Assembly: GCF_023238445.1 (NCBI RefSeq)
Contig: NZ_CP096658.1
Location: 372,001 to 436,000 of the forward strand
DNA length: 64,000 bases
Source: Halorussus gelatinilyticus
GTDB lineage: Archaea > Halobacteriota > Halobacteria > Halobacteriales > Haladaptataceae
Reading direction: 5' to 3'
The notes under the pieces were generated by a model, which was not told the DNA's origin, did no database searches, and was given only the letters and a program-made list of their open reading frames with translations. This document shows, piece by piece, positions 1-64,000 of the stretch; positions within the stretch are counted from its first letter, which is position 1; each line of letters starts with the position of its first letter. A program made the translations under genes and the position numbers.

Positions 1-668
1 TTGCTCGCGTCGGGGTGCGCGAGATAGCTCCCCGAGGAGTTGAGGACGACCGTGTAGCCGCCTTCGACCCCGCCGGTCAGCGAGCGCGTGCGCTTCTCGA
101 TGTTGACCATGTAGATGACGCGCTTGTCGGGCGCGTCGGGGACCGGCGCGACGACCGCCACGACCGGGAAGTCCACGGCCGGGACCGTGAACGGTTCCGA
201 GACGTGGACGTCCTTCTCGTCGAAGTCCGGCGGGTCGGCGGCGAACGGCGCGCCCTGCGCGGCCGGACTGACCCCGACCAATTTCTCGCTCGAACTGGTC
301 ACGATGGTCTTCTCGGCGGCGTCGTAGTAGTGGACCGCGACGACGCCGTCGGGAACGTTCCCGTCGGCGACCAGTCCGTTCAGGCGGTCCCGGATACGGT
401 CGCGGTCACCGCTCCGGAACACCGGATGCTGAGCGGTCACCTGCGTCTGAGTCTTCACGCTCGACAGCCACGCGTCCAAGCTCTCGGCCCGCGAGTTCGA
501 CAGGGTCTTCAGCTCCTCTTGGGCGTCGTCTTGGACCTGTTCGGCGGTCTGTGCTTGCACTAGCGCGCCGACTGCGACCGTGATAGCGACGACCGACACC
601 AGCGCGATAGCGAGTTTGAGCGCATAACTTCGTCGTATCCGCTCCAGAAATGGCGTTCGTTGTCCCAT
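1..668 (-). CDS. Methyl-accepting chemotaxis (Htr) transducer, N-terminal part
   Basis: This gene is read leftwards and runs off the window edge, so only about 222 N-terminal residues are visible. It opens with a short basic segment and one membrane helix (about residues 15-40, ALKLAIALVSVVAITVAVGA). An extracellular region follows with helical QDDAQEELKTLSNSRAESLDAWL and then a Cache-like fold (FRSGDRDRIRDRL, VVAVHYYD, VYMVNI-like strands). This layout is typical of haloarchaeal transducers, whose HAMP and signalling domains would lie beyond base 1. The ligand cannot be told. A histidine kinase with the same sensor is the main alternative, since the output domain is missing. The ATG lies 7 bases from a 10-bp inverted repeat. 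Confidence 0.72.
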   Translation of the reverse strand, partial: MGQRTPFLERIRRSYALKLAIALVSVVAITVAVGALVQAQTAEQVQDDAQEELKTLSNSRAESLDAWLSSVKTQTQVTAQHPVFRSGDRDRIRDRLNGLVADGNVPDGVVAVHYYDAAEKTIVTSSSEKLVGVSPAAQGAPFAADPPDFDEKDVHVSEPFTVPAVDFPVVAVVAPVPDAPDKRVIYMVNIEKRTRSLTGGVEGGYTVVLNSSGSYLAHPDAS

Positions 669-1065
669 TTTGGATTTTCTCGAAAACGGATAAGTATTCG
701 AGAAAAATAAGCGTAGGTGGTCGTATCAGCGATGATAATCGGCGTCTCGGATATGCCACTCTACTTTCGTCAGAGAACTGTAATGCCAACTACCGCGGGG
801 GCCCGCGTGGCGCGGGTCGGGCGCCAGCGGCGGTTCAATTAGCCGCACCCGGTGGGTCGGCTGTCGGGGCCGGTTGGCCGCGGCCCGTCTCCGCCGAGAA
901 CCGTCGCGTGACCGTTGCTCCGGCAACCGTCGAGGGTTGTTGAAACCCGGCGGACACGTAATTCAAGTTGAACTGGGGGGTTTTAGTATTATCTATTTCC
1001 GAGAACGTCGGCCCGGCGCGAGATTCGACCGTCAACGATACCTGTGTGCGGAGACAACGTTTCGC
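669..1065. other. Intergenic region, 397 bases
   Basis: The left end is the AT-rich promoter area of the leftward transducer gene. The middle (about 790-900) is very GC-rich, with no convincing reading frame. The right end holds an AT-rich stretch around 985-1000 (GGTTTTAGTATTATC) that may be the promoter of the small membrane protein starting at 1066. No tRNA or recognisable structured RNA was seen. Confidence 0.5.
675..706. promoter_or_regulatory. Inverted repeat before the chemoreceptor gene
   Basis: Two 10-base arms, TTTTCTCGAA (675-684) and TTCGAGAAAA (697-706), are perfect reverse complements separated by 12 bases. The inner edge is 7 bases from the ATG of the leftward transducer gene, inside AT-rich DNA that would hold its promoter. 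It could be an operator or a short 5' leader hairpin. No known regulator is assigned. Confidence 0.45.
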
Positions 1066-1341
1066 ATGGAAACCGACATCGGCCCCGCGAAACAGGTGAC
1101 GATACTCGTCGTCCTCGGTATCTTCGCCCTGTTAGCGCTGCTGTTCGTCGGTCTCGTCCAACTCCTCGGTCTCGCCGGGGTCGCGGTCTTTCTGGCTCTC
1201 GTCGGTCTCCTCACTCTCGTCGCGGTGGTCGTGGGACTGACCCTCGAGGTCACGTTCGAAGGCGTCGCGTACGCCGTGGGGGTCACGCTGAGCGCGGTCG
1301 GTCGCCTCGGCGACCGGTTCGGTCGGCGGAAGGGACGCTAA
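1066..1341 (+). CDS. Small two-helix membrane protein
   Basis: This 91-residue protein is not assigned to a named family. It has a short charged N-terminus (METDIGPAKQ) and two long hydrophobic segments (about residues 11-33 and 36-60) joined by a brief turn. A third weakly hydrophobic stretch and a basic tail (RFGRRKGR) follow, consistent with an integral membrane protein with its tail in the cytoplasm. The ATG at 1066 was chosen because upstream codons in this frame read like non-coding sequence. Its last 4 bases overlap the 3' end of the convergent Tat protein gene. Function is unknown. Confidence 0.6.
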   Translation: METDIGPAKQVTILVVLGIFALLALLFVGLVQLLGLAGVAVFLALVGLLTLVAVVVGLTLEVTFEGVAYAVGVTLSAVGRLGDRFGRRKGR

Positions 1342-1820
1342 CCGTCGTCGGCCGGCCGGAACGTGAGTCGGTAGAGGTCCTCGCCCGAACACGCGCCGGC
1401 ACCCGACTCGCACCGCTCGGTCCCGACCACGCGGTAGGTCCGGGGTGGAATCTCGCCGTTTCGGAGGTTCATCCAAATCGTCGGTTCCGTGCCGGGCAGG
1501 TCGGCGTACGCCTTTTCGCTCCCGCCGACGCAGGACGGAGCGAGACCGTTCAACCGGACGACGGCGCAGTCGTCGCCGTCGCACCGCGACTCGACGGTGA
1601 ACGTGGACCCCTCCGAGTGGCCGGTCCCGCAGGTGACGCCCGTGTGCCGTTCGCTCGCGCGCCGGGACCGCGGCGGGCGAGCGTCCGCCTCTCGCGCGAG
1701 CGCGGTCTCGCTCGCCGCGAGTCCGCCACCGCCGACCGCGAGCGCGCCAGCGGTCCGTTTCAAGACGCTACGCCGGGAAATCGACTGCTCGGAGTTCGGC
1801 CCAACCATCGCCGCCAGCAA
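1338..1820 (-). CDS. Tat-exported cysteine-containing protein of unknown function
   Basis: This 160-residue protein has a clear twin-arginine signal peptide (SRRSVLKRTAGALAVGGG, about residues 15-32) followed by an Ala-rich segment. It should therefore be exported folded, as is usual in haloarchaea. The mature part has six cysteines spread over about 90 residues (GVTCGTG, SRCDGDDC, PSCVGG, RCESGAGAC), which suggests disulfides or a bound metal. A second in-frame ATG four codons downstream (1808) is an equally possible start. The family is not recognised. Confidence 0.6.
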   Translation of the reverse strand: MLAAMVGPNSEQSISRRSVLKRTAGALAVGGGGLAASETALAREADARPPRSRRASERHTGVTCGTGHSEGSTFTVESRCDGDDCAVVRLNGLAPSCVGGSEKAYADLPGTEPTIWMNLRNGEIPPRTYRVVGTERCESGAGACSGEDLYRLTFRPADDG

Positions 1821-1901
1821 CAGCGGTTTCGCTCTTGAGTCTTTTCGGCGTCGCCCGATAGGTTCCGGAAGTGGTGCGTCGGCGACGCCGGAGCGTCGCG
1901 G

Positions 1902-3218
1902 CTACGCGCCGCCGAGGTAACCCCACGCCTGCAACCGGTCGCCGTCGGACTCGACCCACCGGTCGCCGATATCGTCGCGGTAGTACATGTTCGGAATCAC
2001 GACGTTGCCGATGCGGTCGTAGGCCTGTCGCTGTGCGTCGCGCATCGTCTCGCCCGTGCCGGTCACGACGAGGACGACGCCCGAGGTGCCCGCGACCCGC
2101 CACTGGCCTTCCACGTTCTTCGTGTCCTCGATGTGGACGCCCGCGGTCCGCTCGGGGTCCTCGAAGACGACGGCGGCGTTCCGCGAGTTCTCGTCGAAGG
2201 TGGTCTCGTCGTCGAAGGGGAACGGCGGTACGCAGACTCGGACCGCGACCTGATAGCCCCTGTGGACCGAGAGGTCGGGGTCCTCACCGCGGGCGAGTTC
2301 GGCGAAGAACTCGCCGGTCGGCGACTCCATCGCCTCCTCCTGCAGGGTGATGGTCGGGTAGCCGAACCGGGGCGTGAATTCGAGCGGGTAGACGCCGTCG
2401 TCGTCCACGATGCAGTTCACGTCGATGGACCCGACGTAGCCCTCGTCCGCGAGCCACCCCTCCAACTTGCCGAGGGTCGTCTCGAACAGTCGGTTGCGCC
2501 GGCACCAGAACATCGAGGTTCCCATCTCGCCGGTCGAGGGACCGATGTTCCCCGGGAACAGCTTCTTGTGTTCGAAGTTGATGTTTATCGGCTCCACGAA
2601 CGAGTCGCCGTCGAAGAAGCCGCAGACTGCGACTTCGACGCCCTCGACGCGGCGCTGGAGCTGGAATCCCTTCATCCGGTGGCCCCACGACTTCTCGTAG
2701 GCGCGCAGGACGTCGATTACGTCGCCGCCGTCGCGCTCGCGGCCGACGTACAGCAGGCGCTTGACGTTCTGGACCTCGCCGAGCGGCTTGACGACGTAGG
2801 GCGCGGGGTTGTCCTCGACGTACTCGATGGCCTCGCCGAAGTCGGTGAACTCGCGGTGGGGCAGGGTCTCGACGCCGTGGTCGGAGAGGACCTCCATCGC
2901 GTAGCCGCGGTCGGATTCGAGGCGGTCGGTCGCCGGGGTGCCGCCGACGACGGCCTTCCCGCGCTCGCGCAACTCCTCGGCGATTTCGCCGGTCCCCAAC
3001 TCGCCGTCCACCCAGATGTCGTCGAAGACGATTACGTCGGCCCACTCGACTTCGGCCCGCCAGTCATCGGTCTTCGGCACGAACCCGTCGGCGACTTCGG
3101 CCTCGGACTCGGACTCGACGTAGTAGCGCACGTCGTGGCCCTCCCGGCGAATCTGCCACGCGAGGTCCCCGACGAGCGGTTCGTCCAGCGAGCAGAACAG
3201 GAAGTTCTGAGTCTCCAT
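1902..3218 (-). CDS. PurD-like ATP-grasp ligase
   Basis: This 438-residue ATP-grasp enzyme resembles phosphoribosylamine-glycine ligase (PurD). The ATP-grasp core is visible (PYVVKPLGEVQNVKRLLYVG; IDVNCIVDDDGVYPLEFTPRFGYP, with acidic and Asn metal ligands). The C-terminal part matches the PurD C-domain (RDAQRQAYDRIGNVVIPNMYYRDDIGDRW). The usual N-terminal GGGREHA phosphate-binding motif of PurD is absent; the protein begins METQNFLFCSLDEPLVGDLAW. It may therefore be a paralogue with another substrate rather than the purine enzyme. The ATG at 3218 was chosen over an upstream extension whose Ser/Arg-rich composition is unlike haloarchaeal protein. Confidence 0.75.
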   Translation of the reverse strand: METQNFLFCSLDEPLVGDLAWQIRREGHDVRYYVESESEAEVADGFVPKTDDWRAEVEWADVIVFDDIWVDGELGTGEIAEELRERGKAVVGGTPATDRLESDRGYAMEVLSDHGVETLPHREFTDFGEAIEYVEDNPAPYVVKPLGEVQNVKRLLYVGRERDGGDVIDVLRAYEKSWGHRMKGFQLQRRVEGVEVAVCGFFDGDSFVEPININFEHKKLFPGNIGPSTGEMGTSMFWCRRNRLFETTLGKLEGWLADEGYVGSIDVNCIVDDDGVYPLEFTPRFGYPTITLQEEAMESPTGEFFAELARGEDPDLSVHRGYQVAVRVCVPPFPFDDETTFDENSRNAAVVFEDPERTAGVHIEDTKNVEGQWRVAGTSGVVLVVTGTGETMRDAQRQAYDRIGNVVIPNMYYRDDIGDRWVESDGDRLQAWGYLGGA

Positions 3219-3324
3219 GCGTGGTCTGGAACGCGAGGCGACAAATGCGTGTGGCCGACGCCGCGTCGGGTTCGACGGGAGTCCGAACCCGGAGACTAAC
3301 GTCCTCCGCGGCGAACCCCCGTCC

Positions 3325-3702
3325 GTGATAGAACGACGTTGGCGCGGGTGGACCGCGCTCGAGGACGCCGACGAGTACGAACGACTCCTGTGCGAGGAGA
3401 TATTTCCGGGGTTCGCCGACGAGACCGACGACGGGTATCGCGGGTTCCGCGTCCTCCGACGCGAGAGCGGCGCGGGCGGCGCAGACAGCCAGAACAGCGC
3501 GGACGGCGCAGACGACGAGAGCGACGACGAGGCGGAAGTCGAGTTCGTCACCGCGATGCGGTTCGACTCGCTCGACGCGGTGGCGGCGTTCGCGGGCGAG
3601 GACTACGAGCAGGCTCACGTCCCGCCGGAGGCGCGGGAAGTCCTCTCGCGGTGGGACGACCGGGCGCGACACTACGAGATTCGGGCGGAAGCGGAGTACT
3701 GA
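3325..3702 (+). CDS. ABM/ferredoxin-like-fold small protein
   Basis: This 125-residue protein starts at a GTG (VIERRWRGWTALEDADEYERLL). The pattern Trp-Thr-x5-Asp-Glu-Tyr-Glu, then FPGF, then GYRGFRVLRR, EFVTAMRFDSLDAVAAFAG and a terminal Tyr is that of the antibiotic-biosynthesis-monooxygenase-like dimeric alpha/beta-barrel fold. An acidic, Ala/Gly-rich insert (about residues 51-70) is haloarchaeal in character. The function of this branch is generally unknown, so a monooxygenase role is only a fold-based guess. It is divergent from the PurD-like gene and convergent with the DUF488 gene. Confidence 0.6.
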   Translation: MIERRWRGWTALEDADEYERLLCEEIFPGFADETDDGYRGFRVLRRESGAGGADSQNSADGADDESDDEAEVEFVTAMRFDSLDAVAAFAGEDYEQAHVPPEAREVLSRWDDRARHYEIRAEAEY

Positions 3703-3708
3703 GCGGCG

Positions 3709-4116
3709 CTACCGGTCGTGTCGCTCGCGGAGGACGTCCCGGAGAATCGTCCGGTGACACCGCTTGTTGTCGGTGTTCTCGTAGCAGACCAGCCACACGT
3801 CCCGCGAGCCGAGTTCCGCGAGGAGGTCGTCCATCGCGGTCCGCGCCGAGTCGGTCCGGAGGTGGTCGCGATAGCGTGCGCCGAAGTCCACGCGGTCCCA
3901 GGCCTCGTCGTGGGTCAGGTCGTCGCGCTCGTCGGCGACGGTCTTGAACTCGCTCAGGAGGTCCTCGGGCGGCGCGAGTTCGGGGACGTTCTCGTCGAGG
4001 TGGTTCTCGATGCCGTAGGAGGGCCGACGGACGACGCCGACCACGAGGTCCTCGTCGGCGGGCGTCACGTGGCCGTGCTGGAGCGCGGCGTGGTAGGTGT
4101 CGCGGAGTTCGGGCAT
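3709..4116 (-). CDS. DUF488 family protein
   Basis: This 135-residue protein has features of the DUF488 family: an N-terminal strand-helix unit, a central ARYRDHLRTD segment, and the characteristic end VWLVCYENTDNKRCHRTILRDVL. In this family the Cys and the Lys-x-Cys-His-Arg cluster are conserved; here they read C-YENTDNKRCHR. The biochemical role of the family is not established. It lies 17 bases downstream of the Nif3-like gene on the same strand and is probably cotranscribed with it. Confidence 0.72.
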   Translation of the reverse strand: MPELRDTYHAALQHGHVTPADEDLVVGVVRRPSYGIENHLDENVPELAPPEDLLSEFKTVADERDDLTHDEAWDRVDFGARYRDHLRTDSARTAMDDLLAELGSRDVWLVCYENTDNKRCHRTILRDVLRERHDR

Positions 4117-4133
4117 GGTGTAGTGAATCGGGG

Positions 4134-4901
4134 TTACAGTCCGGTCGGCGCGTCGATGTACGTCGTTTCGAGGCCCCACTCCTCCGCGACGGACTGCAAC
4201 GACCGCACGCCGAACGTCTCGGTGGCGTAGTGGCCCCCGAGGAAGACGGTGATACCGGCCTCGCGCGCTTCGTGGTACGCCTTCTGCTTGCCCTCGCCGG
4301 TGACGAGAGCGTCCGCGCCCGACTCGACGGCCTCGTCGAGCCAATCGACGCCGCTCCCGGTGACGATGGCCACGTCTTCGATTTTCTCGGGGCCGAAGTC
4401 GAGGACGCGCACGCCCTGCCCGAAGTGGTCGAGTTCGGATTCGAGGGTCTCGCGCAGGCGGTCGGTCGGAACGGGGTCGGGCGCAGTCCCGCGCTGGCCG
4501 ACGTGTTCCGGTCCCAACTCGCCGAACGGGTCGCGCGATTCGAGACCGAGCAGGTCCGCGATGCCGGCCGCGTTACCCAGTTCTTGGTGCCCGTCCAGCG
4601 GGAGGTGCGAGACGTAGAGCGCCACGTCGTTCTCTATGAGGGGCGCGATGCGACCGTACTGACTGCCGGTCACGCGCTCGATGCCGCCCCACGAGAGTCC
4701 ATGGTGAGTCACGAGCAGGTCCGCGCCGCGGTCGGCCGCGGCCTCGACGGTCTGCTCGGCGGCGTCCACCGCGAACGCGACGGTCTCGACCTCGCGTTCG
4801 TCAGGGCCGACTTGGAGTCCGTTCGAACTCGCGTCCACGTCGGCGTAGTCGCTCGTTCGGAGTTCGTCGTCGTATCCGGCGACAATTTCGGAAAGGTCCA
4901 T
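4134..4901 (-). CDS. Nif3-like dinuclear metal-centre protein
   Basis: This 255-residue protein belongs to the Nif3/YbgI family (often annotated as GTP cyclohydrolase I type 2). It shows the family signature order: SNGLQVG, then AVDAAEQTVEAAADRGADLLVTHHGLSWGG with the two metal-binding histidines, then YVSHLPLDGHQELGNA. Near the C-terminus come VTGEGKQKAYHEA and FLGGHYATETFGV, supplying the last His and Glu ligands. The length is normal for the short form lacking the CutA-like insert. Members form hexamers with two metal ions per subunit; the true substrate is unsettled. It heads a likely two-gene unit with DUF488. Confidence 0.88.
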   Translation of the reverse strand: MDLSEIVAGYDDELRTSDYADVDASSNGLQVGPDEREVETVAFAVDAAEQTVEAAADRGADLLVTHHGLSWGGIERVTGSQYGRIAPLIENDVALYVSHLPLDGHQELGNAAGIADLLGLESRDPFGELGPEHVGQRGTAPDPVPTDRLRETLESELDHFGQGVRVLDFGPEKIEDVAIVTGSGVDWLDEAVESGADALVTGEGKQKAYHEAREAGITVFLGGHYATETFGVRSLQSVAEEWGLETTYIDAPTGL

Positions 4902-4988
4902 GTTCGGGGTTTGTGTTCGGGAGGGCTTGTATCTGTATCTCCGGTGGTCCCAGCGAGGTCGAAGACGATTTCCGAAAAGAGAGTCCGC

Positions 4989-6413
4989 TTACCGAGACTG
5001 GACCGCACCGAGGGGGTCGACGAAACCGTGCCCGTAGTAGGCTTTGTCGTAGCCGTCCGGCACCGAGGCCGTCTGTTCCAGCGCGTTCTGCACCTGGTTG
5101 GCGTTCAGGTCGGCGGCGCTGCTCTTGACCAGCGCGGCAGCGCCCGTAACCTGCGGCGCGGCCATGCTCGTCCCGGCCGCGTAGCCGTAGCCGTACTCGG
5201 CACCCTCGTACTCGCCGTCGTCGCCGTAGGAGGGGACTGCAATCGTACTCAGAACCAGGTCGTGGTACGCCGCACCGCCGTAGTTCCCGAGCGCGCTCAG
5301 GTCGGCGTCACCGCCGGGCGCGCCCACGTTGACGGCGTTCGTCCCGTAGTTGGTGTAGAACGCCGGACTCTTCGGTGAGTCTTCTACGCCGTCGTCGCCC
5401 CACTCGAAGCCGATCGGGCCGGTCGCGCTGACGCTCATTACGCTCGCGGCCTCGTTCGGGACGCTGATCGGGTTGAGACACACCGTCTCCCCGGCGTCGT
5501 TCTCGTAGCAGTACGGCGTGTCGTGTTGGAGGTCCGCGCTGTCGTTGCCCGCCGACATCACCAACAGGGTGCCCTGCCGGTCGATGTACGTCGTCGTGCG
5601 GTTGAGCACTTTGCCGTAGAAACTGCCGTAGCCCTCGCGGGAGACCGGATAGGCCCCGAGGCTGAGGTTCGCCGCGTCCGCGCCGATTTCGGCGCTGTAG
5701 AGCATCGCGGCCAAGATGTCGCCCCAGTAGGCGTACGGTCCCGTCGAGAACACCCGGCAATCGACGACTTCCGTCTCGGGTGCCGACCCCAGCACGCCGA
5801 AGTCGTTGTCGCCCGCCGCGACGATGCCCGCCACGTGGGTTCCGTGATAGCCGCCGTAGGGGCCGGCCGCGCCGTAATTGTCCGCCGTGAAGTTGCGAGA
5901 CAGGTCCTCGTTGACGGCGTGGGCCAAGTCCGGGTGGTCCGCGGCCACGCCGGAGTCGATGACCGCCACGCGGGTCTGCTCGCCTCGCGTCTCCTCGTGG
6001 ACCTCGCGGATGTCCTGAACCTGCTTGTCCCACTGGTACTCGTACAGCGACTCCTCGGAGCCGTCTTCCTCGTGCGCGTCCGGCCCGACCCGTTCGACCG
6101 GTTCGTTCCGCGAGATTCGAACGTCCGGCGCGTAGGCGTCAGTGACGGACGCCACCTCGTCTTCCGCGCCGCGAACCACCGCTGCGTCGATAGCGTCGAG
6201 GTCGTGGGTCACTGTCAGGTCCGTCCCCTCGAACGCGTTCCGTCCGGCCTCCTTCGTGTCCACGACGAATCGATTCGCCGCCGGACCACTCCGGGCCGCT
6301 CCGGCGACGTGGCTTCCGAAAGCGAGGGTGCCGACCGCCGCGCCGCTGTACTTCAGCAGTTCTCGTCTGCTTGTGGTATGTCGAGTCACACCATATACCA
6401 AAGCAACTCGCAC
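4989..6413 (-). CDS. Tat-exported subtilisin-like serine protease (halolysin type)
   Basis: This 474-residue protease has a twin-arginine signal (SRRELLKYSG, residues 15-24). An inhibitor-like propeptide (RFVVDTKEAGRNAFEG to about residue 120) precedes an S8 catalytic domain. The triad is visible: Asp153 in AVIDSGVAADHPDL, His190 in HGTHVAG and Ser416 in GTSMAAP; Asn290 in MSAGNDS is the oxyanion residue. It lacks the C-terminal extension found in many halolysins and ends shortly after the catalytic domain. It should act outside the cell after Tat export and autoprocessing. The AT-rich run near 6410-6430 (CATACTTAATCG on the coding strand) is a candidate promoter. Confidence 0.92.
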   Translation of the reverse strand: MRVALVYGVTRHTTSRRELLKYSGAAVGTLAFGSHVAGAARSGPAANRFVVDTKEAGRNAFEGTDLTVTHDLDAIDAAVVRGAEDEVASVTDAYAPDVRISRNEPVERVGPDAHEEDGSEESLYEYQWDKQVQDIREVHEETRGEQTRVAVIDSGVAADHPDLAHAVNEDLSRNFTADNYGAAGPYGGYHGTHVAGIVAAGDNDFGVLGSAPETEVVDCRVFSTGPYAYWGDILAAMLYSAEIGADAANLSLGAYPVSREGYGSFYGKVLNRTTTYIDRQGTLLVMSAGNDSADLQHDTPYCYENDAGETVCLNPISVPNEAASVMSVSATGPIGFEWGDDGVEDSPKSPAFYTNYGTNAVNVGAPGGDADLSALGNYGGAAYHDLVLSTIAVPSYGDDGEYEGAEYGYGYAAGTSMAAPQVTGAAALVKSSAADLNANQVQNALEQTASVPDGYDKAYYGHGFVDPLGAVQSR

Positions 6414-6658
6414 GATTAAGTATGAAGTCTTTACTGCCCGTTTCGTCTGGTTCAGGCAACGCCTGAAGTCATAGGTCTGACGTGTTCGGCCGGCTTTCGA
6501 GTTACCTGAGGGTCCCGTCGGGACGAAACTGCTCGGGAGCGAGGCGAGTCACGAAACGGCCCGAAAGCAACAAAAAACATTATCTCGGAAATAAATATGT
6601 GGCTTTAGGGAACAAATTTCGTTGTCAGAAGTGGGGTTCGGCGTCGATGCTCGACGAT

Positions 6659-7483
6659 TCAGCCGTCCGGGTCCGCGACCGCTGCGTCCGCGAAGACGAA
6701 CTCGCGGAGCAACTTCCCGCCGAGCGCCGCGGCCTGTCCGTCGTCGCGGTCGTTGACCTCCACCACGTCGAAACCCGCGACGCTCCCCGTGGCGGCCACC
6801 TCGCGCACCACGTCGCGCATCTCCCGAGGCGTCATGCCGAACGGCTCCATCGTCCCGGTACCGGGCGCGAATCCGGGGTCCGCGCCGTCGATGTCCACAC
6901 TGAGGTAGACGCTCGCGTCCGAATCGAACTCGGGCGACCAGTCGGCCACGTCCTCCGGGGCCACGACCGTCACGTCCGACTCGCTGGCCCGAGTCCACTC
7001 CGCTTCGCTCCCGGTTCGCGCGCCCAAAACGACGGCTTCGTCGGCCACATCGAGCGCGTGGCGGGTGACGGTCGCGTGGCTCAACTCGTTGCCGTCGTAC
7101 TCCTCGCGCAGGTCGAGATGCGCGTCGAGACAGACGAACACGTCGGGGTCGGTCGCGCGGACGCCCGCGACCGTGACGGTGTGCTCGCCGCCGAGCAGAA
7201 GGGGCACGGCGTCGTCCCAACGAACGTCGGTGACGACGCCTTCCAGATAGTCGAGATACTCGGCGGCGTCGTCCCACGCTCGCACGTCGCCGTGGTCGTG
7301 GACCGCGAGGTCGGAGAAGTGCCGGCCGGTGCGCGCGTCGTAGTCGTCGTAGGTCCGGGCGAACCGCCGGATTCGCTCCGGGCCGAACCGGGCACCGGGC
7401 TGGAACGTCGTGGAGACGTCGAGTGGCGCGCCGACGACCACGTAGGAAGCCTGCTCGCGGTCGGCGGACGCGCCGGGAAACAT
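6659..7483 (-). CDS. speB: Agmatinase / ureohydrolase family enzyme
   Basis: This 274-residue ureohydrolase shows the manganese-binding motifs of the arginase/agmatinase family in order: GGEHT, CLDAHLDLREEYDG, ELSHATV and SVDIDGADPGFAPGTG, ending with FDVVEVN. It would hydrolyse agmatine to putrescine and urea. Its start codon follows directly after the stop codon of the aIF5A gene, so the two are translationally linked. In haloarchaea an agmatinase next to aIF5A has been tied to maturation of the hypusine residue, and the context here supports that role over general polyamine synthesis. Confidence 0.9.
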   Translation of the reverse strand: MFPGASADREQASYVVVGAPLDVSTTFQPGARFGPERIRRFARTYDDYDARTGRHFSDLAVHDHGDVRAWDDAAEYLDYLEGVVTDVRWDDAVPLLLGGEHTVTVAGVRATDPDVFVCLDAHLDLREEYDGNELSHATVTRHALDVADEAVVLGARTGSEAEWTRASESDVTVVAPEDVADWSPEFDSDASVYLSVDIDGADPGFAPGTGTMEPFGMTPREMRDVVREVAATGSVAGFDVVEVNDRDDGQAAALGGKLLREFVFADAAVADPDG

Positions 7484-7864
7484 CTATTCGAGAATCTTAC
7501 GCTGCTCGTCCATTTCGAGGTACTCGATCTCGTCGTCGGGGGAGAGCGAGACGTCGCCGGGGGTCTTGATGGTGATGGTCTCGTAGGTTTCGAGGTCCAT
7601 GACCTGCGCCACGTCGGCGCTTTCGACGGAGACGACCTGTCCCTGCTTGCGGTTGATGATGGGGACCCAAATCTTGGCGTCCACGGGCTGAGAGAGACTG
7701 CGCTTCTTGCCGTCGAAGACGCCCTCGGCCTCGATGCGGGCCTTCGCGCTGCCGTGCTTGCCCGGCTTGGCCGTGCTGTAGGAGTTGATTTCGCACGCCG
7801 CGTCGTCGATCATCACGTAGTTGCCTTCCTGCAGGTCCCGCACTTCCTTCTGCTCTTTTGCCAT
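7484..7864 (-). CDS. eif5A: Translation initiation factor aIF5A
   Basis: This 126-residue factor has the N-terminal SH3-like domain with the hypusination loop [16 protein letters not shown]; the Lys in GKHG is the expected modified residue. An OB-fold domain follows ([19 protein letters not shown] to the end). The length is standard for archaeal IF5A. The ATG at 7864 (MAKEQKEV) was preferred over an upstream extension of 29 codons that lacks family similarity. The protein helps ribosomes form difficult peptide bonds. Its stop codon abuts the agmatinase start. Confidence 0.95.
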
Positions 7865-8143
7865 ATGGCCGGATAGCAGATGCGACGGTATAAACAGTTT
7901 GGAATGCGTTTTCCCCCGCTTCCCGTCATTTCGTCCGTACGGTCGGTTCACGTGGCCGACAGCTCTGGCCGTGGCGACTGGCGGTGACTGGGAGCGAGGC
8001 GGTCGAAGCGGAGAGAGGAGCGAGCGGAGGGCCGAAGATTCGGGCGGGGCGAGTGCGGACGGAGAGCGTGTCCGGCGGAGAGCCGAGCGGGGTGAACCAC
8101 GACAGCGGACCGACGGGCGGCAGGTGACTCGTCGGACGAAGCG

Positions 8144-8428
8144 TCAGTCGGCCCGGTGGCCGTGGCCGGCGAGGAGCGCGACGGCGTGGACCGCCAGCAG
8201 GAGGCCCAGCGACACGCGCTCGAAGCCGGGAACTCCGCCGCCGAGCCAGCCTGCCAGCACCGGGACGTAGAACAGCGGCAACACGACCGCCGACCAGAAG
8301 CCGACGAACTGGAAGGGCGTTGCCAGCACGTCGAGGGCCGACTGGCCCAGTTCGAGGGCGTCTGCGAGTCGGCTGTCGGGCAGTTCGTCCGTGAGCGGGC
8401 TGTCGATGGTGGAGGGAGCGTTCGACAT
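8144..8428 (-). CDS. Small membrane protein, two helices
   Basis: This 94-residue protein of unknown family has an acidic N-terminal third (APSTIDSPLTDELPDSRLADALEL) and two hydrophobic segments (about residues 38-62 and 68-88), ending in a His-rich GHGHRAD tail. The ATG at 8428 was selected because AGGTGA lies about 8 bases upstream. An alternative GTG is 4 codons earlier. A TATA-like CTTTATATGG on the coding strand (about 8466-8475) would serve as its promoter. Function is unknown. Confidence 0.6.
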   Translation of the reverse strand: MSNAPSTIDSPLTDELPDSRLADALELGQSALDVLATPFQFVGFWSAVVLPLFYVPVLAGWLGGGVPGFERVSLGLLLAVHAVALLAGHGHRAD

Positions 8429-8463
8429 TGGGGTGGTCACCTATCTCCCGCTTGGAACCCCAA

Positions 8464-8476
8464 CCCCATATAAAGG
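8464..8476 (-). promoter_or_regulatory. TATA-like promoter of the small membrane protein gene
   Basis: The coding-strand sequence TTTATATGG lies about 40 bases before the ATG at 8428, which is a suitable distance for an archaeal TATA box with a short leader. The rest of 8480-8699 is AT-rich around 8553-8600, includes the perfect palindrome AGAGCGCTCT, and holds no supported gene. Confidence 0.4.
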
Positions 8477-8699
8477 GAAGAGCGTTAGCGGAAATTTGCG
8501 TCTTTTACCCCCGACCCGGAGCTTTTCGGCGGATTCACGCAGCTCGCCCGACGTTTTATAAATTCTTCAGAGCGCTCTAGAAATTTTAAAACCGAATCTG
8601 AGGGCGTTTCGCCGAAATCAGAGAACGTGGTACGACTACGCATCTCAATCGTGGGAATGCACTGCACGGACGGCGGTTTCGCGGCGACGCCGAGGACGG

Positions 8700-9824
8700 T
8701 CAGCCGTGGCGCTCGATGCAGTCACCGACCCGCGCGAGACCCTCCTCCAGTTCGTCGGTCGGCAGGCCGAACCCGATGCGGAAGTAATCGCCGTAGCCGA
8801 ACAGTTCGCCCGGTGCGAGGACGACGCTCGCCTCTTCGACCACGGTCCGGCAGAACTCCACGCTCCCGTCGAATCCGTCGGGCACCGAGACGAACCCGTT
8901 GACGCCCACCGGGTCGTACCACGCCAAGTCGTGCTGGGAGACGAACTCCCGGACGCGCTCGCAGTTGTGTGCCGCGAGTTCGCGGTTCTCGGCCAGAATC
9001 GACGCCTCGCGCTCGCCGAGCGCCTGCCGGGCGAGGTGCTGGCCGAAGATGGACGGCGAGATGGTGGTGTAGTCCTTCCACTGCCACGCGCGCTCTACGA
9101 CCTCCGACGGCCCGGCTATCCAACCGAACCGCAGGCCGGCGAGACCGTACGCCTTCGTCAGGCTGGTCGTACTGATGCCGTACTCGCCCATGCTCGCCAC
9201 CGGCGGCAGGGGGTCCGACGAGAGCAGGCGATACACCTCGTCGCAGAGCAGGTAGGCGTCGTGGTCGGCCGCGAGGTCGTAGAGCGCCCGGACTTTCTCC
9301 TCGGCGTGGTAGCGCCCGGTCGGGTTGTTCGGGTTGTTCAGGACCACGACCGAGGTCTCGGGGCGCATCGCGTCGGCCACCGCGTCCACGTCCAACTCCC
9401 AGTTCGGCGGTTCGAGCGGGACTCTGCTCACGTCGCCGAGCGCCTCCGGCACCGCGTGGAGCGCCTGATAGGTCGGCGTGACGACGACGGCGTGGGGGTT
9501 CCGCGAACCGGAACCGGACGACGAGGAGGCGGCGTCGCCGCCGAGCGCCCGCTCTTCGTCGAGGACGGACAGAAACGCCAGCAGGTTGGCCTCCTGCGTG
9601 CCGCAGGTGAACAGCACTTCGTCGGCCGTGCGGTCGTACCGCGCCGCGACGTCGGCCCGGAGTTCGGGGTCGCCGTTCGTCGGAATGACGTAGCCGAGTT
9701 TGCCGGGGTCGAGGTCGAACCGGTCGGCTTCGAGGCTCCGGATGCCGCTCTCTGCGAGCATGATGTCGGCCTCATGTTCGTACTCGGCGAACCAGCGTTC
9801 GAGTTCGAAGGGCGCGATGTCCAT
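8700..9824 (-). CDS. Class I/II pyridoxal-phosphate aminotransferase
   Basis: This 374-residue fold-type I PLP enzyme has the substrate-aligning N-terminus, TCGTQEANLLAF at the cofactor phosphate site, VVLNNPNNPTGRYH (the Asn-Pro-Asn-Pro-Thr-Gly loop), YLLCDEVYRLL with the Asp that binds the pyridine nitrogen, and TTSLTKAYGLAGLRFGW with the Schiff-base Lys. The C-terminal FRIGFGLP carries the carboxylate-binding Arg. A Ser/Gly-rich insert (about residues 98-108) is unusual and probably a surface loop. The substrate cannot be assigned; aspartate or an aromatic amino acid are possible. Confidence 0.85.
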   Translation of the reverse strand: MDIAPFELERWFAEYEHEADIMLAESGIRSLEADRFDLDPGKLGYVIPTNGDPELRADVAARYDRTADEVLFTCGTQEANLLAFLSVLDEERALGGDAASSSSGSGSRNPHAVVVTPTYQALHAVPEALGDVSRVPLEPPNWELDVDAVADAMRPETSVVVLNNPNNPTGRYHAEEKVRALYDLAADHDAYLLCDEVYRLLSSDPLPPVASMGEYGISTTSLTKAYGLAGLRFGWIAGPSEVVERAWQWKDYTTISPSIFGQHLARQALGEREASILAENRELAAHNCERVREFVSQHDLAWYDPVGVNGFVSVPDGFDGSVEFCRTVVEEASVVLAPGELFGYGDYFRIGFGLPTDELEEGLARVGDCIERHG

Positions 9825-9917
9825 ACCGACGACACGCGGGCGACGAGCGTAAAGTCACGGGAAGCGACAGTCGTCAGCCCTCGCTCGAACTCGTCTCGCC
9901 ACACACCGCTCACGTCT

Positions 9918-10823
9918 TCAGACGTACATCAGCGGGACCATCGCGGCGATTCCGGCGGCGAGTCCGGCGACCAGTTCCTTGTAACCGTTGCCGGGGAGGT
10001 CCGCGCCGGTCTCCAGCGCCTCGGGGACGAACTCGGTGGCGACCAGATATATCATCGCACCCGCCGCGAACCCGAAGCCGAACGGGAGGAACTCCTGCGC
10101 CCAGCGCACGAACACGAACGCGACGACCGCGCCGATGGGTTGGGGGAGACTGGAGAAGACGGCCGCGCCGACCATCCGCCACTTGCTCACGTTCATCGCG
10201 CGCATCGGGATGGAGATAGCCAACCCCTCGGGCACGTTGTGGATGGAGATGGCGACGGTCATGAAGACGGCGAGCAGCGGCACCGAGAAGCCCAGAATCG
10301 GGATGCCGCCCTCGAAGCCCAACTCGGCGAACGAGACGCCGATGGCGACGCCCTCCGGGAAACTGTGGACCGTCAGGATGCCGAGGACGAGGACGAGCGT
10401 CTTGAGGTCGCCCGTGGCGATGGCCTCGGCCTCCATCGCGTGGTCGTCGTGGTCGTGGCCCCCGCCGTCGGCGTGGACCGACTCGTCGGCGTCGCGGCCG
10501 TCGTCCGCGTCGCCGTGACCCGTGTGAACCCCGACGTCGATGGTGTCGAGCGCCCAGTCGGCGACCTCCACGAGGACGACGCCCGCCAACAGGCCGCCGA
10601 CCATCAGCGTCGGAAAGCCGCCCGCCGCGTAGGCCAGCCCCTCGTTTATCAACCCGAACAGCGACGCCGAGACCATGATTCCGGACGCGAGTCCCCACAG
10701 CGCGACGTTCCAGCGGTCGCTGAAGTCCTCGACCACGAAGAAGGGGAGCGCGCCGAGACCCGTGGCGAGCGCCGTCACGAGTCCCGCGACGAACACCAGC
10801 ACGAGGTTCTCGAAGAGTGCCAT
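9918..10823 (-). CDS. ZIP family metal transporter
   Basis: This 301-residue protein has about eight membrane helices and the ZIP signatures HSFPEGVAIG (helix 4) and HNVPEGLAIS (helix 5), which form the binuclear metal site. The cytoplasmic loop between helices 3 and 4 is rich in His and Asp (HTGHGDADDGRDADESVHADGGGHDHDDH), as usual for zinc-handling members. It would import zinc, iron or manganese. A DtxR/SirR-like dyad lies about 55-70 bases before the ATG, suggesting metal-dependent repression. Confidence 0.9.
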   Translation of the reverse strand: MALFENLVLVFVAGLVTALATGLGALPFFVVEDFSDRWNVALWGLASGIMVSASLFGLINEGLAYAAGGFPTLMVGGLLAGVVLVEVADWALDTIDVGVHTGHGDADDGRDADESVHADGGGHDHDDHAMEAEAIATGDLKTLVLVLGILTVHSFPEGVAIGVSFAELGFEGGIPILGFSVPLLAVFMTVAISIHNVPEGLAISIPMRAMNVSKWRMVGAAVFSSLPQPIGAVVAFVFVRWAQEFLPFGFGFAAGAMIYLVATEFVPEALETGADLPGNGYKELVAGLAAGIAAMVPLMYV

Positions 10824-10876
10824 GTGCGTTCGTTCTCACCACTGGCCAAAAAGAGTTTCCAAAACGCTAATCTGTT

Positions 10877-10890
10877 TTTGGCTATCCTAA
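10877..10890 (-). promoter_or_regulatory. DtxR/SirR-like operator before the ZIP gene
   Basis: On the coding strand the sequence TTAGGATAGCCAAA forms an imperfect dyad (TTAGG...CCAAA) that resembles the consensus half of DtxR/IdeR boxes (TTAGGTTAGCCTAA-type). It lies 54-67 bases upstream of the transporter ATG in an AT-rich promoter. Binding by a haloarchaeal metal-dependent repressor is inferred from resemblance only. Confidence 0.4.
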
Positions 10891-11061
10891 AACTAGTCGG
10901 GCAGAGGGCCTCGTAGTGACGACTCCGCGGCGGGTCGGACTCACGGCTCCCGACGAAATCGAGTCGAAAAACGGCATGCTGGTTGTGGAACGAGTGGCAC
11001 TCCCGCAAAGAGTCGAGACCGGCTTCGCTCGGGAGGCGACCCGTTACGCTCCGGGACGGCC

Positions 11062-12735
11062 TCACTCACCGCCCCGCCGCTGGCGCATCTCGTGGCGGGT
11101 GAACTGCGGGGTGACTCGAGTCCCCTTGCGTCCGCGGAAGGTCCGGTAGAGCAGGGCCGCGATGGCGAACGAGAAGACCGCCGCGACCGCCGCGGCTTCG
11201 ACGGAGGTCAGCGCGTAGAGGAATGCGGTCGAGAACGCGCCCGAGGCCAGCAACATGCCGTAGACGAGTCGCTTGGCCAGTTTCTCGAAGACGTCGTTGC
11301 CGTCCTCCACGTCGGCCCGGACGTAGAAGTCCTCGCGCTCGATGCGGTCCAGCGTGTCCTCCAGTTTCGGCGGGACCCGGACCGACGACTGGATGGACCG
11401 CTGAATCTGGTCGCCGGTCTGGCTGGCGAACTGCTTTATCGACTCCTCGCGGTAGCCCTGTGCGGTCAGATAGTCGGTCGCCACCGAGATGAAGTCGAAG
11501 TCGGGGTCGAGCGTGACGCAGACCCCCTCGACCACGGTGGCGACGCGCAGGACCAGCGCGAGGTTCGAGGGCAGGCGCAGGGGGAACTCGTAGATGGTGT
11601 CCTCGACCTGCTCGACGATCTGCTGGACGCGGTAGGTCTCGATGTCCTCGCCGCGGGCGTCCTCGATGGCCAGTTCCATCACGTCGCCCATCGTCGCGCG
11701 GTCGGCCTCCGGGCTGAGGGTGCCCATCTCCACGAGCGCGTCCAGAATCCCGTCGATGTCCTGGTTCGCCACCGCGATGTAGAAGTCGATGATCTTGTCC
11801 TGGACGAACTCGTCCACGCGACCCGACATCCCGAAGTCGTAGAAGACGATGGTGCCGTCGTCCCGCACGGCGAGGTTGCCCGGATGCGGGTCGGCGTGGA
11901 ACACGCCGTCCTCCAGCAACATCTGGAGGTACGCTTCCTGTAAGTTGACCGCGAGCTGGTGGCGGTCCACGCCCACCGCGTCGAGTTCCTCCACGTCGTT
12001 AATCTTCGTGCCGGTGATGTACTCCATCGTCAGTACGCGCTGACCGGAGTGCGAATCGACGACCGCGGGAATCGCTACGTCCTCGTTGCCCTCGAAGTTC
12101 GACCGAATCTCTTCTAGCATCGCGGCCTCGCGCTCGTAGTCCATCTCCTGCCTGATGGTCCGGTCGAACTCGTCGGCGAGGGTCTCCAGCGAGAACGCCC
12201 GCGCCTGCCCGATAAAGCGCATCAGAACGGGGAGCGACCACTGGATGACCCGGAGGTCGGCGTTGACCAGTTCCTCGATGTTCGGTCGCCGGACCTTCAC
12301 CGCGACCTCCTTGCCGTCGATTTCGGCGATGTAGACCTGCCCGAGGCTCGCGCCGCTGATGGCGTCGGTGTCGAACGCGTCGAACCGCTCCTCGATGGGA
12401 CCCACTTCGTCTTCGAGGACCGCGCGCGCCTCGGCCCAGTCGGCGGGCGGCACCTCGTCTTGGAGCTTCGACAGCACCTCGACGTACTCGGGCGGGAGGA
12501 CGTCGGGCCGCGTCGAGAGCAGTTGCCCGAGTTTGATGAACGTCGGCCCGAGCGTCAGCAGCGACTCCAACAGGGTGTTGGCGCGCTCGACGCGCGTCTC
12601 GCTATCGACCCGGCGGCGACTGCCGAACAACAGGAACCGGCGGCGGTCGCGGGCGTAACTCAACAGCAGCGGCAGGAAGTGGTACGCCACGACGAAGAAC
12701 CGCCGGTACGCGCGGAGGTTAACCAGTGTGACCAC
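11062..12735 (-). CDS. UbiB/ABC1 (ADCK) family atypical kinase
   Basis: This 557-residue protein has the hallmarks of the UbiB family: FIKLGQLLSTRPDVLPPEY (the inhibitory KxGQ motif), an Ala-rich nucleotide loop (ISGASLGQVYIAEIDGKEVAVKVRRPN with the catalytic Lys), the catalytic segment FHADPHPGNLAV, and YDFGMSGR with the metal-binding Asp. Two C-terminal hydrophobic helices (about residues 495-540) would anchor it in the membrane. Relatives support isoprenoid quinone synthesis or lipid movement through ATPase activity. It starts with GTG, 9 bases after the Hsp20 stop, so the two are likely cotranscribed. Confidence 0.9.
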   Translation of the reverse strand: MVTLVNLRAYRRFFVVAYHFLPLLLSYARDRRRFLLFGSRRRVDSETRVERANTLLESLLTLGPTFIKLGQLLSTRPDVLPPEYVEVLSKLQDEVPPADWAEARAVLEDEVGPIEERFDAFDTDAISGASLGQVYIAEIDGKEVAVKVRRPNIEELVNADLRVIQWSLPVLMRFIGQARAFSLETLADEFDRTIRQEMDYEREAAMLEEIRSNFEGNEDVAIPAVVDSHSGQRVLTMEYITGTKINDVEELDAVGVDRHQLAVNLQEAYLQMLLEDGVFHADPHPGNLAVRDDGTIVFYDFGMSGRVDEFVQDKIIDFYIAVANQDIDGILDALVEMGTLSPEADRATMGDVMELAIEDARGEDIETYRVQQIVEQVEDTIYEFPLRLPSNLALVLRVATVVEGVCVTLDPDFDFISVATDYLTAQGYREESIKQFASQTGDQIQRSIQSSVRVPPKLEDTLDRIEREDFYVRADVEDGNDVFEKLAKRLVYGMLLASGAFSTAFLYALTSVEAAAVAAVFSFAIAALLYRTFRGRKGTRVTPQFTRHEMRQRRGGE

Positions 12736-12744
12736 CTCGCGGCG

Positions 12745-13101
12745 TCACCGACTCTCGATGGGGATTTCCTGCTCGGGCGTCGCCTCGCGCTTCGGCAGGC
12801 GAATCTCCAGCACGCCCCGGTCGATGGTCGCCTCGGCGTCCGCACCGGTCGCGTCCGGCGGCAGGGGCAGGTCGGCGTCGAGGAACAGCGACCGCTCCTC
12901 TTGGAGGTAGGAGAACTCCATGGGAACGTCCTTCTCGCGGCGCGCCTCGATTTCGAGTCGCCCGTCGCTGACGCCCACGTCCACCGTCTCCTCGTTGACA
13001 CCCGGCAGGTCGATGACCAGCAGGTAGGCGTCGTCGCTCTCCAGCAGGTCGGCGAACACCGCGTCCGGCAACTCCCGCATGGCCTCACGAAGCGCTGACA
13101 T
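12745..13101 (-). CDS. Hsp20/alpha-crystallin small heat-shock protein
   Basis: This 118-residue chaperone has an alpha-crystallin beta-sandwich: YLLVIDLPGVNEETVDVGVSDGRLEIEA, then the loop with FSYLQEERSLFLDADLPLPPDA and the closing GVLEIRLPKRE. The C-terminal IPI (residues 113-115) matches the I-x-I motif used for oligomer assembly. The N-terminal arm is short. It precedes the UbiB-like gene on the same strand with a 9-base gap, giving a stress-chaperone and membrane-kinase pair. Confidence 0.88.
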   Translation of the reverse strand: MSALREAMRELPDAVFADLLESDDAYLLVIDLPGVNEETVDVGVSDGRLEIEARREKDVPMEFSYLQEERSLFLDADLPLPPDATGADAEATIDRGVLEIRLPKREATPEQEIPIESR

Positions 13102-13196
13102 ACCTGCATCTTAGGACGGAAGGGCGAAAAAGGGTGTGGTCGCGGTCTGCGGCCCGTTCCCACACGTTTTTGGCCGCGGACTGCCGATTTCTACCC

Positions 13197-14426
13197 ATGA
13201 CCGAGGAGCAACCCGACAGAAGAGAGTCGGGGTTCAAGGACAAGACCCGCGTCGGCGAGGCCCGCGAGCGACTCCTCGACGCCGTCGCGCCCCACGACCG
13301 GACCGAGGAGGTCCCGCTCGCGTCCGCCGACGGGCGCGCCCTCGCGGAGGCGGTCGTCGCGGCGCGGGACGTGCCCCACTACCCCCGCGCGGCGATGGAC
13401 GGCTACGCGGTCCGCGCCGAGGACACCTTCGGCGCGAGCGACCGCTCGCCCGAGGTGTTGCGGAACGTCGAGGAGATGGAACCGTCCGGGGCCGTCCGGG
13501 TCCACACCGGGAGCGAACTCCCCGAGGGCGCGGACGCGGTGGTGATGATAGAGCAGGTAGACGAGTTCGGACGGGACGTGGAGGTCTTCGACGCCGTGGC
13601 CGAGGGCGAGAACGTCGCGCCGGTCGGCGAGGACGTCGAATCGGGCCAGCACCTCTACGACGCCGGCCACCGCCTGCGGCCCTCCGACATGGGCCTGTTG
13701 AAGTCGGTCGGCGTCGAGGCGGTGACGGTCCGCGAGCGACCCACGGTCGGCGTAATTCCGACCGGCGAGGAGTTGGTCCAGTCCGACCCCGACCCCGGCG
13801 AAGTCGTCGAGACCAACGGGCTGACCGTCTCGCAGTACGTCGAACGGTGGGGCGGCGCGGCGACGTACCGCGAGGTCGTGACCGACGACCGCGACGCGCT
13901 CCGGGCGGCCATCCAGCGCGACCTGACGAAGGACGTGGTGGTCACGACCGGCGGTTCGTCGGTCGGCGAGCGCGACCTGCTCCCGGAAGTAGTGTCCGAC
14001 CTCGGGGAAATCCTGTTCCACGGCGTCGCGCTGAAACCCGGTCACCCCGTCGCCGTGGGCGTTGTGGAGGAGACGCCCGTCGTCGTGCTACCGGGCTATC
14101 CGGTGGCCTGCATCGTCAACGCGGTCCAGTTCCTCCGGCCTGCATTGAAGGCGGTCGGCGGCCTTCCCCGCGAGTCGTTCCCGACGACCGAGGCGCGACT
14201 CGCCCGGAAGATTCGGAGCGAACCGGGGATTCGCACTTTCGCGCGGGTACAGGTCGAGGCAGGTGGCGACGACGGGAGACCGGTCGCCACGCCGACCAGA
14301 GCCTCGGGGTCAGGTGTGCTGTCGAGCGTCGCACTCGCGGACGGTTGGGTCGAAGTGCCGGAGGGCCGCGAGGGGATTCCAGAGGGCGAGGTCGTGGCGG
14401 TACAGGACTGGGAGTGGTCGGCGTGA
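13197..14426 (+). CDS. moeA: Molybdopterin molybdotransferase MoeA
   Basis: This 409-residue enzyme inserts molybdate (or tungstate) into adenylated molybdopterin. The MoeA pattern is clear: VPHYPRAAMDGYAVRAEDTFGA near the N-terminus, HTGSELPEGADAVVMIEQV, then VGVIPTGEELV, TTGGSSVGERDLLPEV and GHPVAVGVVEETPVVVLPGYPVACIV. A C-terminal beta-barrel domain IV follows. The ATG at 13197 lies 3 bases after a short AT run. The next gene in the same direction encodes a second MoeA-type protein. Confidence 0.93.
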   Translation: MTEEQPDRRESGFKDKTRVGEARERLLDAVAPHDRTEEVPLASADGRALAEAVVAARDVPHYPRAAMDGYAVRAEDTFGASDRSPEVLRNVEEMEPSGAVRVHTGSELPEGADAVVMIEQVDEFGRDVEVFDAVAEGENVAPVGEDVESGQHLYDAGHRLRPSDMGLLKSVGVEAVTVRERPTVGVIPTGEELVQSDPDPGEVVETNGLTVSQYVERWGGAATYREVVTDDRDALRAAIQRDLTKDVVVTTGGSSVGERDLLPEVVSDLGEILFHGVALKPGHPVAVGVVEETPVVVLPGYPVACIVNAVQFLRPALKAVGGLPRESFPTTEARLARKIRSEPGIRTFARVQVEAGGDDGRPVATPTRASGSGVLSSVALADGWVEVPEGREGIPEGEVVAVQDWEWSA

Positions 14427-14640
14427 AACGTAACAGTTCCCGTTTGCAACGGTGGCGACGGTACCGCAGACGAAGTAAACGAGACAGCAGATTCCTCGTA
14501 AGCCCTCGCGCGCCTTTTCAGTCCGCCGAGGACGGTGGACTACCGGCCGAGCGAACACCGAACCGTCGAGGCGAGACCGCAGTAGCCGAATCGCTCACCC
14601 GTAAACCGACCCCCGAAACGAACGCAGGAGCCGATACGCA

Positions 14641-16587
14641 ATGACCGACCGAAAGGAGTTCAGAGACCTCGCCGACCCCGCAGACGCCCGCGACGCAATC
14701 GCCAGCCTCGACCTCGCACCCGACCCCGAGGAGGTCCCGCTCGCCGAGGCGCGGGGCCGCGTCCTCGCCGACCGCATCGACGCCCAACTCGACGTTCCGG
14801 GGTTCGACCGCGCGAGCATGGACGGCTACGCCGTGCGCGCCCGCGACACCTTCGGCGCGGACGAGACCGACCCCGCGACTCTCGACCTCGCCGGAACCGT
14901 TCACGCCGGCGAGGAACCCGACGTAGCCGTCGGCGAGGGCGAAGCCGTCGAAATCTCGACCGGCGCGGTGATGCCTCCCGGCGCGGACGGCGTGGTGATG
15001 GTCGAACGAACTGACGAGTCCGAGGAGGGCGAAGCCGTCGCGGTCCGGACCGCCGTCGCGCCCGGCGACAACGTGATGCTCGCGGGCGCGGACGTGGCCG
15101 CCGGCGAGCGCGCGCTCGGTCCCGGAACCCGGCTCACGGCCCGCGAAATCGGCCTGCTGTCGGCGCTCGGCGTCGAGTCGGTTCCGGTCCGGGGGAAGCC
15201 GACCGTCGGCATCGTCTCGACCGGCGACGAGTTGGTGCGGCCCGGCGAGGAGGTCGATAGCGCGGCGGGCCAAATCTACGACGTGAACAGCTACACCGTC
15301 GCGGCCGCGGTCGAGGAGGCGGGCGGCGAACCGAAGCTCTACCCGCACGCCGGCGACGACTACGACGAGATGGAGGCGATTCTGCGGGAGGCCGCAGCGG
15401 AGTGCGACCTCGTGCTGTCCTCGGGGTCCACGAGCGCGAGCGCGGTGGACGTCATCTACCGGGTCATCGAGGAGCGCGGCGAGTTGCTCCTCCACGGCGT
15501 CGCCGTCAAGCCCGGCAAGCCGATGCTGGTCGGGCGAGTGGGCGACTCGGCCTACGTCGGTCTGCCGGGCTACCCCGTCTCGGCGCTGACCATCTTCCGG
15601 ACGTTCGTCGCGCCCGCGATTCGGCGCGCCGCGGGGGTGCCCGAACCGGCGACGGCGACCGTCGAGGCGCGGATGGCCGCCGAGGAGCGCTACGGCGAGG
15701 GCCGGATGCGGATGATGCCCGTGGGTCTCACAGAGACCGGCGAGCCCCGAAGCGCCTCGAATACGAGCGGTGGAGCCGCGAGCGGCGACCTGCTGGCCTA
15801 CGTCGTGGACAAGGGAAGCGGCGCGACCACCAGCCTCGTGGAGGCCGACGGCGTGGTCGAGGTCCCGGCCGACACCGCCTACCTCGCCGAGGGCGAGACC
15901 GTCGAAGTGCAACTGTTCTCGCCGGACGTGCGCCCGCCGACCGTGCTGGGCGTCGGCGAGGACGACCCCGCCCTCGCCCGCCTGCTCGACGCCGTCGAGC
16001 GCCCGCGATACCTCTCGGTCGGGTCGCGCGAGGGCCTGCGACGCCTCCGGGACGGCGTGCCCGACTTCGCGGTCACCTCGGGCGAACCGGCCGACTCCGC
16101 GAGCGACCGCGGCGTCGATGCCACCGAACTCGCCAGCTACCGGCGCGAGTGGGGACTGGTCGTGCCGTCGGGGAACCCCGAAGACATCGCCGGTCTCGCC
16201 GACCTCGTAGACCGCGACCTGCGATTCGTCAATCGGGGGTCGGACTCCGGCCTGCGGACCAGCCTCGGGAACGCGCTGGCCGACCTCGCCGACGAGCGCG
16301 GTGCGACCCGCCACGACCTCGTGGAGTCCATCGACGGCTTCGAACTCGCGGCGAAGGCCCACGAGAGTCCGGCCAGAAAGGTCGCCGCAGGGCGGACCGA
16401 CGCCGGTCTCGGCCTGCGCGCGACCGCCGAGAAACTGGGCCTCGGCTTCGTCCCGGTCGACACCGAGACGGTGCGCGTGCTGGCGAACCCCGACCGCGAG
16501 TCCAAGCCCGGCGTCCGGGACCTCGACGCCGCGCTTGACGAGCGACTGGACGCCGTTCTGGGCGACTTGCCGGGGTTCGACCGGTAG
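14641..16587 (+). CDS. MoeA fused to a periplasmic-binding-like (LysR substrate-binding-type) domain
   Basis: This 648-residue protein combines two parts. Residues 1 to about 410 are a second MoeA (FDRASMDGYAVRARDTFGA, STGAVMPPGADGVVMVERT, VGIVSTGDELV, SSGSTSASAVDVIYRV and LPGYPVSALTIF). The C-terminal 220 residues form a PBP-like domain (VGEDDPALARLLDAVERP, VPSGNPEDIAGLADLVDRDLRFVNRGSDSGLR, GLRATAEKLGLGFVPVDTETVRV). This architecture is known in archaeal molybdopterin proteins. The binding domain may sense or deliver the oxyanion. It lies 214 bases after moeA on the same strand; that gap shows no other gene. Confidence 0.9.
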   Translation: MTDRKEFRDLADPADARDAIASLDLAPDPEEVPLAEARGRVLADRIDAQLDVPGFDRASMDGYAVRARDTFGADETDPATLDLAGTVHAGEEPDVAVGEGEAVEISTGAVMPPGADGVVMVERTDESEEGEAVAVRTAVAPGDNVMLAGADVAAGERALGPGTRLTAREIGLLSALGVESVPVRGKPTVGIVSTGDELVRPGEEVDSAAGQIYDVNSYTVAAAVEEAGGEPKLYPHAGDDYDEMEAILREAAAECDLVLSSGSTSASAVDVIYRVIEERGELLLHGVAVKPGKPMLVGRVGDSAYVGLPGYPVSALTIFRTFVAPAIRRAAGVPEPATATVEARMAAEERYGEGRMRMMPVGLTETGEPRSASNTSGGAASGDLLAYVVDKGSGATTSLVEADGVVEVPADTAYLAEGETVEVQLFSPDVRPPTVLGVGEDDPALARLLDAVERPRYLSVGSREGLRRLRDGVPDFAVTSGEPADSASDRGVDATELASYRREWGLVVPSGNPEDIAGLADLVDRDLRFVNRGSDSGLRTSLGNALADLADERGATRHDLVESIDGFELAAKAHESPARKVAAGRTDAGLGLRATAEKLGLGFVPVDTETVRVLANPDRESKPGVRDLDAALDERLDAVLGDLPGFDR

Positions 16588-16793
16588 CGCTCGACGCGGC
16601 TCTCGTCGCGGACGCGCTCGGTGACGAAGACCACCGGAATGCGCTCGGCGAATTAGCCGACGGGGCGGGGGATTTCGAGACCGTCGTCGCGACGTCCTCT
16701 GCGGTTACTGTTGCAGTTCGACCTGAAAGCGACAAAACAACTCTCAAGTAAGGCAATAGGTTGCCCAAGAAAACACAACGTCCTCTAACGGAC

Positions 16794-17444
16794 TCAGTTC
16801 GACTCCGCCATCGCCAGCAACTCGTCGAAGCTCTCCACTCGGTAGTCTCCGAGGACGCACTGCTCCCGACGGTGGTGGCCGTGGCGCTCGACGTGAATCG
16901 CGTCGAGTCCGGCGTTCCACGCCGCGCCCACGTCGCTCGCGCCGTCGCCCGCGTAGACGCCGTCGTAGCCGTCCCCGTGGACCCCTATTTGCTCGCGGGC
17001 GTGGTGGAGCGGCGCGGGGTCGGGCTTCCAGCCCAAGTCCTCGTCGCAGCAGATGACCGTGTCGAACCAGTCGCGGATGCCGAGTTCGTCGAGCACGGGG
17101 TCGGCGAGGAACGACTGGCAGTGAGTCACGAGGCCGACCGGGCAGTCGAGGTCTGCCACGAACGCGGCGTCGTCGTAGAGGTACGTCTCTTCGGCACGGC
17201 GCTGTGGGTCCTCGATGTCGTGGAACGCCGGCCAGAAGTCTTCGGGGTCGATGCCCCACTTGCGCAACTGCTCGTTGCGGTTCCCGCCGAGACCGTGCCA
17301 CAGAATCTCGGCCTCGCGGTCGGTGAACTCGCGACCGAGGCGGTCGCCGACCCTATCGAACACCGAGCGCGGATACGACCAGTCAACGTCGATGAGGGTG
17401 CCGTCCAAGTCCAAGAGCCAGTAATCGTACTCGCGGGCGACCAT
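16794..17444 (-). CDS. HAD superfamily hydrolase
   Basis: This 216-residue phosphatase-like protein has the HAD motifs: WLLDLDGTLIDVDWS (nucleophile Asp and acid/base Asp), VGLVTHCQS (motif II Thr), GWKPDPAPLHHA (motif III Lys) and YAGDGASDVGAAWNAG (motif IV acidic pair). The helical cap between motifs I and II suggests the phosphoglycolate-phosphatase or beta-phosphoglucomutase subgroup. The substrate is unknown. The ATG at 17444 was chosen because the upstream extension is unlike the family. The 206 bases downstream up to the fused MoeA gene hold nothing recognised. Confidence 0.85.
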   Translation of the reverse strand: MVAREYDYWLLDLDGTLIDVDWSYPRSVFDRVGDRLGREFTDREAEILWHGLGGNRNEQLRKWGIDPEDFWPAFHDIEDPQRRAEETYLYDDAAFVADLDCPVGLVTHCQSFLADPVLDELGIRDWFDTVICCDEDLGWKPDPAPLHHAREQIGVHGDGYDGVYAGDGASDVGAAWNAGLDAIHVERHGHHRREQCVLGDYRVESFDELLAMAESN

Positions 17445-17524
17445 AGGGACACTCGTGTAGGCGCTCGGGTAATTTAAGCCTTTTTCGGAGGTGGGTTCGC
17501 CGACCGGTCTTTCGGGCGCTGGCG

Positions 17525-17896
17525 CTACTCCTGTACCTCGATGGAACTCCCGAGGTACTTGTTCAGCACCGCCGACACCGAATCGTCGTTGAACGTCGCC
17601 AAGTCCGCGCCAATCTCGTCTTTCAACGCGTCGAGATACTCCTCGTCGGTCTCGAACGCGCGGTACTCGACCGACAGGACGGTCGCGTCCAGCGCCTCCT
17701 CGGTCAGTCGCCGGAAGTGGCGCTCGTCGTTTATCTCCCCGCGCCAGAGGTTGTCGCGGAAGAACAGCCACCCCTCCTCGCCCGGCAGGTCGGCATCGCG
17801 GGAGAGTCGCGTCTCGAACTCGTTCGGTTCGACCGAGACGCCGCCGACCGTCGGGTCGAGGCGAAACCGAACCGCGAAGACGTAGCGAGCGTCCAT
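17525..17896 (-). CDS. LWR-salt protein (haloarchaeal small protein)
   Basis: This 123-residue acidic protein carries the sequence WLFFRDNLWRGEINDERHFRRL, whose Leu-Trp-Arg core names the haloarchaeal LWR-salt family. The N-terminus (RYVFAVRFRLDP) looks like a beta strand of a small alpha/beta fold. No enzymatic motif is visible and the role of the family is unknown. It follows the pterin dehydratase gene by 5 bases on the same strand and is probably cotranscribed with it. Confidence 0.72.
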   Translation of the reverse strand: MDARYVFAVRFRLDPTVGGVSVEPNEFETRLSRDADLPGEEGWLFFRDNLWRGEINDERHFRRLTEEALDATVLSVEYRAFETDEEYLDALKDEIGADLATFNDDSVSAVLNKYLGSSIEVQE

Positions 17897-17901
17897 CGTC
17901 G

Positions 17902-18177
17902 TCAGCGCAGGTCGTTCGTCAGTTCCGCCATGTTCACGTCGTCGTCGGTGATGCCGCCCTCCTCGTGACTGGTGAACCGGATTTCGACTTCCTCGTACCG
18001 GATTACGATGGTCGGGTGGTGGAACTCCTCTTCGGCGAGTTCGCCGACTTCGCTGGCGAACGCGACGCCTTCGAGGTAGTCGTCGAACTCGTACACGCGG
18101 ACGATTTCGTCGTCGATGCGCTCCCAGCCGTCCGGAAGTTGGGTCTCGATTTCGTCGTCGGAGAGTAAGTCTGCCAT
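17902..18177 (-). CDS. Pterin-4a-carbinolamine dehydratase
   Basis: This 91-residue protein shows the dehydratase signature: WERIDDEIVRVYEFDDYLEGVAF, then EEEFHHPTIVIRYEEVEIRFTSHEEGGITDDD, with the two catalytic histidines (HHP) and the third His in SHEEGG. It dehydrates 4a-hydroxytetrahydrobiopterin or acts on a related pterin. The length is typical. The ATG at 18177 (MADLLSDDEIE) fits the family start. No aromatic amino acid hydroxylase is nearby, so the partner pathway is not shown. Confidence 0.88.
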   Translation of the reverse strand: MADLLSDDEIETQLPDGWERIDDEIVRVYEFDDYLEGVAFASEVGELAEEEFHHPTIVIRYEEVEIRFTSHEEGGITDDDVNMAELTNDLR

Positions 18178-18277
18178 GGGTGGACGTTCGGCGTTCTCGG
18201 TCAAAAAGGTCGGTGGCGCTTTCCGCCGCACGTCCGAGGAGAGAGCAGTGATTCCGTTCGGGAACTACCGAGACGCT

Positions 18278-19669
18278 TCAGTCGTCGTCGGCGATCATCG
18301 CCTGCACGTCGTCGGGCATCTGGTCGGCCATCTCGTCGGGAATCTCGCCCCCGAACTGCTCGCGGACGAACTCGGGCGGTCGGGCCGACCCCTCGTCGGC
18401 CGAATCGCCGCGCTCGCCGAAGTCCGGGTCGAACAACTGGAGCGCCGTGTTGATGGTACCCCAGTCGTCGTCAGCGGCGGCGTCGCGCAAGCTCTCGGTC
18501 GGCGGCGCGAGAAGTTGCGAGACCAGCGCGTCGGCCATCGCGGCGACGACCTCCCGCTGGTCCTCCGAGAGGTCGCCGCGGGCGTCGAGTTTCGAGAAGG
18601 CTTCCGAGAGTTCGCGTTCCTTGACGCGCTCGGCGCTCTCGTACATCGCCGAGATGACCTCGTCGGCGCGCTTGCGCTTGTAGCTCTCCAGCAGGTGTTC
18701 GAACTCCCGGTCTATCATCGCCTCGACGGACTCGGCGGCGGCCCGGCGGCGGCGCTCGGTCGCGTCGGTCACCGACTCCAACGCCGCCATGCCGTGGAGG
18801 GTCACGCCGTCCACCGCGTCCGCGGCCGGCGACACGTCCCGCGGTTGGGCGATGTCCACGACGACGCTCTCGCCCGCGTCGCGGAGGTCCTCGGCGTCGA
18901 GGACGTGGCCCTCGCTTCCGGTCGCCGTGACGACCACGTCGGCCGCGTCGAGTGCCGAGGAGAGACCGTCGAGACCGACCGCTAACGCCTCGTCGTGAGC
19001 GACCGTCTCCGTGAGTTCGGTCGCGCTGTCGAGCGATCGATTGGCGACGTAGAGCGTCTCGACGTCGGCGTCGGCGAGCGCGTGGGCCGCGATGGTGCCC
19101 ATCTCGCCCGCGCCGACGACCAGCGCCGTCGCCTCGGTCAGGGCGGTCCGCTCGTCCAGCAGGTTCACCGCCGCGCTCCCGACCGAGACGGCACCGTCGT
19201 TGATGGCGGTCTCGGTCCGGGCGCGCTCGCCGACGTGGATGGCCTTCGTCACGGCGTCGTCGAGCATCGGGCCGAGCGCGCCGACCTCGCGGGCCGACTC
19301 GTAGGCGTCCCGGACCTGTCCGAGAATCTGGTCCTCGCCGAGGACGAGCGATTCGAGTCCGGCCGCCACGCGCAGGAGGTGGCGGAGGCTCTCCTCGTGG
19401 CCCATCTCGACGACCGAGTGGCCGCCCACGTCGGGCGCGAAGTCGGCCAGCACGGCCCGGCCGGTCGCCGCGCCGTCGGTGACGACGTAGGTCTCGAACC
19501 GGTTGCACGTCTGGAGCGCGAACGCCTCGCGGACGCCCGGCACGTCGGCGAGTCGGCCCAAGACGGTCTCCGCGTCGGCGTGGCAGGCCGCCTCCACGTC
19601 GTCGAGGCTCGCGCGGTCGTGGCTGATTCGGATGCCCGAGACGACGCCGGTCGCCGCGCTCACGGGCAC
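18278..19669 (-). CDS. hemA: Glutamyl-tRNA reductase
   Basis: This 463-residue enzyme reduces glutamyl-tRNA to glutamate-1-semialdehyde, the first committed step of haem and other tetrapyrroles. It has the catalytic Cys in AFALQTCNRFETYVV, the segment GLESLVLGEDQILGQVRDAY, the NADPH-binding VVGAGEMGTIAAHAL, and the C-terminal dimerisation helices. The C-terminal tail after about residue 400 is acidic and Gly/Asp-rich. The start is a GTG at 19669; a second GTG two codons on is equally possible. The usual siroheme gene is not adjacent. The 241 bases upstream (19670-19910) hold no supported gene. Confidence 0.94.
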   Translation of the reverse strand: MPVSAATGVVSGIRISHDRASLDDVEAACHADAETVLGRLADVPGVREAFALQTCNRFETYVVTDGAATGRAVLADFAPDVGGHSVVEMGHEESLRHLLRVAAGLESLVLGEDQILGQVRDAYESAREVGALGPMLDDAVTKAIHVGERARTETAINDGAVSVGSAAVNLLDERTALTEATALVVGAGEMGTIAAHALADADVETLYVANRSLDSATELTETVAHDEALAVGLDGLSSALDAADVVVTATGSEGHVLDAEDLRDAGESVVVDIAQPRDVSPAADAVDGVTLHGMAALESVTDATERRRRAAAESVEAMIDREFEHLLESYKRKRADEVISAMYESAERVKERELSEAFSKLDARGDLSEDQREVVAAMADALVSQLLAPPTESLRDAAADDDWGTINTALQLFDPDFGERGDSADEGSARPPEFVREQFGGEIPDEMADQMPDDVQAMIADDD

Positions 19670-19910
19670 CGCCTCCCGAGTCGTGTGTCAGAGAGAGAGA
19701 TTCCGAGAGTCATGTTGTCACCCTTGAGTTCCCGCCGTACCGCTCTTATCCGGGTCTTGGTACGGCCGGTACGTAAACCCTTCCAAACGCGACACGTCCT
19801 CGCACGTGGGTGCGCGTGCGCCGCCACCGGCGTTCGTTCTCGGGTCGCCCGCGCGACACGCCGCGAGGGTCGTCTCCGGGTCGCTCGCGCGGGACCGCTC
19901 GCCCACCGTC

Positions 19911-20312
19911 TCACCCCTCCACGCCGGTCACTTCGAAGCCGAGGCCCCGAATCCCGTCGAGGATGGCCTCGTGGTCGGCACTGGCCTCGTAGTAGAACAC
20001 CACGTCGAAGGTGCCCTCGCGGAGGAGTTGCTGGCACTCCCAGACGAACGACTCGTCGTCCAGCGTCAGGCCCTGATGCTGGTTCGACGCGAAGTCGGTG
20101 TCGTCGGTGCCCGAGTAGACGAACGTGTCGGTCGGCTCGTGGCCCGCGTGTTCGGCGATGACGTCGCCCACGTCTACCGTCGCCTGATGCATCTCCGTCT
20201 CTTCGTCGCCCCCGAAGTCGGTGTGGACGACGGCCCCGTTGAGTTCGATGTCGCCGGGTTCGAGCAACTGCTTGGTCCGCCGGTAGAGGTCCTCGTCGAG
20301 TGCGTCTTCCAT
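19911..20312 (-). CDS. Conserved haloarchaeal protein of unknown function (possibly DUF5778)
   Basis: This 133-residue acidic protein has no membrane segment or signal peptide. It starts MEDALDEDLYRRTKQLLEPG and contains a Thr/Asp-rich middle with DTFVYSGTDDTDFASNQHQG. The end, TFDVVFYYEASADHEAILDGIRGLGFEVTGVEG, resembles a strand-helix-strand of a small regulatory domain. Sequence style suggests a haloarchaea-specific family, possibly DUF5778, but this could not be confirmed. No partner is evident from the context. Confidence 0.6.
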   Translation of the reverse strand: MEDALDEDLYRRTKQLLEPGDIELNGAVVHTDFGGDEETEMHQATVDVGDVIAEHAGHEPTDTFVYSGTDDTDFASNQHQGLTLDDESFVWECQQLLREGTFDVVFYYEASADHEAILDGIRGLGFEVTGVEG

Positions 20313-20475
20313 ACTCGAAGCAAGCCGACCGCCCGTTAAACGCGCTACGGTTCCGCCGAGAACGTCCGATTTCGGTGCATCGCTCGGCGGCGGTCGAGTC
20401 GGCGTATCGCGCTATCGCGCCAGCGCTGCCGCTATCGGGTCGGCGTCAATAAAAGCTCAGTTCTACGCGATACGA

Positions 20476-20670
20476 TTACAGGCGTTCGAGGTTCTTCGCG
20501 CGCGGACCCTTGTCCGCCTGCTCTATCTCGAACTCGACTTCCTGCCCCTCTTCGAGGTCGGGACCGCCGATGTCTTCCATGTGGAAGAACACGTCTTCGT
20601 CCTCGTCCTCAGTGTCGATGAAACCGTAACCGCCAGTGTCGTTGAAGAAATCAACCGTACCTTTCGCCAT
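20476..20670 (-). CDS. Cold-shock domain protein (CspA type)
   Basis: This 64-residue protein is a single cold-shock domain. It has the RNP1-like [32 protein letters not shown] and the closing [23 protein letters not shown]. It binds single-stranded nucleic acids and works as an RNA chaperone. The ATG at 20668-20670 gives the usual length. It is divergent from the cis-prenyltransferase gene starting at 20800, so the 129 bases between them carry both promoters. Confidence 0.93.
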
Positions 20671-20799
20671 TGCGTCTGTCCAATGGCGTTCCACGCTTAA
20701 AAAGGTATGCACCGCACCGAACCTGGTCCAGCGAGACGGTCTCGCACGAACCGTGGTCAAAAGGCTAATTGCTCTCGGCAGTGTCGATGCCACTAACGG

Positions 20800-21735
20800 A
20801 TGCTACAGTGGGCACAGCGGCGAGTTCAGGCAGCCTACGAGCGACTCCTCAGACGGGAAATCTCGGGCGCACCGACGCACGTCGCGGTCATTCAGGACGG
20901 GAATCGACGCTACGCCAGCAAACAGGGCGGCGACGCCCCCGACGGCCACCGCGCGGGCGCCCAGACGACCGAGCAGGTGTTACACTGGTGTCAGGAGATG
21001 GGAGTCGAGGAGCTGACGCTGTACACCTTCTCGACCGAGAACTTCGAGCGTCCCGACCACGAAAACGAGGCGCTGTTCGACCTGTTGGAGCGGAAACTGT
21101 ACGAGTTCGGCGACGACGACCGCGTCCACGACGGCGAAGTCTGCATTCGGGTCATCGGCGACCGGGACGCGCTTCCCGAGCGCGTCCGAGAAGCCATCGA
21201 CTACGCCGAGCGCCGGACCGAACACTACGACTCGTTCACCCTCAACGTCGCGCTGGCGTACGGCGGGCGGAACGAACTCCTCAACGCGGCCCGCGACGTG
21301 GCCAGCGCCGTCGAGGCGGGCGAACTCGACCCCGAGGACATCGACGTGTCGGCCATCGAGGACCGTATCTACGACTGCCCGGTCCGGGACGTGGACCTCA
21401 TCATCCGGACCGGCGGCGACGAGCGCACCTCGAACTTCCTGCCGTGGCACGCCAACGGCAACGAGGCCGCGGTGTTCTTCTGCACGCCCTACTGGCCCGA
21501 GTTCTCCAAAATCGACTTCCTGCGGGGTATCCGGACCTACGAGTCCCGCGAGGAGTCGTGGCGACGCGCGAAGGCCAACCGCGCGCTGGCGCTGGTCCGA
21601 GAACTGGGCGGCGTGGAACTCGAAGAAGCCCGGAGCGTCATCGACCGCTTCCGGGGGAACCTGCCGGAGGAGTCGAGCGTCGAGGAGTTGGGAATCGAGG
21701 AGTTGGACGTGGACGGCGAGTCGTCGGTGGAGTAG
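20800..21735 (+). CDS. uppS: Cis-prenyltransferase (UppS family) with catalytic N-terminal motif
   Basis: This 311-residue enzyme makes long cis-polyprenyl diphosphates for lipid-linked glycan carriers. The catalytic motif is intact: [17 protein letters not shown] (Asp33-Gly-Asn-Arg-Arg37), followed by [15 protein letters not shown] and the [13 protein letters not shown] strand. The C-terminal part, normally RxxxRxSNFLxWQ...AELYF and ending in an RxG motif, is degraded to [20 protein letters not shown]. It is extended by about 60 acidic residues without RxG. A facing gene 13 bases away has the opposite pattern, suggesting a heteromeric enzyme. Confidence 0.9.
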
Positions 21736-21748
21736 CGGGAAGCCCCGC

Positions 21749-22411
21749 CTACCGCCCGAACCGCCGCTGTCGATTCTTGTAGTCCAGCAACGCCCGGAGG
21801 TACTCCCGCTTCCGGAAGTCCCGCCAGTTCACGTCGGTGAAGTACAGTTCCGAGTACACCGACTGCCAGATCATGAAGTCCGAGAGGCGCTCCGCGCCGG
21901 TCTTCAACACGAGGTCGGGGTTCTCGGGGAACACCAGATGCTCCTCGACTTCGGTCTCGTCCACCTGCTCGGGGCTGAGTTCGCCGTCCTGCACGTCCGC
22001 GGCTATCTTCTGGACCGCGCCCGCGAACTCGTGTTTACCGCCGAGACCGATGGAGACCTGAATCGGTGCGTCGGCGCGCTGGGTGTCATCCGGCCCGCGG
22101 ACCGCCAACCGGCACGGGGTAGACACGTCTTCCAGTTCGCGCCGCAGGGTCGGGGCCGCCTCGGGGTCGAGGACGCTGACGTAGACGGTCACGCGCTCCG
22201 CGCCGTACTCGAAGGCCCACTCGAAGAACGCCTCCAGCGTCGCGTACGCGCCCTGTTCCAGCAGGTCGCGCTCGGTGATGATGACCGCGATGTGGTCGGG
22301 CGTGTCGGCGTCGTGCCTGCGGAGGCGGGCGGCGAGATAGCGGTCGTAGACTCCCACGCCCGAGGATTCGACGGCCACCGTCCTAAACGTCACGGACGAC
22401 GACTCGTTCAC
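21749..22411 (-). CDS. Cis-prenyltransferase paralogue lacking the catalytic DGNRR motif
   Basis: This 220-residue UppS-family protein has lost the catalytic signature: the site reads HIAVIITERDLLEQGAYATL where DGNRR is expected. Its C-terminal half is canonical, with LKTGAERLSDFMIWQSVYSELYFTDVNW and a terminal RRFGR that supplies an R-x-G motif (residues 217-219). In eukaryotic DHDDS/NgBR enzymes a non-catalytic subunit lends its RxG to the active site of the partner. The same division of labour is inferred here with the gene at 20800. It is convergent with that gene. Confidence 0.85.
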   Translation of the reverse strand: MNESSSVTFRTVAVESSGVGVYDRYLAARLRRHDADTPDHIAVIITERDLLEQGAYATLEAFFEWAFEYGAERVTVYVSVLDPEAAPTLRRELEDVSTPCRLAVRGPDDTQRADAPIQVSIGLGGKHEFAGAVQKIAADVQDGELSPEQVDETEVEEHLVFPENPDLVLKTGAERLSDFMIWQSVYSELYFTDVNWRDFRKREYLRALLDYKNRQRRFGR

Positions 22412-22798
22412 TCCGCGGTGTCATTTCGCGCCGGATTCTCCGGAGGAGTCCAGAAGTGGAACCGTCGAAGTCGGAGAGAACCCGACGAAACCTGATGGAG
22501 ACGAGAAGCTAGCTTCAGGCTTGAACGATGGAGTTGACCGCACCGCACAACACCGCGACGGCGGGCCGCGCCCGCACGCGCCGGAACGAAAATGGGCGGT
22601 TCCGCGGCGAAGCCGAGGGTCGAATCAGTCCGCACCGCGGTAAAATTCCGTCGTGTCCGAGCCGACGGAAAGCCGAACTCGATTCCCGAAACCCGCCGCT
22701 GTCGGGCGGTCGTCGGACGTTCGTCTGACGATTTCCGTTCCGAGGACGCCCGCCGCTTCGGGAGGATTAAGTGGGCGTCGGCGGAACGGGGGGATAAC
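22412..22798. other. Intergenic region, 387 bases
   Basis: This gap separates two divergently read genes and should hold both promoters. It contains the perfect 12-base palindrome GAAGCTAGCTTC (about 22506-22517) and several GC-rich imperfect repeats. No reading frame has family similarity, and no tRNA-like fold was found. An AT-containing GAGGATTAAG near 22765 may belong to the promoter of the DUF92 gene. Confidence 0.4.
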
Positions 22799-24109
22799 GT
22801 GACGACCAGAGTTCGGCGTGCGGCGGCATACGCCGTCGTCTCGACGCTGGCGCTCGCGGCACCCACGCTAGAGTGGGCGACCGCAGCGGTGTTCGGTGCA
22901 GTCGCCGTGGGCGCGCTCTCGGTCACCGACGGACCGGTGTTCGAGTGGTTCGCCCGCCCCGCGGACCGACAGGAGGGCCGTCTCCACGGCCTCGCGGCGT
23001 TCGGCTTCGCCGCGACCGGCATCGCGCTCCTCTCGTGGTTCGCGGGCTTGCCGGACCACGTTCTCGTCGCCAGCGTCCTCGTCGTCGGCTACGGCAACCT
23101 CGCCCAGCAGTTAGCGTGGCGCTTCGACGCCGAGCCGATTCTCCGAACCGGCGCGTTCGTCGCCGGGGCAATCGTCGCGGCCGTGGCGGGACAGGCCGTC
23201 GCGCTCGGCGTCGTCGGTATCGAGGTCACGCCCGTCCTGCCCGAAATCGTCTTTCTGGCGTCCAGCGGTGCCCTTCTGGCGGGACTGTTGCGCTCGGTGC
23301 TGTTCGCCCGCGACGACCCGCTGGTCATGCTCTCGGTGGCGTTCCTGCTGTGGCTGTTCGCCGACCTCGCGGTGATGGTCACCGTCGAGGGAATCGCGGT
23401 CGCGCTCGCGGTCACCGCGCTGTTCGGCTACGTCTCGTGGGCGCTCGACGCCGCCTCGATTCCGGGGATGATGACCGGCGCGCTGCTGGCGATGCTCACC
23501 ATCGTCCTCGGCGGCTACGGCTGGTTCGCGGTCCTCATCGCCTTCTTCGGCATCGGGAGCCTCTCGACGAAGTTCCGCTACGAGGAGAAGGAGGCCCGCG
23601 GCGTCGCCGAGGAGAACGAGGGCGCGCGCGGGTCGGGCAATGTCCTCGGGAACGCGGCGGTCGCGCTCGTCGCGGTCCTCGCCTACGCCGCGCAGGACAA
23701 GTTCGCGGTCGGCGGTGAGGTGTTCCTGTTCGCGTTCGCCAGTTCCATCGCCACCGCGATGAGCGACACCCTCTCCTCGGAGATCGGCGGCGTGTTCGAC
23801 GACCCGCGGCTCATCACCACGCTCGAACGCGTCGAACCGGGCACCGACGGCGCGGTGACGTGGCAGGGCGAACTCGCGGGCGCGGCGGGCGCGGCCGTCG
23901 TCGCGGCCATCGCGGCGGCCCTCTTCGGGAACGTCGGGGTGACCGGCGGTGCGGTGGTGGCCGTCGCGGGCGTCAGCGGCATGACGATGGACAGCCTGCT
24001 CGGCGCGACCCTCGAAGGCGACCGACTGGGCAATCAGGGCGTCAACTTCCTCGCCACGCTGACCGGCGCGCTCGTCGGCGCGGGTCTCGCGGTGGTCGTC
24101 CTGCCGTGA
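22799..24109 (+). CDS. DUF92 family polytopic membrane protein
   Basis: This 436-residue protein has roughly 11-12 hydrophobic segments. Its C-terminal half matches the DUF92 family: DAASIPGMMTGALLAMLTIVLGGYGWF, GIGSLSTKFRYEEKEARGVAEENEGARGSGNVLGN, FASSIATAMSDTLSSEIGG and the final GATLEGDRLGNQGVNFLATLTGAL. Some plant and bacterial relatives take part in isoprenoid or phytyl-phosphate metabolism, which would fit the neighbouring cis-prenyltransferases; this is inference. The start is a GTG at 22799. Its stop overlaps the start of the acetyltransferase (GTGA). Confidence 0.82.
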   Translation: MTTRVRRAAAYAVVSTLALAAPTLEWATAAVFGAVAVGALSVTDGPVFEWFARPADRQEGRLHGLAAFGFAATGIALLSWFAGLPDHVLVASVLVVGYGNLAQQLAWRFDAEPILRTGAFVAGAIVAAVAGQAVALGVVGIEVTPVLPEIVFLASSGALLAGLLRSVLFARDDPLVMLSVAFLLWLFADLAVMVTVEGIAVALAVTALFGYVSWALDAASIPGMMTGALLAMLTIVLGGYGWFAVLIAFFGIGSLSTKFRYEEKEARGVAEENEGARGSGNVLGNAAVALVAVLAYAAQDKFAVGGEVFLFAFASSIATAMSDTLSSEIGGVFDDPRLITTLERVEPGTDGAVTWQGELAGAAGAAVVAAIAAALFGNVGVTGGAVVAVAGVSGMTMDSLLGATLEGDRLGNQGVNFLATLTGALVGAGLAVVVLP

Positions 24110-24528
24110 TTCGACTCGCTCGCCCCGCGGACCGTGCAACTCTGCGCGAGATTCAGACCTACCTCCGGGAGCCGAATCCCGCGCTACTGGCCTACGCCAT
24201 CGACGGCCCGCCGGTCGTCCTCGTCTCCGCGACGCCCGATGGCGACCTCGCGGGCTACCTCGTCGCGCTTCACGACGGGGAGACGAGTTACGTCGCGGAA
24301 ATCGCCGTCGCGCCCGCGTACCGCCGGGAGGGGCGCGCTCGCCGCCTGCTGGCGGGGGCGTTCGATTTGCTCCGCGAGCGAGACTGCGCGACGATTCGGC
24401 TCTCGGTCCGTCCCGACAACGACGCCGCGAGACGCCTCTACGAGTCGATGGGGTTCGAGGAAGTCGGCCGAGAGGAGGGCTACTACGACGACGGGAGCGC
24501 GGCGATTACGATGCAGCGAGACCTCTAA
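24106..24528 (+). CDS. GNAT family N-acetyltransferase
   Basis: This 140-residue GNAT protein starts at a GTG overlapping the upstream stop codon. Its acetyl-CoA-binding motif A is clear (YVAEIAVAPAYRREGRARRLLAGAFDLLRERD), followed by IRLSVRPDNDAARRLYESMGFEEVGREEGYYDDG, as in RimI-like enzymes. The substrate cannot be deduced; N-terminal protein acetylation is a common role for this shape. Translational coupling to the DUF92 gene suggests they are made together. Confidence 0.85.
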   Translation: MIRLARPADRATLREIQTYLREPNPALLAYAIDGPPVVLVSATPDGDLAGYLVALHDGETSYVAEIAVAPAYRREGRARRLLAGAFDLLRERDCATIRLSVRPDNDAARRLYESMGFEEVGREEGYYDDGSAAITMQRDL

Positions 24529-24603
24529 GATAGCGATTTCTCCGGTTAAAATCGCCCGTTCACTAACCGCGGAGTTCTGACCGCCGCGGTGACACCGCGG
24601 TGG

Positions 24604-26130
24604 TCAGAACTGGTCGGCGGTCCGGACCCGCACGTTCGCGGGTCGCTTGACGAACTCCCCGCAGTCGCGCCCGACGACCTGTCCGACCCCGCGCTGGGCC
24701 GACACGTCGAGGAGGCGCTGGTCTACGGTCCCGTCCAACACGACCGCGAAGGGGGCCTCGTCGGCCGACTCCACGGCGTCGAAGGCGTTCTCGCCGGCGA
24801 CCTCGGCGAGGACGCCGAACGACTCGTCCAACAGGCGCGCGGTCCCGGTCTCGCCGTCCACGACCGCCTCGACGTGGCCCTGCACGGTCGCTGGTTCTCT
24901 GGGCGTCTCGGCCGCGGCGTCCGGGGCCGACGCGGCCTCGGCCGTCCCTTCCGTGGCGGTTCCGGCGTCCGCGACCGCCTCGGCGTCGGCGGGAGCGCCG
25001 GCGGTTTCGGCGTCCGCACCGGCCAGCGACTCGGCGTCGTCTATCGTCTCGGCTTGGACCTCCGCCTCGATGCCGTCGAAGAGGTCCGACTCGCCGGCGT
25101 CAGCGGCGTCGCTCGCCGGGTCCGCGTCGGCCGACGCAGACTCGGCGGCGGTCGGTCGGTCGGTGTCGTCCGGCGTCGCGGGACCCTCCGGTCCGGTCTC
25201 GTCGCTCTCGGGTGCGGGCCGGGCGCTCCCGTCGGTCGCCGCGGGTCCGGCCTCGCTCGCGTCGGCGGACGTCGCGTCGGCGGTGGCTTCCTCGGCCGAC
25301 CCGTCCGCTTCGTCGGCCTCCTCGCCGACCATCGACTCGTCGAAGGGTCGCTTGCTCCGGAGCGCCGACATGACCTCGTGGCGCGCCAAATCCTCGACGG
25401 ACTGATTCGCGGGCGCGAACGCCACGTAGTCGATGTCGCCGACCTGTGCGAGTTCCTTCCGGATGAGGTCGCCCCCGCGGTCGCCGTCGAGGAACGCGGT
25501 GACGGTCCGGTTCTGGGTGAGGTCGGCCACCGCGTCGGGAACGTTGGTGCCCTCGACCGCGACGGCGTTCTTGACGCCGTAGCGGAGGAGATTCAGCACG
25601 TCTGCCCGGCCCTCGACCACGATGATGGCGTCGCTGTCCTCGACGCGCGGGCCGGCGGGCAGGCCCTCGTACTCCGCGATGTCTTCGACGCGGACGCTCT
25701 GGCGGACCTCTTCGAGGATTTCCCGAGAGGTCATCACGTCCTCGTCGAACGAGTCGGTGAGCAGTTCCTTCGCGCGCTCGACTACCTTCCGGCGCTTGGC
25801 GGCGCGCACGTCCTCGATGCCCGCGGTGGCGACGGTGGCCCGACAGGGGCCGACCCGACTGATGGTTTCGAGCGCCGCCGCGAGGATGGAGGTCTCTACC
25901 TTGTCGAGACTCGACGCGATGGTGATGGTCCCGAACGACTGTCCGTTCTCGCTGTCGATGTCCACGTCGATGCGGCCGAGCTTCGAAGACTGCTGGAGGT
26001 CCCGGAGGTCTAAGTCGTCGCCGAGCAGGCCTTCGGTCTGGCCGAAGACCGCGCCGACGACGTCACTCCGCTCTACCACCCCGTCGGCAGTGATGTCCGC
26101 GTGAATGACGTATTTGGCTGTGTCGTCCAT
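24604..26130 (-). CDS. dnaG: DNA primase DnaG (archaeal type)
   Basis: This 508-residue protein begins with the archaeal DnaG domain ([31 protein letters not shown]). It has a TOPRIM domain at about residues 168-245, with Glu173 ([12 protein letters not shown]) and Asp215/Asp217 (FLDGDRGG) as metal ligands. About 150 residues of Ala/Asp/Glu/Ser/Thr low-complexity linker follow (about residues 268-420), before a conserved C-terminal segment ([21 protein letters not shown]). Archaeal DnaG acts in replication and also associates with the exosome. The linker is longer than usual and is common only in haloarchaea. Confidence 0.93.
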
Positions 26131-26338
26131 GAGTGATGAACTGCCCCGGTGAGGGGCGTGATGGTGATGAGTCCATGAGCGTCGCGGCCATGGATGTTTT
26201 AAAATCGTACGGCCTGACTGAAATACCTGTCGTCAGCAGAACTGTTTACGCCTATTCCTTTACCGATTTTTGATAGTTCTCCCCGGAGCGGCCGTCATCG
26301 TAAAGGCCGTCTCGGGCATCAGTTCGCCCGTACAGACG

Positions 26339-27760
26339 ATGCGCGTCCTCTTCGTTCCGGAACTCTATCGCCCCGACGACGCGACGGCCAACGGCACGCT
26401 CAACGACGCGGTGGCGCTGGTCGAGGAGTGGCTCGCCCGCGACGACTCGCTTCACGTCTACTGGCTCCTCGCACCGCCCGAAGTGGCGAACTACGACCCC
26501 GAGTACGTCCTCGCCGACCGCGAACGCGTGACCCTCGTCGCGGCCGACCCGTTCATGCACGGCCACGAACACGAGGACGCCTTCTCCGAGACGGGCTACA
26601 CCGAGGCCCAGTTCCGAGCCATCGAGGAGGAAATCTTCGACCAATCGGGCTACGTGGACGTGGTAATCGACCAGCAGGTGACGGGGCGCTACGACATCTA
26701 CAAGTGGCTCCACCGCCTCGGCGGCGGGCCGGACGCGGCGGTCCGACCGACCGAACTCGTCGGCTACGTCCACGACCTGCGACTCCCGTTCAAGCGCCAC
26801 GGCCGCGAGATGCCCGACGGTGCCGCGATGTACGCGGAGATGGCCGCGACGACCTACACCGACGGTCTCTGGTTCAAGGCGGGCGTGGACGCCGAACGAC
26901 TGCACGAGTACGGCACTGCGGTCCTGAGCGACGAGTTGCTGGACGAACTCGTCGGTGACGCGCTCGAAACCGGGAGTCCCCTCGACTTCGAGGAGTTCAC
27001 CGAGGAGTACGCCGACGACCCCGAGCGCCTCCACGTCGCGGGGTCGGGGTGGGGCAAGAAGAACCTCGACGTGGTGCTGGACGCCGCGGAGACGCTGTAT
27101 CGGGAGTTCGGGATTCGCACGCTGATGACGAACATGGACCCGATTCCGGACGGGATGGCCGACCGCGAGTTCATGGACGCCTTCCCCGAATGCTCCCGCG
27201 AGCGCTACGAGTCGGTCCTCGACGCCGGCGACCTCGCGGTCGTCGCCTCGGACCACGAGACGATGCCCCGGACGCCCTTCGAGCAGGCCGCCAGCGGGCA
27301 GGTCCTCGTGGTGCGCGACGAACCGTGGGCGTACGACTGCGTGCCCGAGGACTACCGACTCGCCGGGAGTCTGGACGAACTGGAAACCCTCGCGGTCCGC
27401 GCGGTCCGCGACTGGGACGAGGCGGTCGCCGAGAACCGCCGGATGGTCGAACACCTGCGCGACGTTCGCGGGCCGGAGCAGTGCGGCCGCCGGACCCACC
27501 GCGACCTCCGCGAGCGCGTCGAACGGCGGGTCGAGTCGTTCGCGGACGGCGACGACGAAACGCTCCCGCGAGCCGTCGAATCGGCGACTCGCCGATTCGA
27601 CGGCGGAGTTCCGCTGGACGACCTCCGAGAGCGAGTCGCCGAGCGCGTCGGCGAGGCTGTCGAAGACGCTACCGTCACGGACCTCGTGTACGCACTCCGG
27701 TCGCTCGGCTACGCCGACGCCGGGAATCCGGGGACGCCGGTGTTCGTCCGGGCGGAGTAG
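26339..27760 (+). CDS. Glycosyltransferase-like protein, unrecognised family (copy 1)
   Basis: This 473-residue protein is not assigned to a named family. It begins MRVLFVPELYRPDDATANGT, then NYDPEYVLADRERVTL. The middle shows VGYVHDLRLPFK and GLWFKAGVDAERLHEYG. The second half has AGSGWGKKNLDVVLDAAETLYREFGIRTLM, VVASDHETMPRTPFEQAASGQVLVVRDEPW. Strand-helix alternation and the 'AxSGxxLVVR' region resemble the two Rossmann domains of GT-B glycosyltransferases. The C-terminal 100 residues look helical, with a winged-helix-like end. A paralogue lies 3.6 kb downstream at 31399. The ATG at 26339 matches the paralogue start. Confidence 0.6.
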   Translation: MRVLFVPELYRPDDATANGTLNDAVALVEEWLARDDSLHVYWLLAPPEVANYDPEYVLADRERVTLVAADPFMHGHEHEDAFSETGYTEAQFRAIEEEIFDQSGYVDVVIDQQVTGRYDIYKWLHRLGGGPDAAVRPTELVGYVHDLRLPFKRHGREMPDGAAMYAEMAATTYTDGLWFKAGVDAERLHEYGTAVLSDELLDELVGDALETGSPLDFEEFTEEYADDPERLHVAGSGWGKKNLDVVLDAAETLYREFGIRTLMTNMDPIPDGMADREFMDAFPECSRERYESVLDAGDLAVVASDHETMPRTPFEQAASGQVLVVRDEPWAYDCVPEDYRLAGSLDELETLAVRAVRDWDEAVAENRRMVEHLRDVRGPEQCGRRTHRDLRERVERRVESFADGDDETLPRAVESATRRFDGGVPLDDLRERVAERVGEAVEDATVTDLVYALRSLGYADAGNPGTPVFVRAE

Positions 27761-27878
27761 TCCGTCGAGCGCGGCGACGGTGCGACGCTCCGCCGCCGCA
27801 CAGCGACGCATCGTCCCGCCGCCGCGAGAGGTGTCTGCGAACCGAAATTCTCACCTCGCCGGGCCGAGCATCACCGCC

Positions 27879-28244
27879 ATGCACCGCGCTCTCCGCTACG
27901 CCATCGCGCTCCTCGTCGCGGCCGTCGTGACCGGCGGCGTCGCGCTCGTCACGCCGTTCTCCGCGAATCGGGCGCTTCTCCTCGTCGGCATCGCGCAGGT
28001 GTACGGCGTCGGGACCGCTATCCTCCTTCGGTATCCGTCGGCGATGTGGGGGTCCGGCGGCGGGAACTGGGTCAGCGCCGCGTTCGGTGGCGTGACGACG
28101 TTCGGCACGCTGAGTCTCTTGCAGGGAATCGACGGCGGCGAGAACCTCGCCGCGGCCGCACTCGGGTGGGGACTGGTCGCGTTCGGGTTCGTGGCCGGCG
28201 TCGCCTACGAGCGCGAGGAGAGCGCGGAAGACGGAGACCGGTAG
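27879..28244 (+). CDS. Small polytopic membrane protein
   Basis: This 121-residue protein has about four hydrophobic segments (ALRYAIALLVAAVVTGGVALV, LLLVGIAQVYGVGTAILL, a Gly-rich third around SAAFGGVTTFGTLSLL and AAAALGWGLVAFGFVAGVAY) and an acidic tail. The middle motif RYPSAMWGSGGGNWVSAAFGG is distinctive, but I do not recognise the family. The ATG at 27879 was preferred over upstream frames without hydrophobic sequence. It follows the glycosyltransferase-like gene by 118 bases. Confidence 0.55.
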   Translation: MHRALRYAIALLVAAVVTGGVALVTPFSANRALLLVGIAQVYGVGTAILLRYPSAMWGSGGGNWVSAAFGGVTTFGTLSLLQGIDGGENLAAAALGWGLVAFGFVAGVAYEREESAEDGDR

Positions 28245-28254
28245 CGCCGTCCGA

Positions 28255-28980
28255 CTACTCGACCAGTTCTGCCAACCGCTCCGCACCGTGGGCCAGCGAC
28301 GCCTCGGGGTCGGTCGGCTCGTCGTGTTCGTATATCAGCCACTCGGTCCCGGCGTCGCGGGCGGCCGCGACGCAGGCGTCGATGTCGAGGTCGCCCTCGC
28401 CCAACTCGACCGGCGTGGTGTCGGCCACGTCCTTGACGTGGACCAGCGGAGCGCGCCCCCGGAGACCCCGGAGGAGTTCGGCGGGGTCCCGGCCCGCGGC
28501 GGTCGCCCACCCGACGTCGAGTTCGAGGTCGAAGTCCGTCTCGTCGGCGAGCAGGTCGAACGCGTTCCCGTCGTCGCCGACGTCCGTGAACTCGTGGTCG
28601 TGGTTGTGGTAACCCAGCGACGCGCCCGCCTCGTCCACTCGCCCGGCGAGCGTCTGGAGGCGACGCGCGGTGTCGGTGACGGCGGTCTCGCTGGCGAACT
28701 CGGCGTCGTCCAGATACGGTACGACGAGGCGGTCGCAGTCGAGTTCGCGGTAGGTCTCGACGACGCCCTCGGGGTCGGCTTCCAACTCCTCGATGCCGAC
28801 GTGCGCTCCCGCGGCGTCGAGTCCGGCGTCGTCCAGCGCGTCGCGGATGTCGTCGGGGTCCGAATCGCCCAATCCCGCGAACTCGACGCCCTCGAACGCC
28901 GTTTCGCCGACGCGCCGCAGGAGGTCGGGGAGTGAATCGTCGAGTTCGCGGAGCGTGTAGAGCTGAATCGCTGGTCGCAT
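28255..28980 (-). CDS. Sugar phosphate isomerase/epimerase family (xylose-isomerase-like TIM barrel)
   Basis: This 241-residue protein fits the AP-endonuclease-2/xylose isomerase-like fold: AIQLYTLRELDDSLPDLLRRVGETAFEGVEFAG, ELDCDRLVVPYLDD, LGYHNHDHEFTD (metal-binding His), FDLELDVGWATAAGRDPAELL, PLVHVKDV and LIYEHDEPTDP. These acidic and His residues form the usual divalent-metal centre. The substrate is unknown; inositol or sugar catabolism is typical. It is divergent from the dehydrogenase gene starting at 29103. Confidence 0.85.
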   Translation of the reverse strand: MRPAIQLYTLRELDDSLPDLLRRVGETAFEGVEFAGLGDSDPDDIRDALDDAGLDAAGAHVGIEELEADPEGVVETYRELDCDRLVVPYLDDAEFASETAVTDTARRLQTLAGRVDEAGASLGYHNHDHEFTDVGDDGNAFDLLADETDFDLELDVGWATAAGRDPAELLRGLRGRAPLVHVKDVADTTPVELGEGDLDIDACVAAARDAGTEWLIYEHDEPTDPEASLAHGAERLAELVE

Positions 28981-29102
28981 GGCGAGGGCTACGGCGTGGC
29001 GTTGTAAATCGGTTGTTGCGTCGTGCGGTGGTCTCGGTGACGAGTCGAGTCGTCCCGACGCGAGGCACCAGCTATTACTCGCTCTCCGTGCTTGGCGAAG
29101 CC

Positions 29103-30059
29103 ATGACCGACGAGCCGACAGTGCTGATTCCCCACTACGTCTCGAAATCGGCGCGCGACGGTCTCTCGGCAGAACTGGCCGACCTGCGCCCGGACCTCTA
29201 CCTCTCGGTGGCCGCGACGCCGCCCGAGACCGACGAGCAGTTGTCGCGCGCCGAGGTGGTGCTGACGGGGCGCTTTCCGGCCGAGAAACTCGACGCCGCA
29301 CCCGAGTTGGAGTGGGTGCAGGCGCTGTCGGCGGGCGTCGATAGCTTCGACCGCGAGGCGCTCTCGGACGCCGGGGTCGCGCTGACCAGCGCCTCCGGAA
29401 TCCACGCCGAACCCATCGGCGAGCAGGTGCTGGCCTACCTGCTGACGTTCGAGCGAAACGTCCAGAAGGGGATGAACCAGAAACACCGGGGCGTCTGGGA
29501 GAACTACGGCGGCCGGGAGTTGCGCGACGAGACCGTGGGGATTCTGGGCCTCGGAGCCATCGGCGGCCGGGTGGCCGAACTCGCGTCGGCGTTCGGCACG
29601 CGCGTCGTCGGCACCAAGCGCAATCCGGAGTCCGCGCCCGACGCGGTGGACGAGGCGTACGGCCCGGACGGTCTCTACGACGTACTGGCCCAGTCGGACT
29701 ACGTGGTCGTCGCAGTCCCGCTGACCGACGAGACCCGCGGGCTGGTCGGCGAGGAGGAGATTCGGACGATGCAGTCCTCGGCGGTCCTCGTCAACGTCGC
29801 TCGCGGCGAAATCGTGGACGAGGCCGCGCTGACTACTGCACTCCAGCAGGGCCACCTGCGCGGCGCGGCCCTCGACGTGTTCGAGGAGGAACCGCTCCCC
29901 GCCGAGTCGCCGCTCTGGGACCTCTCGAACGTCGTCATCACGCCCCACATGGCCGGTTCGACGCCCCACTACTACGACCGGTGTGCGAGCCTGTTCGCCG
30001 AGAACTACGAGTGGTTCGTGGCGGGCGAACTGGACGCGATAGAAAATCGGATGGTCTGA
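29103..30059 (+). CDS. D-isomer specific 2-hydroxyacid dehydrogenase
   Basis: This 318-residue NAD(P)-dependent dehydrogenase has the Rossmann motif TVGILGLGAIGGRVAELA, the conserved Arg in VLVNVARGEIVDEAALTTAL, the Glu in DVFEEEPLPAESPLWDLSNVVITPHMAG with the catalytic His. The N-terminal substrate domain includes VQALSAGVDSFD and ASGIHAEPIGEQVLAYLL. It would interconvert a 2-hydroxyacid and a 2-ketoacid, such as glyoxylate/glycolate or hydroxypyruvate; the exact substrate is not visible. The following PQQ-type gene starts 65 bases downstream. Confidence 0.9.
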   Translation: MTDEPTVLIPHYVSKSARDGLSAELADLRPDLYLSVAATPPETDEQLSRAEVVLTGRFPAEKLDAAPELEWVQALSAGVDSFDREALSDAGVALTSASGIHAEPIGEQVLAYLLTFERNVQKGMNQKHRGVWENYGGRELRDETVGILGLGAIGGRVAELASAFGTRVVGTKRNPESAPDAVDEAYGPDGLYDVLAQSDYVVVAVPLTDETRGLVGEEEIRTMQSSAVLVNVARGEIVDEAALTTALQQGHLRGAALDVFEEEPLPAESPLWDLSNVVITPHMAGSTPHYYDRCASLFAENYEWFVAGELDAIENRMV

Positions 30060-30124
30060 CAGAGGTCCGACCCGACCGCATTCTGACACAGAATTTATCA
30101 GTAGCCGACGAGACCCGCCGAGTG

Positions 30125-31336
30125 ATGGATGACTTCGGTCGGCGCGACTGGTTGCGGGGCGTCGGTCTCGGACTCGGGGTTGGAATCACAGGAACCGCGG
30201 CTGGAAAAACGCTACCGGGCCGAAAGTTACCGAAGCCGTGGACGCCCGACCACGGCACGTGGGCGACGCCCCGGTTCGACCCGAAAAACACGGCTTACTC
30301 CGTGAATGCAACGCCGCCGACCGACTCGCCGACGGTGGCGTGGACGGCCGACGTCGGGACCGAAGTTCGGTCGATAGCCGTCACCGACGGAATCCTCTTC
30401 GTCGGCGGCGAGAAGGCCGTCGTCGCGCTCGACGCCGAGTCGGGGACCGAACGGTGGCGTCACCGCGGAACCGCTGGCACAGTCGCAGTCCGCGACGGCA
30501 CGGTCTTCGCTGGTGGTCACGACGACGAGTACAGCGCGCGAGCGCTGGCCGCGGCCGACGGCTCCGTCGAGTGGGCCAACGAAAGGCAATACGAGCGGTG
30601 CTACCACCTCCTCCCGGCCGAGGACTGGCTGTTCGTCGGCGCACACTCCGAAGTCCGCGCGCTCGAACGTGACAGTGGCGAGGTCCGGTGGCGATTCCCG
30701 ACAGGTCTCGGCGACCGCGGCGTCGCGCTGGCCGACGGTCGGGCCTACGTCGGGCAACCCGGCCCGGCGGTCGCGCTCGAATCCCGACCCCTGCTCGGCG
30801 AACTTACCCGCGACCGGCCTCGCGTCGCGTGGGAATCGCCCGGTCCCGCGTTCGGCCTCGCGCCGGTACGAGTCGGCGGCCACGTGGTCGTCGCCGACGG
30901 CGAAGACGGACCGTACAACGGCGGTCACGCGGGGTACCTGTACGCGTACGACGCCGACTCCGGGGCGGAGCAGTGGCGGCAGAAAGTCGAAATGAACGCG
31001 CTCGCACCCGCCGTTCACGGCGACACTCTCTTCGCGCCGGGACTGACTTACGACGACGTAGCCCGACCCGGCGTCGTCCGCGCGCTCGACGCCCGAACCG
31101 GGGCAGTCCTGTGGTCTACCCGGCTTCCGCGGTGGCCCTCGGGTGCGTTCGGCGCTGGCGATTTGCTCCTCGTCGGCGGCGGAAATCGAGGGACGCCCGG
31201 TGTCACTGCGCTCGACGCCGAGACGGGGGGCGAGCGGTGGACCGTCGAGACCGACGACGACACCGACGCGCTCGCGCCGGTCGGTGACACCGTGTTCGCC
31301 GGTAGTCGGGCGGGTACGGTGTACGCGATTCGGTAG
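30125..31336 (+). CDS. Tat-exported PQQ-type beta-propeller protein
   Basis: This 403-residue protein begins with a Tat signal (FGRRDWLRGVGLGLGVGITG). It then has repeated WD/PQQ-like blades with the pattern 'G-x-V-x-ALDAxTGxxxW': VVALDAESGTERWRH, ARALAAADGSVEWAN, YLYAYDADSGAEQWRQ, VRALDARTGAVLWST, VTALDAETGGERWTV and TVYAIR. This should fold into a 7-8 bladed propeller outside the cell. Such proteins act as binding scaffolds or, with cofactor, as dehydrogenases; no quinone-binding residues can be asserted. The ATG at 30125 was chosen by the Tat signal. Confidence 0.85.
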   Translation: MDDFGRRDWLRGVGLGLGVGITGTAAGKTLPGRKLPKPWTPDHGTWATPRFDPKNTAYSVNATPPTDSPTVAWTADVGTEVRSIAVTDGILFVGGEKAVVALDAESGTERWRHRGTAGTVAVRDGTVFAGGHDDEYSARALAAADGSVEWANERQYERCYHLLPAEDWLFVGAHSEVRALERDSGEVRWRFPTGLGDRGVALADGRAYVGQPGPAVALESRPLLGELTRDRPRVAWESPGPAFGLAPVRVGGHVVVADGEDGPYNGGHAGYLYAYDADSGAEQWRQKVEMNALAPAVHGDTLFAPGLTYDDVARPGVVRALDARTGAVLWSTRLPRWPSGAFGAGDLLLVGGGNRGTPGVTALDAETGGERWTVETDDDTDALAPVGDTVFAGSRAGTVYAIR

Positions 31337-31398
31337 AAGCGCTCGAATCGGACGTAGTTTCAAGGTCCAGTCTCCCGTTTTCGAGAGCGTTCGGACCC

Positions 31399-32823
31399 AT
31401 GCGCGTACTCATCGTCCCGGAACTCTATCGACCCGACGACGCGACGGCCAACGGCACGCTCAACGACGCGGTGGTGTGGGTCGAAGAGTGGCTGGACATC
31501 GACCCGGACCTCCACGTCTACTGGCTCCTCGCGCCGCCCGAAGTGGCGAACTACGACCCCGAGTACGTCCTCGCCGACCGCGAGCGCGTCACGCTCATCG
31601 AGGCCGAACCGTTCATGCACGGCCATCGCCATCGGGGCGCGTTCACCGAATCGGGCTACAGCGAGGCGCAACTCGAAGCCCTCGCGGAGGCGACCTACGA
31701 CCGGTTGGGCTACGTGGACGTGGTCGTCGATCAACTCCGGCGGGGGCGCGCGGACCTCGCGAAGTGGCTGTTCGCGCTCGACGGCCACCGGGTCGGCCAG
31801 CCGTGGCCCGTGGACGTCGTGACCAACGTCCACGACCTCCAACTCCCGTTCAAGTACGCCGACACTGGGTGGCGCGACGAGTTCCAGCGCCGCACCGAAA
31901 TCGCCGACGCCGTGCTGAGCGACGGGATGTGGTTCAAGGCCGCAGTCGATTGGGAGGGCCTGCGCGACAACGGCCACGAGTTCTTACAGGAGTCGGTGGT
32001 CGATTCGGCGCTCGACGACGCGGTCCAGACCGGGAGTCCCATCGACTTCTCGCGGTTCGAGGCCGACTACGGCGACGAACCCGAGTATCTCCACGTCGCG
32101 GGGTCGGCGTGGGACAAGAAGCAGGTCGGCACCGTGATGGAGATAGCCGAACTGCTCCACGAGAAGTTCGGCATCCGGACCGTGATGACCAGCATGGGCA
32201 AGATTCCCGCGGAGTACGCCGACCTGCCGTGGGTCGAGGCGTACCCGAAGGCCACCCGAGCGGAGTTCGAGGCGGCGCTCCGGAAGGGTGACCTCTGCAT
32301 CTCCGCGACCGAGTACGAGACGCTGGCCCGCACGTGGTTCGAGCAGGCCGGGAGCGGGCAGGTACTGATAGCGCGCAACCAACCGTGGATATACGACGCT
32401 ATCCCGCGGGACTACGAGTTGGCCGGGAGCATCGAGGAACTGCCGGACCTCGCGGTCCGGGCGGTCGAACACTGGGACGAGGCGACCGAGGAAGCCCGGC
32501 GGATGCTCGACTACGCCAAGCGGATTCGGGACCCGGAGCAGTCGGGCCGGCGGACATACGACGACATGGCCGACCGCGTGGCGAGCAAGGTCGAGGCCTA
32601 CGACCCCGACGAGAACGACGCCGTCGTCGGGGAGGCGCTGGAACGGGTCGGCGATTCGGTCGCGCTGGACGAGTTGAACCGCGCGAGCGCCGACGTCACC
32701 GACGACGGCGAGCCGATTCTTGCCGGCGCGTGCGCCCTGAGCGAGGTCGTCTTCGCGCTCCGGCGTCGGGGGTACGCCGACACCGGACGCGGGGGAACGC
32801 CCGTCTTCGAGAAACGAGAGTGA
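31399..32823 (+). CDS. Glycosyltransferase-like protein, unrecognised family (copy 2)
   Basis: This 474-residue protein is a paralogue of the gene at 26339 and aligns with it along the whole length (MRVLIVPELYRPDDATANGT; LHVYWLLAPPEVANYDPEY; VTNVHDLQLPFK; LHVAGSAWDKKQVGTVMEIAE; FEQAGSGQVLIARNQPWIYD; GYADTGRGGTPVF at the end). The first 200 bases of the two genes are nearly identical at the DNA level, while the middles differ more. The presumed GT-B-like fold is an inference. It is convergent with the AI-2E-type permease gene. Confidence 0.6.
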   Translation: MRVLIVPELYRPDDATANGTLNDAVVWVEEWLDIDPDLHVYWLLAPPEVANYDPEYVLADRERVTLIEAEPFMHGHRHRGAFTESGYSEAQLEALAEATYDRLGYVDVVVDQLRRGRADLAKWLFALDGHRVGQPWPVDVVTNVHDLQLPFKYADTGWRDEFQRRTEIADAVLSDGMWFKAAVDWEGLRDNGHEFLQESVVDSALDDAVQTGSPIDFSRFEADYGDEPEYLHVAGSAWDKKQVGTVMEIAELLHEKFGIRTVMTSMGKIPAEYADLPWVEAYPKATRAEFEAALRKGDLCISATEYETLARTWFEQAGSGQVLIARNQPWIYDAIPRDYELAGSIEELPDLAVRAVEHWDEATEEARRMLDYAKRIRDPEQSGRRTYDDMADRVASKVEAYDPDENDAVVGEALERVGDSVALDELNRASADVTDDGEPILAGACALSEVVFALRRRGYADTGRGGTPVFEKRE

Positions 32824-32833
32824 AGCGACTCTC

Positions 32834-34159
32834 TCATCGTTCGTCGTCGGGTCGCTCCGCTCCGCCGTCGGTCGAGCGCTCCCGGCGCGGGAGCCCCGAG
32901 ACGGGAGCGCGAACGCGGTCGCGGAGACGACGGTGTGCAGTCCAGGCGTCCCGAGCCTGGGAGTCCCGAGTCCGGGAATCCGCGTCGTGACCGCGCGACG
33001 CAGACTCGCCGAACACGCCCGAGACGGGGGTGTCTGGTTCGGTGTCGAACTCGCCGCGCTCGACCAGTTCCGGCACGATGACGCGGACGAAATGGACGAC
33101 CAGCACGAGGAGCAACGGTCCCAGAAACAGCCCGTACCAGCCGAACAGCACCGGGCCGAGGACGTACGCGAGCATCACGAGCCCGGTGTGGAGGTCACGT
33201 CCCGAGACGTAGGGCCGCAGGACGAGTTCCGGAATCGTGTCCACGACGACGAACGCGACCAGCAGGAAGACGACCGGGAACCACAGCAACGCGGGGTTCG
33301 TCACGCCCGCGACGACCGCGAGGACGAGTCCGAGCGGGACGTACACCAGTTTCATCCCGACGACCGGAATCAGGCTGGCGAGACCGGTGAGCAGGCCGAG
33401 CAGGGTCGGCGAGGGGACCGAGACCGCGGCCGGGGCGACTATATCGAGCAGATTGTAGCTGATGGCGGCGAGGATACCGATGACGAAGGCGGTCAGGATG
33501 TTGCCGAAGTAGACGGTTTCGAGGTCGTCGTCCACGGCCTGCGCGAACGCGAGCGTCGGACTGTCCTCGTCGACGACTTCGGTCCGGAACCACGACGCGA
33601 GTCGGTGGTCGTCCCGGAGCAGGTAGAACGCGACCACGAGCGTGATGACGATGCCGAGCGCGGCGCTGGCCGCGATGCCGAGGACGGTGACCAGCGACGA
33701 CAGAATGTCGCGGGCCGTCTCGGCCCCGCGTTGGGCGGCGAACTGCTGGAGGTCCGCCTGCAGTTGTTGGGGAGTCGTCTGGAGGAGCGCGAGCAGTTGC
33801 TGGGGGTCGAACAACTGCGACAGGTCCACGCCAGGGCCGAGGACGCCTTCGAGTTCCTCGACACCGACTCCGGCGAGCGAACTCAGTTCGCTGACGCTCA
33901 CGACCACGGTGTAGCCCAGCACGACGAGTCCCGGCAACGCCAACCCGAGCAAGGCCGTCGCGGCGGTCAGCGTCCGCTGGTGTAACCGTCCGAGGAGTCG
34001 GCGGTACATCGGCCGGGTCGCGTAGTAGACGAACAGTCCCAGCAGGAAGGTGCCGAGGAACGCCGAGACGACGTAGCCGAGCGCGGCGAGCAGTACGACT
34101 GCGACCAGCCACCACGCGATGCGCTCGCGGTCGAACGAGAACTCTCGTACCCAGCTCAT
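32834..34159 (-). CDS. AI-2E family (PerM-type) permease
   Basis: This 441-residue protein has about eight membrane helices and the family layout: a paired N-terminal helix block (WWLVAVVLLAALGYVVSAFLGTFLLGLFVYY), a long Gln/Leu-rich amphipathic region (LSQLFDPQQLLALLQTTPQQLQADLQQF), then the C-terminal helices with PTLLGLLTGLASLIPVVGMKLVYVPLG and the conserved RPYVSGRDLHTGLVML. The last 70 residues are hydrophilic and Arg/Asp-rich. Some relatives export autoinducer-2 or act as sodium/proton antiporters; the substrate here is unknown. Confidence 0.87.
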   Translation of the reverse strand: MSWVREFSFDRERIAWWLVAVVLLAALGYVVSAFLGTFLLGLFVYYATRPMYRRLLGRLHQRTLTAATALLGLALPGLVVLGYTVVVSVSELSSLAGVGVEELEGVLGPGVDLSQLFDPQQLLALLQTTPQQLQADLQQFAAQRGAETARDILSSLVTVLGIAASAALGIVITLVVAFYLLRDDHRLASWFRTEVVDEDSPTLAFAQAVDDDLETVYFGNILTAFVIGILAAISYNLLDIVAPAAVSVPSPTLLGLLTGLASLIPVVGMKLVYVPLGLVLAVVAGVTNPALLWFPVVFLLVAFVVVDTIPELVLRPYVSGRDLHTGLVMLAYVLGPVLFGWYGLFLGPLLLVLVVHFVRVIVPELVERGEFDTEPDTPVSGVFGESASRGHDADSRTRDSQARDAWTAHRRLRDRVRAPVSGLPRRERSTDGGAERPDDER

Positions 34160-34243
34160 ATCCCGACCTTAGGTGCCCAGACGTAAGTCGCTCGGGGGCA
34201 GGACTGAATCGGCCACCGAGTTCCTCGGAGGACCGCAGTGTCG

Positions 34244-34489
34244 CTACGTTTCGTCCCGGCGCTTCTCTTTCCCCTTCTCACCGAGGTAATAGCCGAAGAG
34301 CAGGAACAGCGTCATGATGGCGACGACGACGACGTAACCCGGCTCGACGAGGGTATCGAGCGTCGCCTTCTGCGGTGCGAACACGTAGACCCAGCCGAGA
34401 CTTCCGACGAGAAGGACGGTGAAGGCGGCGAGTATCAGTCGAAACGAGGGAGGCCACGAGTCAGTCACGAATCGGAGTTCTCCGCGCAC
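34244..34489 (-). CDS. Small two-helix membrane protein next to the halocin-like gene
   Basis: This 81-residue protein has two membrane helices (FRLILAAFTVLLVGSLGWVYVF and PGYVVVVAIMTLFLLFGYYLG) and a short basic tail (EKGKEKRRDET). It starts with GTG at 34489; a later GTG at 34468 (VTDSWPP) is an alternative. It is divergent from the halocin-like precursor gene and shares its AT-rich promoter region. Whether it has anything to do with immunity is unknown; it could be an unrelated small membrane protein. Confidence 0.5.
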   Translation of the reverse strand: MRGELRFVTDSWPPSFRLILAAFTVLLVGSLGWVYVFAPQKATLDTLVEPGYVVVVAIMTLFLLFGYYLGEKGKEKRRDET

Positions 34490-34608
34490 GTAGAAAAGGA
34501 TTTCTACATATATTAAATTCTATATAGGATAGAAGCAATATAGAAAAATATACTTTTTACTTTGAGAATAGGAAAATTTAATATCCTTCTACGCCACCTG
34601 ATAGTCGG
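34490..34608. promoter_or_regulatory. AT-rich divergent promoter region with inverted repeat
   Basis: This 119-base stretch is far richer in A+T than its surroundings. It contains the inverted repeat GTAGAAA (34490-34496) / TTTCTAC (34501-34507) and several TATA-like runs (CTATATAGG about 34532, ATATACTTTTTACT about 34545, AATTTAATATCC about 34574-34585). The last lies about 25-35 bases before the ATG of the halocin-like gene and is the likely TATA element for it. Confidence 0.5.
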
Positions 34609-35526
34609 ATGTCTGACAAAGAACTCCTCGGCGACGGACTCAACCGCCGTAAATTCACCAAACTAGTTGCTACTTCCAGTACTGCCGTCAGTTTCGGACT
34701 CTCGGGAATTGCCGGTGCTGACGAGGGCAACAGCGACCGAGTCGAACTGCGGAAAGTCGAGAGCGACGCCGAGCAGGACCGAGCGGCCGCCGCCGTGTCG
34801 AGCGAGTACGGCCAGCAGATGGTCTCGGTACTGAACAATCCGACTCCGTTCACCGACGAGGCGAAGCGCGTCGATATCCTCGTCGACGGTGAGCGGATCA
34901 GTCACACCATCGACGTTCCGACCGAAGCCGGTGTGTTGAAGGTCGGTTACGAGGGCGAGACGCCTATCACCGGTCTCTTCGACCTGGACCGGGAAGCGCT
35001 CCCGAAGGGACAGCGCAAGAAGGTCTCGGCGAAGGTCGGTTGGCCAGAGGGGACGTCGGGGTTCCTCGTTCTACACGACCCGTCGGACGAACCGACGTTC
35101 ACCCGTAGCGTCACCGACGAGGAACGGCGAAAGCTGACGGCCCTTACCGGCGAAGACGGGGCTCCCGTTAGCGTCGGTGCGAAAGCGACGCCGCGAGGGT
35201 CTGGCGTGGGCGCGACCGAAGGCGGATACGAAGTCGCGTACGAACACAAGGTCTACCGAATCGACCGGGCGATTCAGACGGTCGAGTCCGTCGAGGAGTC
35301 TTCGGGGGGAGTCTCGATTCAGGGCAAGTGCGTCAACAAGGGGTCGCTGTGCCTCATCGACATCGCGATGGCCTCGCCCCACTGCACGCTGGCGGGAATG
35401 GCGTGTTCGATAACCGGGCCCGCCTCTCTCGGCTGTCTCACAGCAGTCGCGTCCTTCTGTCTCCCCAACATCGCGCTCATCTACGTCTCCGGGAACTGTT
35501 CGTACGTAGCGAAGAACTGCCTCTGA
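34609..35526 (+). CDS. Halocin-C8-like precursor: Tat-exported protein with Cys-rich C-terminal peptide
   Basis: This 305-residue precursor begins with a Tat signal (LNRRKFTKLVATSSTAVSFG, residues 11-30). A cysteine-free middle of about 200 residues follows, then a hydrophobic C-terminal region with all eight cysteines (residues 241, 248, 259, 266, 276, 284, 297, 304). That layout mirrors the halocin C8 precursor, where the N-terminal part gives immunity and the C-terminal peptide (there with ten Cys) is released as a microhalocin. The ratio and order are family knowledge; the cleavage site here (near residue 230-240) is inferred. The promoter is AT-rich. Activity is untested. Confidence 0.75.
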   Translation: MSDKELLGDGLNRRKFTKLVATSSTAVSFGLSGIAGADEGNSDRVELRKVESDAEQDRAAAAVSSEYGQQMVSVLNNPTPFTDEAKRVDILVDGERISHTIDVPTEAGVLKVGYEGETPITGLFDLDREALPKGQRKKVSAKVGWPEGTSGFLVLHDPSDEPTFTRSVTDEERRKLTALTGEDGAPVSVGAKATPRGSGVGATEGGYEVAYEHKVYRIDRAIQTVESVEESSGGVSIQGKCVNKGSLCLIDIAMASPHCTLAGMACSITGPASLGCLTAVASFCLPNIALIYVSGNCSYVAKNCL

Positions 35527-35604
35527 GCGAGAGTTCGGGGCGCACGGCCCGCGAGAACGAGCGTCGACCGACCCGTCCTGTTTCGAATCGTTCGAAGACG
35601 ACTA

Positions 35605-37038
35605 TCAGAACAGCGGTTCGCCCATCGTCTCGCGGCCGAACGCGAGGACGAGCAGTCCGCCGAGGACGAATGCGACAGCGAGCGGGAGGAGCGCCCACAG
35701 GTAGCCGGTCTCCACGAGTGCACCCGCCAGAATCGGCCCGATGACCGCACCGATTTTGCCGACGCCGCCCGCGAACCCGTTGCCGGTGGCCCGGACCTCG
35801 GTCGGGAACAGTTCGGGGGTGTAGGCGTAGATGGCACCCCACGCGCCGAGCGTGAAGAAACTCGCCGCGAGCAGGCCGCCGAAGAACGGCCAGAAGCCCG
35901 AGAGTCCGGCACCGAACAGCGAGACGTCGGGCATCGAGGCCGCGAAGACGAACGTGAACAGCCCCGAGAGGACGAGGTAACTCCCGAGCGTGGGCTTGCG
36001 GCCGATCTTCTCCACGAGGTACGCGGCGCTGAAGTAGCCGGGGAACTGGACCAGCCCGATGAGCAGGAAGTAGACGTAGAGGCTGTCTATCGTCGCTCCG
36101 GCGACGGTCACGCTCTCGACGACGCCCGCCGCGCCGACCGTCTGGGGGAGCCAGATGAACACGCCGTAGTAGCCGAAGTTGACCGCGAACCACGCGAGCG
36201 CTATCATCACCGTCCGCTTGCGGAGGTCGGTCTCGAAGAGCCGCGAGTAACTCGGCGGTTCGCCGATTTCCACCGAGTTGGCCGAGATGGGCGTGAACTC
36301 CTCGTCGTTCTCCTCGGCGATTTCGCGGATTCGGTCGTTGGCTCCCTCCACGTCGCCCTTCTGAGCGAGGTAGTAGGGCGTCTCGCGGAGTTGGCTCCGG
36401 ATGACGAACACGAGGAGCGCTGGGAACGCCGCGCTGGCGAACAGGAGTCGCCAGCCGGCGACCTCGCCGAGGAGCGGCACCCCGACCGTCCCGCCGGTCG
36501 AGAGCGCCGAGAGGAACAGCCACGCCAGTCCGACCGCGAAGACGTTGCCGAGCGGCCAGAATGCGTCGAGGTAGACGAGGTAGCGCCCGCGCCGGTCGGT
36601 CGGCAGGTGTTCCGAGAGGTAGGAAGTGTCCACCGCGAGCGCGCCGCCCAACCCGACGCCGGTCAGGAACCGGAGCGCGAACCCGGAGTAGAAGCCGGTG
36701 GCGAGCGCGGTCAGTCCGGCGAACAGCGAGTAGGTCAGGACGGTCCACTGGAAGGCGTCGATGCGGCCGTGTTCGTCGGCGTACCGACCCCACGCCCAGT
36801 TGCCGAGTATCATCCCCATCAGGCTCGCGCTCCCCAGCAGTCCGGCCGCGAGACCGGTCAGTCCCCACGCCGAGATGAGGACCGGGAGCGTGAAGCTGAT
36901 GATGATGACCTCCATCCCGTCGAAGGCCCACGCGCTCCCGCAGATGGCCAGCAGTCTGCGGTGGAATCGCCCGACTGGAATCCGGTCCATCACCTGCGAG
37001 ACGCTCACTCGCTCGTCCGTGGATACGCCCTTTGCCAT
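35605..37038 (-). CDS. MFS transporter (sugar/aromatic-acid symporter type)
   Basis: This 477-residue protein has 12 predicted helices. It shows MFS signatures in loop 2-3 (GNWAWGRYADEHGRIDAF), after helix 4 (RFLTGVGLGGALAVDTSYLSEHLPTDRRGRYLVYLDAFWPLG) and in loop 8-9 (YLVEKIGRKPTL), with a long central cytoplasmic loop. This pattern is typical of the metabolite:proton symporter or sugar porter subfamily. The ATG at 37038 (MAKGVSTDERVS) was chosen. It converges on the halocin-like gene 78 bases away; a role in halocin export is possible but not supported by sequence. Confidence 0.85.
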   Translation of the reverse strand: MAKGVSTDERVSVSQVMDRIPVGRFHRRLLAICGSAWAFDGMEVIIISFTLPVLISAWGLTGLAAGLLGSASLMGMILGNWAWGRYADEHGRIDAFQWTVLTYSLFAGLTALATGFYSGFALRFLTGVGLGGALAVDTSYLSEHLPTDRRGRYLVYLDAFWPLGNVFAVGLAWLFLSALSTGGTVGVPLLGEVAGWRLLFASAAFPALLVFVIRSQLRETPYYLAQKGDVEGANDRIREIAEENDEEFTPISANSVEIGEPPSYSRLFETDLRKRTVMIALAWFAVNFGYYGVFIWLPQTVGAAGVVESVTVAGATIDSLYVYFLLIGLVQFPGYFSAAYLVEKIGRKPTLGSYLVLSGLFTFVFAASMPDVSLFGAGLSGFWPFFGGLLAASFFTLGAWGAIYAYTPELFPTEVRATGNGFAGGVGKIGAVIGPILAGALVETGYLWALLPLAVAFVLGGLLVLAFGRETMGEPLF

Positions 37039-37193
37039 CTTTTCGCACCCTCTGTTCGGGATTCGGTATCGAACGCACTTAAGACCGGGGAAATCGGAGA
37101 ACGGTTTCCGGTTTTGAAGAACTTTCGTCTTCAATCCGGTCGCCGACCGCCCCGACTCCACCCGGCGGGTCGGCGCGCGACGACCGCAGCCTC

Positions 37194-37212
37194 GATAGAA
37201 AGGATATAAGTA
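37194..37212 (+). promoter_or_regulatory. BRE/TATA promoter of the S8e gene
   Basis: The sequence GATAGAAAGGATATAAGTA has a purine-rich BRE-like run and the TATA element GATATAAG (37203-37210). It lies 26-33 bases before the ATG. With the usual archaeal spacing of about 25 bases to the start site, transcription would begin within a few bases of the start codon, as in many leaderless haloarchaeal mRNAs. Confidence 0.6.
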
Positions 37213-37235
37213 CGACCGAGGCCGATTTCTCGGGT

Positions 37236-37610
37236 ATGAAAGACCAAGGACGTTCCACGCGGAAGCGTACCGGCGGACGACTCCGACCGTCCCACAAGAA
37301 GAAGAAGCACGAACTGGGCCGCCAGCCGACCGAGACCACCGTCGGCGAGACCAAGCTCCGAACCATCGACGCCCGCGGTAACACCGAGAAGGTCCGCGCG
37401 CTCTCGACGGACGTGGCCAGCGTCGCCGCGGACGGCGAGACGGTGCAGGCCGAGATTCAGGACGTCGTGGAGAACGACGCCAACCCGAACTACGTCCGAC
37501 GGAACATCGTCACCAAGGGCGCGCTCGTCGAGACCAGCGAAGGTCGCGCTCGCGTCACCTCCCGTCCGGGCCAGACCGGCAACGTCAACGCCGTCCTCGT
37601 GGACGAATAA
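37236..37610 (+). CDS. rps8e: 30S ribosomal protein S8e
   Basis: This 124-residue protein matches S8e along its length: the basic start QGRSTRKRTGGRLRPSHKKKKHELGRQP, TKLRTIDARGNTEKVRAL, then NPNYVRRNIVTKGALVETSEGRARVTSRPGQTGNVNAVLV. It is a component of the small ribosomal subunit found in archaea and eukaryotes. The ATG at 37236 lies about 26 bases after a strong TATA element, so the message is probably almost leaderless. Confidence 0.97.
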   Translation: MKDQGRSTRKRTGGRLRPSHKKKKHELGRQPTETTVGETKLRTIDARGNTEKVRALSTDVASVAADGETVQAEIQDVVENDANPNYVRRNIVTKGALVETSEGRARVTSRPGQTGNVNAVLVDE

Positions 37611-37631
37611 CGCGATTCCCGACCCGACTTT

Positions 37632-38258
37632 TCACTCGCACCCGACCGACTCGGCGACCGCGCGCAGTTCCGCCTCGCCGAACTCGTCGGTGAACTGCTG
37701 GACGCTCACCCGATAGACGTAGCCGTCGCACTCCCAGACGAGTTTTCCGCCGGACTCCTCGGCGACGTAGCGCGCGTCGCGGTCGCCGACCGTCGTCGCG
37801 TTCCCCGCGGTCAGGTCGTACTGCGACTCGTTCTCGGCCTTCCGAATCGAGAGGACGTTTTCGAGGCTCCCGTTCTCGGCGTCGTGGTAGGCCATCGCCA
37901 CGTACTCGCTGCCGGCGAGTTCCATCACGATACCGCTCTCGAACGCGAAGGGTGCCGAGACGTTCGGCTTCGGTACCGAGAAGGAGGTGTTAGCCGCGAG
38001 CGCCTCGTGGGTGTAGTACGTCCGGTGGCGGGGCGGTTCGGCGGTCGTGGTCGTCGTCATTTCGGTAGTCCGTGCCTCTGTCGTCGTCTGCGTCCCCTCC
38101 GTCGTCTGTCTCTCGGCCGTCGTTTCGGTCGCCGTTGCAGGGGTCTCCGTCGCCGTCGTCTCGGTCGTCGTGGACTCCGGCGCACCGCCGGCACCGCCGA
38201 GACAGCCGGCGAGGACGAGCGAACACGCGAGCGCGGCGACCACGAGGCGACGATTCAT
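37632..38258 (-). CDS. Predicted lipoprotein of unknown function
   Basis: This 208-residue protein has an N-terminal signal peptide with the lipobox LAGC (Cys19 of RLVVAALACSLVLAGC). A Thr/Glu-rich linker follows (about residues 28-75, TTTETTATETPATATETTAE and TEMTTTTTAEPP), a typical O-glycosylation-like spacer. A folded domain comes next (FSVPKPNVSAPFAFESGIVMEL, YVAMAYHDAENGSLE, SIRKAENESQYDL, VWECDGYVYRVSV). It should sit at the outer membrane face. The family is not recognised. Confidence 0.7.
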   Translation of the reverse strand: MNRRLVVAALACSLVLAGCLGGAGGAPESTTTETTATETPATATETTAERQTTEGTQTTTEARTTEMTTTTTAEPPRHRTYYTHEALAANTSFSVPKPNVSAPFAFESGIVMELAGSEYVAMAYHDAENGSLENVLSIRKAENESQYDLTAGNATTVGDRDARYVAEESGGKLVWECDGYVYRVSVQQFTDEFGEAELRAVAESVGCE

Positions 38259-38460
38259 CGGGTCACCTCCCGCGGCCGGGGTCGCAATTGCGGACTCGAT
38301 TCGACGGGACGACGCTGTCGAGCGGGGTCAGGGCAGTTCATCTGTCGAACCTCGCTCTCACTTCGCCCCGACCAGACATGTTCGGTCCGGTAGTTATCGG
38401 GCGTCGGGAACCGGGGCGACGATTTATATGTTAGAAGATAGTAGTTTTCCAGTCGATAGT

Positions 38461-39180
38461 TCAGACGCCGACGCCGTCCTCGACGGACTCCAGTCCGGCG
38501 TCGGTGATGCGGAACTGGACCTTCTCGCCCGCGGGCTTGGCGCGGTGTTTTTCGAGCGTCGCGCGGCGGTTCCCCCCGCGGAATCGCTCGATGCGGACCA
38601 CCGTTCCCGTCCAGTGTTCGAGGGTGTGGCCCCCGAGCGGTCGGGCGCGGTCGCCGTCGGGGTCGGTGTAGACCTGATTCGTCAGGACGACGGCGAGGTC
38701 GTGCTTGCGCGCCAGCGAGAGGAGGTGGGTGACCTGACTGGCGACTTCGCGGAGGGCTTCGCCGCCCTCCTCGTCCTCGGCGCGTTCGAGGCGGTAGAAC
38801 CCGGTCGCGCTGTCGAGGACCACGAGGTCGGCCCGCTCCGCCAACTCCGCGGTGTCCCGGACGGCCTCCTCTTGCTCCGCGAAGTCGTAGGCCTCCTTGA
38901 CGATGATGCGGGAGGTCAACTCCTCCACGTCGTCCGCGCCGCTCGCGGCGTCCACGCGTGCCTCCGCGACCTGCTGGAAGCGCGCCAGCGACAGGCCCTC
39001 GGTGTCGATGTACACCGCGGTACCGCCGTCGGCGGCGACTTCGACCGCCGCGCCCAAGGCGACGTTCGTCTTGCCCGCCGCGGGCGGGCCGTAGACCTGG
39101 GTGACGGTCCCGGCCTCGAACCCGCCGCCCAGTAGCTCGTCGAGCGGCCCGCACCCGGTCGGGATAAACTCCTGATTCAC
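38461..39180 (-). CDS. radB: DNA repair and recombination protein RadB
   Basis: This 239-residue RecA-family ATPase has the RadB form: it starts IPTGCGPLDELLGGGFEAGTVTQVYG, with Walker A GPPAAGKTN (about residues 31-39) and Walker B ADLVVLDSATG. It continues ESLDxxH-like loops (LSLARKHDLAVVLTNQVYTDPDGDRARPLGGHTLEHW) and ends with KPAGEKVQFRITDAGLE. Unlike RadA it lacks the N-terminal helix-hairpin-helix domain. It helps load RadA in recombination. Confidence 0.94.
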   Translation of the reverse strand: MNQEFIPTGCGPLDELLGGGFEAGTVTQVYGPPAAGKTNVALGAAVEVAADGGTAVYIDTEGLSLARFQQVAEARVDAASGADDVEELTSRIIVKEAYDFAEQEEAVRDTAELAERADLVVLDSATGFYRLERAEDEEGGEALREVASQVTHLLSLARKHDLAVVLTNQVYTDPDGDRARPLGGHTLEHWTGTVVRIERFRGGNRRATLEKHRAKPAGEKVQFRITDAGLESVEDGVGV

Positions 39181-39256
39181 GAGCGAGGGTTGGGCCTACC
39201 CCGCCAAAAGGTTCCGGATTCGCGTCAGCGCGTCGGTTGACTCTCCGGCGTTCGAG

Positions 39257-39289
39257 GTTCGACGTCCGACGTCGGATGTTCGACGTCCG
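39257..39289. repeat. Short direct repeat with palindrome upstream of RadB
   Basis: The 12-base unit GTTCGACGTCCG occurs at 39257-39268 and again at 39278-39289, 21 bases apart. Between and overlapping them is the perfect palindrome TCCGACGTCGGA (39265-39276). The spacing of two helical turns would suit a dimeric regulator, but no regulator is named. It lies between the divergent RadB gene and the small zinc-finger-like gene. Confidence 0.4.
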
Positions 39290-39373
39290 CCGTCCGGTGT
39301 CCAGCGCCCGGCGTCGCGAACCGCGAAATACAATCTCGAAAGTATAACTTAGACAACTACTATCGTGCTACTT

Positions 39374-39550
39374 ATGCTCTCGAACGGTGATATCACTTCT
39401 AGCATGATTGTAGCGACCGTCTTGGAGTGCCCCCAGTGCGTCGAGGAGAACCACGCGGAGTTCACCGGGGAACTCGTGGACGGCGACGGCGTCTGGCGCA
39501 TGCGATGCTGTGGCGCGCTCGCCGACGGACCGCACCCCGAGGCGGCCTGA
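39374..39550 (+). CDS. Small zinc-finger-like protein
   Basis: This candidate 58-residue protein has Cys pairs spaced as a zinc-binding ribbon: CPQC (residues 19-22) and Cys45-Cys46 in MRCCGAL, with His27 and a His near the end. The sequence ECPQCVEENHAEFTGELVDGDGVW looks like a treble-clef or ribbon knuckle. Start alternatives are GTG 39365, ATG 39374 and ATG 39404. An AT-rich run (about 39328-39360) precedes it. It may be a real small haloarchaeal zinc protein; evidence is limited. Confidence 0.45.
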   Translation: MLSNGDITSSMIVATVLECPQCVEENHAEFTGELVDGDGVWRMRCCGALADGPHPEAA

Positions 39551-39699
39551 GTCGGACGGAATCGAAGTCGGACGCAGGCGCGGGTCGGACGTGAGCACGA
39601 GTCGGACGAGGGTTCGATTGACACCCGGACCGCCACGAGCGCGCTTCCCGCGACCGGGTAGAGCGAGCTTTTTCACCCCGCACGTCGAACCACCGCGCA

Positions 39700-40464
39700 G
39701 TGACAGTCGTCGTCGCCACCGAGAACTTCGAACTGTACCACGGCGTGGTCAACGAGTTGCGCGACCGGGGCGTGACCTTCACCACGGTCGAACCGGGCGA
39801 CTCGTTCCCGGACGGTGCGAAGGTCCTGATTCGCGCCGAGGGCGACGAGGGTTTCGGGGCCGACGAGACCGACGAAATCGACCCCTCAGACGTCGAGACT
39901 ATCGTCGCGGACCCCGAGAACCCTCGGCCCGCGGTGGACGAGGCCCTCGCTCGCCTGCGCGGGGGCGAGGGCCGGACCGTCGTCGGCGTGGACCCCGGCA
40001 CGCGACCCGGCATCGCCGTCCTCTCGGGCGACGTGGTGGTCGCGGCGTTCCACGTTCCCCTGGCCGACGTGGCCGAGACCGTGCGCCGCGAGGTCGAAGA
40101 CGCCGTGGACCCCGTGGTCCGCATCGGCGACGGCGCGCGCTTGCAGGGCGCGCAACTCGTCCGCGAACTGGAGGAGGTGACGGTCGAACTGGTAGACGAG
40201 ACCGGGACGACGCCCTATCTCGGCACCGGCGCACGGGGGATGGGCGACGTGCTCGCCGCGGTGAACATCGCCCGACTGGAGGGCGAGCGCGTCGAAGGCC
40301 GGGAGATAGAACCGACCGCCGGCGAGCTACAGGTCATCCAGAACAAGTCGCGCGAGCGGGCCGAGGACAACCGCGAAATCGACGCGGACCTGGCCCGGCG
40401 CGTCGCCGCGGGAGACCTGACGCTGGAGGAAGCGATGGACGAGCACCGGAACGGCGGCGAGTGA
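39700..40464 (+). CDS. RuvC/RNase H-fold protein, possible nuclease, unknown role
   Basis: This 254-residue protein starts at a GTG. An N-terminal part (MTVVVATENFELYHGVVNELRDRG) is followed by the motif VVGVDPGTRPGIAVL (residues about 92-106), which matches the first strand and Asp-Pro-Gly-Thr-x-x-Gly element of RuvC/YqgF-type RNase H folds. Later acidic segments (IGDGARLQGAQLVREL, VELVDETGTTPYLGTGARGMGDVLAAVNIA) could complete the metal site. The C-terminal 70 residues are charged and helical. A nuclease or resolvase role is inferred; the family name is not recognised. Confidence 0.65.
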   Translation: MTVVVATENFELYHGVVNELRDRGVTFTTVEPGDSFPDGAKVLIRAEGDEGFGADETDEIDPSDVETIVADPENPRPAVDEALARLRGGEGRTVVGVDPGTRPGIAVLSGDVVVAAFHVPLADVAETVRREVEDAVDPVVRIGDGARLQGAQLVRELEEVTVELVDETGTTPYLGTGARGMGDVLAAVNIARLEGERVEGREIEPTAGELQVIQNKSRERAEDNREIDADLARRVAAGDLTLEEAMDEHRNGGE

Positions 40465-40496
40465 GCAAATTCCGTGGAAGCGGCTGCTAAACGGTT

Positions 40497-41924
40497 CTAT
40501 TCGTCGCGCGCCGCGCGTTCCGCGCGGCGCATCACCTCGCGGACTGGGACGCCTGCTCCGCGCGCGATGGCAGCGCAGTCGTCGTACTCCGCGCTCACGT
40601 CGTAGACCTCGCCCGCGTCGTCGCTGGCGAGTTTGACCGCGACCTCGTAGCGTTCGCCGTCCAGTTCGACGGCGACCTCCTCGAACTCCCGATTGGCTAT
40701 CCAGCGGTGGGTCGCGCCCGCCTGCCGAACCCCGAGCGTGCCGGTCTCCTCGGCGAGTCGGCGCGCGACGGCCTCGGCGTCCTCGGGCTTGCAGATGACC
40801 TTCACGAGGTGGCCCGGCCGTGACTTCTTCATCGTCAGCGGGACGACGGAGACGTCGCGCGCACCGACCTCGGCCAGCGACTCCTGCAATCCGCCCAGAA
40901 TCTCGGGCGGCGCGTCGTCCAGATTCGTTTCGAGGACGGCCACGTCGTCGCGGACGAGGCTCCCAGCGTTCGAGGCGCTTCGCGCCTCGCTCTCGCCGAC
41001 CATCGCCCGGAGGACGTTCGGGTGGTCGGGGAAGTCGTACCCGCCCGCGCCGTAGCCCGAGTCCTCGATTCGGAGCGACGGCAGGGACTCGACGCCCTCG
41101 GCGTAGTGAGCCAGAATCGCCGCGCCGGTCGGCGTTAGCAGTTCGGCCTCGACGGGGCCGCCCCGGAGCGACCAGTCGGCGCGTTCGGCGATTTCGACCA
41201 CCGCGGGCGTCGGCACCGGATACGTGCCGTGGCTCATCTCGACCTCGCCGCCGCCCGTCGCCAGCGGCGTTGTCACGACGCGCTCCGGAGACAGGTCGTC
41301 CGCGAGGAGCGCCGCGCCCACCACGTCGGCGATGGCGTCGTCCGCGCCGACCTCGTGGAAGTGTGTCGATTCCAGGTCGGTTCCGTGGACGCTCGCCTCG
41401 GCCTCGCCGAGGAGTTCGAAGATGGAGCGGGCGTCGGCTTCGACGCCTTCCGGGAGGTCCATCGACTCGACGATTTCGACCACCTCGGGGTAGGTCCGGA
41501 GCGGGCCGGAGCCTTCGGCGTGGTGGTCGTGGGAATCGTGACGGTGCGGGTGGTCGTGACCGTGGTCGTGGTGGCCGTGCTGGTCGTCGTGGGAATGGTC
41601 GTGGCTGTCGTGAGAATCGTGGGCGTGGTCGTCGTGAGAACGGTCATGACCGTGGTCACCGTCGCCGTGGTCTGCGTGCGAGTGGCCGTCGTCTCCGTCG
41701 CGGTCCCGACTCCCGTCGGTCTCCGGACTCCCCTCGTCGTCCAGCAGCACCGACACCGTGGTCGAGGCGATGCCGTTCTTGTCGGTCTCACCGACCTCGT
41801 AGCGTACCGGCAAGGCCGCTTCGACCGGCGCGAGCGCGTCGCGGTCCGCCCCTGCCGCGAGCAGGGCCGCGAGTATCATGTCGCCACTCGCGCCCATCCG
41901 ACCGTCGAATGCGAGCGTCTTCAT
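40497..41924 (-). CDS. larC: Nickel-pincer cofactor biosynthesis protein LarC
   Basis: This 475-residue protein is a single-frame LarC (DUF111 family): FDGRMGASGDMILAALLAAG at the start, then VEADARSIFELLGEAEASVHG and FHEVGADDAIADVVGAALL, TPTGAAILAHYAE, then in the C-terminal half VLETNLDDAPPEILGGL and MKKSRPGHLVKVICKPEDAEAVARRL. LarC inserts nickel into the pincer cofactor of lactate racemase-type enzymes. A remarkable His/Asp-rich insert (about residues 80-140) would bind nickel. Other lar genes are not in this window. In some bacteria LarC needs a frameshift; none is needed here. Confidence 0.92.
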   Translation of the reverse strand: MKTLAFDGRMGASGDMILAALLAAGADRDALAPVEAALPVRYEVGETDKNGIASTTVSVLLDDEGSPETDGSRDRDGDDGHSHADHGDGDHGHDRSHDDHAHDSHDSHDHSHDDQHGHHDHGHDHPHRHDSHDHHAEGSGPLRTYPEVVEIVESMDLPEGVEADARSIFELLGEAEASVHGTDLESTHFHEVGADDAIADVVGAALLADDLSPERVVTTPLATGGGEVEMSHGTYPVPTPAVVEIAERADWSLRGGPVEAELLTPTGAAILAHYAEGVESLPSLRIEDSGYGAGGYDFPDHPNVLRAMVGESEARSASNAGSLVRDDVAVLETNLDDAPPEILGGLQESLAEVGARDVSVVPLTMKKSRPGHLVKVICKPEDAEAVARRLAEETGTLGVRQAGATHRWIANREFEEVAVELDGERYEVAVKLASDDAGEVYDVSAEYDDCAAIARGAGVPVREVMRRAERAARDE

Positions 41925-42081
41925 GGGGGAGCGTGGGTCGTTCGGAGCGAAAAAGCCGGTGGTTGTCGGCGTCGCGTGACTGCCGACGCGCTCGATGCGC
42001 GGTCGCTACGCCAGCGCGAAATCGGTGCTACGGTTCAAGCAAAGAGCGCGATTCGGGAGGGTCGAACGCGGTTTCGGAGGG

Positions 42082-43029
42082 CTACGCGGCGCGTCGGGCT
42101 GCGACGAGCGCCACGCCGACCAACGCGAGGAGGCCCGTGACCAGCGAGAATCCGGGGATGCTACCGTCTTGGGTGGTCGTCACCGTCGTCGTCTCGTCTC
42201 GAACCGCCTGCTTCGTCGTCTCGGCGGTCGGCGGCGACCGAACCACGCCGGTCGCTTCTCGCTGCACCTCGTCGTTTGCCCGGATTTCGATTTGGAACTC
42301 GGTCTCGTTCTGGCCCTCGCTCGGTAGGCCGGAGAAGTCGAACGACGCGCGGAAGCGACCGTCTTCGGTGACGGTCGTCCGCTGGGTCTTGAGGAACTGG
42401 ACGCCTTTCGTTCCCTTCGCGGTCACGAGAATCTCGGTACCGGGGTCGAGGTCGAGTTGGCCGGTAATCGTCTGGTTGACCGCCGGTGCGACCACGACGC
42501 CGTTATCGATATCCGCGACGTGTCCGGCGTACTGGCTCGAGGCGGTCGTCTCGGTTCCGGCGTCCGGGTCGGTCGTCTCAGAACCCGAGAGCGAGAGTGT
42601 CGCGACGTCGGACTTCTCGTCGAGGCTCGCGTTTCCGGGTGCGACGGCGAGTTTGTAGTTCCCCGGGTCGAGACCATTCTGTTCGCCGAGGTCGGTTTCG
42701 TTCGACACCGACACGGAGTCGGCGTCGGCGGCGACGGCGAACGCGCCGCCGCTACCCGCCTTCGCGGTGTCGTACCGGAGGACGACCTTCCCGTCGCCGT
42801 TTCCGTCCCGAAGCGTGACGGTCGCGATGTAGTTGACGGCTTCGGAGCCGATTCGGACGGTCGCCGCGTCTGTGTCCGAGAAGGTAACGGGGATTTCGGC
42901 GGTCTCGCCGGTGGCCGTCTCGACGACGCTCTGGCCGAACTCCGCGTCCGGCGACGCGCCGAGGACCGGTGCAGTAGTCGATACGAGGACGAGAGCCGCG
43001 AGTATCAGGGGGCGGTATCGCACTTTCAT
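42082..43029 (-). CDS. Surface protein with PGF-CTERM anchor
   Basis: This 315-residue protein has a Sec signal (PLILAALVLVSTTAPVLG) and a BGTF-like surface region with repeated beta strands (AEIPVTFSDTDAATVRIGSE; YNKLAVAPGN-like; ILVTAKGTKGVQFLKTQRTT). A Thr-rich spacer (RDETTTVTTTQDGS) leads to the C-terminal tail IPGFSLVTGLLALVGVALVAARR. That PGF motif followed by a helix and Arg cluster is the archaeosortase A recognition signal, so the protein is probably lipid-anchored and cell-wall-exposed. Its specific role is unknown. Confidence 0.78.
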   Translation of the reverse strand: MKVRYRPLILAALVLVSTTAPVLGASPDAEFGQSVVETATGETAEIPVTFSDTDAATVRIGSEAVNYIATVTLRDGNGDGKVVLRYDTAKAGSGGAFAVAADADSVSVSNETDLGEQNGLDPGNYKLAVAPGNASLDEKSDVATLSLSGSETTDPDAGTETTASSQYAGHVADIDNGVVVAPAVNQTITGQLDLDPGTEILVTAKGTKGVQFLKTQRTTVTEDGRFRASFDFSGLPSEGQNETEFQIEIRANDEVQREATGVVRSPPTAETTKQAVRDETTTVTTTQDGSIPGFSLVTGLLALVGVALVAARRAA

Positions 43030-43358
43030 CTTCCATGCCGGAGTACACAGCCCCGGTCAAAACCCGTTGCGGAAGCTACAATAGCGATTTAACCTTCGTC
43101 GGCGACGGCCCGTCCCACGACGACGCCCCGGTTCGGCGGACTATCGCGCCTCTCACGACCGCCAGCGAGTATCCCGCGGTCTGCCACAAAGTACACGTGA
43201 AGGCCAAACTGCTTTGTAGCGCGAACACGTATGCAAACCCATAGCATGCGCCCCGTTGCGACGACCACGTCGGCCGCGTCGATGGACGAACCCCCCGGTA
43301 GCAAAGGACTTATCCTTCGCGGGCGCGCATCGACAAACAATCCCCGTATCACTGAATC
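43030..43358. other. Intergenic region, 329 bases
   Basis: This gap separates the divergent surface-protein and CDC48 genes. The right side has GCAAAGGACTTATCC (about 43302-43316), a BRE/TATA-like element some 43-55 bases before the CDC48 ATG. The left side should hold the promoter of the surface protein. No tRNA-like or other gene is apparent; overlapping frames have no family similarity. Confidence 0.45.
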
Positions 43359-45584
43359 ATGAATGAAGTCCAACTAGAGGTGGCAAAGGCGTACCCGAAC
43401 GATTCGGGTCGCGGTATCGCCCGTCTCGACCCGGACACGCTGTTGCATCTAAAGCTCAGTCCGGGCGACATCATCGAAATCGAAGGCGGCGACACGACCG
43501 CCGCGAAGGTCTGGCGTGCGGACCGTCAAGACTGGAACACCGACACCGTTCGCATCGACGGCTTCACCCGGCAGAACGCCGACGTGGGCATCGGCGAGCG
43601 CGTGGAAATCCGGAAGGCCGAGGCCGAGAAGGCCGACAAACTGGTCCTCGCGCCGCCCGAGGAGGCCAGCGTCCAGTTCGGCTCCGACGCGGCCGGGATG
43701 GTCAAGCGCCAGATTCTCAAGCGCCCAGTGGTCGAGCGCGACATCGTCCCCGTGATGTCCTCGACCAACCACCCGTTCATGCGGTCGCCCGGTCAGGCGA
43801 TTCCGCTCATCGCGGTCGAGACCGACCCCGACGGCGTCTGTCTCATCACCGAGGACACCGAAGTCGAGTTGCGCGAAGAGCCGATTTCGGGCTTCGAGAA
43901 GACCGGCGGCGGCATCACCTACGAGGACATCGGCGGTCTCGAAAACGAAATCCAGCGCGTCCGGGAGATGGTGGAACTCCCGATGAAGCATCCCCAGATT
44001 TTCAAGAAACTGGGCATCGAACCGCCACAAGGCGTCCTGCTCCACGGCCCGCCGGGTACCGGGAAGACGCTGCTCGCCAAGGCAGTGGCCAACGAGACGT
44101 CCGCGAGCTTCTTCTCCATCGCGGGTCCCGAAATCATCTCGAAGTACTACGGCGAGTCCGAGCAACAGCTCCGGGAGATATTCGAGGACGCCACCGAGGA
44201 GTCGCCCTCCATCATCTTCATCGACGAGTTGGACTCCATCGCCCCGAAGCGCGAGGACGTGACCGGCGAGGTCGAACGCCGGGTGGTCGCCCAGTTGCTG
44301 ACGATGATGGACGGCCTCGAATCGCGGGGCCAGGTCATCGTCATCGCGGCGACCAACCGCGTGGACTCGGTTGACCCGGCGCTCCGGCGTCCCGGCCGGT
44401 TCGACCGCGAGATAGAAATCGGCGTGCCCGACGAGACCGGCCGCGAGGAAATTCTCCAGATTCACACCCGCGGGATGCCCCTCTCGGACGACGTGAACCT
44501 CGGGAGCCTCGCCAACGACACCCACGGCTTCGTCGGCGCGGACATCGAGAGCCTGACGAAGGAGGCCGCGATGAAGGCGCTGCGCCGGTACCTCCCCGAA
44601 ATCGACTTGGACGAGGAGGACATCCCGCCGAGCCTCATCGACCGGATGATAGTCAAGCGCCAGGACTTCAACGGGGCCTTGAACGAGGTCGAACCCTCCG
44701 CGATGCGCGAGGTCCTCGTGGAACTCCCGAAGATTTCGTGGGACGACGTGGGCGGTCTCGAACAGGCCCAACAGGAGGTCAAAGAGAGCGTCGAGTGGCC
44801 CCTCTCCTCGCCGGAGAAGTTCCAGCGCATGGGTATCAACCCGCCGAGCGGCGTCCTGCTGTACGGCCCGCCCGGCACGGGCAAGACCCTGATGGCGAAG
44901 GCGGTGGCCAACGAGACCAACGCCAACTTCATCTCGGTCCGCGGCCCGCAACTGCTCTCGAAGTGGGTCGGCGAGTCCGAGAAGGCCATCCGCCAGACGT
45001 TCCGGAAGGCCCGACAGGTCTCCCCGACCGTCATCTTCTTCGACGAGTTGGACAGCCTCGCGCCCTCGCGCAGTCAGGAGATGGGAAGCAACGTCTCCGA
45101 GCGCGTGGTCAACCAACTGCTCACGGAACTCGACGGGCTGGAGGAGAAGGGCGACGTGATGGTCATCGGCGCGACCAACCGCCCGGACATGATCGACCCG
45201 GCGCTCATCCGCTCGGGCCGGTTCGACCGCCTCGTCATGATCGGCCAGCCGGACAAGGAGGGCCGCGAGCAGATACTGAAGATTCACACCGACGACACGC
45301 CGCTGTCGGCCGACGTGAGTCTGCGCGAAATCGCCGAAATCACCGACGGCTACGTGGGTAGCGACCTCGAATCCATCGGGCGCGAGGCCGCCATCGAGGC
45401 GCTCCGCGAGGACGACGACGCCACGGAAGTCGAGATGCGCCACTTCCGGCAGGCGATGGAGAACGTCCGCCCGACCATCACCGAGGACCTGTTGGACTAC
45501 TACGAGCAGATGAAAGACGAGTTCAAGGGCGGCTCGTCCAGCCCGACGCAGGGGCAGCGCAGCGGGCGCATCGGCTTCCAATAA
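43359..45584 (+). CDS. cdc48: CDC48/p97-type AAA+ ATPase
   Basis: This 741-residue two-ring ATPase has an N-terminal double-psi barrel ([21 protein letters not shown], residues 8-28) with CDC48 domain 2 up to about residue 180. D1 Walker A is [10 protein letters not shown] (about 230-239) with [16 protein letters not shown]2 Walker A is [10 protein letters not shown] (about 502) with [14 protein letters not shown]. Second-region-of-homology Arg fingers sit in [13 protein letters not shown] and [12 protein letters not shown]. It unfolds proteins, for example for the proteasome. A perfect hairpin lies 26 bases after the stop. Confidence 0.97.
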
Positions 45585-45609
45585 ACCGTTACGACCTTTT
45601 CCAGCGGTC

Positions 45610-45633
45610 GAAAATTCGCCCCGGCGAATTTTC
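45610..45633 (+). terminator. Perfect 11-bp hairpin after CDC48
   Basis: The arms GAAAATTCGCC (45610-45620) and GGCGAATTTTC (45623-45633) are exact reverse complements with a 2-base CC loop. The stem is followed by TCTCTCTTG. It lies 26 bases after the CDC48 stop codon and may be a transcription terminator or an mRNA stabilising hairpin. As a DNA palindrome it could also be a protein-binding site. Confidence 0.5.
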
Positions 45634-45676
45634 TCTCTTGCAAAAGCTCGACCAAAAACACGGCGTCACCCCCTCA

Positions 45677-45751
45677 GAAGCGCCTGCGGCGCTTCTTCGA
45701 GGGTTCCTTGGTCCACTCGCTCGTCACGTAGCGCGGCGCTTCGCGCCGCGC
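45677..45751. other. Two further hairpins downstream of CDC48
   Basis: A first hairpin has arms GAAGCGC (45677-45683) and GCGCTTC (45689-45695) with a 5-base loop. A second has arms GCGCGGCGC (45731-45739) and GCGCCGCGC (45743-45751) with loop TTC. Both are perfect. With the 45610 hairpin they make three stem-loops in 140 bases of non-coding DNA. Confidence 0.5.
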
Positions 45752-45785
45752 AGCCGTTCCTCGCTCGCGGTCGATTGCGGTGTTC

Positions 45786-45893
45786 GGTGGAACGCGGCGG
45801 ACGTAATTCGCGGACCGAAGGTGGCGGACGCGTTTTTCCGGTGGAATGTGGGGGATAGCTTTCGCTGGTAGAATGTGGAGGATAGCTCTCGCA
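45786..45893 (+). repeat. Four degenerate tandem repeats of about 27 bases
   Basis: Four units begin at 45786 (GGTGGAACG), 45812 (GGACCGAAG), 45840 (GGTGGAATG) and 45867 (GGTAGAATG), with periods of 26, 28 and 27 bases. Each unit continues with a G-rich GGCGGAC or GGGGATAGC core and a TTCGC-like end. The last two are most alike (GAATGTGGxGGATAGCTxTCGC). They lie just before the DUF4097 lipoprotein gene. Function is unknown. Confidence 0.55.
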
Positions 45894-45997
45894 AGCGAGC
45901 CGCGGATTCGGCATCACTGATAAGCGTTTGGGGTAGACGCTGGAACTGCGAGTGTGTTCCCTTCTTTATGATGGTCTGAACAGTATCCCGAAGTGTG

Positions 45998-46828
45998 ATG
46001 ACCGAAGACACCACGCGCCGTCGCGTCCTCGGATTGGGAGCGACGGGCGCACTCGCGGCTCTCTCGGGGTGTAGCGGCGCGACGCCGTTCGTCGGCAAGC
46101 GAACGAAAGACACGCGGACCTTCGACGCCGCGTCGGTCGATTCGCTCTCGGTGGACGGTCGGAACGGCGAGATTCGCGTCCGGCCGACGAACGCCGACCG
46201 GATTCGCGTCGAGACCGTCAAGCAGTCCGGGTCGGTGTTCGCCGACCTGAGCGACGTGCGCGTCGAGATGGGCGTCGAGAACGGCGAACTCGCCGTGAAG
46301 ACGAACCGGACCGGCGGCGGGTCGTGGCTCGGCGGGACGCCCTCCGTGAAGATACGCGTCCGACTCCCGGCAGGCGTGAGCCTCGGGCGACTCCGGACCG
46401 AGAACGGGACCGTGGACGTTCGCGGCGTCGAGACCGACGCGACGCTCGTCACCGAGAACGGGCGGGTCGAGGCCCGCGACATCGACGGCTTCGTCTCCGC
46501 CGAGAGCGAGAACGGGAGCGTGACGGTCCACGGCGTCGCGGGCATCGGCGACGTGCGCACCGAGAACGGGAGCGTCGAAGTCGAGATTCCGGCGATTCGC
46601 AGCGACACGACCGTCCGGAGCGAAAACGGGAGCGTCACCGCGAAAATCGCGCCCGACCTGAACGCGACGCTCGTCGCGCGGACCGATAACGGCGACGTGA
46701 ACGTGCGACTCCCGAAGTTCGAGGCCGACCTGCGGACCGAGACCGCCGTCCAGGGGACGCTCGGCGAGGGCGGCCCGGAACTCCGGTTCGCCACCGAAAA
46801 CGGCAGTATCGAACTCACGGAACTCTGA
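45998..46828 (+). CDS. DUF4097-type beta-helix lipoprotein
   Basis: This 276-residue protein has a signal peptide with RRR (TTRRRVLGLGATGALAALSGC) and a lipobox ending at Cys25, so it should be a Tat-exported lipoprotein. The rest is a run of short beta repeats around a Thr/Ser-Glu-Asn-Gly-Ser/Thr-Val core: RTENGTVDV, VTENGRVEA, ESENGSVTV, RTENGSVEV, RSENGSVTA, RTDNGDVNV and ATENGSIEL. This matches the DUF4097 adhesin-like beta fold. Its role is unknown. An ATG one codon earlier (45995) is also possible. Confidence 0.8.
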   Translation: MTEDTTRRRVLGLGATGALAALSGCSGATPFVGKRTKDTRTFDAASVDSLSVDGRNGEIRVRPTNADRIRVETVKQSGSVFADLSDVRVEMGVENGELAVKTNRTGGGSWLGGTPSVKIRVRLPAGVSLGRLRTENGTVDVRGVETDATLVTENGRVEARDIDGFVSAESENGSVTVHGVAGIGDVRTENGSVEVEIPAIRSDTTVRSENGSVTAKIAPDLNATLVARTDNGDVNVRLPKFEADLRTETAVQGTLGEGGPELRFATENGSIELTEL

Positions 46829-46855
46829 GTTCGGCTCTTTTCGACCCGTTTCGAT

Positions 46856-47545
46856 TCAGTTCGCGTCGGCCACGTCGTCGGTCGCGTTCGACGACTCTTC
46901 GTCGAGGAGTGCCTCGGTAATCGAACCGGAGAGTCGCGCGAGGCCGTTCAGGGCGTGGAGCGACGCGACCGCGACCACGACGCCGAGAATGCCGACGCCG
47001 ACCGCTTCGCCGAGCGTATCCACGACGAGTCGGCCCGACTCGAACGGTCCGCCGGTGACGTTCCAGAGTCGGAGACCGACGTAGAAGTTCGACGAGTAGG
47101 TCAACGGCGCGGCCAACAGCGACCCGGCCAGCGACCCCAGCGTCGTGAGCGCCGCGAACGAGACGACGCCGAGTCCGAACTTGACGAGGAGGTAGCCCGC
47201 GTCGAGCCACGTCCGTCGGGCGGTGACGAGACGTTTGGCCGCCGCGACGACGCCCCCGGAGGTGTCCAGCGGGCGACTCCGAACGTCGGTCCCGAGCAGG
47301 CGGTTGCTCAGTTCGGCTTCGACCCGCGCCACCAGCGTCGCGCCGGCGAGCGTCGCCAGCAGAATCGGGATGCCGAACCACGTGACGGCGAGACCGACGC
47401 CCAGCGAGAGCCCGAGGGTCAGCCCCACGAAGTACGCCAACCCGAGCGGAAAGGCCAGCGCGAGGTACACCAGATTGCGATACGTCTGTGCGCGAACGGG
47501 GACGCCCACGAGCGACGTCGCGGCGTCTCGAACGGTAGTCGTCAT
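46856..47545 (-). CDS. Sensor-domain membrane protein (PF13796-like), copy 1
   Basis: This 229-residue protein has four to five membrane helices: TYRNLVYLALAFPLGLAYFVGLTLGLSLGVGLAVTWFGIPILLATL, then GYLLVKFGLGVVSFAALTTLGSLAGSLLAAPLTY and VGVGILGVVVAVASLHALNGLARL. This resembles the 'putative sensor' domain found with haloarchaeal regulators. It lacks a kinase or HTH output domain. A paralogue lies at 49630 on the opposite strand. It converges with the DUF4097 lipoprotein gene. Confidence 0.72.
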   Translation of the reverse strand: MTTTVRDAATSLVGVPVRAQTYRNLVYLALAFPLGLAYFVGLTLGLSLGVGLAVTWFGIPILLATLAGATLVARVEAELSNRLLGTDVRSRPLDTSGGVVAAAKRLVTARRTWLDAGYLLVKFGLGVVSFAALTTLGSLAGSLLAAPLTYSSNFYVGLRLWNVTGGPFESGRLVVDTLGEAVGVGILGVVVAVASLHALNGLARLSGSITEALLDEESSNATDDVADAN

Positions 47546-47710
47546 CTCACCTACGTCGAGAGAGAACGGACGACTCCGTAAACCGGGTCGGAGAGTCGCT
47601 GGCGCGGCGACTCGGGGCAACAGTTTTATGCGAAGAGTAGCCACGCCGACCCTCCCGGAGGTGTCACGGATGCGGAACGTATATCTCGCCGTGCGCTCCG
47701 ATTCGAGACG

Positions 47711-48499
47711 ATGCCCTCCAGACGTGACTTCCTCCGGGGAGTCGGCGGCGTCGCCGTCGCCAGGACGCTCGTCGGCGGTGCGGCCCACCTCGACGCCGGC
47801 CTCGTCCGCACGAAACTCGGCAGCAGTTTCGGCGGTGGCCTCGACCTCGAATCGGCAGGCGGCGAGCAACTCACCCCGTCGGGCGACGAGCGGTTCGTCC
47901 CGTCCGACGAGTATTCGAGCTACGCCGACCGAACCCGCGAGGAGTACGGCGACGCCGCGCTCCCGTGGACCGACCCGGACGCGCTCCCCGGCGAGTTCGT
48001 CGGCACTCACGCGCGGCAGGTGGACGTGATACCCGAAGACCGATTCGCGGTGCAGGACGCCGCGGTCCTCGTCCACAGGCTGAACGATGGCCGCGAAACC
48101 GAGAAGAACGACGCTCGCTACCGACTCCGCCGCTGGAGCGCCGGCCGTCTCCTCGACAGAGCCTACGAAGTGGACCCGTGGGGCGTCTACCGGGAGAACC
48201 CGGCGTTCACGTGGCTCACGCACGAGGTCGAGACGGAACGCGACGACCAACTCTCGACGGACCGCACGCTCTCGACCGGCGGCGGTCAAGTAACCGTCGC
48301 GGACGCGACGGTGACGGTTCCGGACGGAGAGTATCGAATCGGCATCGAAGACGACGTTCGCTATCGGACGCGGTGGGACGGCTTCCACCGCGGCGAGATT
48401 CCGCTCGTCGGAACTTGCGAAGTGTCGTTCGCCGCGGGGGAGAAGCACGCTCTCGACTGGACGCTCTCGAACGGGGTCGGGATTCGGACGCCCTTCTAA
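47711..48499 (+). CDS. Tat-exported protein of unknown function
   Basis: This 262-residue protein begins with a Tat signal (PSRRDFLRGVGGVAVARTLVGG). The mature part is acidic and soluble, with YADRTREEYGDAALPWTDPD, VDVIPEDRFAVQDAAVLVHRL, SAGRLLDRAYEVDPWGVYRENPAFTWLTHEVE and a Gly/Val-rich region (GGGQVTVADATVTVPDGEYRIGI). The family is not recognised. A TATA-like GTATATC lies about 27 bases upstream. Its 3' end overlaps the next convergent gene by 4 bases. Confidence 0.7.
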   Translation: MPSRRDFLRGVGGVAVARTLVGGAAHLDAGLVRTKLGSSFGGGLDLESAGGEQLTPSGDERFVPSDEYSSYADRTREEYGDAALPWTDPDALPGEFVGTHARQVDVIPEDRFAVQDAAVLVHRLNDGRETEKNDARYRLRRWSAGRLLDRAYEVDPWGVYRENPAFTWLTHEVETERDDQLSTDRTLSTGGGQVTVADATVTVPDGEYRIGIEDDVRYRTRWDGFHRGEIPLVGTCEVSFAAGEKHALDWTLSNGVGIRTPF

Positions 48500-48777
48500 T
48501 CGTCGCCTCGGAGCGACCAGAGAATCGCCGCGAGCCCGACGTTGTACGTCGAGACGACCGCCAGCAGGGTCAGCGCGTCCGACCACGCCAGCGTCGGCGC
48601 GACCAGCGACTGCACGGCGAACGGAATCGCGGTGAAACACGCGATGCCGACCGCGAGCAGGCCCATCGTCGCGCTCCCGTGGCGGCGGTACCCCCGGTAG
48701 GCCTGATACGAGACGAACAGGCCGAGGACTGCCGGGAGTGCCGCCGCCAGCGTGGTGATGGTGACGTCAGGGTTCAT
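48496..48777 (-). CDS. Small membrane protein (DUF7521-like), copy 1
   Basis: This 93-residue protein has three hydrophobic segments (LAAALPAVLGLFVSYQAYRGY, LLAVGIACFTAIPFAV and ALTLLAVVSTYNVGLAAILWSL). The motif YQAYRGYRRHGS between the first two is shared with the next gene upstream (YELFEGYRRNGT). These look like paralogous small membrane proteins of the DUF7521 type, commonly next to a winged-helix regulator in haloarchaea. It overlaps the upstream gene by 11 bases. Confidence 0.68.
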   Translation of the reverse strand: MNPDVTITTLAAALPAVLGLFVSYQAYRGYRRHGSATMGLLAVGIACFTAIPFAVQSLVAPTLAWSDALTLLAVVSTYNVGLAAILWSLRGDD

Positions 48778-49084
48778 AGATTGCGTACAGGATGGCCGCG
48801 AGGCCGAGCAGTTCGGAGGCGGTCGTGGCGAGCGACCGCGCCGCGGGCGATACGTCCACGAGGTTGGCGAACGCGAGGCGCAGGAAGATGGGACCGGTCA
48901 CCAGCAACGCGAGACCGACCGCGAGGACCAACATCGGACCGGTCCCGTTCCGGCGGTAGCCTTCGAAGAGTTCGTACACCACGACCAGCGACAGCACCGC
49001 CGCGAGCAGGAGTCCCGCGAGCGCCAGCAGGACGACGAGTCGGGACCCGCCGACGGCCGTCTGGAGGACGACGCCGAGCATCAT
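48767..49084 (-). CDS. Small membrane protein (DUF7521-like), copy 2
   Basis: This 105-residue protein has three hydrophobic segments (LVVLLALAGLLLAAVLSLVVVYELFEGY, MLVLAVGLALLVTGPIFL and AATLYAIYEP-like end SELLGLAAILYAIY). It resembles the adjacent 48496 protein in order and in the EGYRRNG motif. Its ATG overlaps the stop of the winged-helix gene (ATGA), so translation is coupled. It probably works with that regulator at the membrane; the function is unknown. Confidence 0.68.
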   Translation of the reverse strand: MMLGVVLQTAVGGSRLVVLLALAGLLLAAVLSLVVVYELFEGYRRNGTGPMLVLAVGLALLVTGPIFLRLAFANLVDVSPAARSLATTASELLGLAAILYAIYEP

Positions 49085-49422
49085 TTGAACCCCTCGTAGA
49101 GTCTGGTGAAGCGGTCTACCGCGTCCTCGTCGCGGTCCACGTCGATGTCGATGCCGTCCTCGGTCAACTCGACCGTGACTCGCTGGAGGCACGCGCCGTA
49201 CACCTCGTAGTGGTGACCGTCCGGGTCGAGACGCTGCTCGGCGTCGAGCAGGCGCTGGTCTTCGAGGCGCTCGACTCGCCGGTAGATGGTCGAAGGCGAG
49301 GCGTCGCAGATTTCCGCGAGCGACTCGGCCGACTTCGGCTCTCGGTAGGTCGCCGCGAGGATGGCGCGAGCGTACTCGTCGTCGAGCAACTCGAACATCT
49401 CCGCGGGGTCGGTCTCGCTCAC
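49081..49422 (-). CDS. Winged-helix (ArsR-like) transcriptional regulator
   Basis: This 113-residue protein starts at a GTG with a good ribosome-binding site (GGGAGGGGAGC just upstream), at SETDPAEMFELLDDEY. The body is a winged helix: ARAILAATYREPKSAESLAEICDASPSTIYRRVERLEDQRLLDAEQ, with recognition helix around SPSTIYRRVERL. It ends DAVDRFTRLYEGFK. A longer form from 49509 adds 29 residues of low similarity and is less likely. It heads a three-gene overlapping operon with two DUF7521-like membrane proteins. Confidence 0.75.
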   Translation of the reverse strand: MSETDPAEMFELLDDEYARAILAATYREPKSAESLAEICDASPSTIYRRVERLEDQRLLDAEQRLDPDGHHYEVYGACLQRVTVELTEDGIDIDVDRDEDAVDRFTRLYEGFK

Positions 49423-49629
49423 GCTCCCCTCCCGTCGAACGCCGGCCGCGGACGCGCCGCTCCGAGTGCGGGTCGAGTCCGCGAGCGAGCGCCGAGCGAG
49501 TCGAGCCACCGGTACATTCCCGTCCGGGAGTCGGTTCGTAGCGTGACGTGTAAAATACTACGGACGGTCGCCGAGCGCGCAAGTGTCCGAAAATTTATTG
49601 TGAAGGGTGAAGAACGTCGGCCTGTCTCG

Positions 49630-50379
49630 ATGGCGACCGACCACTCCACCAGCCCGTCTGCCAGCCGCCTCTGGGGCGTCTTCGGCGTCCCGTTCAGGCT
49701 CCAGACCTACCGGAATCTCCTGTATCTGGTCCTATCGTTCCCGCTCGGGCTGGCGTACTTCGTCTTCCTGTCGGTCGGGCTCTCGCTGGGCGTCGGCCTC
49801 GCCATCACCGTCGTCGGCATCCCGATTCTGCTGGCGGTGCTGGCCATCTCGACCGGGCTCGCCGGCGTCGAGCGCGAGATAGCGACGCTCCTGCTCGGCG
49901 TCGAAGTCGAGTCGCCGGGGTGGGTCGTGACCGAGGAGGGGACGATCACCGAGCGCACGAAGCGGCTCGTCACCGACCTCGGGACGTGGAAGGCGCTGGC
50001 CTACCTCGGGACGAAACTGGTCGTCGGCGTCGCCGCGTTCGTGACCGTCACGACGCTGCTCGTGACCGCCGTGAGCATGCTCGCGGTCCCGCTGGTCTAC
50101 GACCAACCCGGCGTCTACGTCGGCGTCGTGACCGACGCGCCGATTCGACTCCACCCCTCGCTGTACGTCGTCTGGCGGAACCTGCTTGTGGGCGTCGAGA
50201 CGGTCGTCAGCATCGGTTCGTGGCAGGTCCGGACCCTCCCGGCCGCCCTCGGCGTGGCCGGGTTCGGCGTCCTGCTCGGGGTCGCGTCGCTCCACCTGCT
50301 CAACGGTCTCGCGCGCTTCTCGGCGTGGTACACCAAGCTAATGCTCGGCGCGAACGGTGAGTTGCCGTCGCTGCGATAA
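49630..50379 (+). CDS. Sensor-domain membrane protein (PF13796-like), copy 2
   Basis: This 249-residue protein is a paralogue of that at 46856: TYRNLLYLVLSFPLGLAYFVFLSVGLSLGVGLAITVVGIPILLAVLA versus TYRNLVYLALAFPLGLAYFV, and the same ending AGFGVLLGVASLHLLNGLARFSAWY. It has about five membrane helices with a short extracellular loop (VYDQPGVYVGVVTDAPIRLHPSLYVVW). No output domain is attached. It is divergent from the winged-helix operon at 49422, so they share promoter DNA. Confidence 0.72.
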   Translation: MATDHSTSPSASRLWGVFGVPFRLQTYRNLLYLVLSFPLGLAYFVFLSVGLSLGVGLAITVVGIPILLAVLAISTGLAGVEREIATLLLGVEVESPGWVVTEEGTITERTKRLVTDLGTWKALAYLGTKLVVGVAAFVTVTTLLVTAVSMLAVPLVYDQPGVYVGVVTDAPIRLHPSLYVVWRNLLVGVETVVSIGSWQVRTLPAALGVAGFGVLLGVASLHLLNGLARFSAWYTKLMLGANGELPSLR

Positions 50380-50415
50380 CGCCGGGTCCGTTCGTCCGAC
50401 CCGACGGCGCGACGC

Positions 50416-51792
50416 TCAGGCGTCGCGCTCGGCGTGGAACAGTTCCACGAGGAGTCCCGTCGCGCGCTTCTCGGTGCCGTGGGGGACGAAGACGAACGGA
50501 ATCGGACTGTCGAACGCTCGGTCGCCGTACAGTCCCCACTCGCCGACCGAGCGAGTCGTGCCACCGTACGCGATGGGGATGTCCCTGAGTTGGGCGGGTT
50601 CGTACTCGGGGACGTACGACTGCTCTACCCAGACCTCGTGGCGCGGCACGTCGAGGTCGGCGGCGAGCGTGCGTTCGAGGCGGTCGCCGTGTTCGAGCAA
50701 CCACTCGCCGAACGCGTCGAGGTCCGCGTCCACCCGGTCAGCGTAGGCGATACGGTGCTTCCAGCAGGACTCGGGGAACCGGCGCGACCGGAAGCGGTCG
50801 TAGAGCGTCGCCAGCGTGGAGTCGGGTCGGTCGCGGGCCGTCACCCGGAGTCGCTCCATCAGCGTGTTGTCGTCGATCTCCTCCTCCAGCACACCCTCGG
50901 CGGTGACGGGCGGGGCGTCGGCGTGGTCGGCGAGTTCGTCGAGGAGCGCCCGGAGCAGGACGTTGGCGTACACCGACTTGTGGTGCTGAGTCACCCACAT
51001 GTAGAGCGCGATGCGGCCTTCGAGGTAGTTGCCGACGGTACTGAGCGCCTTGTCCGAGAGCGCGAGTCCCTCGTCGGGGTGGGCGGTGTAGGCATCGACC
51101 ATCCGGTGGGTGTCGAAACTCAGCACGTCCGCGCCGGTCATCTGGTTGTCCCGAGTGATGTAGTCGAGGCGGTCCACGTCGATGGGCGAGTGGAGAATCT
51201 GGGCACCGACCCCGTACTGCCAGCGGCCGCCGCGTTCGAAGACGAGGCTGTAGCCGAGGATGTACGCGCACACTTCGTGGGGGTCCACGCCGAGGTCCCG
51301 GAGGCCACCGGCGTACTCCCGGAGGACGATGAGACAGCCCAGCAGTTCGTGGGCGCTGGCCGACCGGAGCGGGTCCTCGATGCCGGCCGCCTCGAAGGCC
51401 GCGACGAGGCCGCGGTCGGCGAGGCGCGCTCGGAGGTCCTCGGCGTCGATGAACCGCTCGCCGAGGTGGGAGAACGGCGGATGGCCGACGTCGTGGAGCA
51501 GGCAGGCGCATTCGAGCGTCCGCTGAATCTCGTCGAGGTCGGACTCCGGAGTGTCGCGCGTGAAGTACGTCTGCGTCCTGAGGTTCTCGAAGACGGTTCG
51601 CCCGAGGTGGTAGACGCCGAGGCTGTGTTCGAACCGGGTGTGGTTGGCACCGGGGTAGACGAGGTTCGTCGCCGAGAGTTGGCGCACGTACCGCAGGCGC
51701 TGGAACGGGCGGGTATCGACGATGTAGTCGAGAAGCGACTGTTCGAGTTCGACGTAGCCGTGAACGGGGTCTTTGATCTGTGTCTCGGTCAT
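50416..51792 (-). CDS. HD-domain phosphohydrolase (SAMHD1/dGTPase-like)
   Basis: This 458-residue protein has the HD superfamily metal site: HTRFEHSLGVYHL, CLLHDVGHPPFSHLGER (His-Asp doublet), YITRDNQMTGADVLSFD and SADRLDYI-like VDRLDYITRDN. The opening (IKDPVHGYVELEQSLLDYIVDTRPFQRLRYVRQL) is that of the dNTP triphosphohydrolase/SAMHD1-like group. A nucleotide or nucleic-acid phosphohydrolase role is expected; the substrate is not defined. The C-terminal 120 residues are less conserved. Confidence 0.88.
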   Translation of the reverse strand: MTETQIKDPVHGYVELEQSLLDYIVDTRPFQRLRYVRQLSATNLVYPGANHTRFEHSLGVYHLGRTVFENLRTQTYFTRDTPESDLDEIQRTLECACLLHDVGHPPFSHLGERFIDAEDLRARLADRGLVAAFEAAGIEDPLRSASAHELLGCLIVLREYAGGLRDLGVDPHEVCAYILGYSLVFERGGRWQYGVGAQILHSPIDVDRLDYITRDNQMTGADVLSFDTHRMVDAYTAHPDEGLALSDKALSTVGNYLEGRIALYMWVTQHHKSVYANVLLRALLDELADHADAPPVTAEGVLEEEIDDNTLMERLRVTARDRPDSTLATLYDRFRSRRFPESCWKHRIAYADRVDADLDAFGEWLLEHGDRLERTLAADLDVPRHEVWVEQSYVPEYEPAQLRDIPIAYGGTTRSVGEWGLYGDRAFDSPIPFVFVPHGTEKRATGLLVELFHAERDA

Positions 51793-52126
51793 GGAACGGA
51801 AGCTATCGATGCGGCGGACCGCATCGGAAACTGATTGTCAACGGTCGGTACGGTAGCGTAGTCGGCCTTTCGATTCCGCCCGAGGGACGAACTCCCGCGG
51901 TTCACCGCGAGCGAACGCAGTGAGCGAGCGGGGTTTTTTGGTCTCTTCGTGAGCGAGGCGAACGAAGGCTCGTCAGAGTTTGCCTCTGACGGTGCAGATT
52001 TTTTCGAGTAGCGAGGGACGTAGTCCCTCGTACCGTGCGAGCGGCGAAACCACGAGCAGAGAGTGGTGACCACAGGGCACTCCTGTGGAGCGCCCGAGGA
52101 CACCCGACGAAGAAAAAAGGTGGGTC
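51793..52126. other. Intergenic region, 334 bases
   Basis: This gap lies between the HD-domain gene and the first of the two phoU genes, both on the minus strand. The part near 51900-51950 contains GAGCGAACGCAGTGAGCGAG, a motif of the kind dispersed widely in haloarchaeal genomes. Three perfect hairpins follow (51971-52088). No coding sequence is supported. Confidence 0.45.
51971..52088. other. Cluster of three perfect hairpins between HD gene and phoU
   Basis: Hairpin 1 has arms CGTCAGAG (51971-51978) and CTCTGACG (51984-51991), followed by a run of T. Hairpin 2 has arms CGAGGGAC (52012-52019) and GTCCCTCG (52023-52030). Hairpin 3 has arms CCACAGG (52070-52076) and CCTGTGG (52082-52088). 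All are perfect. The T-run after hairpin 1 suits a rightward terminator, but both flanking genes are read leftward; one or more of them may end the phoU transcript. Confidence 0.5.
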
Positions 52127-52804
52127 CTAGTAGATGAGTTCGTCGTCGTTCTCGACCATGTAGAGGGTCCGGGCGGCGATGTTGACCGCGTGGTCGCCGA
52201 TTCGTTCCAAGTCCCGAACCGTCAGGAGGAGCCGAGAGACGTCTTGCAGGAGTTGCTCGACCTCTTCCTCGGTGTTGTTCTCCAGTTCGGTCTCGATGAG
52301 GTCGCGGACGACGATCTCGCTGGCGCGTTCGCACCGCGCGTCGAGTTCGTCGTCGCGCTCGGCGATGCCGTAACAGCCCTCGGTGTTCTCGTCGGCGTAG
52401 GCGGCCATCGAGTCCTCTATCATGTCGAGGGTGAGCGTCCCGAGTTCTTGGATGTCCACCTCGGGGAACACGTCGTGGTTGGCTTCGAGGGTGTACTCGC
52501 CGAGGTTGGTGGCGAGATCGCCGATGCGTTCGAGGTCGGTGATGATCTTGAACGACGCCGCGACCATCCGGAGGTCGGAGGCGACCGGCTGTTGGAGCGC
52601 CAGCAGGTCGATGCACTCCTGTTCGAGGTCGAGATAGAGCTGGTTGACCTCCTCGTCGCCGTCGATGACCTCCCACGCGAGGTCGGTGTCCTTCTGTTCG
52701 AGGGCGTCCAAGCCCATCCGGAGCCGTTCCATCACGACCTCGCTCATGTAGAGGACGTTCTCGCGGAGGTCGATGAGTTGCTGCTGATAGTCCTCTCGGG
52801 GCAT
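52127..52804 (-). CDS. phoU: Phosphate-uptake regulator PhoU, copy 1
   Basis: This 225-residue protein has the two PhoU three-helix bundles: YQQQLIDLRENVLYMSEVVMERLRMGLDALEQKDTDLAWEVID with its metal-binding EVIDGDEEVNQLYLDLEQ, then IERIGDLATNLGE and VRDLERIGDHAVNIAAR with a second EExxD-type site. It modulates phosphate transport through PstSCAB. It is about 55-60% similar by eye to the adjacent copy at 52865 and follows it in the same transcription direction with a 60-base gap. Confidence 0.92.
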   Translation of the reverse strand: MPREDYQQQLIDLRENVLYMSEVVMERLRMGLDALEQKDTDLAWEVIDGDEEVNQLYLDLEQECIDLLALQQPVASDLRMVAASFKIITDLERIGDLATNLGEYTLEANHDVFPEVDIQELGTLTLDMIEDSMAAYADENTEGCYGIAERDDELDARCERASEIVVRDLIETELENNTEEEVEQLLQDVSRLLLTVRDLERIGDHAVNIAARTLYMVENDDELIY

Positions 52805-52864
52805 ATCTACGAATGCGCGTGTCCCCCTGTTGTACCTTTCGCCCGCGCTATCCGAGGCTCCGGA

Positions 52865-53545
52865 CTACTCGATGAGTCGGTCGTCGTTCTCGACCATGTA
52901 GAGGGTCCGGGCGGCGATGTTGACCGCGTGGTCGCCGACCCGCTCCAAGTCCCGAATCGTCAGCAGGACGTTCGACACCTCTTGGAGGAGGTGTTCGACC
53001 GCCTCGGAGTCCGCGTCGTCGGAGAGTTCGGTCTCGATGAGGTCCCGGACGACGAGTTCGCTGGCGCGCTCGCACCGCCGGTCGAGTTCGTCGTCGCGCT
53101 CGGCCAACGCCTCGCAGGCCGCGGGGTCGGCGGCGTCGTAGGCCGCCACCGCGTCGGCGACCATCTCGGCGGCGACCTCGCCGAGGTCCCGGAGGGCCAC
53201 GTCACCGACCACCTTTCGGTCGGCGTACAGCGCGTACTCGCCGAGATTGGCGGCGAGGTCCGCGACGCGTTCGAGGTCGGTGATTATCTTGAACGACGCG
53301 ACGACGAGTCGGAGGTCGGAGGCGACGGGTTGCTGGAGCGCCACCAAGTCGATGCAGTCTCGTTCGAGGTCGAGATACCGCTGGTTGATATCGTCGTCGC
53401 CGTCGATGACCTCCCACGCGAGGTCGTGGTCTTGGCGGTCCAGCGCGACGAGTCCCATCCGGAGTCGCCTGACGACCGTCTCCCCCATCCCGACCACGTC
53501 CTCGCGGAGGGTTTCGAGTTGGTTCTGATAACCGGTTCGAGGCAT
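52865..53545 (-). CDS. phoU: Phosphate-uptake regulator PhoU, copy 2
   Basis: This 226-residue protein has both PhoU motifs (YLDLERDCIDLVALQQPVASDLRLVVASFKIITDLERVADLAANLGEYALY; CERASELVVRDLIETELSDDADSEAVEHL; IRDLERVGDHAVNIAARTLYMVE). The central segments match those of the neighbouring copy. It sits downstream of pstB after a 131-base gap that contains a 17-bp hairpin, and upstream of the other phoU gene. Tandem duplication of phoU is the likely origin. Confidence 0.92.
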   Translation of the reverse strand: MPRTGYQNQLETLREDVVGMGETVVRRLRMGLVALDRQDHDLAWEVIDGDDDINQRYLDLERDCIDLVALQQPVASDLRLVVASFKIITDLERVADLAANLGEYALYADRKVVGDVALRDLGEVAAEMVADAVAAYDAADPAACEALAERDDELDRRCERASELVVRDLIETELSDDADSEAVEHLLQEVSNVLLTIRDLERVGDHAVNIAARTLYMVENDDRLIE

Positions 53546-53629
53546 TGGAGTCGAAATCGTTTCGTTCGCTGTCGTGATGAGTCTGTTGCGCGCGGCGATG
53601 CGTCGCCCGGCGAAGCCGGACGCCCCCAT

Positions 53630-53667
53630 TGCTGGCGAAATCGCGCTCCGGCGCGATTTCGCCAGCA
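53630..53667 (-). other. Perfect 17-bp hairpin between pstB and phoU
   Basis: The arms TGCTGGCGAAATCGCGC (53630-53646) and GCGCGATTTCGCCAGCA (53651-53667) are exact reverse complements with loop TCCG. It lies about 10 bases after the pstB stop and 85 bases before the phoU start, in the direction of transcription. It is the longest perfect stem in the window and could end or stabilise the pst transcript, allowing lower expression of phoU. Confidence 0.65.
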
Positions 53668-53676
53668 GTAAAGTCT

Positions 53677-54594
53677 CTATCCGAACTTCCCGGTGATGTA
53701 GTCCTCGACGCGCTGGCTGTTGGGGTTCTCGAAGATCTGGTCGGTCTCGCCGTACTCCACGAGGTCGCCGCCGGTGAGGAAGACCGCGGTCTGGTCGGAA
53801 ATGCGGGCCGCCTGCTGCATGTTGTGCGTGACGACGACCACGGTGTAGTCTTTCGAGAGTTCCTCGATGAGGTCCTCGATTTTGGCGGTGGCGATGGGGT
53901 CGAGTGCGGACGCAGGTTCGTCCATCAGGATGACCTCGGGGTCGACCGCGAGACACCGACCGATGCAGAGGCGCTGTTGTTGGCCGCCCGACAGGCCGAG
54001 CGCGTTGTCGTCCAGTCGGTCGCTGACCTCCTCCCAGAGCGCGGCCTGCTTGAGCGACCGCTCGACGATTTCGTCTTCCTTGTCCTCGTCGGCGCGCCCG
54101 AGGAGCTTGTCGAGCAGGCCGTCGTTGATGTCGCCGTGCTTGCGCGGCCCGTAGGCGATGTTGTCCCGAATCGACTTGGGGAAGGGATTGGGAGCTTGGA
54201 AGACCATCCCGACGCGCTTGCGCAGTTCCACGAGGTTCACGCCGTCTTGGTATATCTCTTCGCCGTCTATCTCGACGGACCCATCGACGCTCGCGGAGTT
54301 GATGCGGTCGTTCATCCGGTTGAGACACCGCAGGAACGTGGACTTCCCGCACCCGGACGGACCGATGAGCGCCGTGACGCTGTTCTCGGGGATGTCCATC
54401 GACACCGACTTGATGGCGTGGTCGTCGCCGTAGAACACGTCCAAGTCCTCGACCGAAATCTTGGGCGCGCCCTCGAAGTCGTATCGAGTCCACTCGTCTT
54501 TGAGTTGCTCTTGGCTCTCGCCGCTGACGGTCATCGGTTGGCTGGCGGACTGTTCCTCGCCTTGCTCGCTCTCTCGGAATTCTGCGTTGCTCAT
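53677..54594 (-). CDS. pstB: Phosphate ABC transporter ATP-binding protein
   Basis: This 305-residue ATPase powers high-affinity phosphate import. It has Walker A GPSGCGKS (residues 78-85), the PstB-specific Q-loop [14 protein letters not shown], the signature [13 protein letters not shown], Walker [16 protein letters not shown] and the switch His in VTHNMQQA. About 45 extra acidic residues at the N-terminus are haloarchaeal. Its ATG overlaps the pstA stop (ATGA), so translation is coupled. It is followed by a hairpin and two phoU genes. Confidence 0.97.
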
Positions 54595-56213
54595 TGTTCG
54601 AGTTTCCTCCGGAAGTAGATTCGAGACGCGATACCGACCGCGTAGAACGACAGGACGACCATCAGCAGGACGAGCGCGGTCGCCCAGCCGAACTTCGGTT
54701 CGTCGCTGACCACGCCGGCCGTAATCGTCCCGTAGAGTTTGTACGGGAGCGCGGGCGGCGCGGTGAGCAGCGCCGAGTTGGAGATGAACGGCGGCGTCGC
54801 CGTGAACTCGAACGAACCGAGGACGTTTATCGGCGACATGGCCTTCAGGTTCCCGTTCATCACGAGGAGGAGGGGCGCGGTCTCGCCCGCGATGCGGCCG
54901 ACGCCCAAGATGACGCCCGTGATGACGCCCGGCATCGACGCCGGGAGGACGACGCTCTTGATGGTCTCCCACTGGCTGACGCCGAGCGCGGCGCTGGCGT
55001 CGCGGTACTCGTCGGGCACCGTCTTGATGGCCTCCCGACTGGTGATGAGGACCAGCGGCAGGAGCATGAACCCGAGGACCAACTGCCCGGCCAGCAGCGA
55101 GTCGGTGTTGCCGAGTCGCGGGACGAGGAAGGCGTAGCCGAACAGTCCGTAGACGATGCTCGGCGTACTCCACAACCCGTTCGTGGCTATCTCGACCGTG
55201 CGGGTGAACCCGCCCTGTTCGGCGTACTCGGTGAGGAACACCGCCGCGCCGACGCCCAGCGGGACCGCGAACAGCACCGCGCCGAACACGACCCAGAACG
55301 TCCCGACGATAGAGGGGAGAACGCCGTTGATGGTCTCCGAGGACAGCGAGTAGCCGTTCATCGTGAACGGCCAGTAGAACCAGACGCCGGGAATCTCGAA
55401 GATGAGATACTCGTCGAGGACGGGTACGTGGAACCAGAAGGCCGGTTCGCTGAACAGTCCGAACTCGATTCCCCGAAGCATGTAGCCCAGTCCCTTCTTG
55501 GCGACGAACAGGACGAGCAGGAGGAGGACGCCCAACATCCCGAACGCGTTGAGACCGACGAGCATGTACGCGCCCGCCTGTCGTCCGCGCGTCCCGTAGC
55601 CCTCGTAGGACTTCGCGGCCGACCACGAGAGTATCAGCCCGGTGAAGACCGCGAGCGCCGGCACCACGACCGGTGCCATGAACACGGCCGAGAAGTTCTC
55701 GGGGTCCCACTGCCACTCGACGGTGAGGACGTTGGCGAGCAGGAGGGCCCCCGTGACGACGCCCAGCGTGCCGGCCGGGAGCGTCGAACCGAGGTCCTCG
55801 CGGGTGAACACGGTCACGGCGGCGACCCCGAGACCGACGAGGAGGCCGACGAGGACGCCCCCGAGGAACCCGAGTCCGAACATCTGGGACGCGACCAGTC
55901 CGCCGGCGACGAAGCCGACGAGACCGAACAATCCGCCCGTGACGACGCCGGCCGACCGGTCGGGCGACGTGTCCACGAGTTCGGCCCGCGACGCCGCGCC
56001 GAGTCCGAGGACGCCGATGCCGCCCACCGTCAGGAACACTCCGAACAGGTCGAACAGTTCGACCCCGAGGATGGTCCCCGCCACGTCGGTCCACTGGAAG
56101 AGCGACGCGAACCCGAGGACGACGGTCAGGATGCCGATTCCCACCACGGCCGAGGCGAGTCGTTCGGCGGCCGACGACTCGTCGGTCACCAGCGCGCTGT
56201 TCTCGTAGCTCAT
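54591..56213 (-). CDS. pstA: Phosphate ABC transporter permease PstA, N-terminally extended
   Basis: This 540-residue permease has the standard PstA core in its C-terminal 270 residues ([86 protein letters not shown], the ABC-coupling loop). The first 250 residues are unusual for bacterial PstA: four to six additional membrane helices ([67 protein letters not shown]). Such long forms occur in haloarchaea. It overlaps pstB and pstC by 4 bases each. Confidence 0.93.
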
Positions 56214-57283
56214 CGTTGTCCCCCGAGTTTTCGTTCCATGTGTGCTTCGACGAGTTGCGACGCGATACTGAGTCCGAGGACGGTCACGAACAGCACCACG
56301 CCCGCCGCGAACAGCGCGGCCATCTGGTTCCCGCTGGCGATGCCGTACTGGCTGGCGATGAGACTCGTGAGCGTCTCGGTCCCCTGAAACACGTCGTACA
56401 GCGGTTGAGGGAGGGCCTGCGAGTGGGGCAACATCACCGTCACGGCCATCGTCTCGCCGACGGCGCGGCCGACGCCGAGCAGGACGGCGGCCGAGACGCC
56501 CGAGAACGACGCCGGGATGGTGACGCTCTTGATGGTCTGCCAGTCGGTGGCACCGAGCGCCAGCGACCCGCTCTTCATCGACTCGGGCACGCTGGCGATG
56601 GCGTCCTCGGCGACCGACACCACCGTCGGGAGCGCCATCACGCCGATGACCAGTCCCGCGGCGAACAGGCTCCCGAAGTTCGCCAGCCCGAACTCCTCGC
56701 TCATGTACGTGTTGATGATGACGTAGCCGATGTACCCGTAGACGATGGAGGGGATACCAGCGAGGATTTCGACGCCGGGCTTGACGACCTCCCGGACCCA
56801 CCCGGGCGCGATTTCGCTGATGAAGAGCGCGCCCGCGACGCCGAGCGGTGCGGCGATGGCCATCGCCAGCAACGTCGTGACCAGCGTCCCCCAGATCATC
56901 GGGACGAGCGAGAAGACGTTCTGACTCGTGCTCCAGAACGGTTTCTGGAGCCGGGTCACGATGTCGAGACCCATCAACTGGAACGCCGGAATCGACCGCG
57001 CGAGGAGGTACACCGTGATGAGTCCGAGGATGACGACCGTCGAGGCCGTCATCAGGAACATCAGGAGCTTCGCGGTGTTGGCCTGGTGAGCGACCCACCC
57101 GTAGAGGACGACCGCGAGGAACGCCCCGAACGGAAAGACGGTGAGCGCGGGCGCGAACAGGAACGCCCCGAGCGTGGCCAGCACCGCGACCAGCGCCACG
57201 GCGTCCACGAACTGCGCGCCCCGGTCCATGTCCTCGACGCTCGTGCGGACCGAACTGACGCGCGCGTCGATGCTGCCTATCAT
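56210..57283 (-). CDS. pstC: Phosphate ABC transporter permease PstC
   Basis: This 357-residue permease has about eight helices and the PstC coupling loop: [69 protein letters not shown], with the EAA-type Glu-Thr motif. The first 90 residues contain two extra helices ([36 protein letters not shown]). It overlaps pstA (4 bases) and pstS (4 bases) in a strictly coupled operon. Confidence 0.95.
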
Positions 57284-58368
57284 TTTGTGTCGGGGAGCTT
57301 CTGTAACTCCTCTTGCTGGCGCGACGAGGTGAGCGTGGCGTACCCCGCCGACTTGACGTAGTTCTCCTGTCCGAAGTCCCGGATTATCATCCGGAGGAAC
57401 GCCGCCTCTTTCTTCGAGGTGTCGCCGTAGGTGTAACAGTGGAGGTCACGCGACAGCGGATAGCCTCGCTCCGCGAGGTTCTTGCCGGGTTCGTACACTT
57501 TCCCGTCGAACTCTAGCTTGATGGCCGGCGTCTCGCTGGTGACGAACGCCAGCGCCATGTACGCGATGGCGTTGTCGGACTTCGAGACGACCGTCTTGAC
57601 GTTCTGGTTCTGGCCCTTGCGCACGTCCACGCCGGACATCTTCGCGTTCGGGTCCCCGAGCATGTTCGCTCGGAAGGCAGTGTCGGTGCCCGACCCTTCC
57701 GCCCGTCCGACCGCCTGAATCTTCTTGTCCGGGCCGTCGTAGACGTCTATCTCCGACCAGTTCGTAATCTCGCCGCGGTAGATTTCCCGGACCTGCTCGG
57801 CGGTCAACTTCGTGACACCCGCTTCGTATATCTCCTTGCTCACGACGATGGGCTGGGCGTCCACGCCGACCACGTGGTTCTTGAACTTGCTCAGCTCCTC
57901 TTCGCTCTTCTCGGTCAACTCGGCGGCGACCGGTGCGCTCGAATTCCCCACGTCGAGGAGGCCCTTTTCGAGTTTCTCCAGGCCGGTGCCGGAGTGACTC
58001 AGCTTGACCGAGATGCTGAACGGCGGACTCGCCCCCGAGCCCTCGAACCCGTACTTGCTGGCCCAGTAGTTGGCCAGTCGCTCGTCGGTCTCGATGCCGT
58101 AGTTACTCGGTCCCCAGTACTCCTCGTCGTCTGCCGGCGGGTTCGAGTTCCACACCGAACCCGCGGTACTGGTTATCGGATACACGGTGGACGAACCGCC
58201 GACCTTCAGCGGTTCGAGCGACGACTGGTCGGACGAGCCGTCCCGCGTCGTTTCTCCTCGGTCACCCGGTGGGGTCGGACTCGTGGAGACGCATCCCGCC
58301 AGCGATGCGATGGCAGTGCCCCCACCGAGGAGAACCGCTCGACGGTCGATAGAGGGTCGTTCCCGCAT
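57280..58368 (-). CDS. pstS: Phosphate-binding lipoprotein PstS
   Basis: This 362-residue protein is the extracellular phosphate receptor. It has a Tat-type signal with lipobox (DRRAVLLGGGTAIASLAGC, Cys26). The ligand fold follows: VGGSSTVYPITSTAGS at the start, ISVKLSHSGTGLEKLEKGLLDVGNSSAPV, AQPIVVSKEIY, IYRGEITNWSEID, GRAEGSGTDTAFRANML (the SGT phosphate site) and MALAFVTSE. It is the first gene of the pst operon and is divergent from the AbrB-PhoU gene. Confidence 0.95.
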   Translation of the reverse strand: MRERPSIDRRAVLLGGGTAIASLAGCVSTSPTPPGDRGETTRDGSSDQSSLEPLKVGGSSTVYPITSTAGSVWNSNPPADDEEYWGPSNYGIETDERLANYWASKYGFEGSGASPPFSISVKLSHSGTGLEKLEKGLLDVGNSSAPVAAELTEKSEEELSKFKNHVVGVDAQPIVVSKEIYEAGVTKLTAEQVREIYRGEITNWSEIDVYDGPDKKIQAVGRAEGSGTDTAFRANMLGDPNAKMSGVDVRKGQNQNVKTVVSKSDNAIAYMALAFVTSETPAIKLEFDGKVYEPGKNLAERGYPLSRDLHCYTYGDTSKKEAAFLRMIIRDFGQENYVKSAGYATLTSSRQQEELQKLPDTK

Positions 58369-58639
58369 TGGAAATGATTTGCCTGAGACGAAGTAAATAC
58401 CCTTCTATTACATCTATATAGATGTATTTACCCATCCGTAGTCAGTTCCCCGTTCGACCCACCATCCTCTTAAAGAGTAGATATAACGTCTCAAAGCGGA
58501 GTCGAGTGGGGGTCGAGGGAGCAGAAACTATCGAAACGTACCACCGAATCCGCACGAACCCCGGCGACGTTTCGGCGAGACAACCAACCTGTATATAGAT
58601 TTGAATAGATTTATTGTGCATCGACCCGCGATTCGACAC
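58369..58639. promoter_or_regulatory. Divergent pst/phoU promoter region
   Basis: This 271-base region drives pstS to the left and the AbrB-PhoU gene to the right. It holds the perfect 18-base palindrome TACATCTATATAGATGTA (58409-58426), whose centre contains TATATA, about 41-58 bases before the pstS ATG. On the other side GTATATAGATTTGAATAG (58591-58608) lies about 32-49 bases before the AbrB-PhoU ATG and shares TATATAGAT with it. Both TATA elements could be covered by one phosphate-responsive regulator, which is inferred. Confidence 0.6.
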
Positions 58640-59641
58640 ATGGAGACGCGGAAAGTCCAAGTCACGGGCGGTTCGACGTTCACTGTCTCGATTCCGAAGG
58701 GATGGGCGACCGAGAACGGAATCGAGGCGGGAGACCGCGTCGAGTTCCATCCCGAGGGCGACTCGCTGTTGCTCTCGCCGCGGACGGCCGAGGACACGGT
58801 AGAGGGCACCGTGGACATCACCGACCTCGAAGGGGCCGAACTCATGCGGACGGTGTTCACGCTCTACGTCAGCGGCTTCGACATCATCAACCTCGAAGCG
58901 ACGCGCGTCACTCCGGACCAGCGCCGGACGGTCCGGGACGCCACGCAGGGTCTCGTCGGACTGGAGGTCATCGAGGAGACCGGCGACCGAGTGGTCTTGC
59001 AGGACCTGCTCGACTCCTCGGAACTGTCGATTCACAACGCCATCACGCGCATGCGACTCGTCTCGATTACGATGCTTCAGGACGCGGTGACCGCGCTGGT
59101 CGAGAACGACGACGACCTCGCAACCGACGTCATCGAGCGCGACGACGACGTGGACCGCCTCTGGTTCATGATTTCGCGGGTGTTCCGGTCGGCGCTCCGC
59201 AATCCCAGTACCGCCGCCGACATCGGACTCCCGCGCGAGACGTGTTTCGACTACCACTCCAGCGCCCGCCAACTCGAACGAATCGCCGACCACGCCGCGA
59301 AGATCGGCAACCACGCGCTCGAACTCGGCGAGATTCCCGACGAGGTCCGCGAGGCCCTCGAAGACCTCCACGCCCAGTCGGCCGACGTCGTGGAGATGGC
59401 GATGGACGCCCTGCTGGAAGACGACGGGTCGGAGGCGACGCGCCTCGGGAACACGGCCCGCGAACACGTCCGAGAGATAGACCAGCACACCCGCGAGGTA
59501 GACGACCTCATCCGCGACATGGACGCCGAGCGCGCCCAACAGCTCAGCCTCGTCGTGGACTCGCTGTCCCGGAGCGCAGACTACGGCGGCAACATCGCCG
59601 AGACCGCCCTCCAGAAGGCCGCGCCGCGACCCGAGAACTGA
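58640..59641 (+). CDS. AbrB-PhoU phosphate regulator
   Basis: This 333-residue protein has an N-terminal AbrB/SpoVT-like swapped-hairpin DNA-binding domain (METRKVQVTGGSTFTVSIPKGWATENGIEAGDRVEFH, residues 1-37). A linker leads to a PhoU-like helical region (AITRMRLVSITMLQDAVTALVE, DVIERDDDVDRLWFMISRVF, CFDYHSSARQLERIADHAAKIGNHALELG, REIDQHTREVDDLIRDMDAERAQ). This combination is known as the haloarchaeal PhoU-type transcriptional regulator. It faces pstS across a shared promoter. It probably represses or activates the pst operon in response to phosphate. Confidence 0.92.
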   Translation: METRKVQVTGGSTFTVSIPKGWATENGIEAGDRVEFHPEGDSLLLSPRTAEDTVEGTVDITDLEGAELMRTVFTLYVSGFDIINLEATRVTPDQRRTVRDATQGLVGLEVIEETGDRVVLQDLLDSSELSIHNAITRMRLVSITMLQDAVTALVENDDDLATDVIERDDDVDRLWFMISRVFRSALRNPSTAADIGLPRETCFDYHSSARQLERIADHAAKIGNHALELGEIPDEVREALEDLHAQSADVVEMAMDALLEDDGSEATRLGNTAREHVREIDQHTREVDDLIRDMDAERAQQLSLVVDSLSRSADYGGNIAETALQKAAPRPEN

Positions 59642-59716
59642 GTTCACCTGATTGCTGTCGTTTTTCTCTCGCCATCCGACGCACGTAGCGAATCGTGACT
59701 GCGGGGAGACCGAGAC

Positions 59717-59986
59717 TCACCGCGACGGCAAGCCGCCGATGAGCGTCAGTCCCAAGACGATGAATCCCATCACGACCAGCAGGTAGCCCGTCACGCGGTA
59801 CAGTCCCGTCCCCGCCGCGCCCAAGTCGGGTTCCGGCTCGAAGCCGGAGAAGTTCCGAATCCAGTACATCGCCCGCGGATAGCGGACGAAGGCGTAGCCG
59901 ATTGCGAAGACGACGACGGCGGCGGGATAGCCGAGCGGTTCGGCGAAGGGCGCGAACACGCCGGTTGCTCGTTCGGCTCCGAGCAA
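59717..59986 (-). CDS. Small membrane protein
   Basis: This 89-residue protein has two or three hydrophobic segments (PLGYPAAVVVFAIGYAFVRY and VTGYLLVVMGFIVLGLTLIGG) with a short hydrophilic middle (MYWIRNFSGFEPEPDLGAAG). The start shown is a TTG; a GTG ten codons downstream (59959) is an alternative. The family is not recognised. It follows the CBS-HPF gene by about 80 bases on the same strand. Confidence 0.5.
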   Translation of the reverse strand: MLGAERATGVFAPFAEPLGYPAAVVVFAIGYAFVRYPRAMYWIRNFSGFEPEPDLGAAGTGLYRVTGYLLVVMGFIVLGLTLIGGLPSR

Positions 59987-60065
59987 AACCGTGTCGGTTA
60001 CCGAATCCGATACTCGGCCGTCACGACCGCCCCGTAGATTTCGGAAACGGTGAGCTACGTCCGGC

Positions 60066-61208
60066 TCAGAGTTCGCCGAGCTTTCGGAGGAGTTGGCCCT
60101 CGTACTCGCGGTCGCTCTCGACGCCCTTCACTTCGAGGACGTTGCGCTCGAGCTTGTCGCGGGCGACGCTGAACGCCTGTTCCGCGCCGTAGCCCTCGCC
60201 CGACCCGGCGACCTGCCCGCGGTTGGTCCGGAGTCGAATCTTGCACTGAATCAGCGGCGTGCCCCGGAGCTTCTCTTTGTGTTCGTGGAATCGCACGTGC
60301 GCGTGACGAACCTGCATCTTCTGGTACTTGTCCGAAATCTCCGCGATGGACTCCCGAATCGACTCTCGCGTGAGGGTGTCCAGCAGGTTCACGTTGGTAA
60401 TCTGGACGTCCATCACGTCCTCCTCGGTGTACGAGAGCGCGCGGAGCACGTCGGTCTTGGTGACGACACCGCCGACCACCCGGTCGTCGTCCTCGGGCGT
60501 GACGACCAGCCCCGAGTAGTCGCTGTCGAGCATGCGCTCGACGGCGTCGCGGACGCTCTCGCCCAGCGACGTCGTCGCGGCCGGACTCGACATCACGTCG
60601 TACACCGGCAGGTCCAGCAGTCGGTCGCCCTCGCCCGACCGGTCGCCGCGGGTCGTCTTCTCGACGTTCCGGGTCGCGAACTCCACCACGTCGTGGGTGG
60701 TGACGACGCCGGTGAGGAAGCCGTCGTCGTCCACGACTGGGAGTCGGGAGATGCCGTGTTCGCGCAGTCGGTTGATGGCCTGTCCGAGCGTGGCGTCTTC
60801 CGCGATGGTGACGACGTTCTCGGTGTATATCTGTTCGACCGTCAAGGTGTCGAGGTTCTCCAACACCGCTTCGAGGATGAGGTCCTGGCCGATGACACCC
60901 CAGAGGTTGCCCGACTCGAAGACGGGCGCGACCTTCGTGCCGCCCTCGACCAGCGCACGGGCCACGTCGCGGACGTTGTCGGTGCGCTCGACTCGCGGTG
61001 CGGATTTGGTGAGCGTATCGACCTTGGTGTGGTCCTCGATGTGCGAGCGGAGCAGTTGCTTCTGGGTGAGGACGCCCTCGTAGTCGCCCGCTCGCGTCAC
61101 GATGATGCCTTTCGGATTCTTTTCCTCGAAAATGGAACGCGCCTTTCCGACGTTCGATTCGGCTTCCAACTCGATGTAGTCCGTCGTTGCGATATCAGCG
61201 ATGTCCAT
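60066..61208 (-). CDS. Four-CBS protein with HPF/RaiA-like C-terminus
   Basis: This 380-residue protein has four CBS motifs at about residues 1-57, 66-115, 125-178 and 203-258 (for example HGISRLPVVDDDGFLTGVVTTHDVVEF). CBS pairs bind adenine nucleotides. The last 115 residues (about 266-365: IRESIAEISDKYQ, HAHVRFHEHKEKLRGTPLIQCKIRLRTNRG, GYGAEQAFSVARDKLERNV) resemble the ribosome-hibernation factor HPF/RaiA fold. CBS-containing ribosome dimerisation factors have been described in other archaea; assignment to that function here is inference. Confidence 0.82.
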   Translation of the reverse strand: MDIADIATTDYIELEAESNVGKARSIFEEKNPKGIIVTRAGDYEGVLTQKQLLRSHIEDHTKVDTLTKSAPRVERTDNVRDVARALVEGGTKVAPVFESGNLWGVIGQDLILEAVLENLDTLTVEQIYTENVVTIAEDATLGQAINRLREHGISRLPVVDDDGFLTGVVTTHDVVEFATRNVEKTTRGDRSGEGDRLLDLPVYDVMSSPAATTSLGESVRDAVERMLDSDYSGLVVTPEDDDRVVGGVVTKTDVLRALSYTEEDVMDVQITNVNLLDTLTRESIRESIAEISDKYQKMQVRHAHVRFHEHKEKLRGTPLIQCKIRLRTNRGQVAGSGEGYGAEQAFSVARDKLERNVLEVKGVESDREYEGQLLRKLGEL

Positions 61209-61326
61209 CGTCGTCGTGAAATAGGCCGCCAGTAATAATGAAACTTGGCCGGATTACAGATTTCCGAGAAGTAGCTGCTCGGCGCTACACCGTGATTTTT
61301 TGCCGTGAGCGACCGTATCACCGGCA

Positions 61327-61668
61327 GTGATACCCGACATCGGCGCGGTGTTCGGCGAGTACACGTATCTGGCGAGCGAGGTAGTCTTCGGTACCGTCGC
61401 GGTAGGACTCCTCTATCGAGTCGGTGCGCTGGTTCAAGCCGCCCGGACTATCGCGGCGCTGTATCCAATCGCCTATTTGTGGGACTGGTACACACTCCAT
61501 ATCGGCGTCTTCACCATCCAACTCCGGACCGGAATCGACCTGCTCGGAATACCAATCGAGGAACACATCTTCATGGTCGTCGTTCCGGCGTTCGTCCTCG
61601 GTCTCCACGAGACGCTTCGGGAGTGGGAGAGAGCGAAAGGGTCTCAGACCGCCGAAAACAGCCAGTAA
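61327..61668 (+). CDS. Half-size lycopene-cyclase-domain protein
   Basis: This 113-residue protein starts with GTG. It has about three membrane helices (TYLASEVVFGTVAVGLLYRV, TIAALYPIAYLWDWYTLHIG, EEHIFMVVVPAFVLGLHE). The segment GIPIEEHIFMVVVPAFVLGLHETL matches the 'P-x-E-E-x-x-F' signature of the CrtYcd/CarRP-type heterodimeric lycopene cyclase domain. Carotenoid cyclases of this type are about 100-120 residues per subunit. A partner subunit is not seen nearby, so it could act as a homodimer or be a paralogue of other function. Confidence 0.62.
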   Translation: MIPDIGAVFGEYTYLASEVVFGTVAVGLLYRVGALVQAARTIAALYPIAYLWDWYTLHIGVFTIQLRTGIDLLGIPIEEHIFMVVVPAFVLGLHETLREWERAKGSQTAENSQ

Positions 61669-61818
61669 GCGGCAGTTAACGCAGGACGGCAACGGGATGA
61701 AACAGCGGTGCAACTGTTCGTAAGCAACGATTGTCAGTAGGTAAATGGTGAATAACAAAGGCTAATCCGGGCGATGTGTTCAATCCATGCTGGGTTACGA
61801 GCAAGGGGTGGCATATTA

Positions 61819-62496
61819 ATGAGCACCATTGGTGACTCATCCGGAACCGGAAGTACCGAACCGGAGGAGACTCCGGACCAGCAGGACTCCGCTGTAGCGA
61901 CACAGCAAGTCTCTGACATCGTCGAATCCGAGAGCGAGGAGGAAGAGGAGGAATCCGAGCCCGAACTCTCCCGCGACCTCGTCTTCGACGTTCTGAAAAA
62001 CCGACGACGCCGATACGCACTCCATTATCTCAGACGTGCCGAGGGTTCGGTGCAGTTGTCCGAACTCGCCGAGCAGGTGGCCGCGTGGGAGAACGACATC
62101 GAAGTCGATGCGATTTCTGCGGCGGAACGCAAGCGCGTGTACACTGCCCTCTACCAGTCGCATCTCCCGAAGCTGGACGACGCGGGCATCGTCGATTACA
62201 ACCAGAACCGCGGTATCGTGGAACTCTCGGACGCCGCCGAGCAGCTCGACGTGTATCTGGACCTCGAATCCCAGCCCGACATCCCGTGGTGTAACTGGTA
62301 TCTCGGACTCGCAGTCGGGGGACTCGGACTGCTGACGGGCGCATGGCTCGGACTGCCGCCGTTCTCGCTGGTCGCCGACGTACTTCTCGCAACGGCGGTC
62401 GTCGCCGCCTACGGCGCAGTCGCCGTCACGCACACGTACTACGCCCGACACGCCAGCGGTGCCGGCGAGACGCCTCCCGAAGTACAGGAGTCCTGA
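61819..62496 (+). CDS. Winged-helix protein with C-terminal membrane anchor (DUF7344-like)
   Basis: This 225-residue protein has an acidic disordered N-terminus (residues 1-50, SESEEEEEESEPELS). A winged-helix-like domain follows (DVLKNRRRRYALHYLRRAEGSVQLSELAEQVAAWE, AAERKRVYTALYQSHLPKLDDAGIVDYNQNRGIVEL). Two membrane helices come last (LGLAVGGLGLLTGAWLGLPPF, ADVLLATAVVAAYGAVAVTHTYY). The RRRYALHYL motif is that of the DUF7344 haloarchaeal family. A membrane-tethered regulator is likely. The next gene starts 2 bases after its stop. Confidence 0.72.
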   Translation: MSTIGDSSGTGSTEPEETPDQQDSAVATQQVSDIVESESEEEEEESEPELSRDLVFDVLKNRRRRYALHYLRRAEGSVQLSELAEQVAAWENDIEVDAISAAERKRVYTALYQSHLPKLDDAGIVDYNQNRGIVELSDAAEQLDVYLDLESQPDIPWCNWYLGLAVGGLGLLTGAWLGLPPFSLVADVLLATAVVAAYGAVAVTHTYYARHASGAGETPPEVQES

Positions 62497-62498
62497 CC

Positions 62499-63062
62499 AT
62501 GGAGGAGGCGGCACGGTCCAGAGACGGAACGCTCGGACGCGACGACCCGAGGGGCGCGTTCGCCCCCGCCGGGTCTCAGACGCTCGTTCGGACGCCCACC
62601 GACGCCGACCCGCTCGCCGCCCTCCCGACACGCGCGACCGACACGCTGCTGGTGGTTTCGGCACGCGACCACCCGAAGCGACTCGAAGCGAAGCTCGAAC
62701 GCGCCGGTCACGACCCCGCGAACGCGGGCGTCGTGCCGGTCGTCCCCGCGGCCCGCGACTACGACGGCGACCTCTGGACGACAGACCCCGTGCGTCCGAA
62801 CGACTTGACTGGCATCGCCATGCGGTTCTCCGACGCAATTCGCCACGTCGAACCCGGAACGGGGTGGGTCGTCCTCGACGCACTCGGCGTCCTCCTGATG
62901 TACGCCGATTCGGACCGCGTCTGCCAGTTCTTCCAGACGATGACCAACCGCGTGCGGGCCCGGGAGGTCCGGGGCGTCTACGGCGCGAACCCCGACGCTA
63001 TCTCCGACGAGACCTTCGAGCGGCTCCGGTCGATGTGCGACCGCGAACACGACCTCGGATAG
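62499..63062 (+). CDS. Haloarchaeal RecA-like protein (DUF7504-like)
   Basis: This 187-residue acidic protein begins MEEAARSRDGTLGRDDPRG. It contains TLLVVSARDHPKRLEAKLERAGHDPANAGVVPVVPAARDYDG, then GIAMRFSDAIRHVEPGTGWVVLDALGVLLMYADSDRVCQFFQTM, similar to P-loop-like KaiC/RecA-fold proteins paired with DUF7344 proteins in haloarchaea. A Walker motif is not evident. It is probably co-expressed with the upstream gene, 2 bases apart. The function is unknown. Confidence 0.65.
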   Translation: MEEAARSRDGTLGRDDPRGAFAPAGSQTLVRTPTDADPLAALPTRATDTLLVVSARDHPKRLEAKLERAGHDPANAGVVPVVPAARDYDGDLWTTDPVRPNDLTGIAMRFSDAIRHVEPGTGWVVLDALGVLLMYADSDRVCQFFQTMTNRVRAREVRGVYGANPDAISDETFERLRSMCDREHDLG

Positions 63063-63479
63063 CGGTGGGGTTCCAGGCCCCGGCCTCAAACGGCGGCCTC
63101 AGGCCTCCAGAAGCGGTTTCAGGCGATCCCTGCGCGGGTTTCAGGGCGTCGTTTCCGGCGTGAAATGGTCACTCGTCGGCAGTGTCTATCGCTAGAGACT
63201 CGTTTCACGGGTAGACGAGTCCAGAAGCCACGGCTTCTGGACTCGTGAACGAAACGCAAATTTGGAGTGGGTTTGGGCAGATTTGGACCGGATAGAAGGC
63301 CGTGAAATAACCATATCACGCCCAAGATTGGCGATGAGGACATTCGAAACCTCCACGACAAGTTCAGTGACGACTATCTGGAAATGGAGAACTAATCCTC
63401 GAGATAGACAGGGTTAGCCGGTTAGATGCCACTATAGTAACCGTTAGAACTTTTTGCTCAGAGACTGTTGTAAGAGATA
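63063..63479. other. Intergenic region, 417 bases, next to an insertion sequence
   Basis: This region follows the RecA-like gene. It contains a perfect 14-bp hairpin (63216-63245). A lower-G+C stretch at 63240-63480 comes next. At 63307-63395 a 29-codon frame (NNHITPKIGDEDIRNLHDKF, then SDDYLEMEN and a stop) lacks a start and may be a gene remnant. The IS630-type element begins somewhere between about 63400 and 63480. Confidence 0.4.
63216..63245. other. Perfect 14-bp hairpin
   Basis: The arms CGAGTCCAGAAGCC (63216-63229) and GGCTTCTGGACTCG (63232-63245) are exact reverse complements with a 2-base loop (AC). It could be a transcription terminator for the regulator pair, a protein-binding palindrome, or a footprint of mobile DNA. 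The nearby GTTTC/GAAAC pair (63202 and 63252 region) extends the dyad imperfectly. Confidence 0.5.
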
Positions 63480-64000
63480 GTGAATCATCTCGACGAGATC
63501 TCCGTCGAGGAATTGCAAGACGCTCTCGACAACGTGGACGGAAAGAAGCCGACACAACGGCTCCTAGCAGCCATCGCGTACAAGAACGGTGTAACGCAGA
63601 CCGAGCTAGCCGAGTGGTACGACGTTCAGCGGCGGACCATCTACAGCTGGCTCAAGCGACTCGACACCAACGAGCCGCTTGAGCAAGCCGTTTCTGACGA
63701 TAAACGAACTGGGAGAAAGCGAAAACTCTCAGAATCACAGCAAGAAGAATTCGAAGAAACCGTTCACGACCCACCTGAAGAGGTCGGGATCGACGCGCCG
63801 GCGTGGACGCCGGCGCTCGTCCAGGAGTATCTCGAAGAAACGTACGGCGTCGAGTATTCAATCCCGAGCTGTCGGCGGTTGCTGAAAGAAGCGGGATTGA
63901 GTTATCAAAAACCGCGCCGTTCAGCCGCCGAATCCGACGAAGACGAGCAAGAAGCGTTCCATGACGAGCTCAAAAAAAGCGGCGGGAAATGGACGCCACC
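63400..64000 (+). mobile_element. Left part of an IS630-type insertion sequence
   Basis: The element includes the transposase start and about 80 bases of left-end DNA containing TATAGTAACCGTTAGAAC (around 63432-63450), where the terminal inverted repeat is expected. IS630 elements insert at TA dinucleotides. The exact boundary cannot be set without the right end, which lies outside the window. Confidence 0.5.
63480..64000 (+). CDS. IS630-family transposase, N-terminal part
   Basis: This gene starts at a GTG and runs off the window, so only 173 residues are visible. It has an N-terminal helix-turn-helix (TQTELAEWYDVQRRTIYSWLKRL, about residues 39-61), a basic linker (DKRTGRKRKLSESQQ) and a second HTH-like segment (APAWTPALVQEYLEETYGVEYSIPSCRRLLKEAGLSYQ). 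This is the usual IS630/Tc1 transposase start; the DDE catalytic domain lies beyond the edge. Its codon use is more AT-rich than its neighbours, as for mobile DNA. Confidence 0.85.
   Translation, partial: MNHLDEISVEELQDALDNVDGKKPTQRLLAAIAYKNGVTQTELAEWYDVQRRTIYSWLKRLDTNEPLEQAVSDDKRTGRKRKLSESQQEEFEETVHDPPEEVGIDAPAWTPALVQEYLEETYGVEYSIPSCRRLLKEAGLSYQKPRRSAAESDEDEQEAFHDELKKSGGKWTP

Follow-up and report, generated by a model that had tools for sequence, protein, structure and literature searches.

We identified two adjacent, facing cis-prenyltransferase (cPT) genes in the window, the whole 64,000-nucleotide stretch of the Halorussus gelatinilyticus genome analysed here. Gene A (20800-21735, forward strand) encodes a catalytic-type subunit of 311 aa, and gene B (21749-22357, reverse strand) a predicted non-catalytic, RxG-donating subunit of 202 aa. 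The two stop codons are separated by 13 bp (21736-21748), and the convergent orientation means that the genes do not form an operon. Both products score above the curated cut-off of PF01255 (27 bits), A with 230.5 bits over profile positions 1-216 of 219 and B with 96.5 bits over positions 109-219 of 219 only (the C-terminal half). The first-pass annotation of this DNA described the pair and its orientation correctly, but it over-extended B to a start at 22411. The open frame of B does reach that position; the GTG at 22357, equivalent to residue 19, is most likely the start, judging from several orthologs whose open frames begin at the equivalent GTG. A and B are the only two PF01255 genes of the 3.67 Mb single-contig genome, among whose PF01255 matches no third, complete UppS was found. 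That either gene is a pseudogene, or resembles cPTs by chance, was ruled out, as both show conservation under strong constraint across 57 genomes. The surrounding block (hemA, a small ORF, a cold-shock gene, A and B, a DUF92 gene, a GNAT acetyltransferase gene and dnaG; 17902-26130) is largely conserved in relatives. Two genomes have A elsewhere, and in these B still lies beside the cold-shock gene.

Gene A encodes the catalytic motif DGNRR, as had been annotated (20896-20910, forward strand; residues 33-37, with D33 corresponding to D26 of the E. coli enzyme and D34 of DHDDS). DGN is present in 56 of 57 haloarchaeal A orthologs, the remaining copy being cut by a contig end, and in all 63 A proteins of other Halobacteriota (119/120 overall, with one truncated). 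The FSTENFxR segment is also kept, as is the substrate-binding RTGG..R.S (Arg203, Arg209 and Ser211), and these two and DGNRR are nearly invariant in the 57 haloarchaeal orthologs. In fact, every catalytic residue that we checked is retained. The earlier claim that A has lost both the WQ...AELYF element and RxG holds for RxG only. In place of FLLWQxAYAELYF, A has a conserved 15-residue stretch (21436-21480, forward strand; column counts from 57 orthologs) in which Trp216 and Glu222 (W207 and E213 of E. coli) are invariant (57/57), Gln is replaced by His and the Glu is followed by a two-residue insertion. A terminal RxG is lacking in all haloarchaeal A (0/57), and none of the 63 A proteins from other Halobacteriota has one in register. 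Past the point where RxG is expected, A continues in a C-terminal extension (21565-21732, forward strand) modelled as two helices (residues 237-269 and 275-283) followed by a disordered end. This extension is missing from several methanogen families and thus is not required for the split of motifs between the two genes.

Gene B has the reverse pattern, and the three motifs reported for it earlier are all read in the sequence. ITERD (22265-22279, reverse strand) stands at the place of the catalytic MDGNR, with T, E, R and D conserved in 52-56 of the 57 haloarchaeal B proteins. DGN was found in none of the B proteins (0/57 haloarchaeal, 0/44 from other Halobacteriota, 0/101 overall). The loss is wider than the replacement of DGNRR originally described: lacking are the catalytic Asp, the active-site Arg residues and the GHR and FSxENxxR segments. 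The canonical C-terminal element, IWQSVYSELYF (21839-21871, reverse strand), is nearly invariant in the 57 proteins, and the closing RRFGR (21752-21766, reverse strand) contains the RxG motif, with R216, R217 and G219 invariant in 57/57. A terminal RxG is present in all 57 haloarchaeal B and in 43 of 44 from other Halobacteriota, the last having KxG (100/101 RxG overall). The B orthologs of two families (f10, genomes G036 and G051; f26, genomes G067 and G075) are very divergent, with weak profile scores, and keep the terminal RxG.

We sampled 59 haloarchaeal genomes (the source genome and 58 relatives), of which 57 encode cPTs. All 57 carry a single A ortholog and a single B ortholog, and one genome has one extra PF01255 gene. 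The two genomes without cPTs are 62% and 66% complete. A and B are linked and convergent in the source genome and in 48 of 56 relatives, and unlinked in eight; every linked pair among the relatives is convergent (48/48). Across the wider Halobacteriota, at least two PF01255 genes were counted in 108 of 110 genomes; the remaining two, from the same genus, have neither A nor B. A profile of haloarchaeal B recovered an ortholog from each of the 44 Halobacteriota genomes that were probed. No genome with A alone or B alone was found among the Halobacteriota genomes examined. An independent distribution of the two genes, which had been named as evidence against the heteromer, was not seen in these genomes. 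Sequence comparison places the complementarity of their motifs far beyond chance. As side observations, a third PF01255 match, divergent and scoring 103 bits, lies inside a 622-aa open frame of one haloarchaeal relative (G030:C1:478925-479599, L096). The two Halobacteriota genomes of one genus that lack both A and B are G065 and G073, each about 91% complete, and neither has a detectable cPT.

Two other archaeal phyla mostly encode the motifs in one protein. We found one full-length cPT in 40/40 Methanobacteriota genomes and a single full-length cPT in 35 of the 40 Thermoplasmatota genomes with a match, and the sampled proteins of both phyla have DGN as well as RxG. On the sequences sampled, two complementary genes is the state of the Halobacteriota, and one complete gene that of Methanobacteriota and Thermoplasmatota. 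These single enzymes, like the homodimeric UppS of E. coli, share the fold and the PF01255 domain with A and B and unite in one chain the motifs that are split over the pair; unlike them, neither A nor B has both DGN and RxG. The tree has one clade of A proteins and one of B proteins, both of which span haloarchaea and methanogens. The evolutionary distances of A and B are correlated, with a partial r of 0.56 against hemA, 0.67 against dnaG and 0.22 against DUF92; the correlation carries little weight, as it is weak against the last of these three controls.

The methanogen branches of the two clades include an enzyme that has been studied. Genome G167 contains a gene whose product shares 99% identity with MM_0014 of Methanosarcina mazei in the PDB, and on this basis the genome is taken to be M. 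mazei. It encodes three cPTs: MM_0014, one A (341 bits) with DGNRR, FLPWQANGSE and no RxG, and one B (353 bits) without DGN that ends in RRYGK. According to PMC8131916, which cites Emi et al. 2019 for this, MM_0618 and MM_1083 assemble into a heteromeric cPT with C45-50 products, probably the enzyme that supplies the glycosyl carrier lipid; the paper also describes MM_0014 as a third Methanosarcina cPT making short products. The A and B orthologs of G167 are its only cPTs besides MM_0014 and must therefore be MM_0618 and MM_1083; gene order and spacing on the chromosome suggest that A is MM_0618 and B is MM_1083. Given the single A and B clades, the haloarchaeal pair is orthologous to the enzyme reported as heteromeric. 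The two systems are alike in having orthologous A-type and B-type genes with the same motif split, in the same phylum, in what for M. mazei is a carrier-lipid synthase. They differ in that the M. mazei genes are about 550 kb apart whereas haloarchaeal A and B are mostly convergent neighbours, that M. mazei A reads WQANGSECATYF where haloarchaeal A has a different 12-residue version, and that MM_0014 is absent from the H. gelatinilyticus genome. Relatives of MM_0014 (ending in ITLGG) also occur alongside an A/B pair outside the Methanosarcina genus group, at L158 (G076) and L167 (G059).

We conclude that A and B very probably form one heteromeric cPT, in which A is the catalytic subunit and B donates RxG, and which probably serves synthesis of a glycan carrier lipid. 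This is the best reading given the invariable co-occurrence, the complementary motifs and the orthology to the M. mazei pair, and the same evidence supports the split heteromer that had been proposed for this locus. For H. gelatinilyticus itself we infer the physical assembly, the tail-swap geometry, the product and the role. A would bind the allylic primer and isopentenyl diphosphate and supply the Mg-binding Asp and the Arg residues, while B, whose active site no longer has its catalytic half, would pair with A via the usual cPT dimer face. The RRFGR tail of B could then thread into the active site of A, replacing the tail that A has lost. In human DHDDS/NgBR, the RxG tail of NgBR reaches across the dimer interface to build both of the substrate sites in DHDDS (PMC7573591). 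The same geometry in the archaeal pair would explain an A protein without a tail and a B protein that has tail and scaffold but no catalytic residues. The product would be a polyprenyl diphosphate, precursor of a dolichol-phosphate-type carrier for N-glycosylation and other surface glycans, with the role in N-glycosylation suggested by the known dolichol-phosphate pathway of Haloferax N-glycosylation (PMC3871713).

AlphaFold models of both proteins are cPT-like (pLDDT 85.5 for A and 86.2 for B), with low-confidence tails at residues 300-311 of A and 199-201 of B. The top PDB fold match of the A model is human DHDDS, perhaps helped by the C-terminal helical extension. Fold matches of the B model are moderate (TM about 0.6-0.7), the best among the matches listed being UppS-type enzymes and DHDDS; NgBR was not singled out by this comparison.

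Some features of A would suit an enzyme that works without B. All of the catalytic residues checked are kept, the model has a long C-terminal helix of its own, and human DHDDS alone has some activity, although about 400-fold less than the complex (PMC7573591). A might then act on its own as a homodimer whose C-terminus is modified, and B might be a degenerate paralog with a different function, for example in regulation or membrane anchoring. We regard this as improbable. RxG is missing from A in every genome while the RRxG of B is invariant, so that selection on B is strongest at precisely the active-site tail. Among the genomes examined A was never seen without B, and the orthologous M. mazei pair is reported to be heteromeric (PMC8131916). 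Other organisms have more than one cPT with different products, and the short products of MM_0014 (PMC8131916) are an example; A and B could be imagined as separate homodimeric enzymes that differ, for instance, in chain length. However, the 101 B proteins examined lack the DGN, GHR and FSxENxxR residues, which makes catalysis by B alone very unlikely, and we give this last alternative hardly any credence.

A further question, compatible with the heteromeric enzyme, is whether eukaryotic DHDDS/NgBR is directly related to the pair, by descent from it or by shared origin. The B profile aligns over the whole of NgBR (E about 1e-7 in the PDB; hhalign probability 96%), both B and NgBR have ITE at the DGN position, the FLPWH of A resembles NgBR, and a clade of A with DHDDS is not rejected (AU test, p 0.45). 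However, when the B profile is split, single-copy archaeal UppS outscores NgBR in both halves (134 vs 19 bits for the C half; 29 vs 11.5 for the N half), and in the tree the only B branches that NgBR groups with are the two longest, with weak support and a long-branch warning, a position that is probably a long-branch artefact. A specific kinship of B and NgBR, which the full-length match had suggested, was dropped on the split-profile scores, and direct relatedness of the two pairs seems to us unlikely. On the sequence comparisons, the analogy to DHDDS/NgBR is functional, with B closest to single-copy archaeal UppS. The parallel drawn in the first-pass annotation stands for the motif split. 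No specific sequence relatedness of B to NgBR is shown, and the tree neither favours nor rejects a grouping of A with DHDDS. Shared with human DHDDS/NgBR (Rer2/Nus1 in yeast) are a catalytic subunit without RxG, a non-catalytic subunit with a C-terminal RxG, and a helical C-terminal extension on the catalytic subunit. Unlike NgBR, B has no N-terminal membrane region, and products in archaea have shorter chains (C45-50 for M. mazei).

When a duplication inside the phylum was compared with separate origins of A and B, the tree favoured neither (AU test, p 0.39). One history to which we give about an even chance is that the split arose once, near the base of the Halobacteriota and independently of DHDDS/NgBR, and was kept in nearly every lineage, with Methanobacteriota and Thermoplasmatota keeping the complete enzyme. 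A heteromeric cPT is already established in M. mazei, so the haloarchaeal pair is a new example of a known enzyme type, and the heteromer model put forward for this locus had already been published for the methanogen. The interest of the pair lies in the phylum-wide distribution of the split and its possibly independent origin. With a phylum-wide split beside single-enzyme phyla, one can examine why a homodimeric enzyme should turn into an obligate heterodimer, and whether the cPT was split separately in archaea and in eukaryotes; an independent origin is plausible. The carrier-lipid step of archaeal N-glycosylation appears to be little studied in haloarchaea, and the pair offers two well-defined genes that can be tested, in a group some of whose members are genetically tractable. 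With the catalytic site and the RxG tail on different genes, each can be deleted or mutated alone.

A gene for a DUF92/TIGR00297 membrane protein (22799-24109, forward strand) adjoins B on the opposite strand, and a homolog was present in 47 of the haloarchaeal loci fetched. VTE6 proteins, the plant relatives of the DUF92 protein, act on prenyl phosphates. By analogy, a role of the DUF92 protein in polyprenyl-phosphate metabolism is possible.

Follow-up and report, generated by a model that had tools for sequence, protein, structure and literature searches.

What does a haloarchaeal gene make when its product has no cysteine over the first 240 residues and eight within the last 65? The question is raised by an open reading frame of Halorussus gelatinilyticus, whose genome is a single contig of 3.67 Mb; the frame lies in the window analysed here, a stretch of 64,000 nucleotides. 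The first-pass annotation had described it as a 305-residue, Tat-exported, halocin-C8-like precursor behind an unusually AT-rich promoter. As a description of the gene, this was borne out. The frame (34609-35526, forward strand) starts with ATG and encodes 305 residues, and its leader carries a twin-arginine motif (NRRKFTKL...LSGIAGA) without a lipobox cysteine, the twin arginine being invariant among the relatives of the precursor. The cysteine count was also correct, with residues at positions 241, 248, 259, 266, 276, 284, 297 and 304 and none before 241; under random placement, eight cysteines would all come to lie within the last 65 residues with a probability of 3e-6. The 100 bases from 34500 to 34599 have a GC content of 24%, against roughly 60-70% in the surrounding DNA. 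As for kinship, the layout suggested by the name halocin C8 stood and the relationship did not; the relative is halocin S8.

The precursor gene and its cassette

The features of the locus are collected in Table 1. The precursor gene is considered real because full-length homologues occur in other haloarchaeal families: among 293 genomes of the order, two full-length relatives were found, with identities of 34% (L002) and 32% (L003), together with a C-terminal remnant at 65% (L004), the same remnant being present in Natrinema mahii as L041. The halocin models of Pfam and NCBIfam do not match the precursor, nor do anti-phage defence models, and a search of the IMG/VR viral contigs found no relatives and hence no viral link. 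Among solved structures, the precursor sequence had no match (the best E value, 0.14, was to an unrelated stretch of a Rab protein), and the AlphaFold models of the mature protein and of the core reached pLDDT values of 36 and 47, which makes them unusable for fold searches.

Table 1. Coordinates of the precursor, its parts and its neighbourhood, numbered within the window
Feature	Position	Strand	Basis
Precursor gene, halocin S8-type, 305 aa	34609..35526	+	Translation, full-length homologues, hhalign to the halocin S8 (HalS8) group
Tat signal peptide, residues ~1-36, NRRKFTKL...GIAGA	34609..34716	+	Sequence; cleavage position predicted
Conserved N-terminal pro-domain, residues ~55-182	34771..35154	+	Region aligned by hhalign with the HalS8 precursor; conserved columns
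Predicted processing motif VSIQ, residues 235-238	35311..35322	+	Motif enrichment; HalS8 parallel; putative cleavage
Predicted core peptide, residues 239-305, 67 aa, 8 Cys	35323..35523	+	6718 Da computed with four disulfides
AT-rich divergent promoter region with imperfect palindrome 34501-34546	34490..34608		24% GC; inverted repeat
Membrane protein, 81 aa (or 74 aa from GTG 34468), two predicted TM segments	34244..34489	-	Partner homologues; cassette part
Inserted cassette, about 1.4 kb, between AI-2E-type transporter and MFS transporter genes	34199..35604		Sibling flanks

By comparing the locus with those of sibling Halorussus genomes, the insertion of the cassette can be read directly. In six siblings the flanking AI-2E-type and MFS transporter genes lie only 63-93 bp apart; in five others the gap measures 167-756 bp and holds no homologue of either the precursor or the membrane protein. 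The conserved strings GCTCGGGGG and TCAGAACAGCGG mark the boundaries of the insert at 34199 and 35604. Between these boundaries only two genes are recognisable, the precursor and the divergent membrane protein, which would move together as a cassette. The AI-2E/MFS gap may be an insertion hot spot. At the same gap, three sibling genomes (L117, L120 and L122) have another kind of insert, about 720-760 bp long; it encodes a protein of ~220 residues in which LAGC or FAGC resembles a lipobox. In the AT-rich region that separates the two cassette genes, the inverted repeat is an imperfect 26-bp palindrome and a possible operator.

Kinship with halocins C8 and S8

Halocin C8 (L014) is made as a 283-residue precursor with a 76-residue core of 7.44 kDa (computed), and shares with the Halorussus protein an overall plan of Tat leader, cysteine-free N part and cysteine-rich C-terminal core. 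This plan is what speaks for the protein as a true C8 family member with a HalI-like immunity domain at its N terminus. At the level of sequence, homology was undetectable in either part. TIGR04449, the model of the halocin C8 domain, found nothing in the whole Halorussus genome up to an E value of 10. Similarly, PF22862 (N-terminal/HalI) had no match in the precursor, which lacks any Pfam match, whereas the HalC8 control scores 1.7e-48; and hhalign against the halocin C8 group gave probabilities of 1.3% over the full length, 0.2% for the N part and 1.3% for the C part. In addition, halocin C8 has 10 cysteines at another spacing, a difference that the first-pass annotation had seen correctly; the spacing in the Halorussus tip is 6-10-6-9-7-12-6. 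The profile comparison with halocin C8 precursors that the annotation had suggested therefore went against its own lead, and membership of the C8 family was rejected as highly improbable. TIGR04449 itself has matches in 54 of the 293 genomes (L011-L040), several of them within reading frames that run to about 700 residues.

The relative that did emerge is halocin S8, which was reportedly first described in 2000. Its precursor sequence is matched letter for letter by a plasmid open reading frame of Halobacterium (L071 6001-6936). This frame encodes 311 aa and is 100% identical in strain BOL4-2 and 99.7% in GN101, the producer of halocin R1. The 36-mer of halocin S8 occupies residues 231-266, directly after Q230, with 45 residues beyond it. 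Since its computed mass, 3581 Da, agrees with the published 3.58 kDa of halocin S8 (PMC8699383), the frame was accepted as the HalS8 precursor. Searched against Pfam and NCBIfam, the HalS8 precursor matched no family.

In the profile-profile comparison, the group of the Halorussus precursor aligned with the HalS8 precursor group with a probability of 97.9% at full length and of 96.8% when the N parts were compared, and 60 column-shuffled hhalign controls reached at most 0.3%. Based on this contrast, membership of the precursor in the broad family around halocin S8 is well supported by the alignments. A chain of single-sequence matches leads the same way, from the Halorussus protein to L070 and L088 (E about 1e-3) and from L070, L088 and L091 to HalS8 (E 5e-15 to 3e-21). 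Both precursors have a Tat leader, a homologous pro-domain and eight C-terminal cysteines, with GP between the fourth and fifth cysteines and PN after the sixth, and in both a Q immediately precedes the (predicted) start of the core. On the other hand, the tip sequences and the cysteine spacings are not the same, and the hhalign value for the C parts is 0.4%, the tips being too divergent for a significant sequence alignment. The antimicrobial role of the Halorussus protein is thus argued from the shared pro-domain and layout. The two also differ in that the HalS8 peptide is internal, with 45 residues trailing it, whereas the predicted cut in the Halorussus precursor leaves 67 residues to the end, and in that no two-TM neighbour was found within 700 bp of the HalS8 gene.

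Family spread, cysteine pairs and processing

By searching 392 haloarchaeal genomes with a profile built from eight relatives, full-length-grade family matches were obtained in 44; this grade means an E value below about 1e-14, the weaker matches, mostly Tat leaders, being left out. Across the family the N-terminal domain is conserved, with the motifs G-x-L, WP-x-GT and F-x-R-x-x-T-D-x-E, and the cysteine-rich C-terminal tip is variable. Tandem copies occur in L049, L063 and L079, the last of which (G241 C17 299-313 kb) has four family genes in about 7 kb, interspersed with a pair of similar small multi-span membrane proteins. In the halophilic archaeon DL31 (L072 3881-8000), a family gene precedes two small membrane ORFs, the ATPase of an ABC transporter and one more protein. 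Two loci (L074 6535-9783 and L077 3289-6474), one of them on a Halorussus vallis plasmid, encode Tat-signal fusions of about 1060-1080 residues, in which LamG-like or SO2946-like repeats are joined to an S8-type pro-domain and a cysteine-rich tail. In Natrinema mahii (L041 5530-6555), the cysteine-rich C-terminal end and the membrane partner are kept and the rest of the precursor is lost. The 68-residue tail of this remnant is 67% identical to that of the Halorussus precursor and retains all eight cysteines; the upstream half of its frame lies antisense to a pyrD-like gene, and a transposase-like ORF is nearby.

The cysteines themselves follow a simple rule. Among 52 non-identical members, the C-terminal block holds 6, 8, 10, 12 or 14 cysteines and never an odd number, and the number is likewise even in all 43 clusters formed at under 50% identity. 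L002 and L005 have six cysteines each, and both lack exactly the third and sixth positions; L056 has gained two, adjoining the second and the seventh. Joint loss and paired gain are what is expected if the cysteines pair, and the counts are evidence, short of proof, that those of the family would be fully paired. The joint absence of the third and sixth cysteines from L002 and L005 suggests a disulfide between these two positions, which would be C259-C284 in the Halorussus precursor.

The release of the peptide can be envisaged from the junction in front of the first cysteine. In the HalS8 precursor the peptide starts directly after the Q of IQLQ/SDC, and the corresponding junction here is GVSIQ/GKC. 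The pattern [VIL][ST]xQ within 18 residues or fewer of the first cysteine occurs in 11 of 52 members, where 0.84 would be expected, and in 0 of 2000 shuffles; a universal Q-ending cleavage motif is thus only partly supported. The genome has 15 matches to PF00082, the subtilase family. A comparable case by description is HFX_0892 (HmHapP) of Haloferax mediterranei, likewise a secreted haloarchaeal precursor, which is activated by extracellular proteases, the halolysins of the subtilase family, and differs in that its active part is an N-terminal helical peptide (PMC12893001). In the preferred explanation, the gene encodes a Tat-exported pro-halocin of the S8 family, whose acidic pro-domain is probably removed after export by a secreted protease near the putative VSIQ/GKC cleavage site. 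The released product, hydrophobic, slightly cationic and tied by four disulfides, would be a peptide of ~67 residues (6.7 kDa) or some shorter part of that peptide; its target may be the membrane of competing haloarchaea.

The membrane partner, immunity and the reading of the locus

In L002, in L003 and at the Natrinema remnant (L004/L041), a homologue of the small membrane protein directly adjoins the family gene. As the pair is kept in four of the four closest loci, in two different arrangements, the membrane protein becomes a candidate immunity or partner protein, which would most likely protect the producer or aid release of the peptide. In a wider scan for ORFs of 45-140 residues with at least 2 hydrophobic segments within 900 bp, such neighbours were found beside 27 of 53 family genes and 15 of 112 control genes taken from random stretches of the same genomes (Fisher p 6e-7), and, in a further likeness to the C8 system, beside 17 of 25 genes of the halocin C8 family (p 1e-7); these p values are too optimistic, because the members of a family are related. 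Homologues of the partner occur in 18 further genomes, and in 11 loci checked from these genomes none (0/11) had a halocin-family gene within 1.5 kb. A strict tie of the partner to halocin genes was rejected on this count. Since its homologues also occur without a recognisable halocin gene nearby, the partner may have another role; the lone copies would fit orphan immunity genes and, equally, a family of other function.

Immunity might instead reside in the N-terminal pro-domain. This would be a variant of the preferred explanation rather than an alternative to it, and it has a precedent in HalI of halocin C8, which is reported to be an immunity factor from the N-terminal part. Such a role agrees with the conservation of the pro-domain, which is higher than that of any other part in the family, and with the scan, in which half of the members had no small membrane neighbour. 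Against this stand the lack of homology to HalI (0.2% for the N part in hhalign) and the Natrinema copy, beside which the partner persists although the pro-domain is gone, as a retained immunity gene would. We regard immunity through the pro-domain as rather doubtful, and the small membrane protein as at least as good a candidate. A more distant reading makes the precursor a secreted cysteine-rich protein without antimicrobial function, for example a peptide that serves at the surface, in signalling or as an enzyme inhibitor. A surface role would agree with the fusions in which the same domain is joined to LamG-like or SO2946-like repeats, and killing is ascribed to the peptide only by deduction. 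However, halocin S8 itself belongs to the family, the distribution is patchy and mobile with tandem variable copies, and small membrane partners are typical of bacteriocins; a function other than antimicrobial is consequently unlikely.

The finding is, then, an acquired cassette of two genes, one for an S8-type precursor whose eight-cysteine tip is divergent and the other for a candidate immunity protein. With good though not full confidence, we read the whole as a cassette for a possibly protective membrane protein and for a relative of halocin S8, an antimicrobial peptide that is secreted and tied by disulfides. One hypothetical gene is now tied to halocin S8, within a family that is widespread and modular, and this S8 family now has a specific candidate for its immunity protein. 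Neither Pfam nor NCBIfam has a model that covers the S8 family or the HalS8 precursor, and the copies found here are annotated as hypothetical proteins; with a profile from the S8-type family, many further candidates for antimicrobial peptides of archaea would come to light. More tentatively, and at somewhat under even chances for the idea taken as one, halocin S8 may be just one of the tips in a large, modular system of archaea, in which a shared exported pro-domain would carry highly variable disulfide-rich killing peptides. The forms of this system would be stand-alone cassettes, each with its own small membrane protein for immunity, tandem arrays and large repeat-protein fusions, and membrane protein genes found alone would serve for immunity only.
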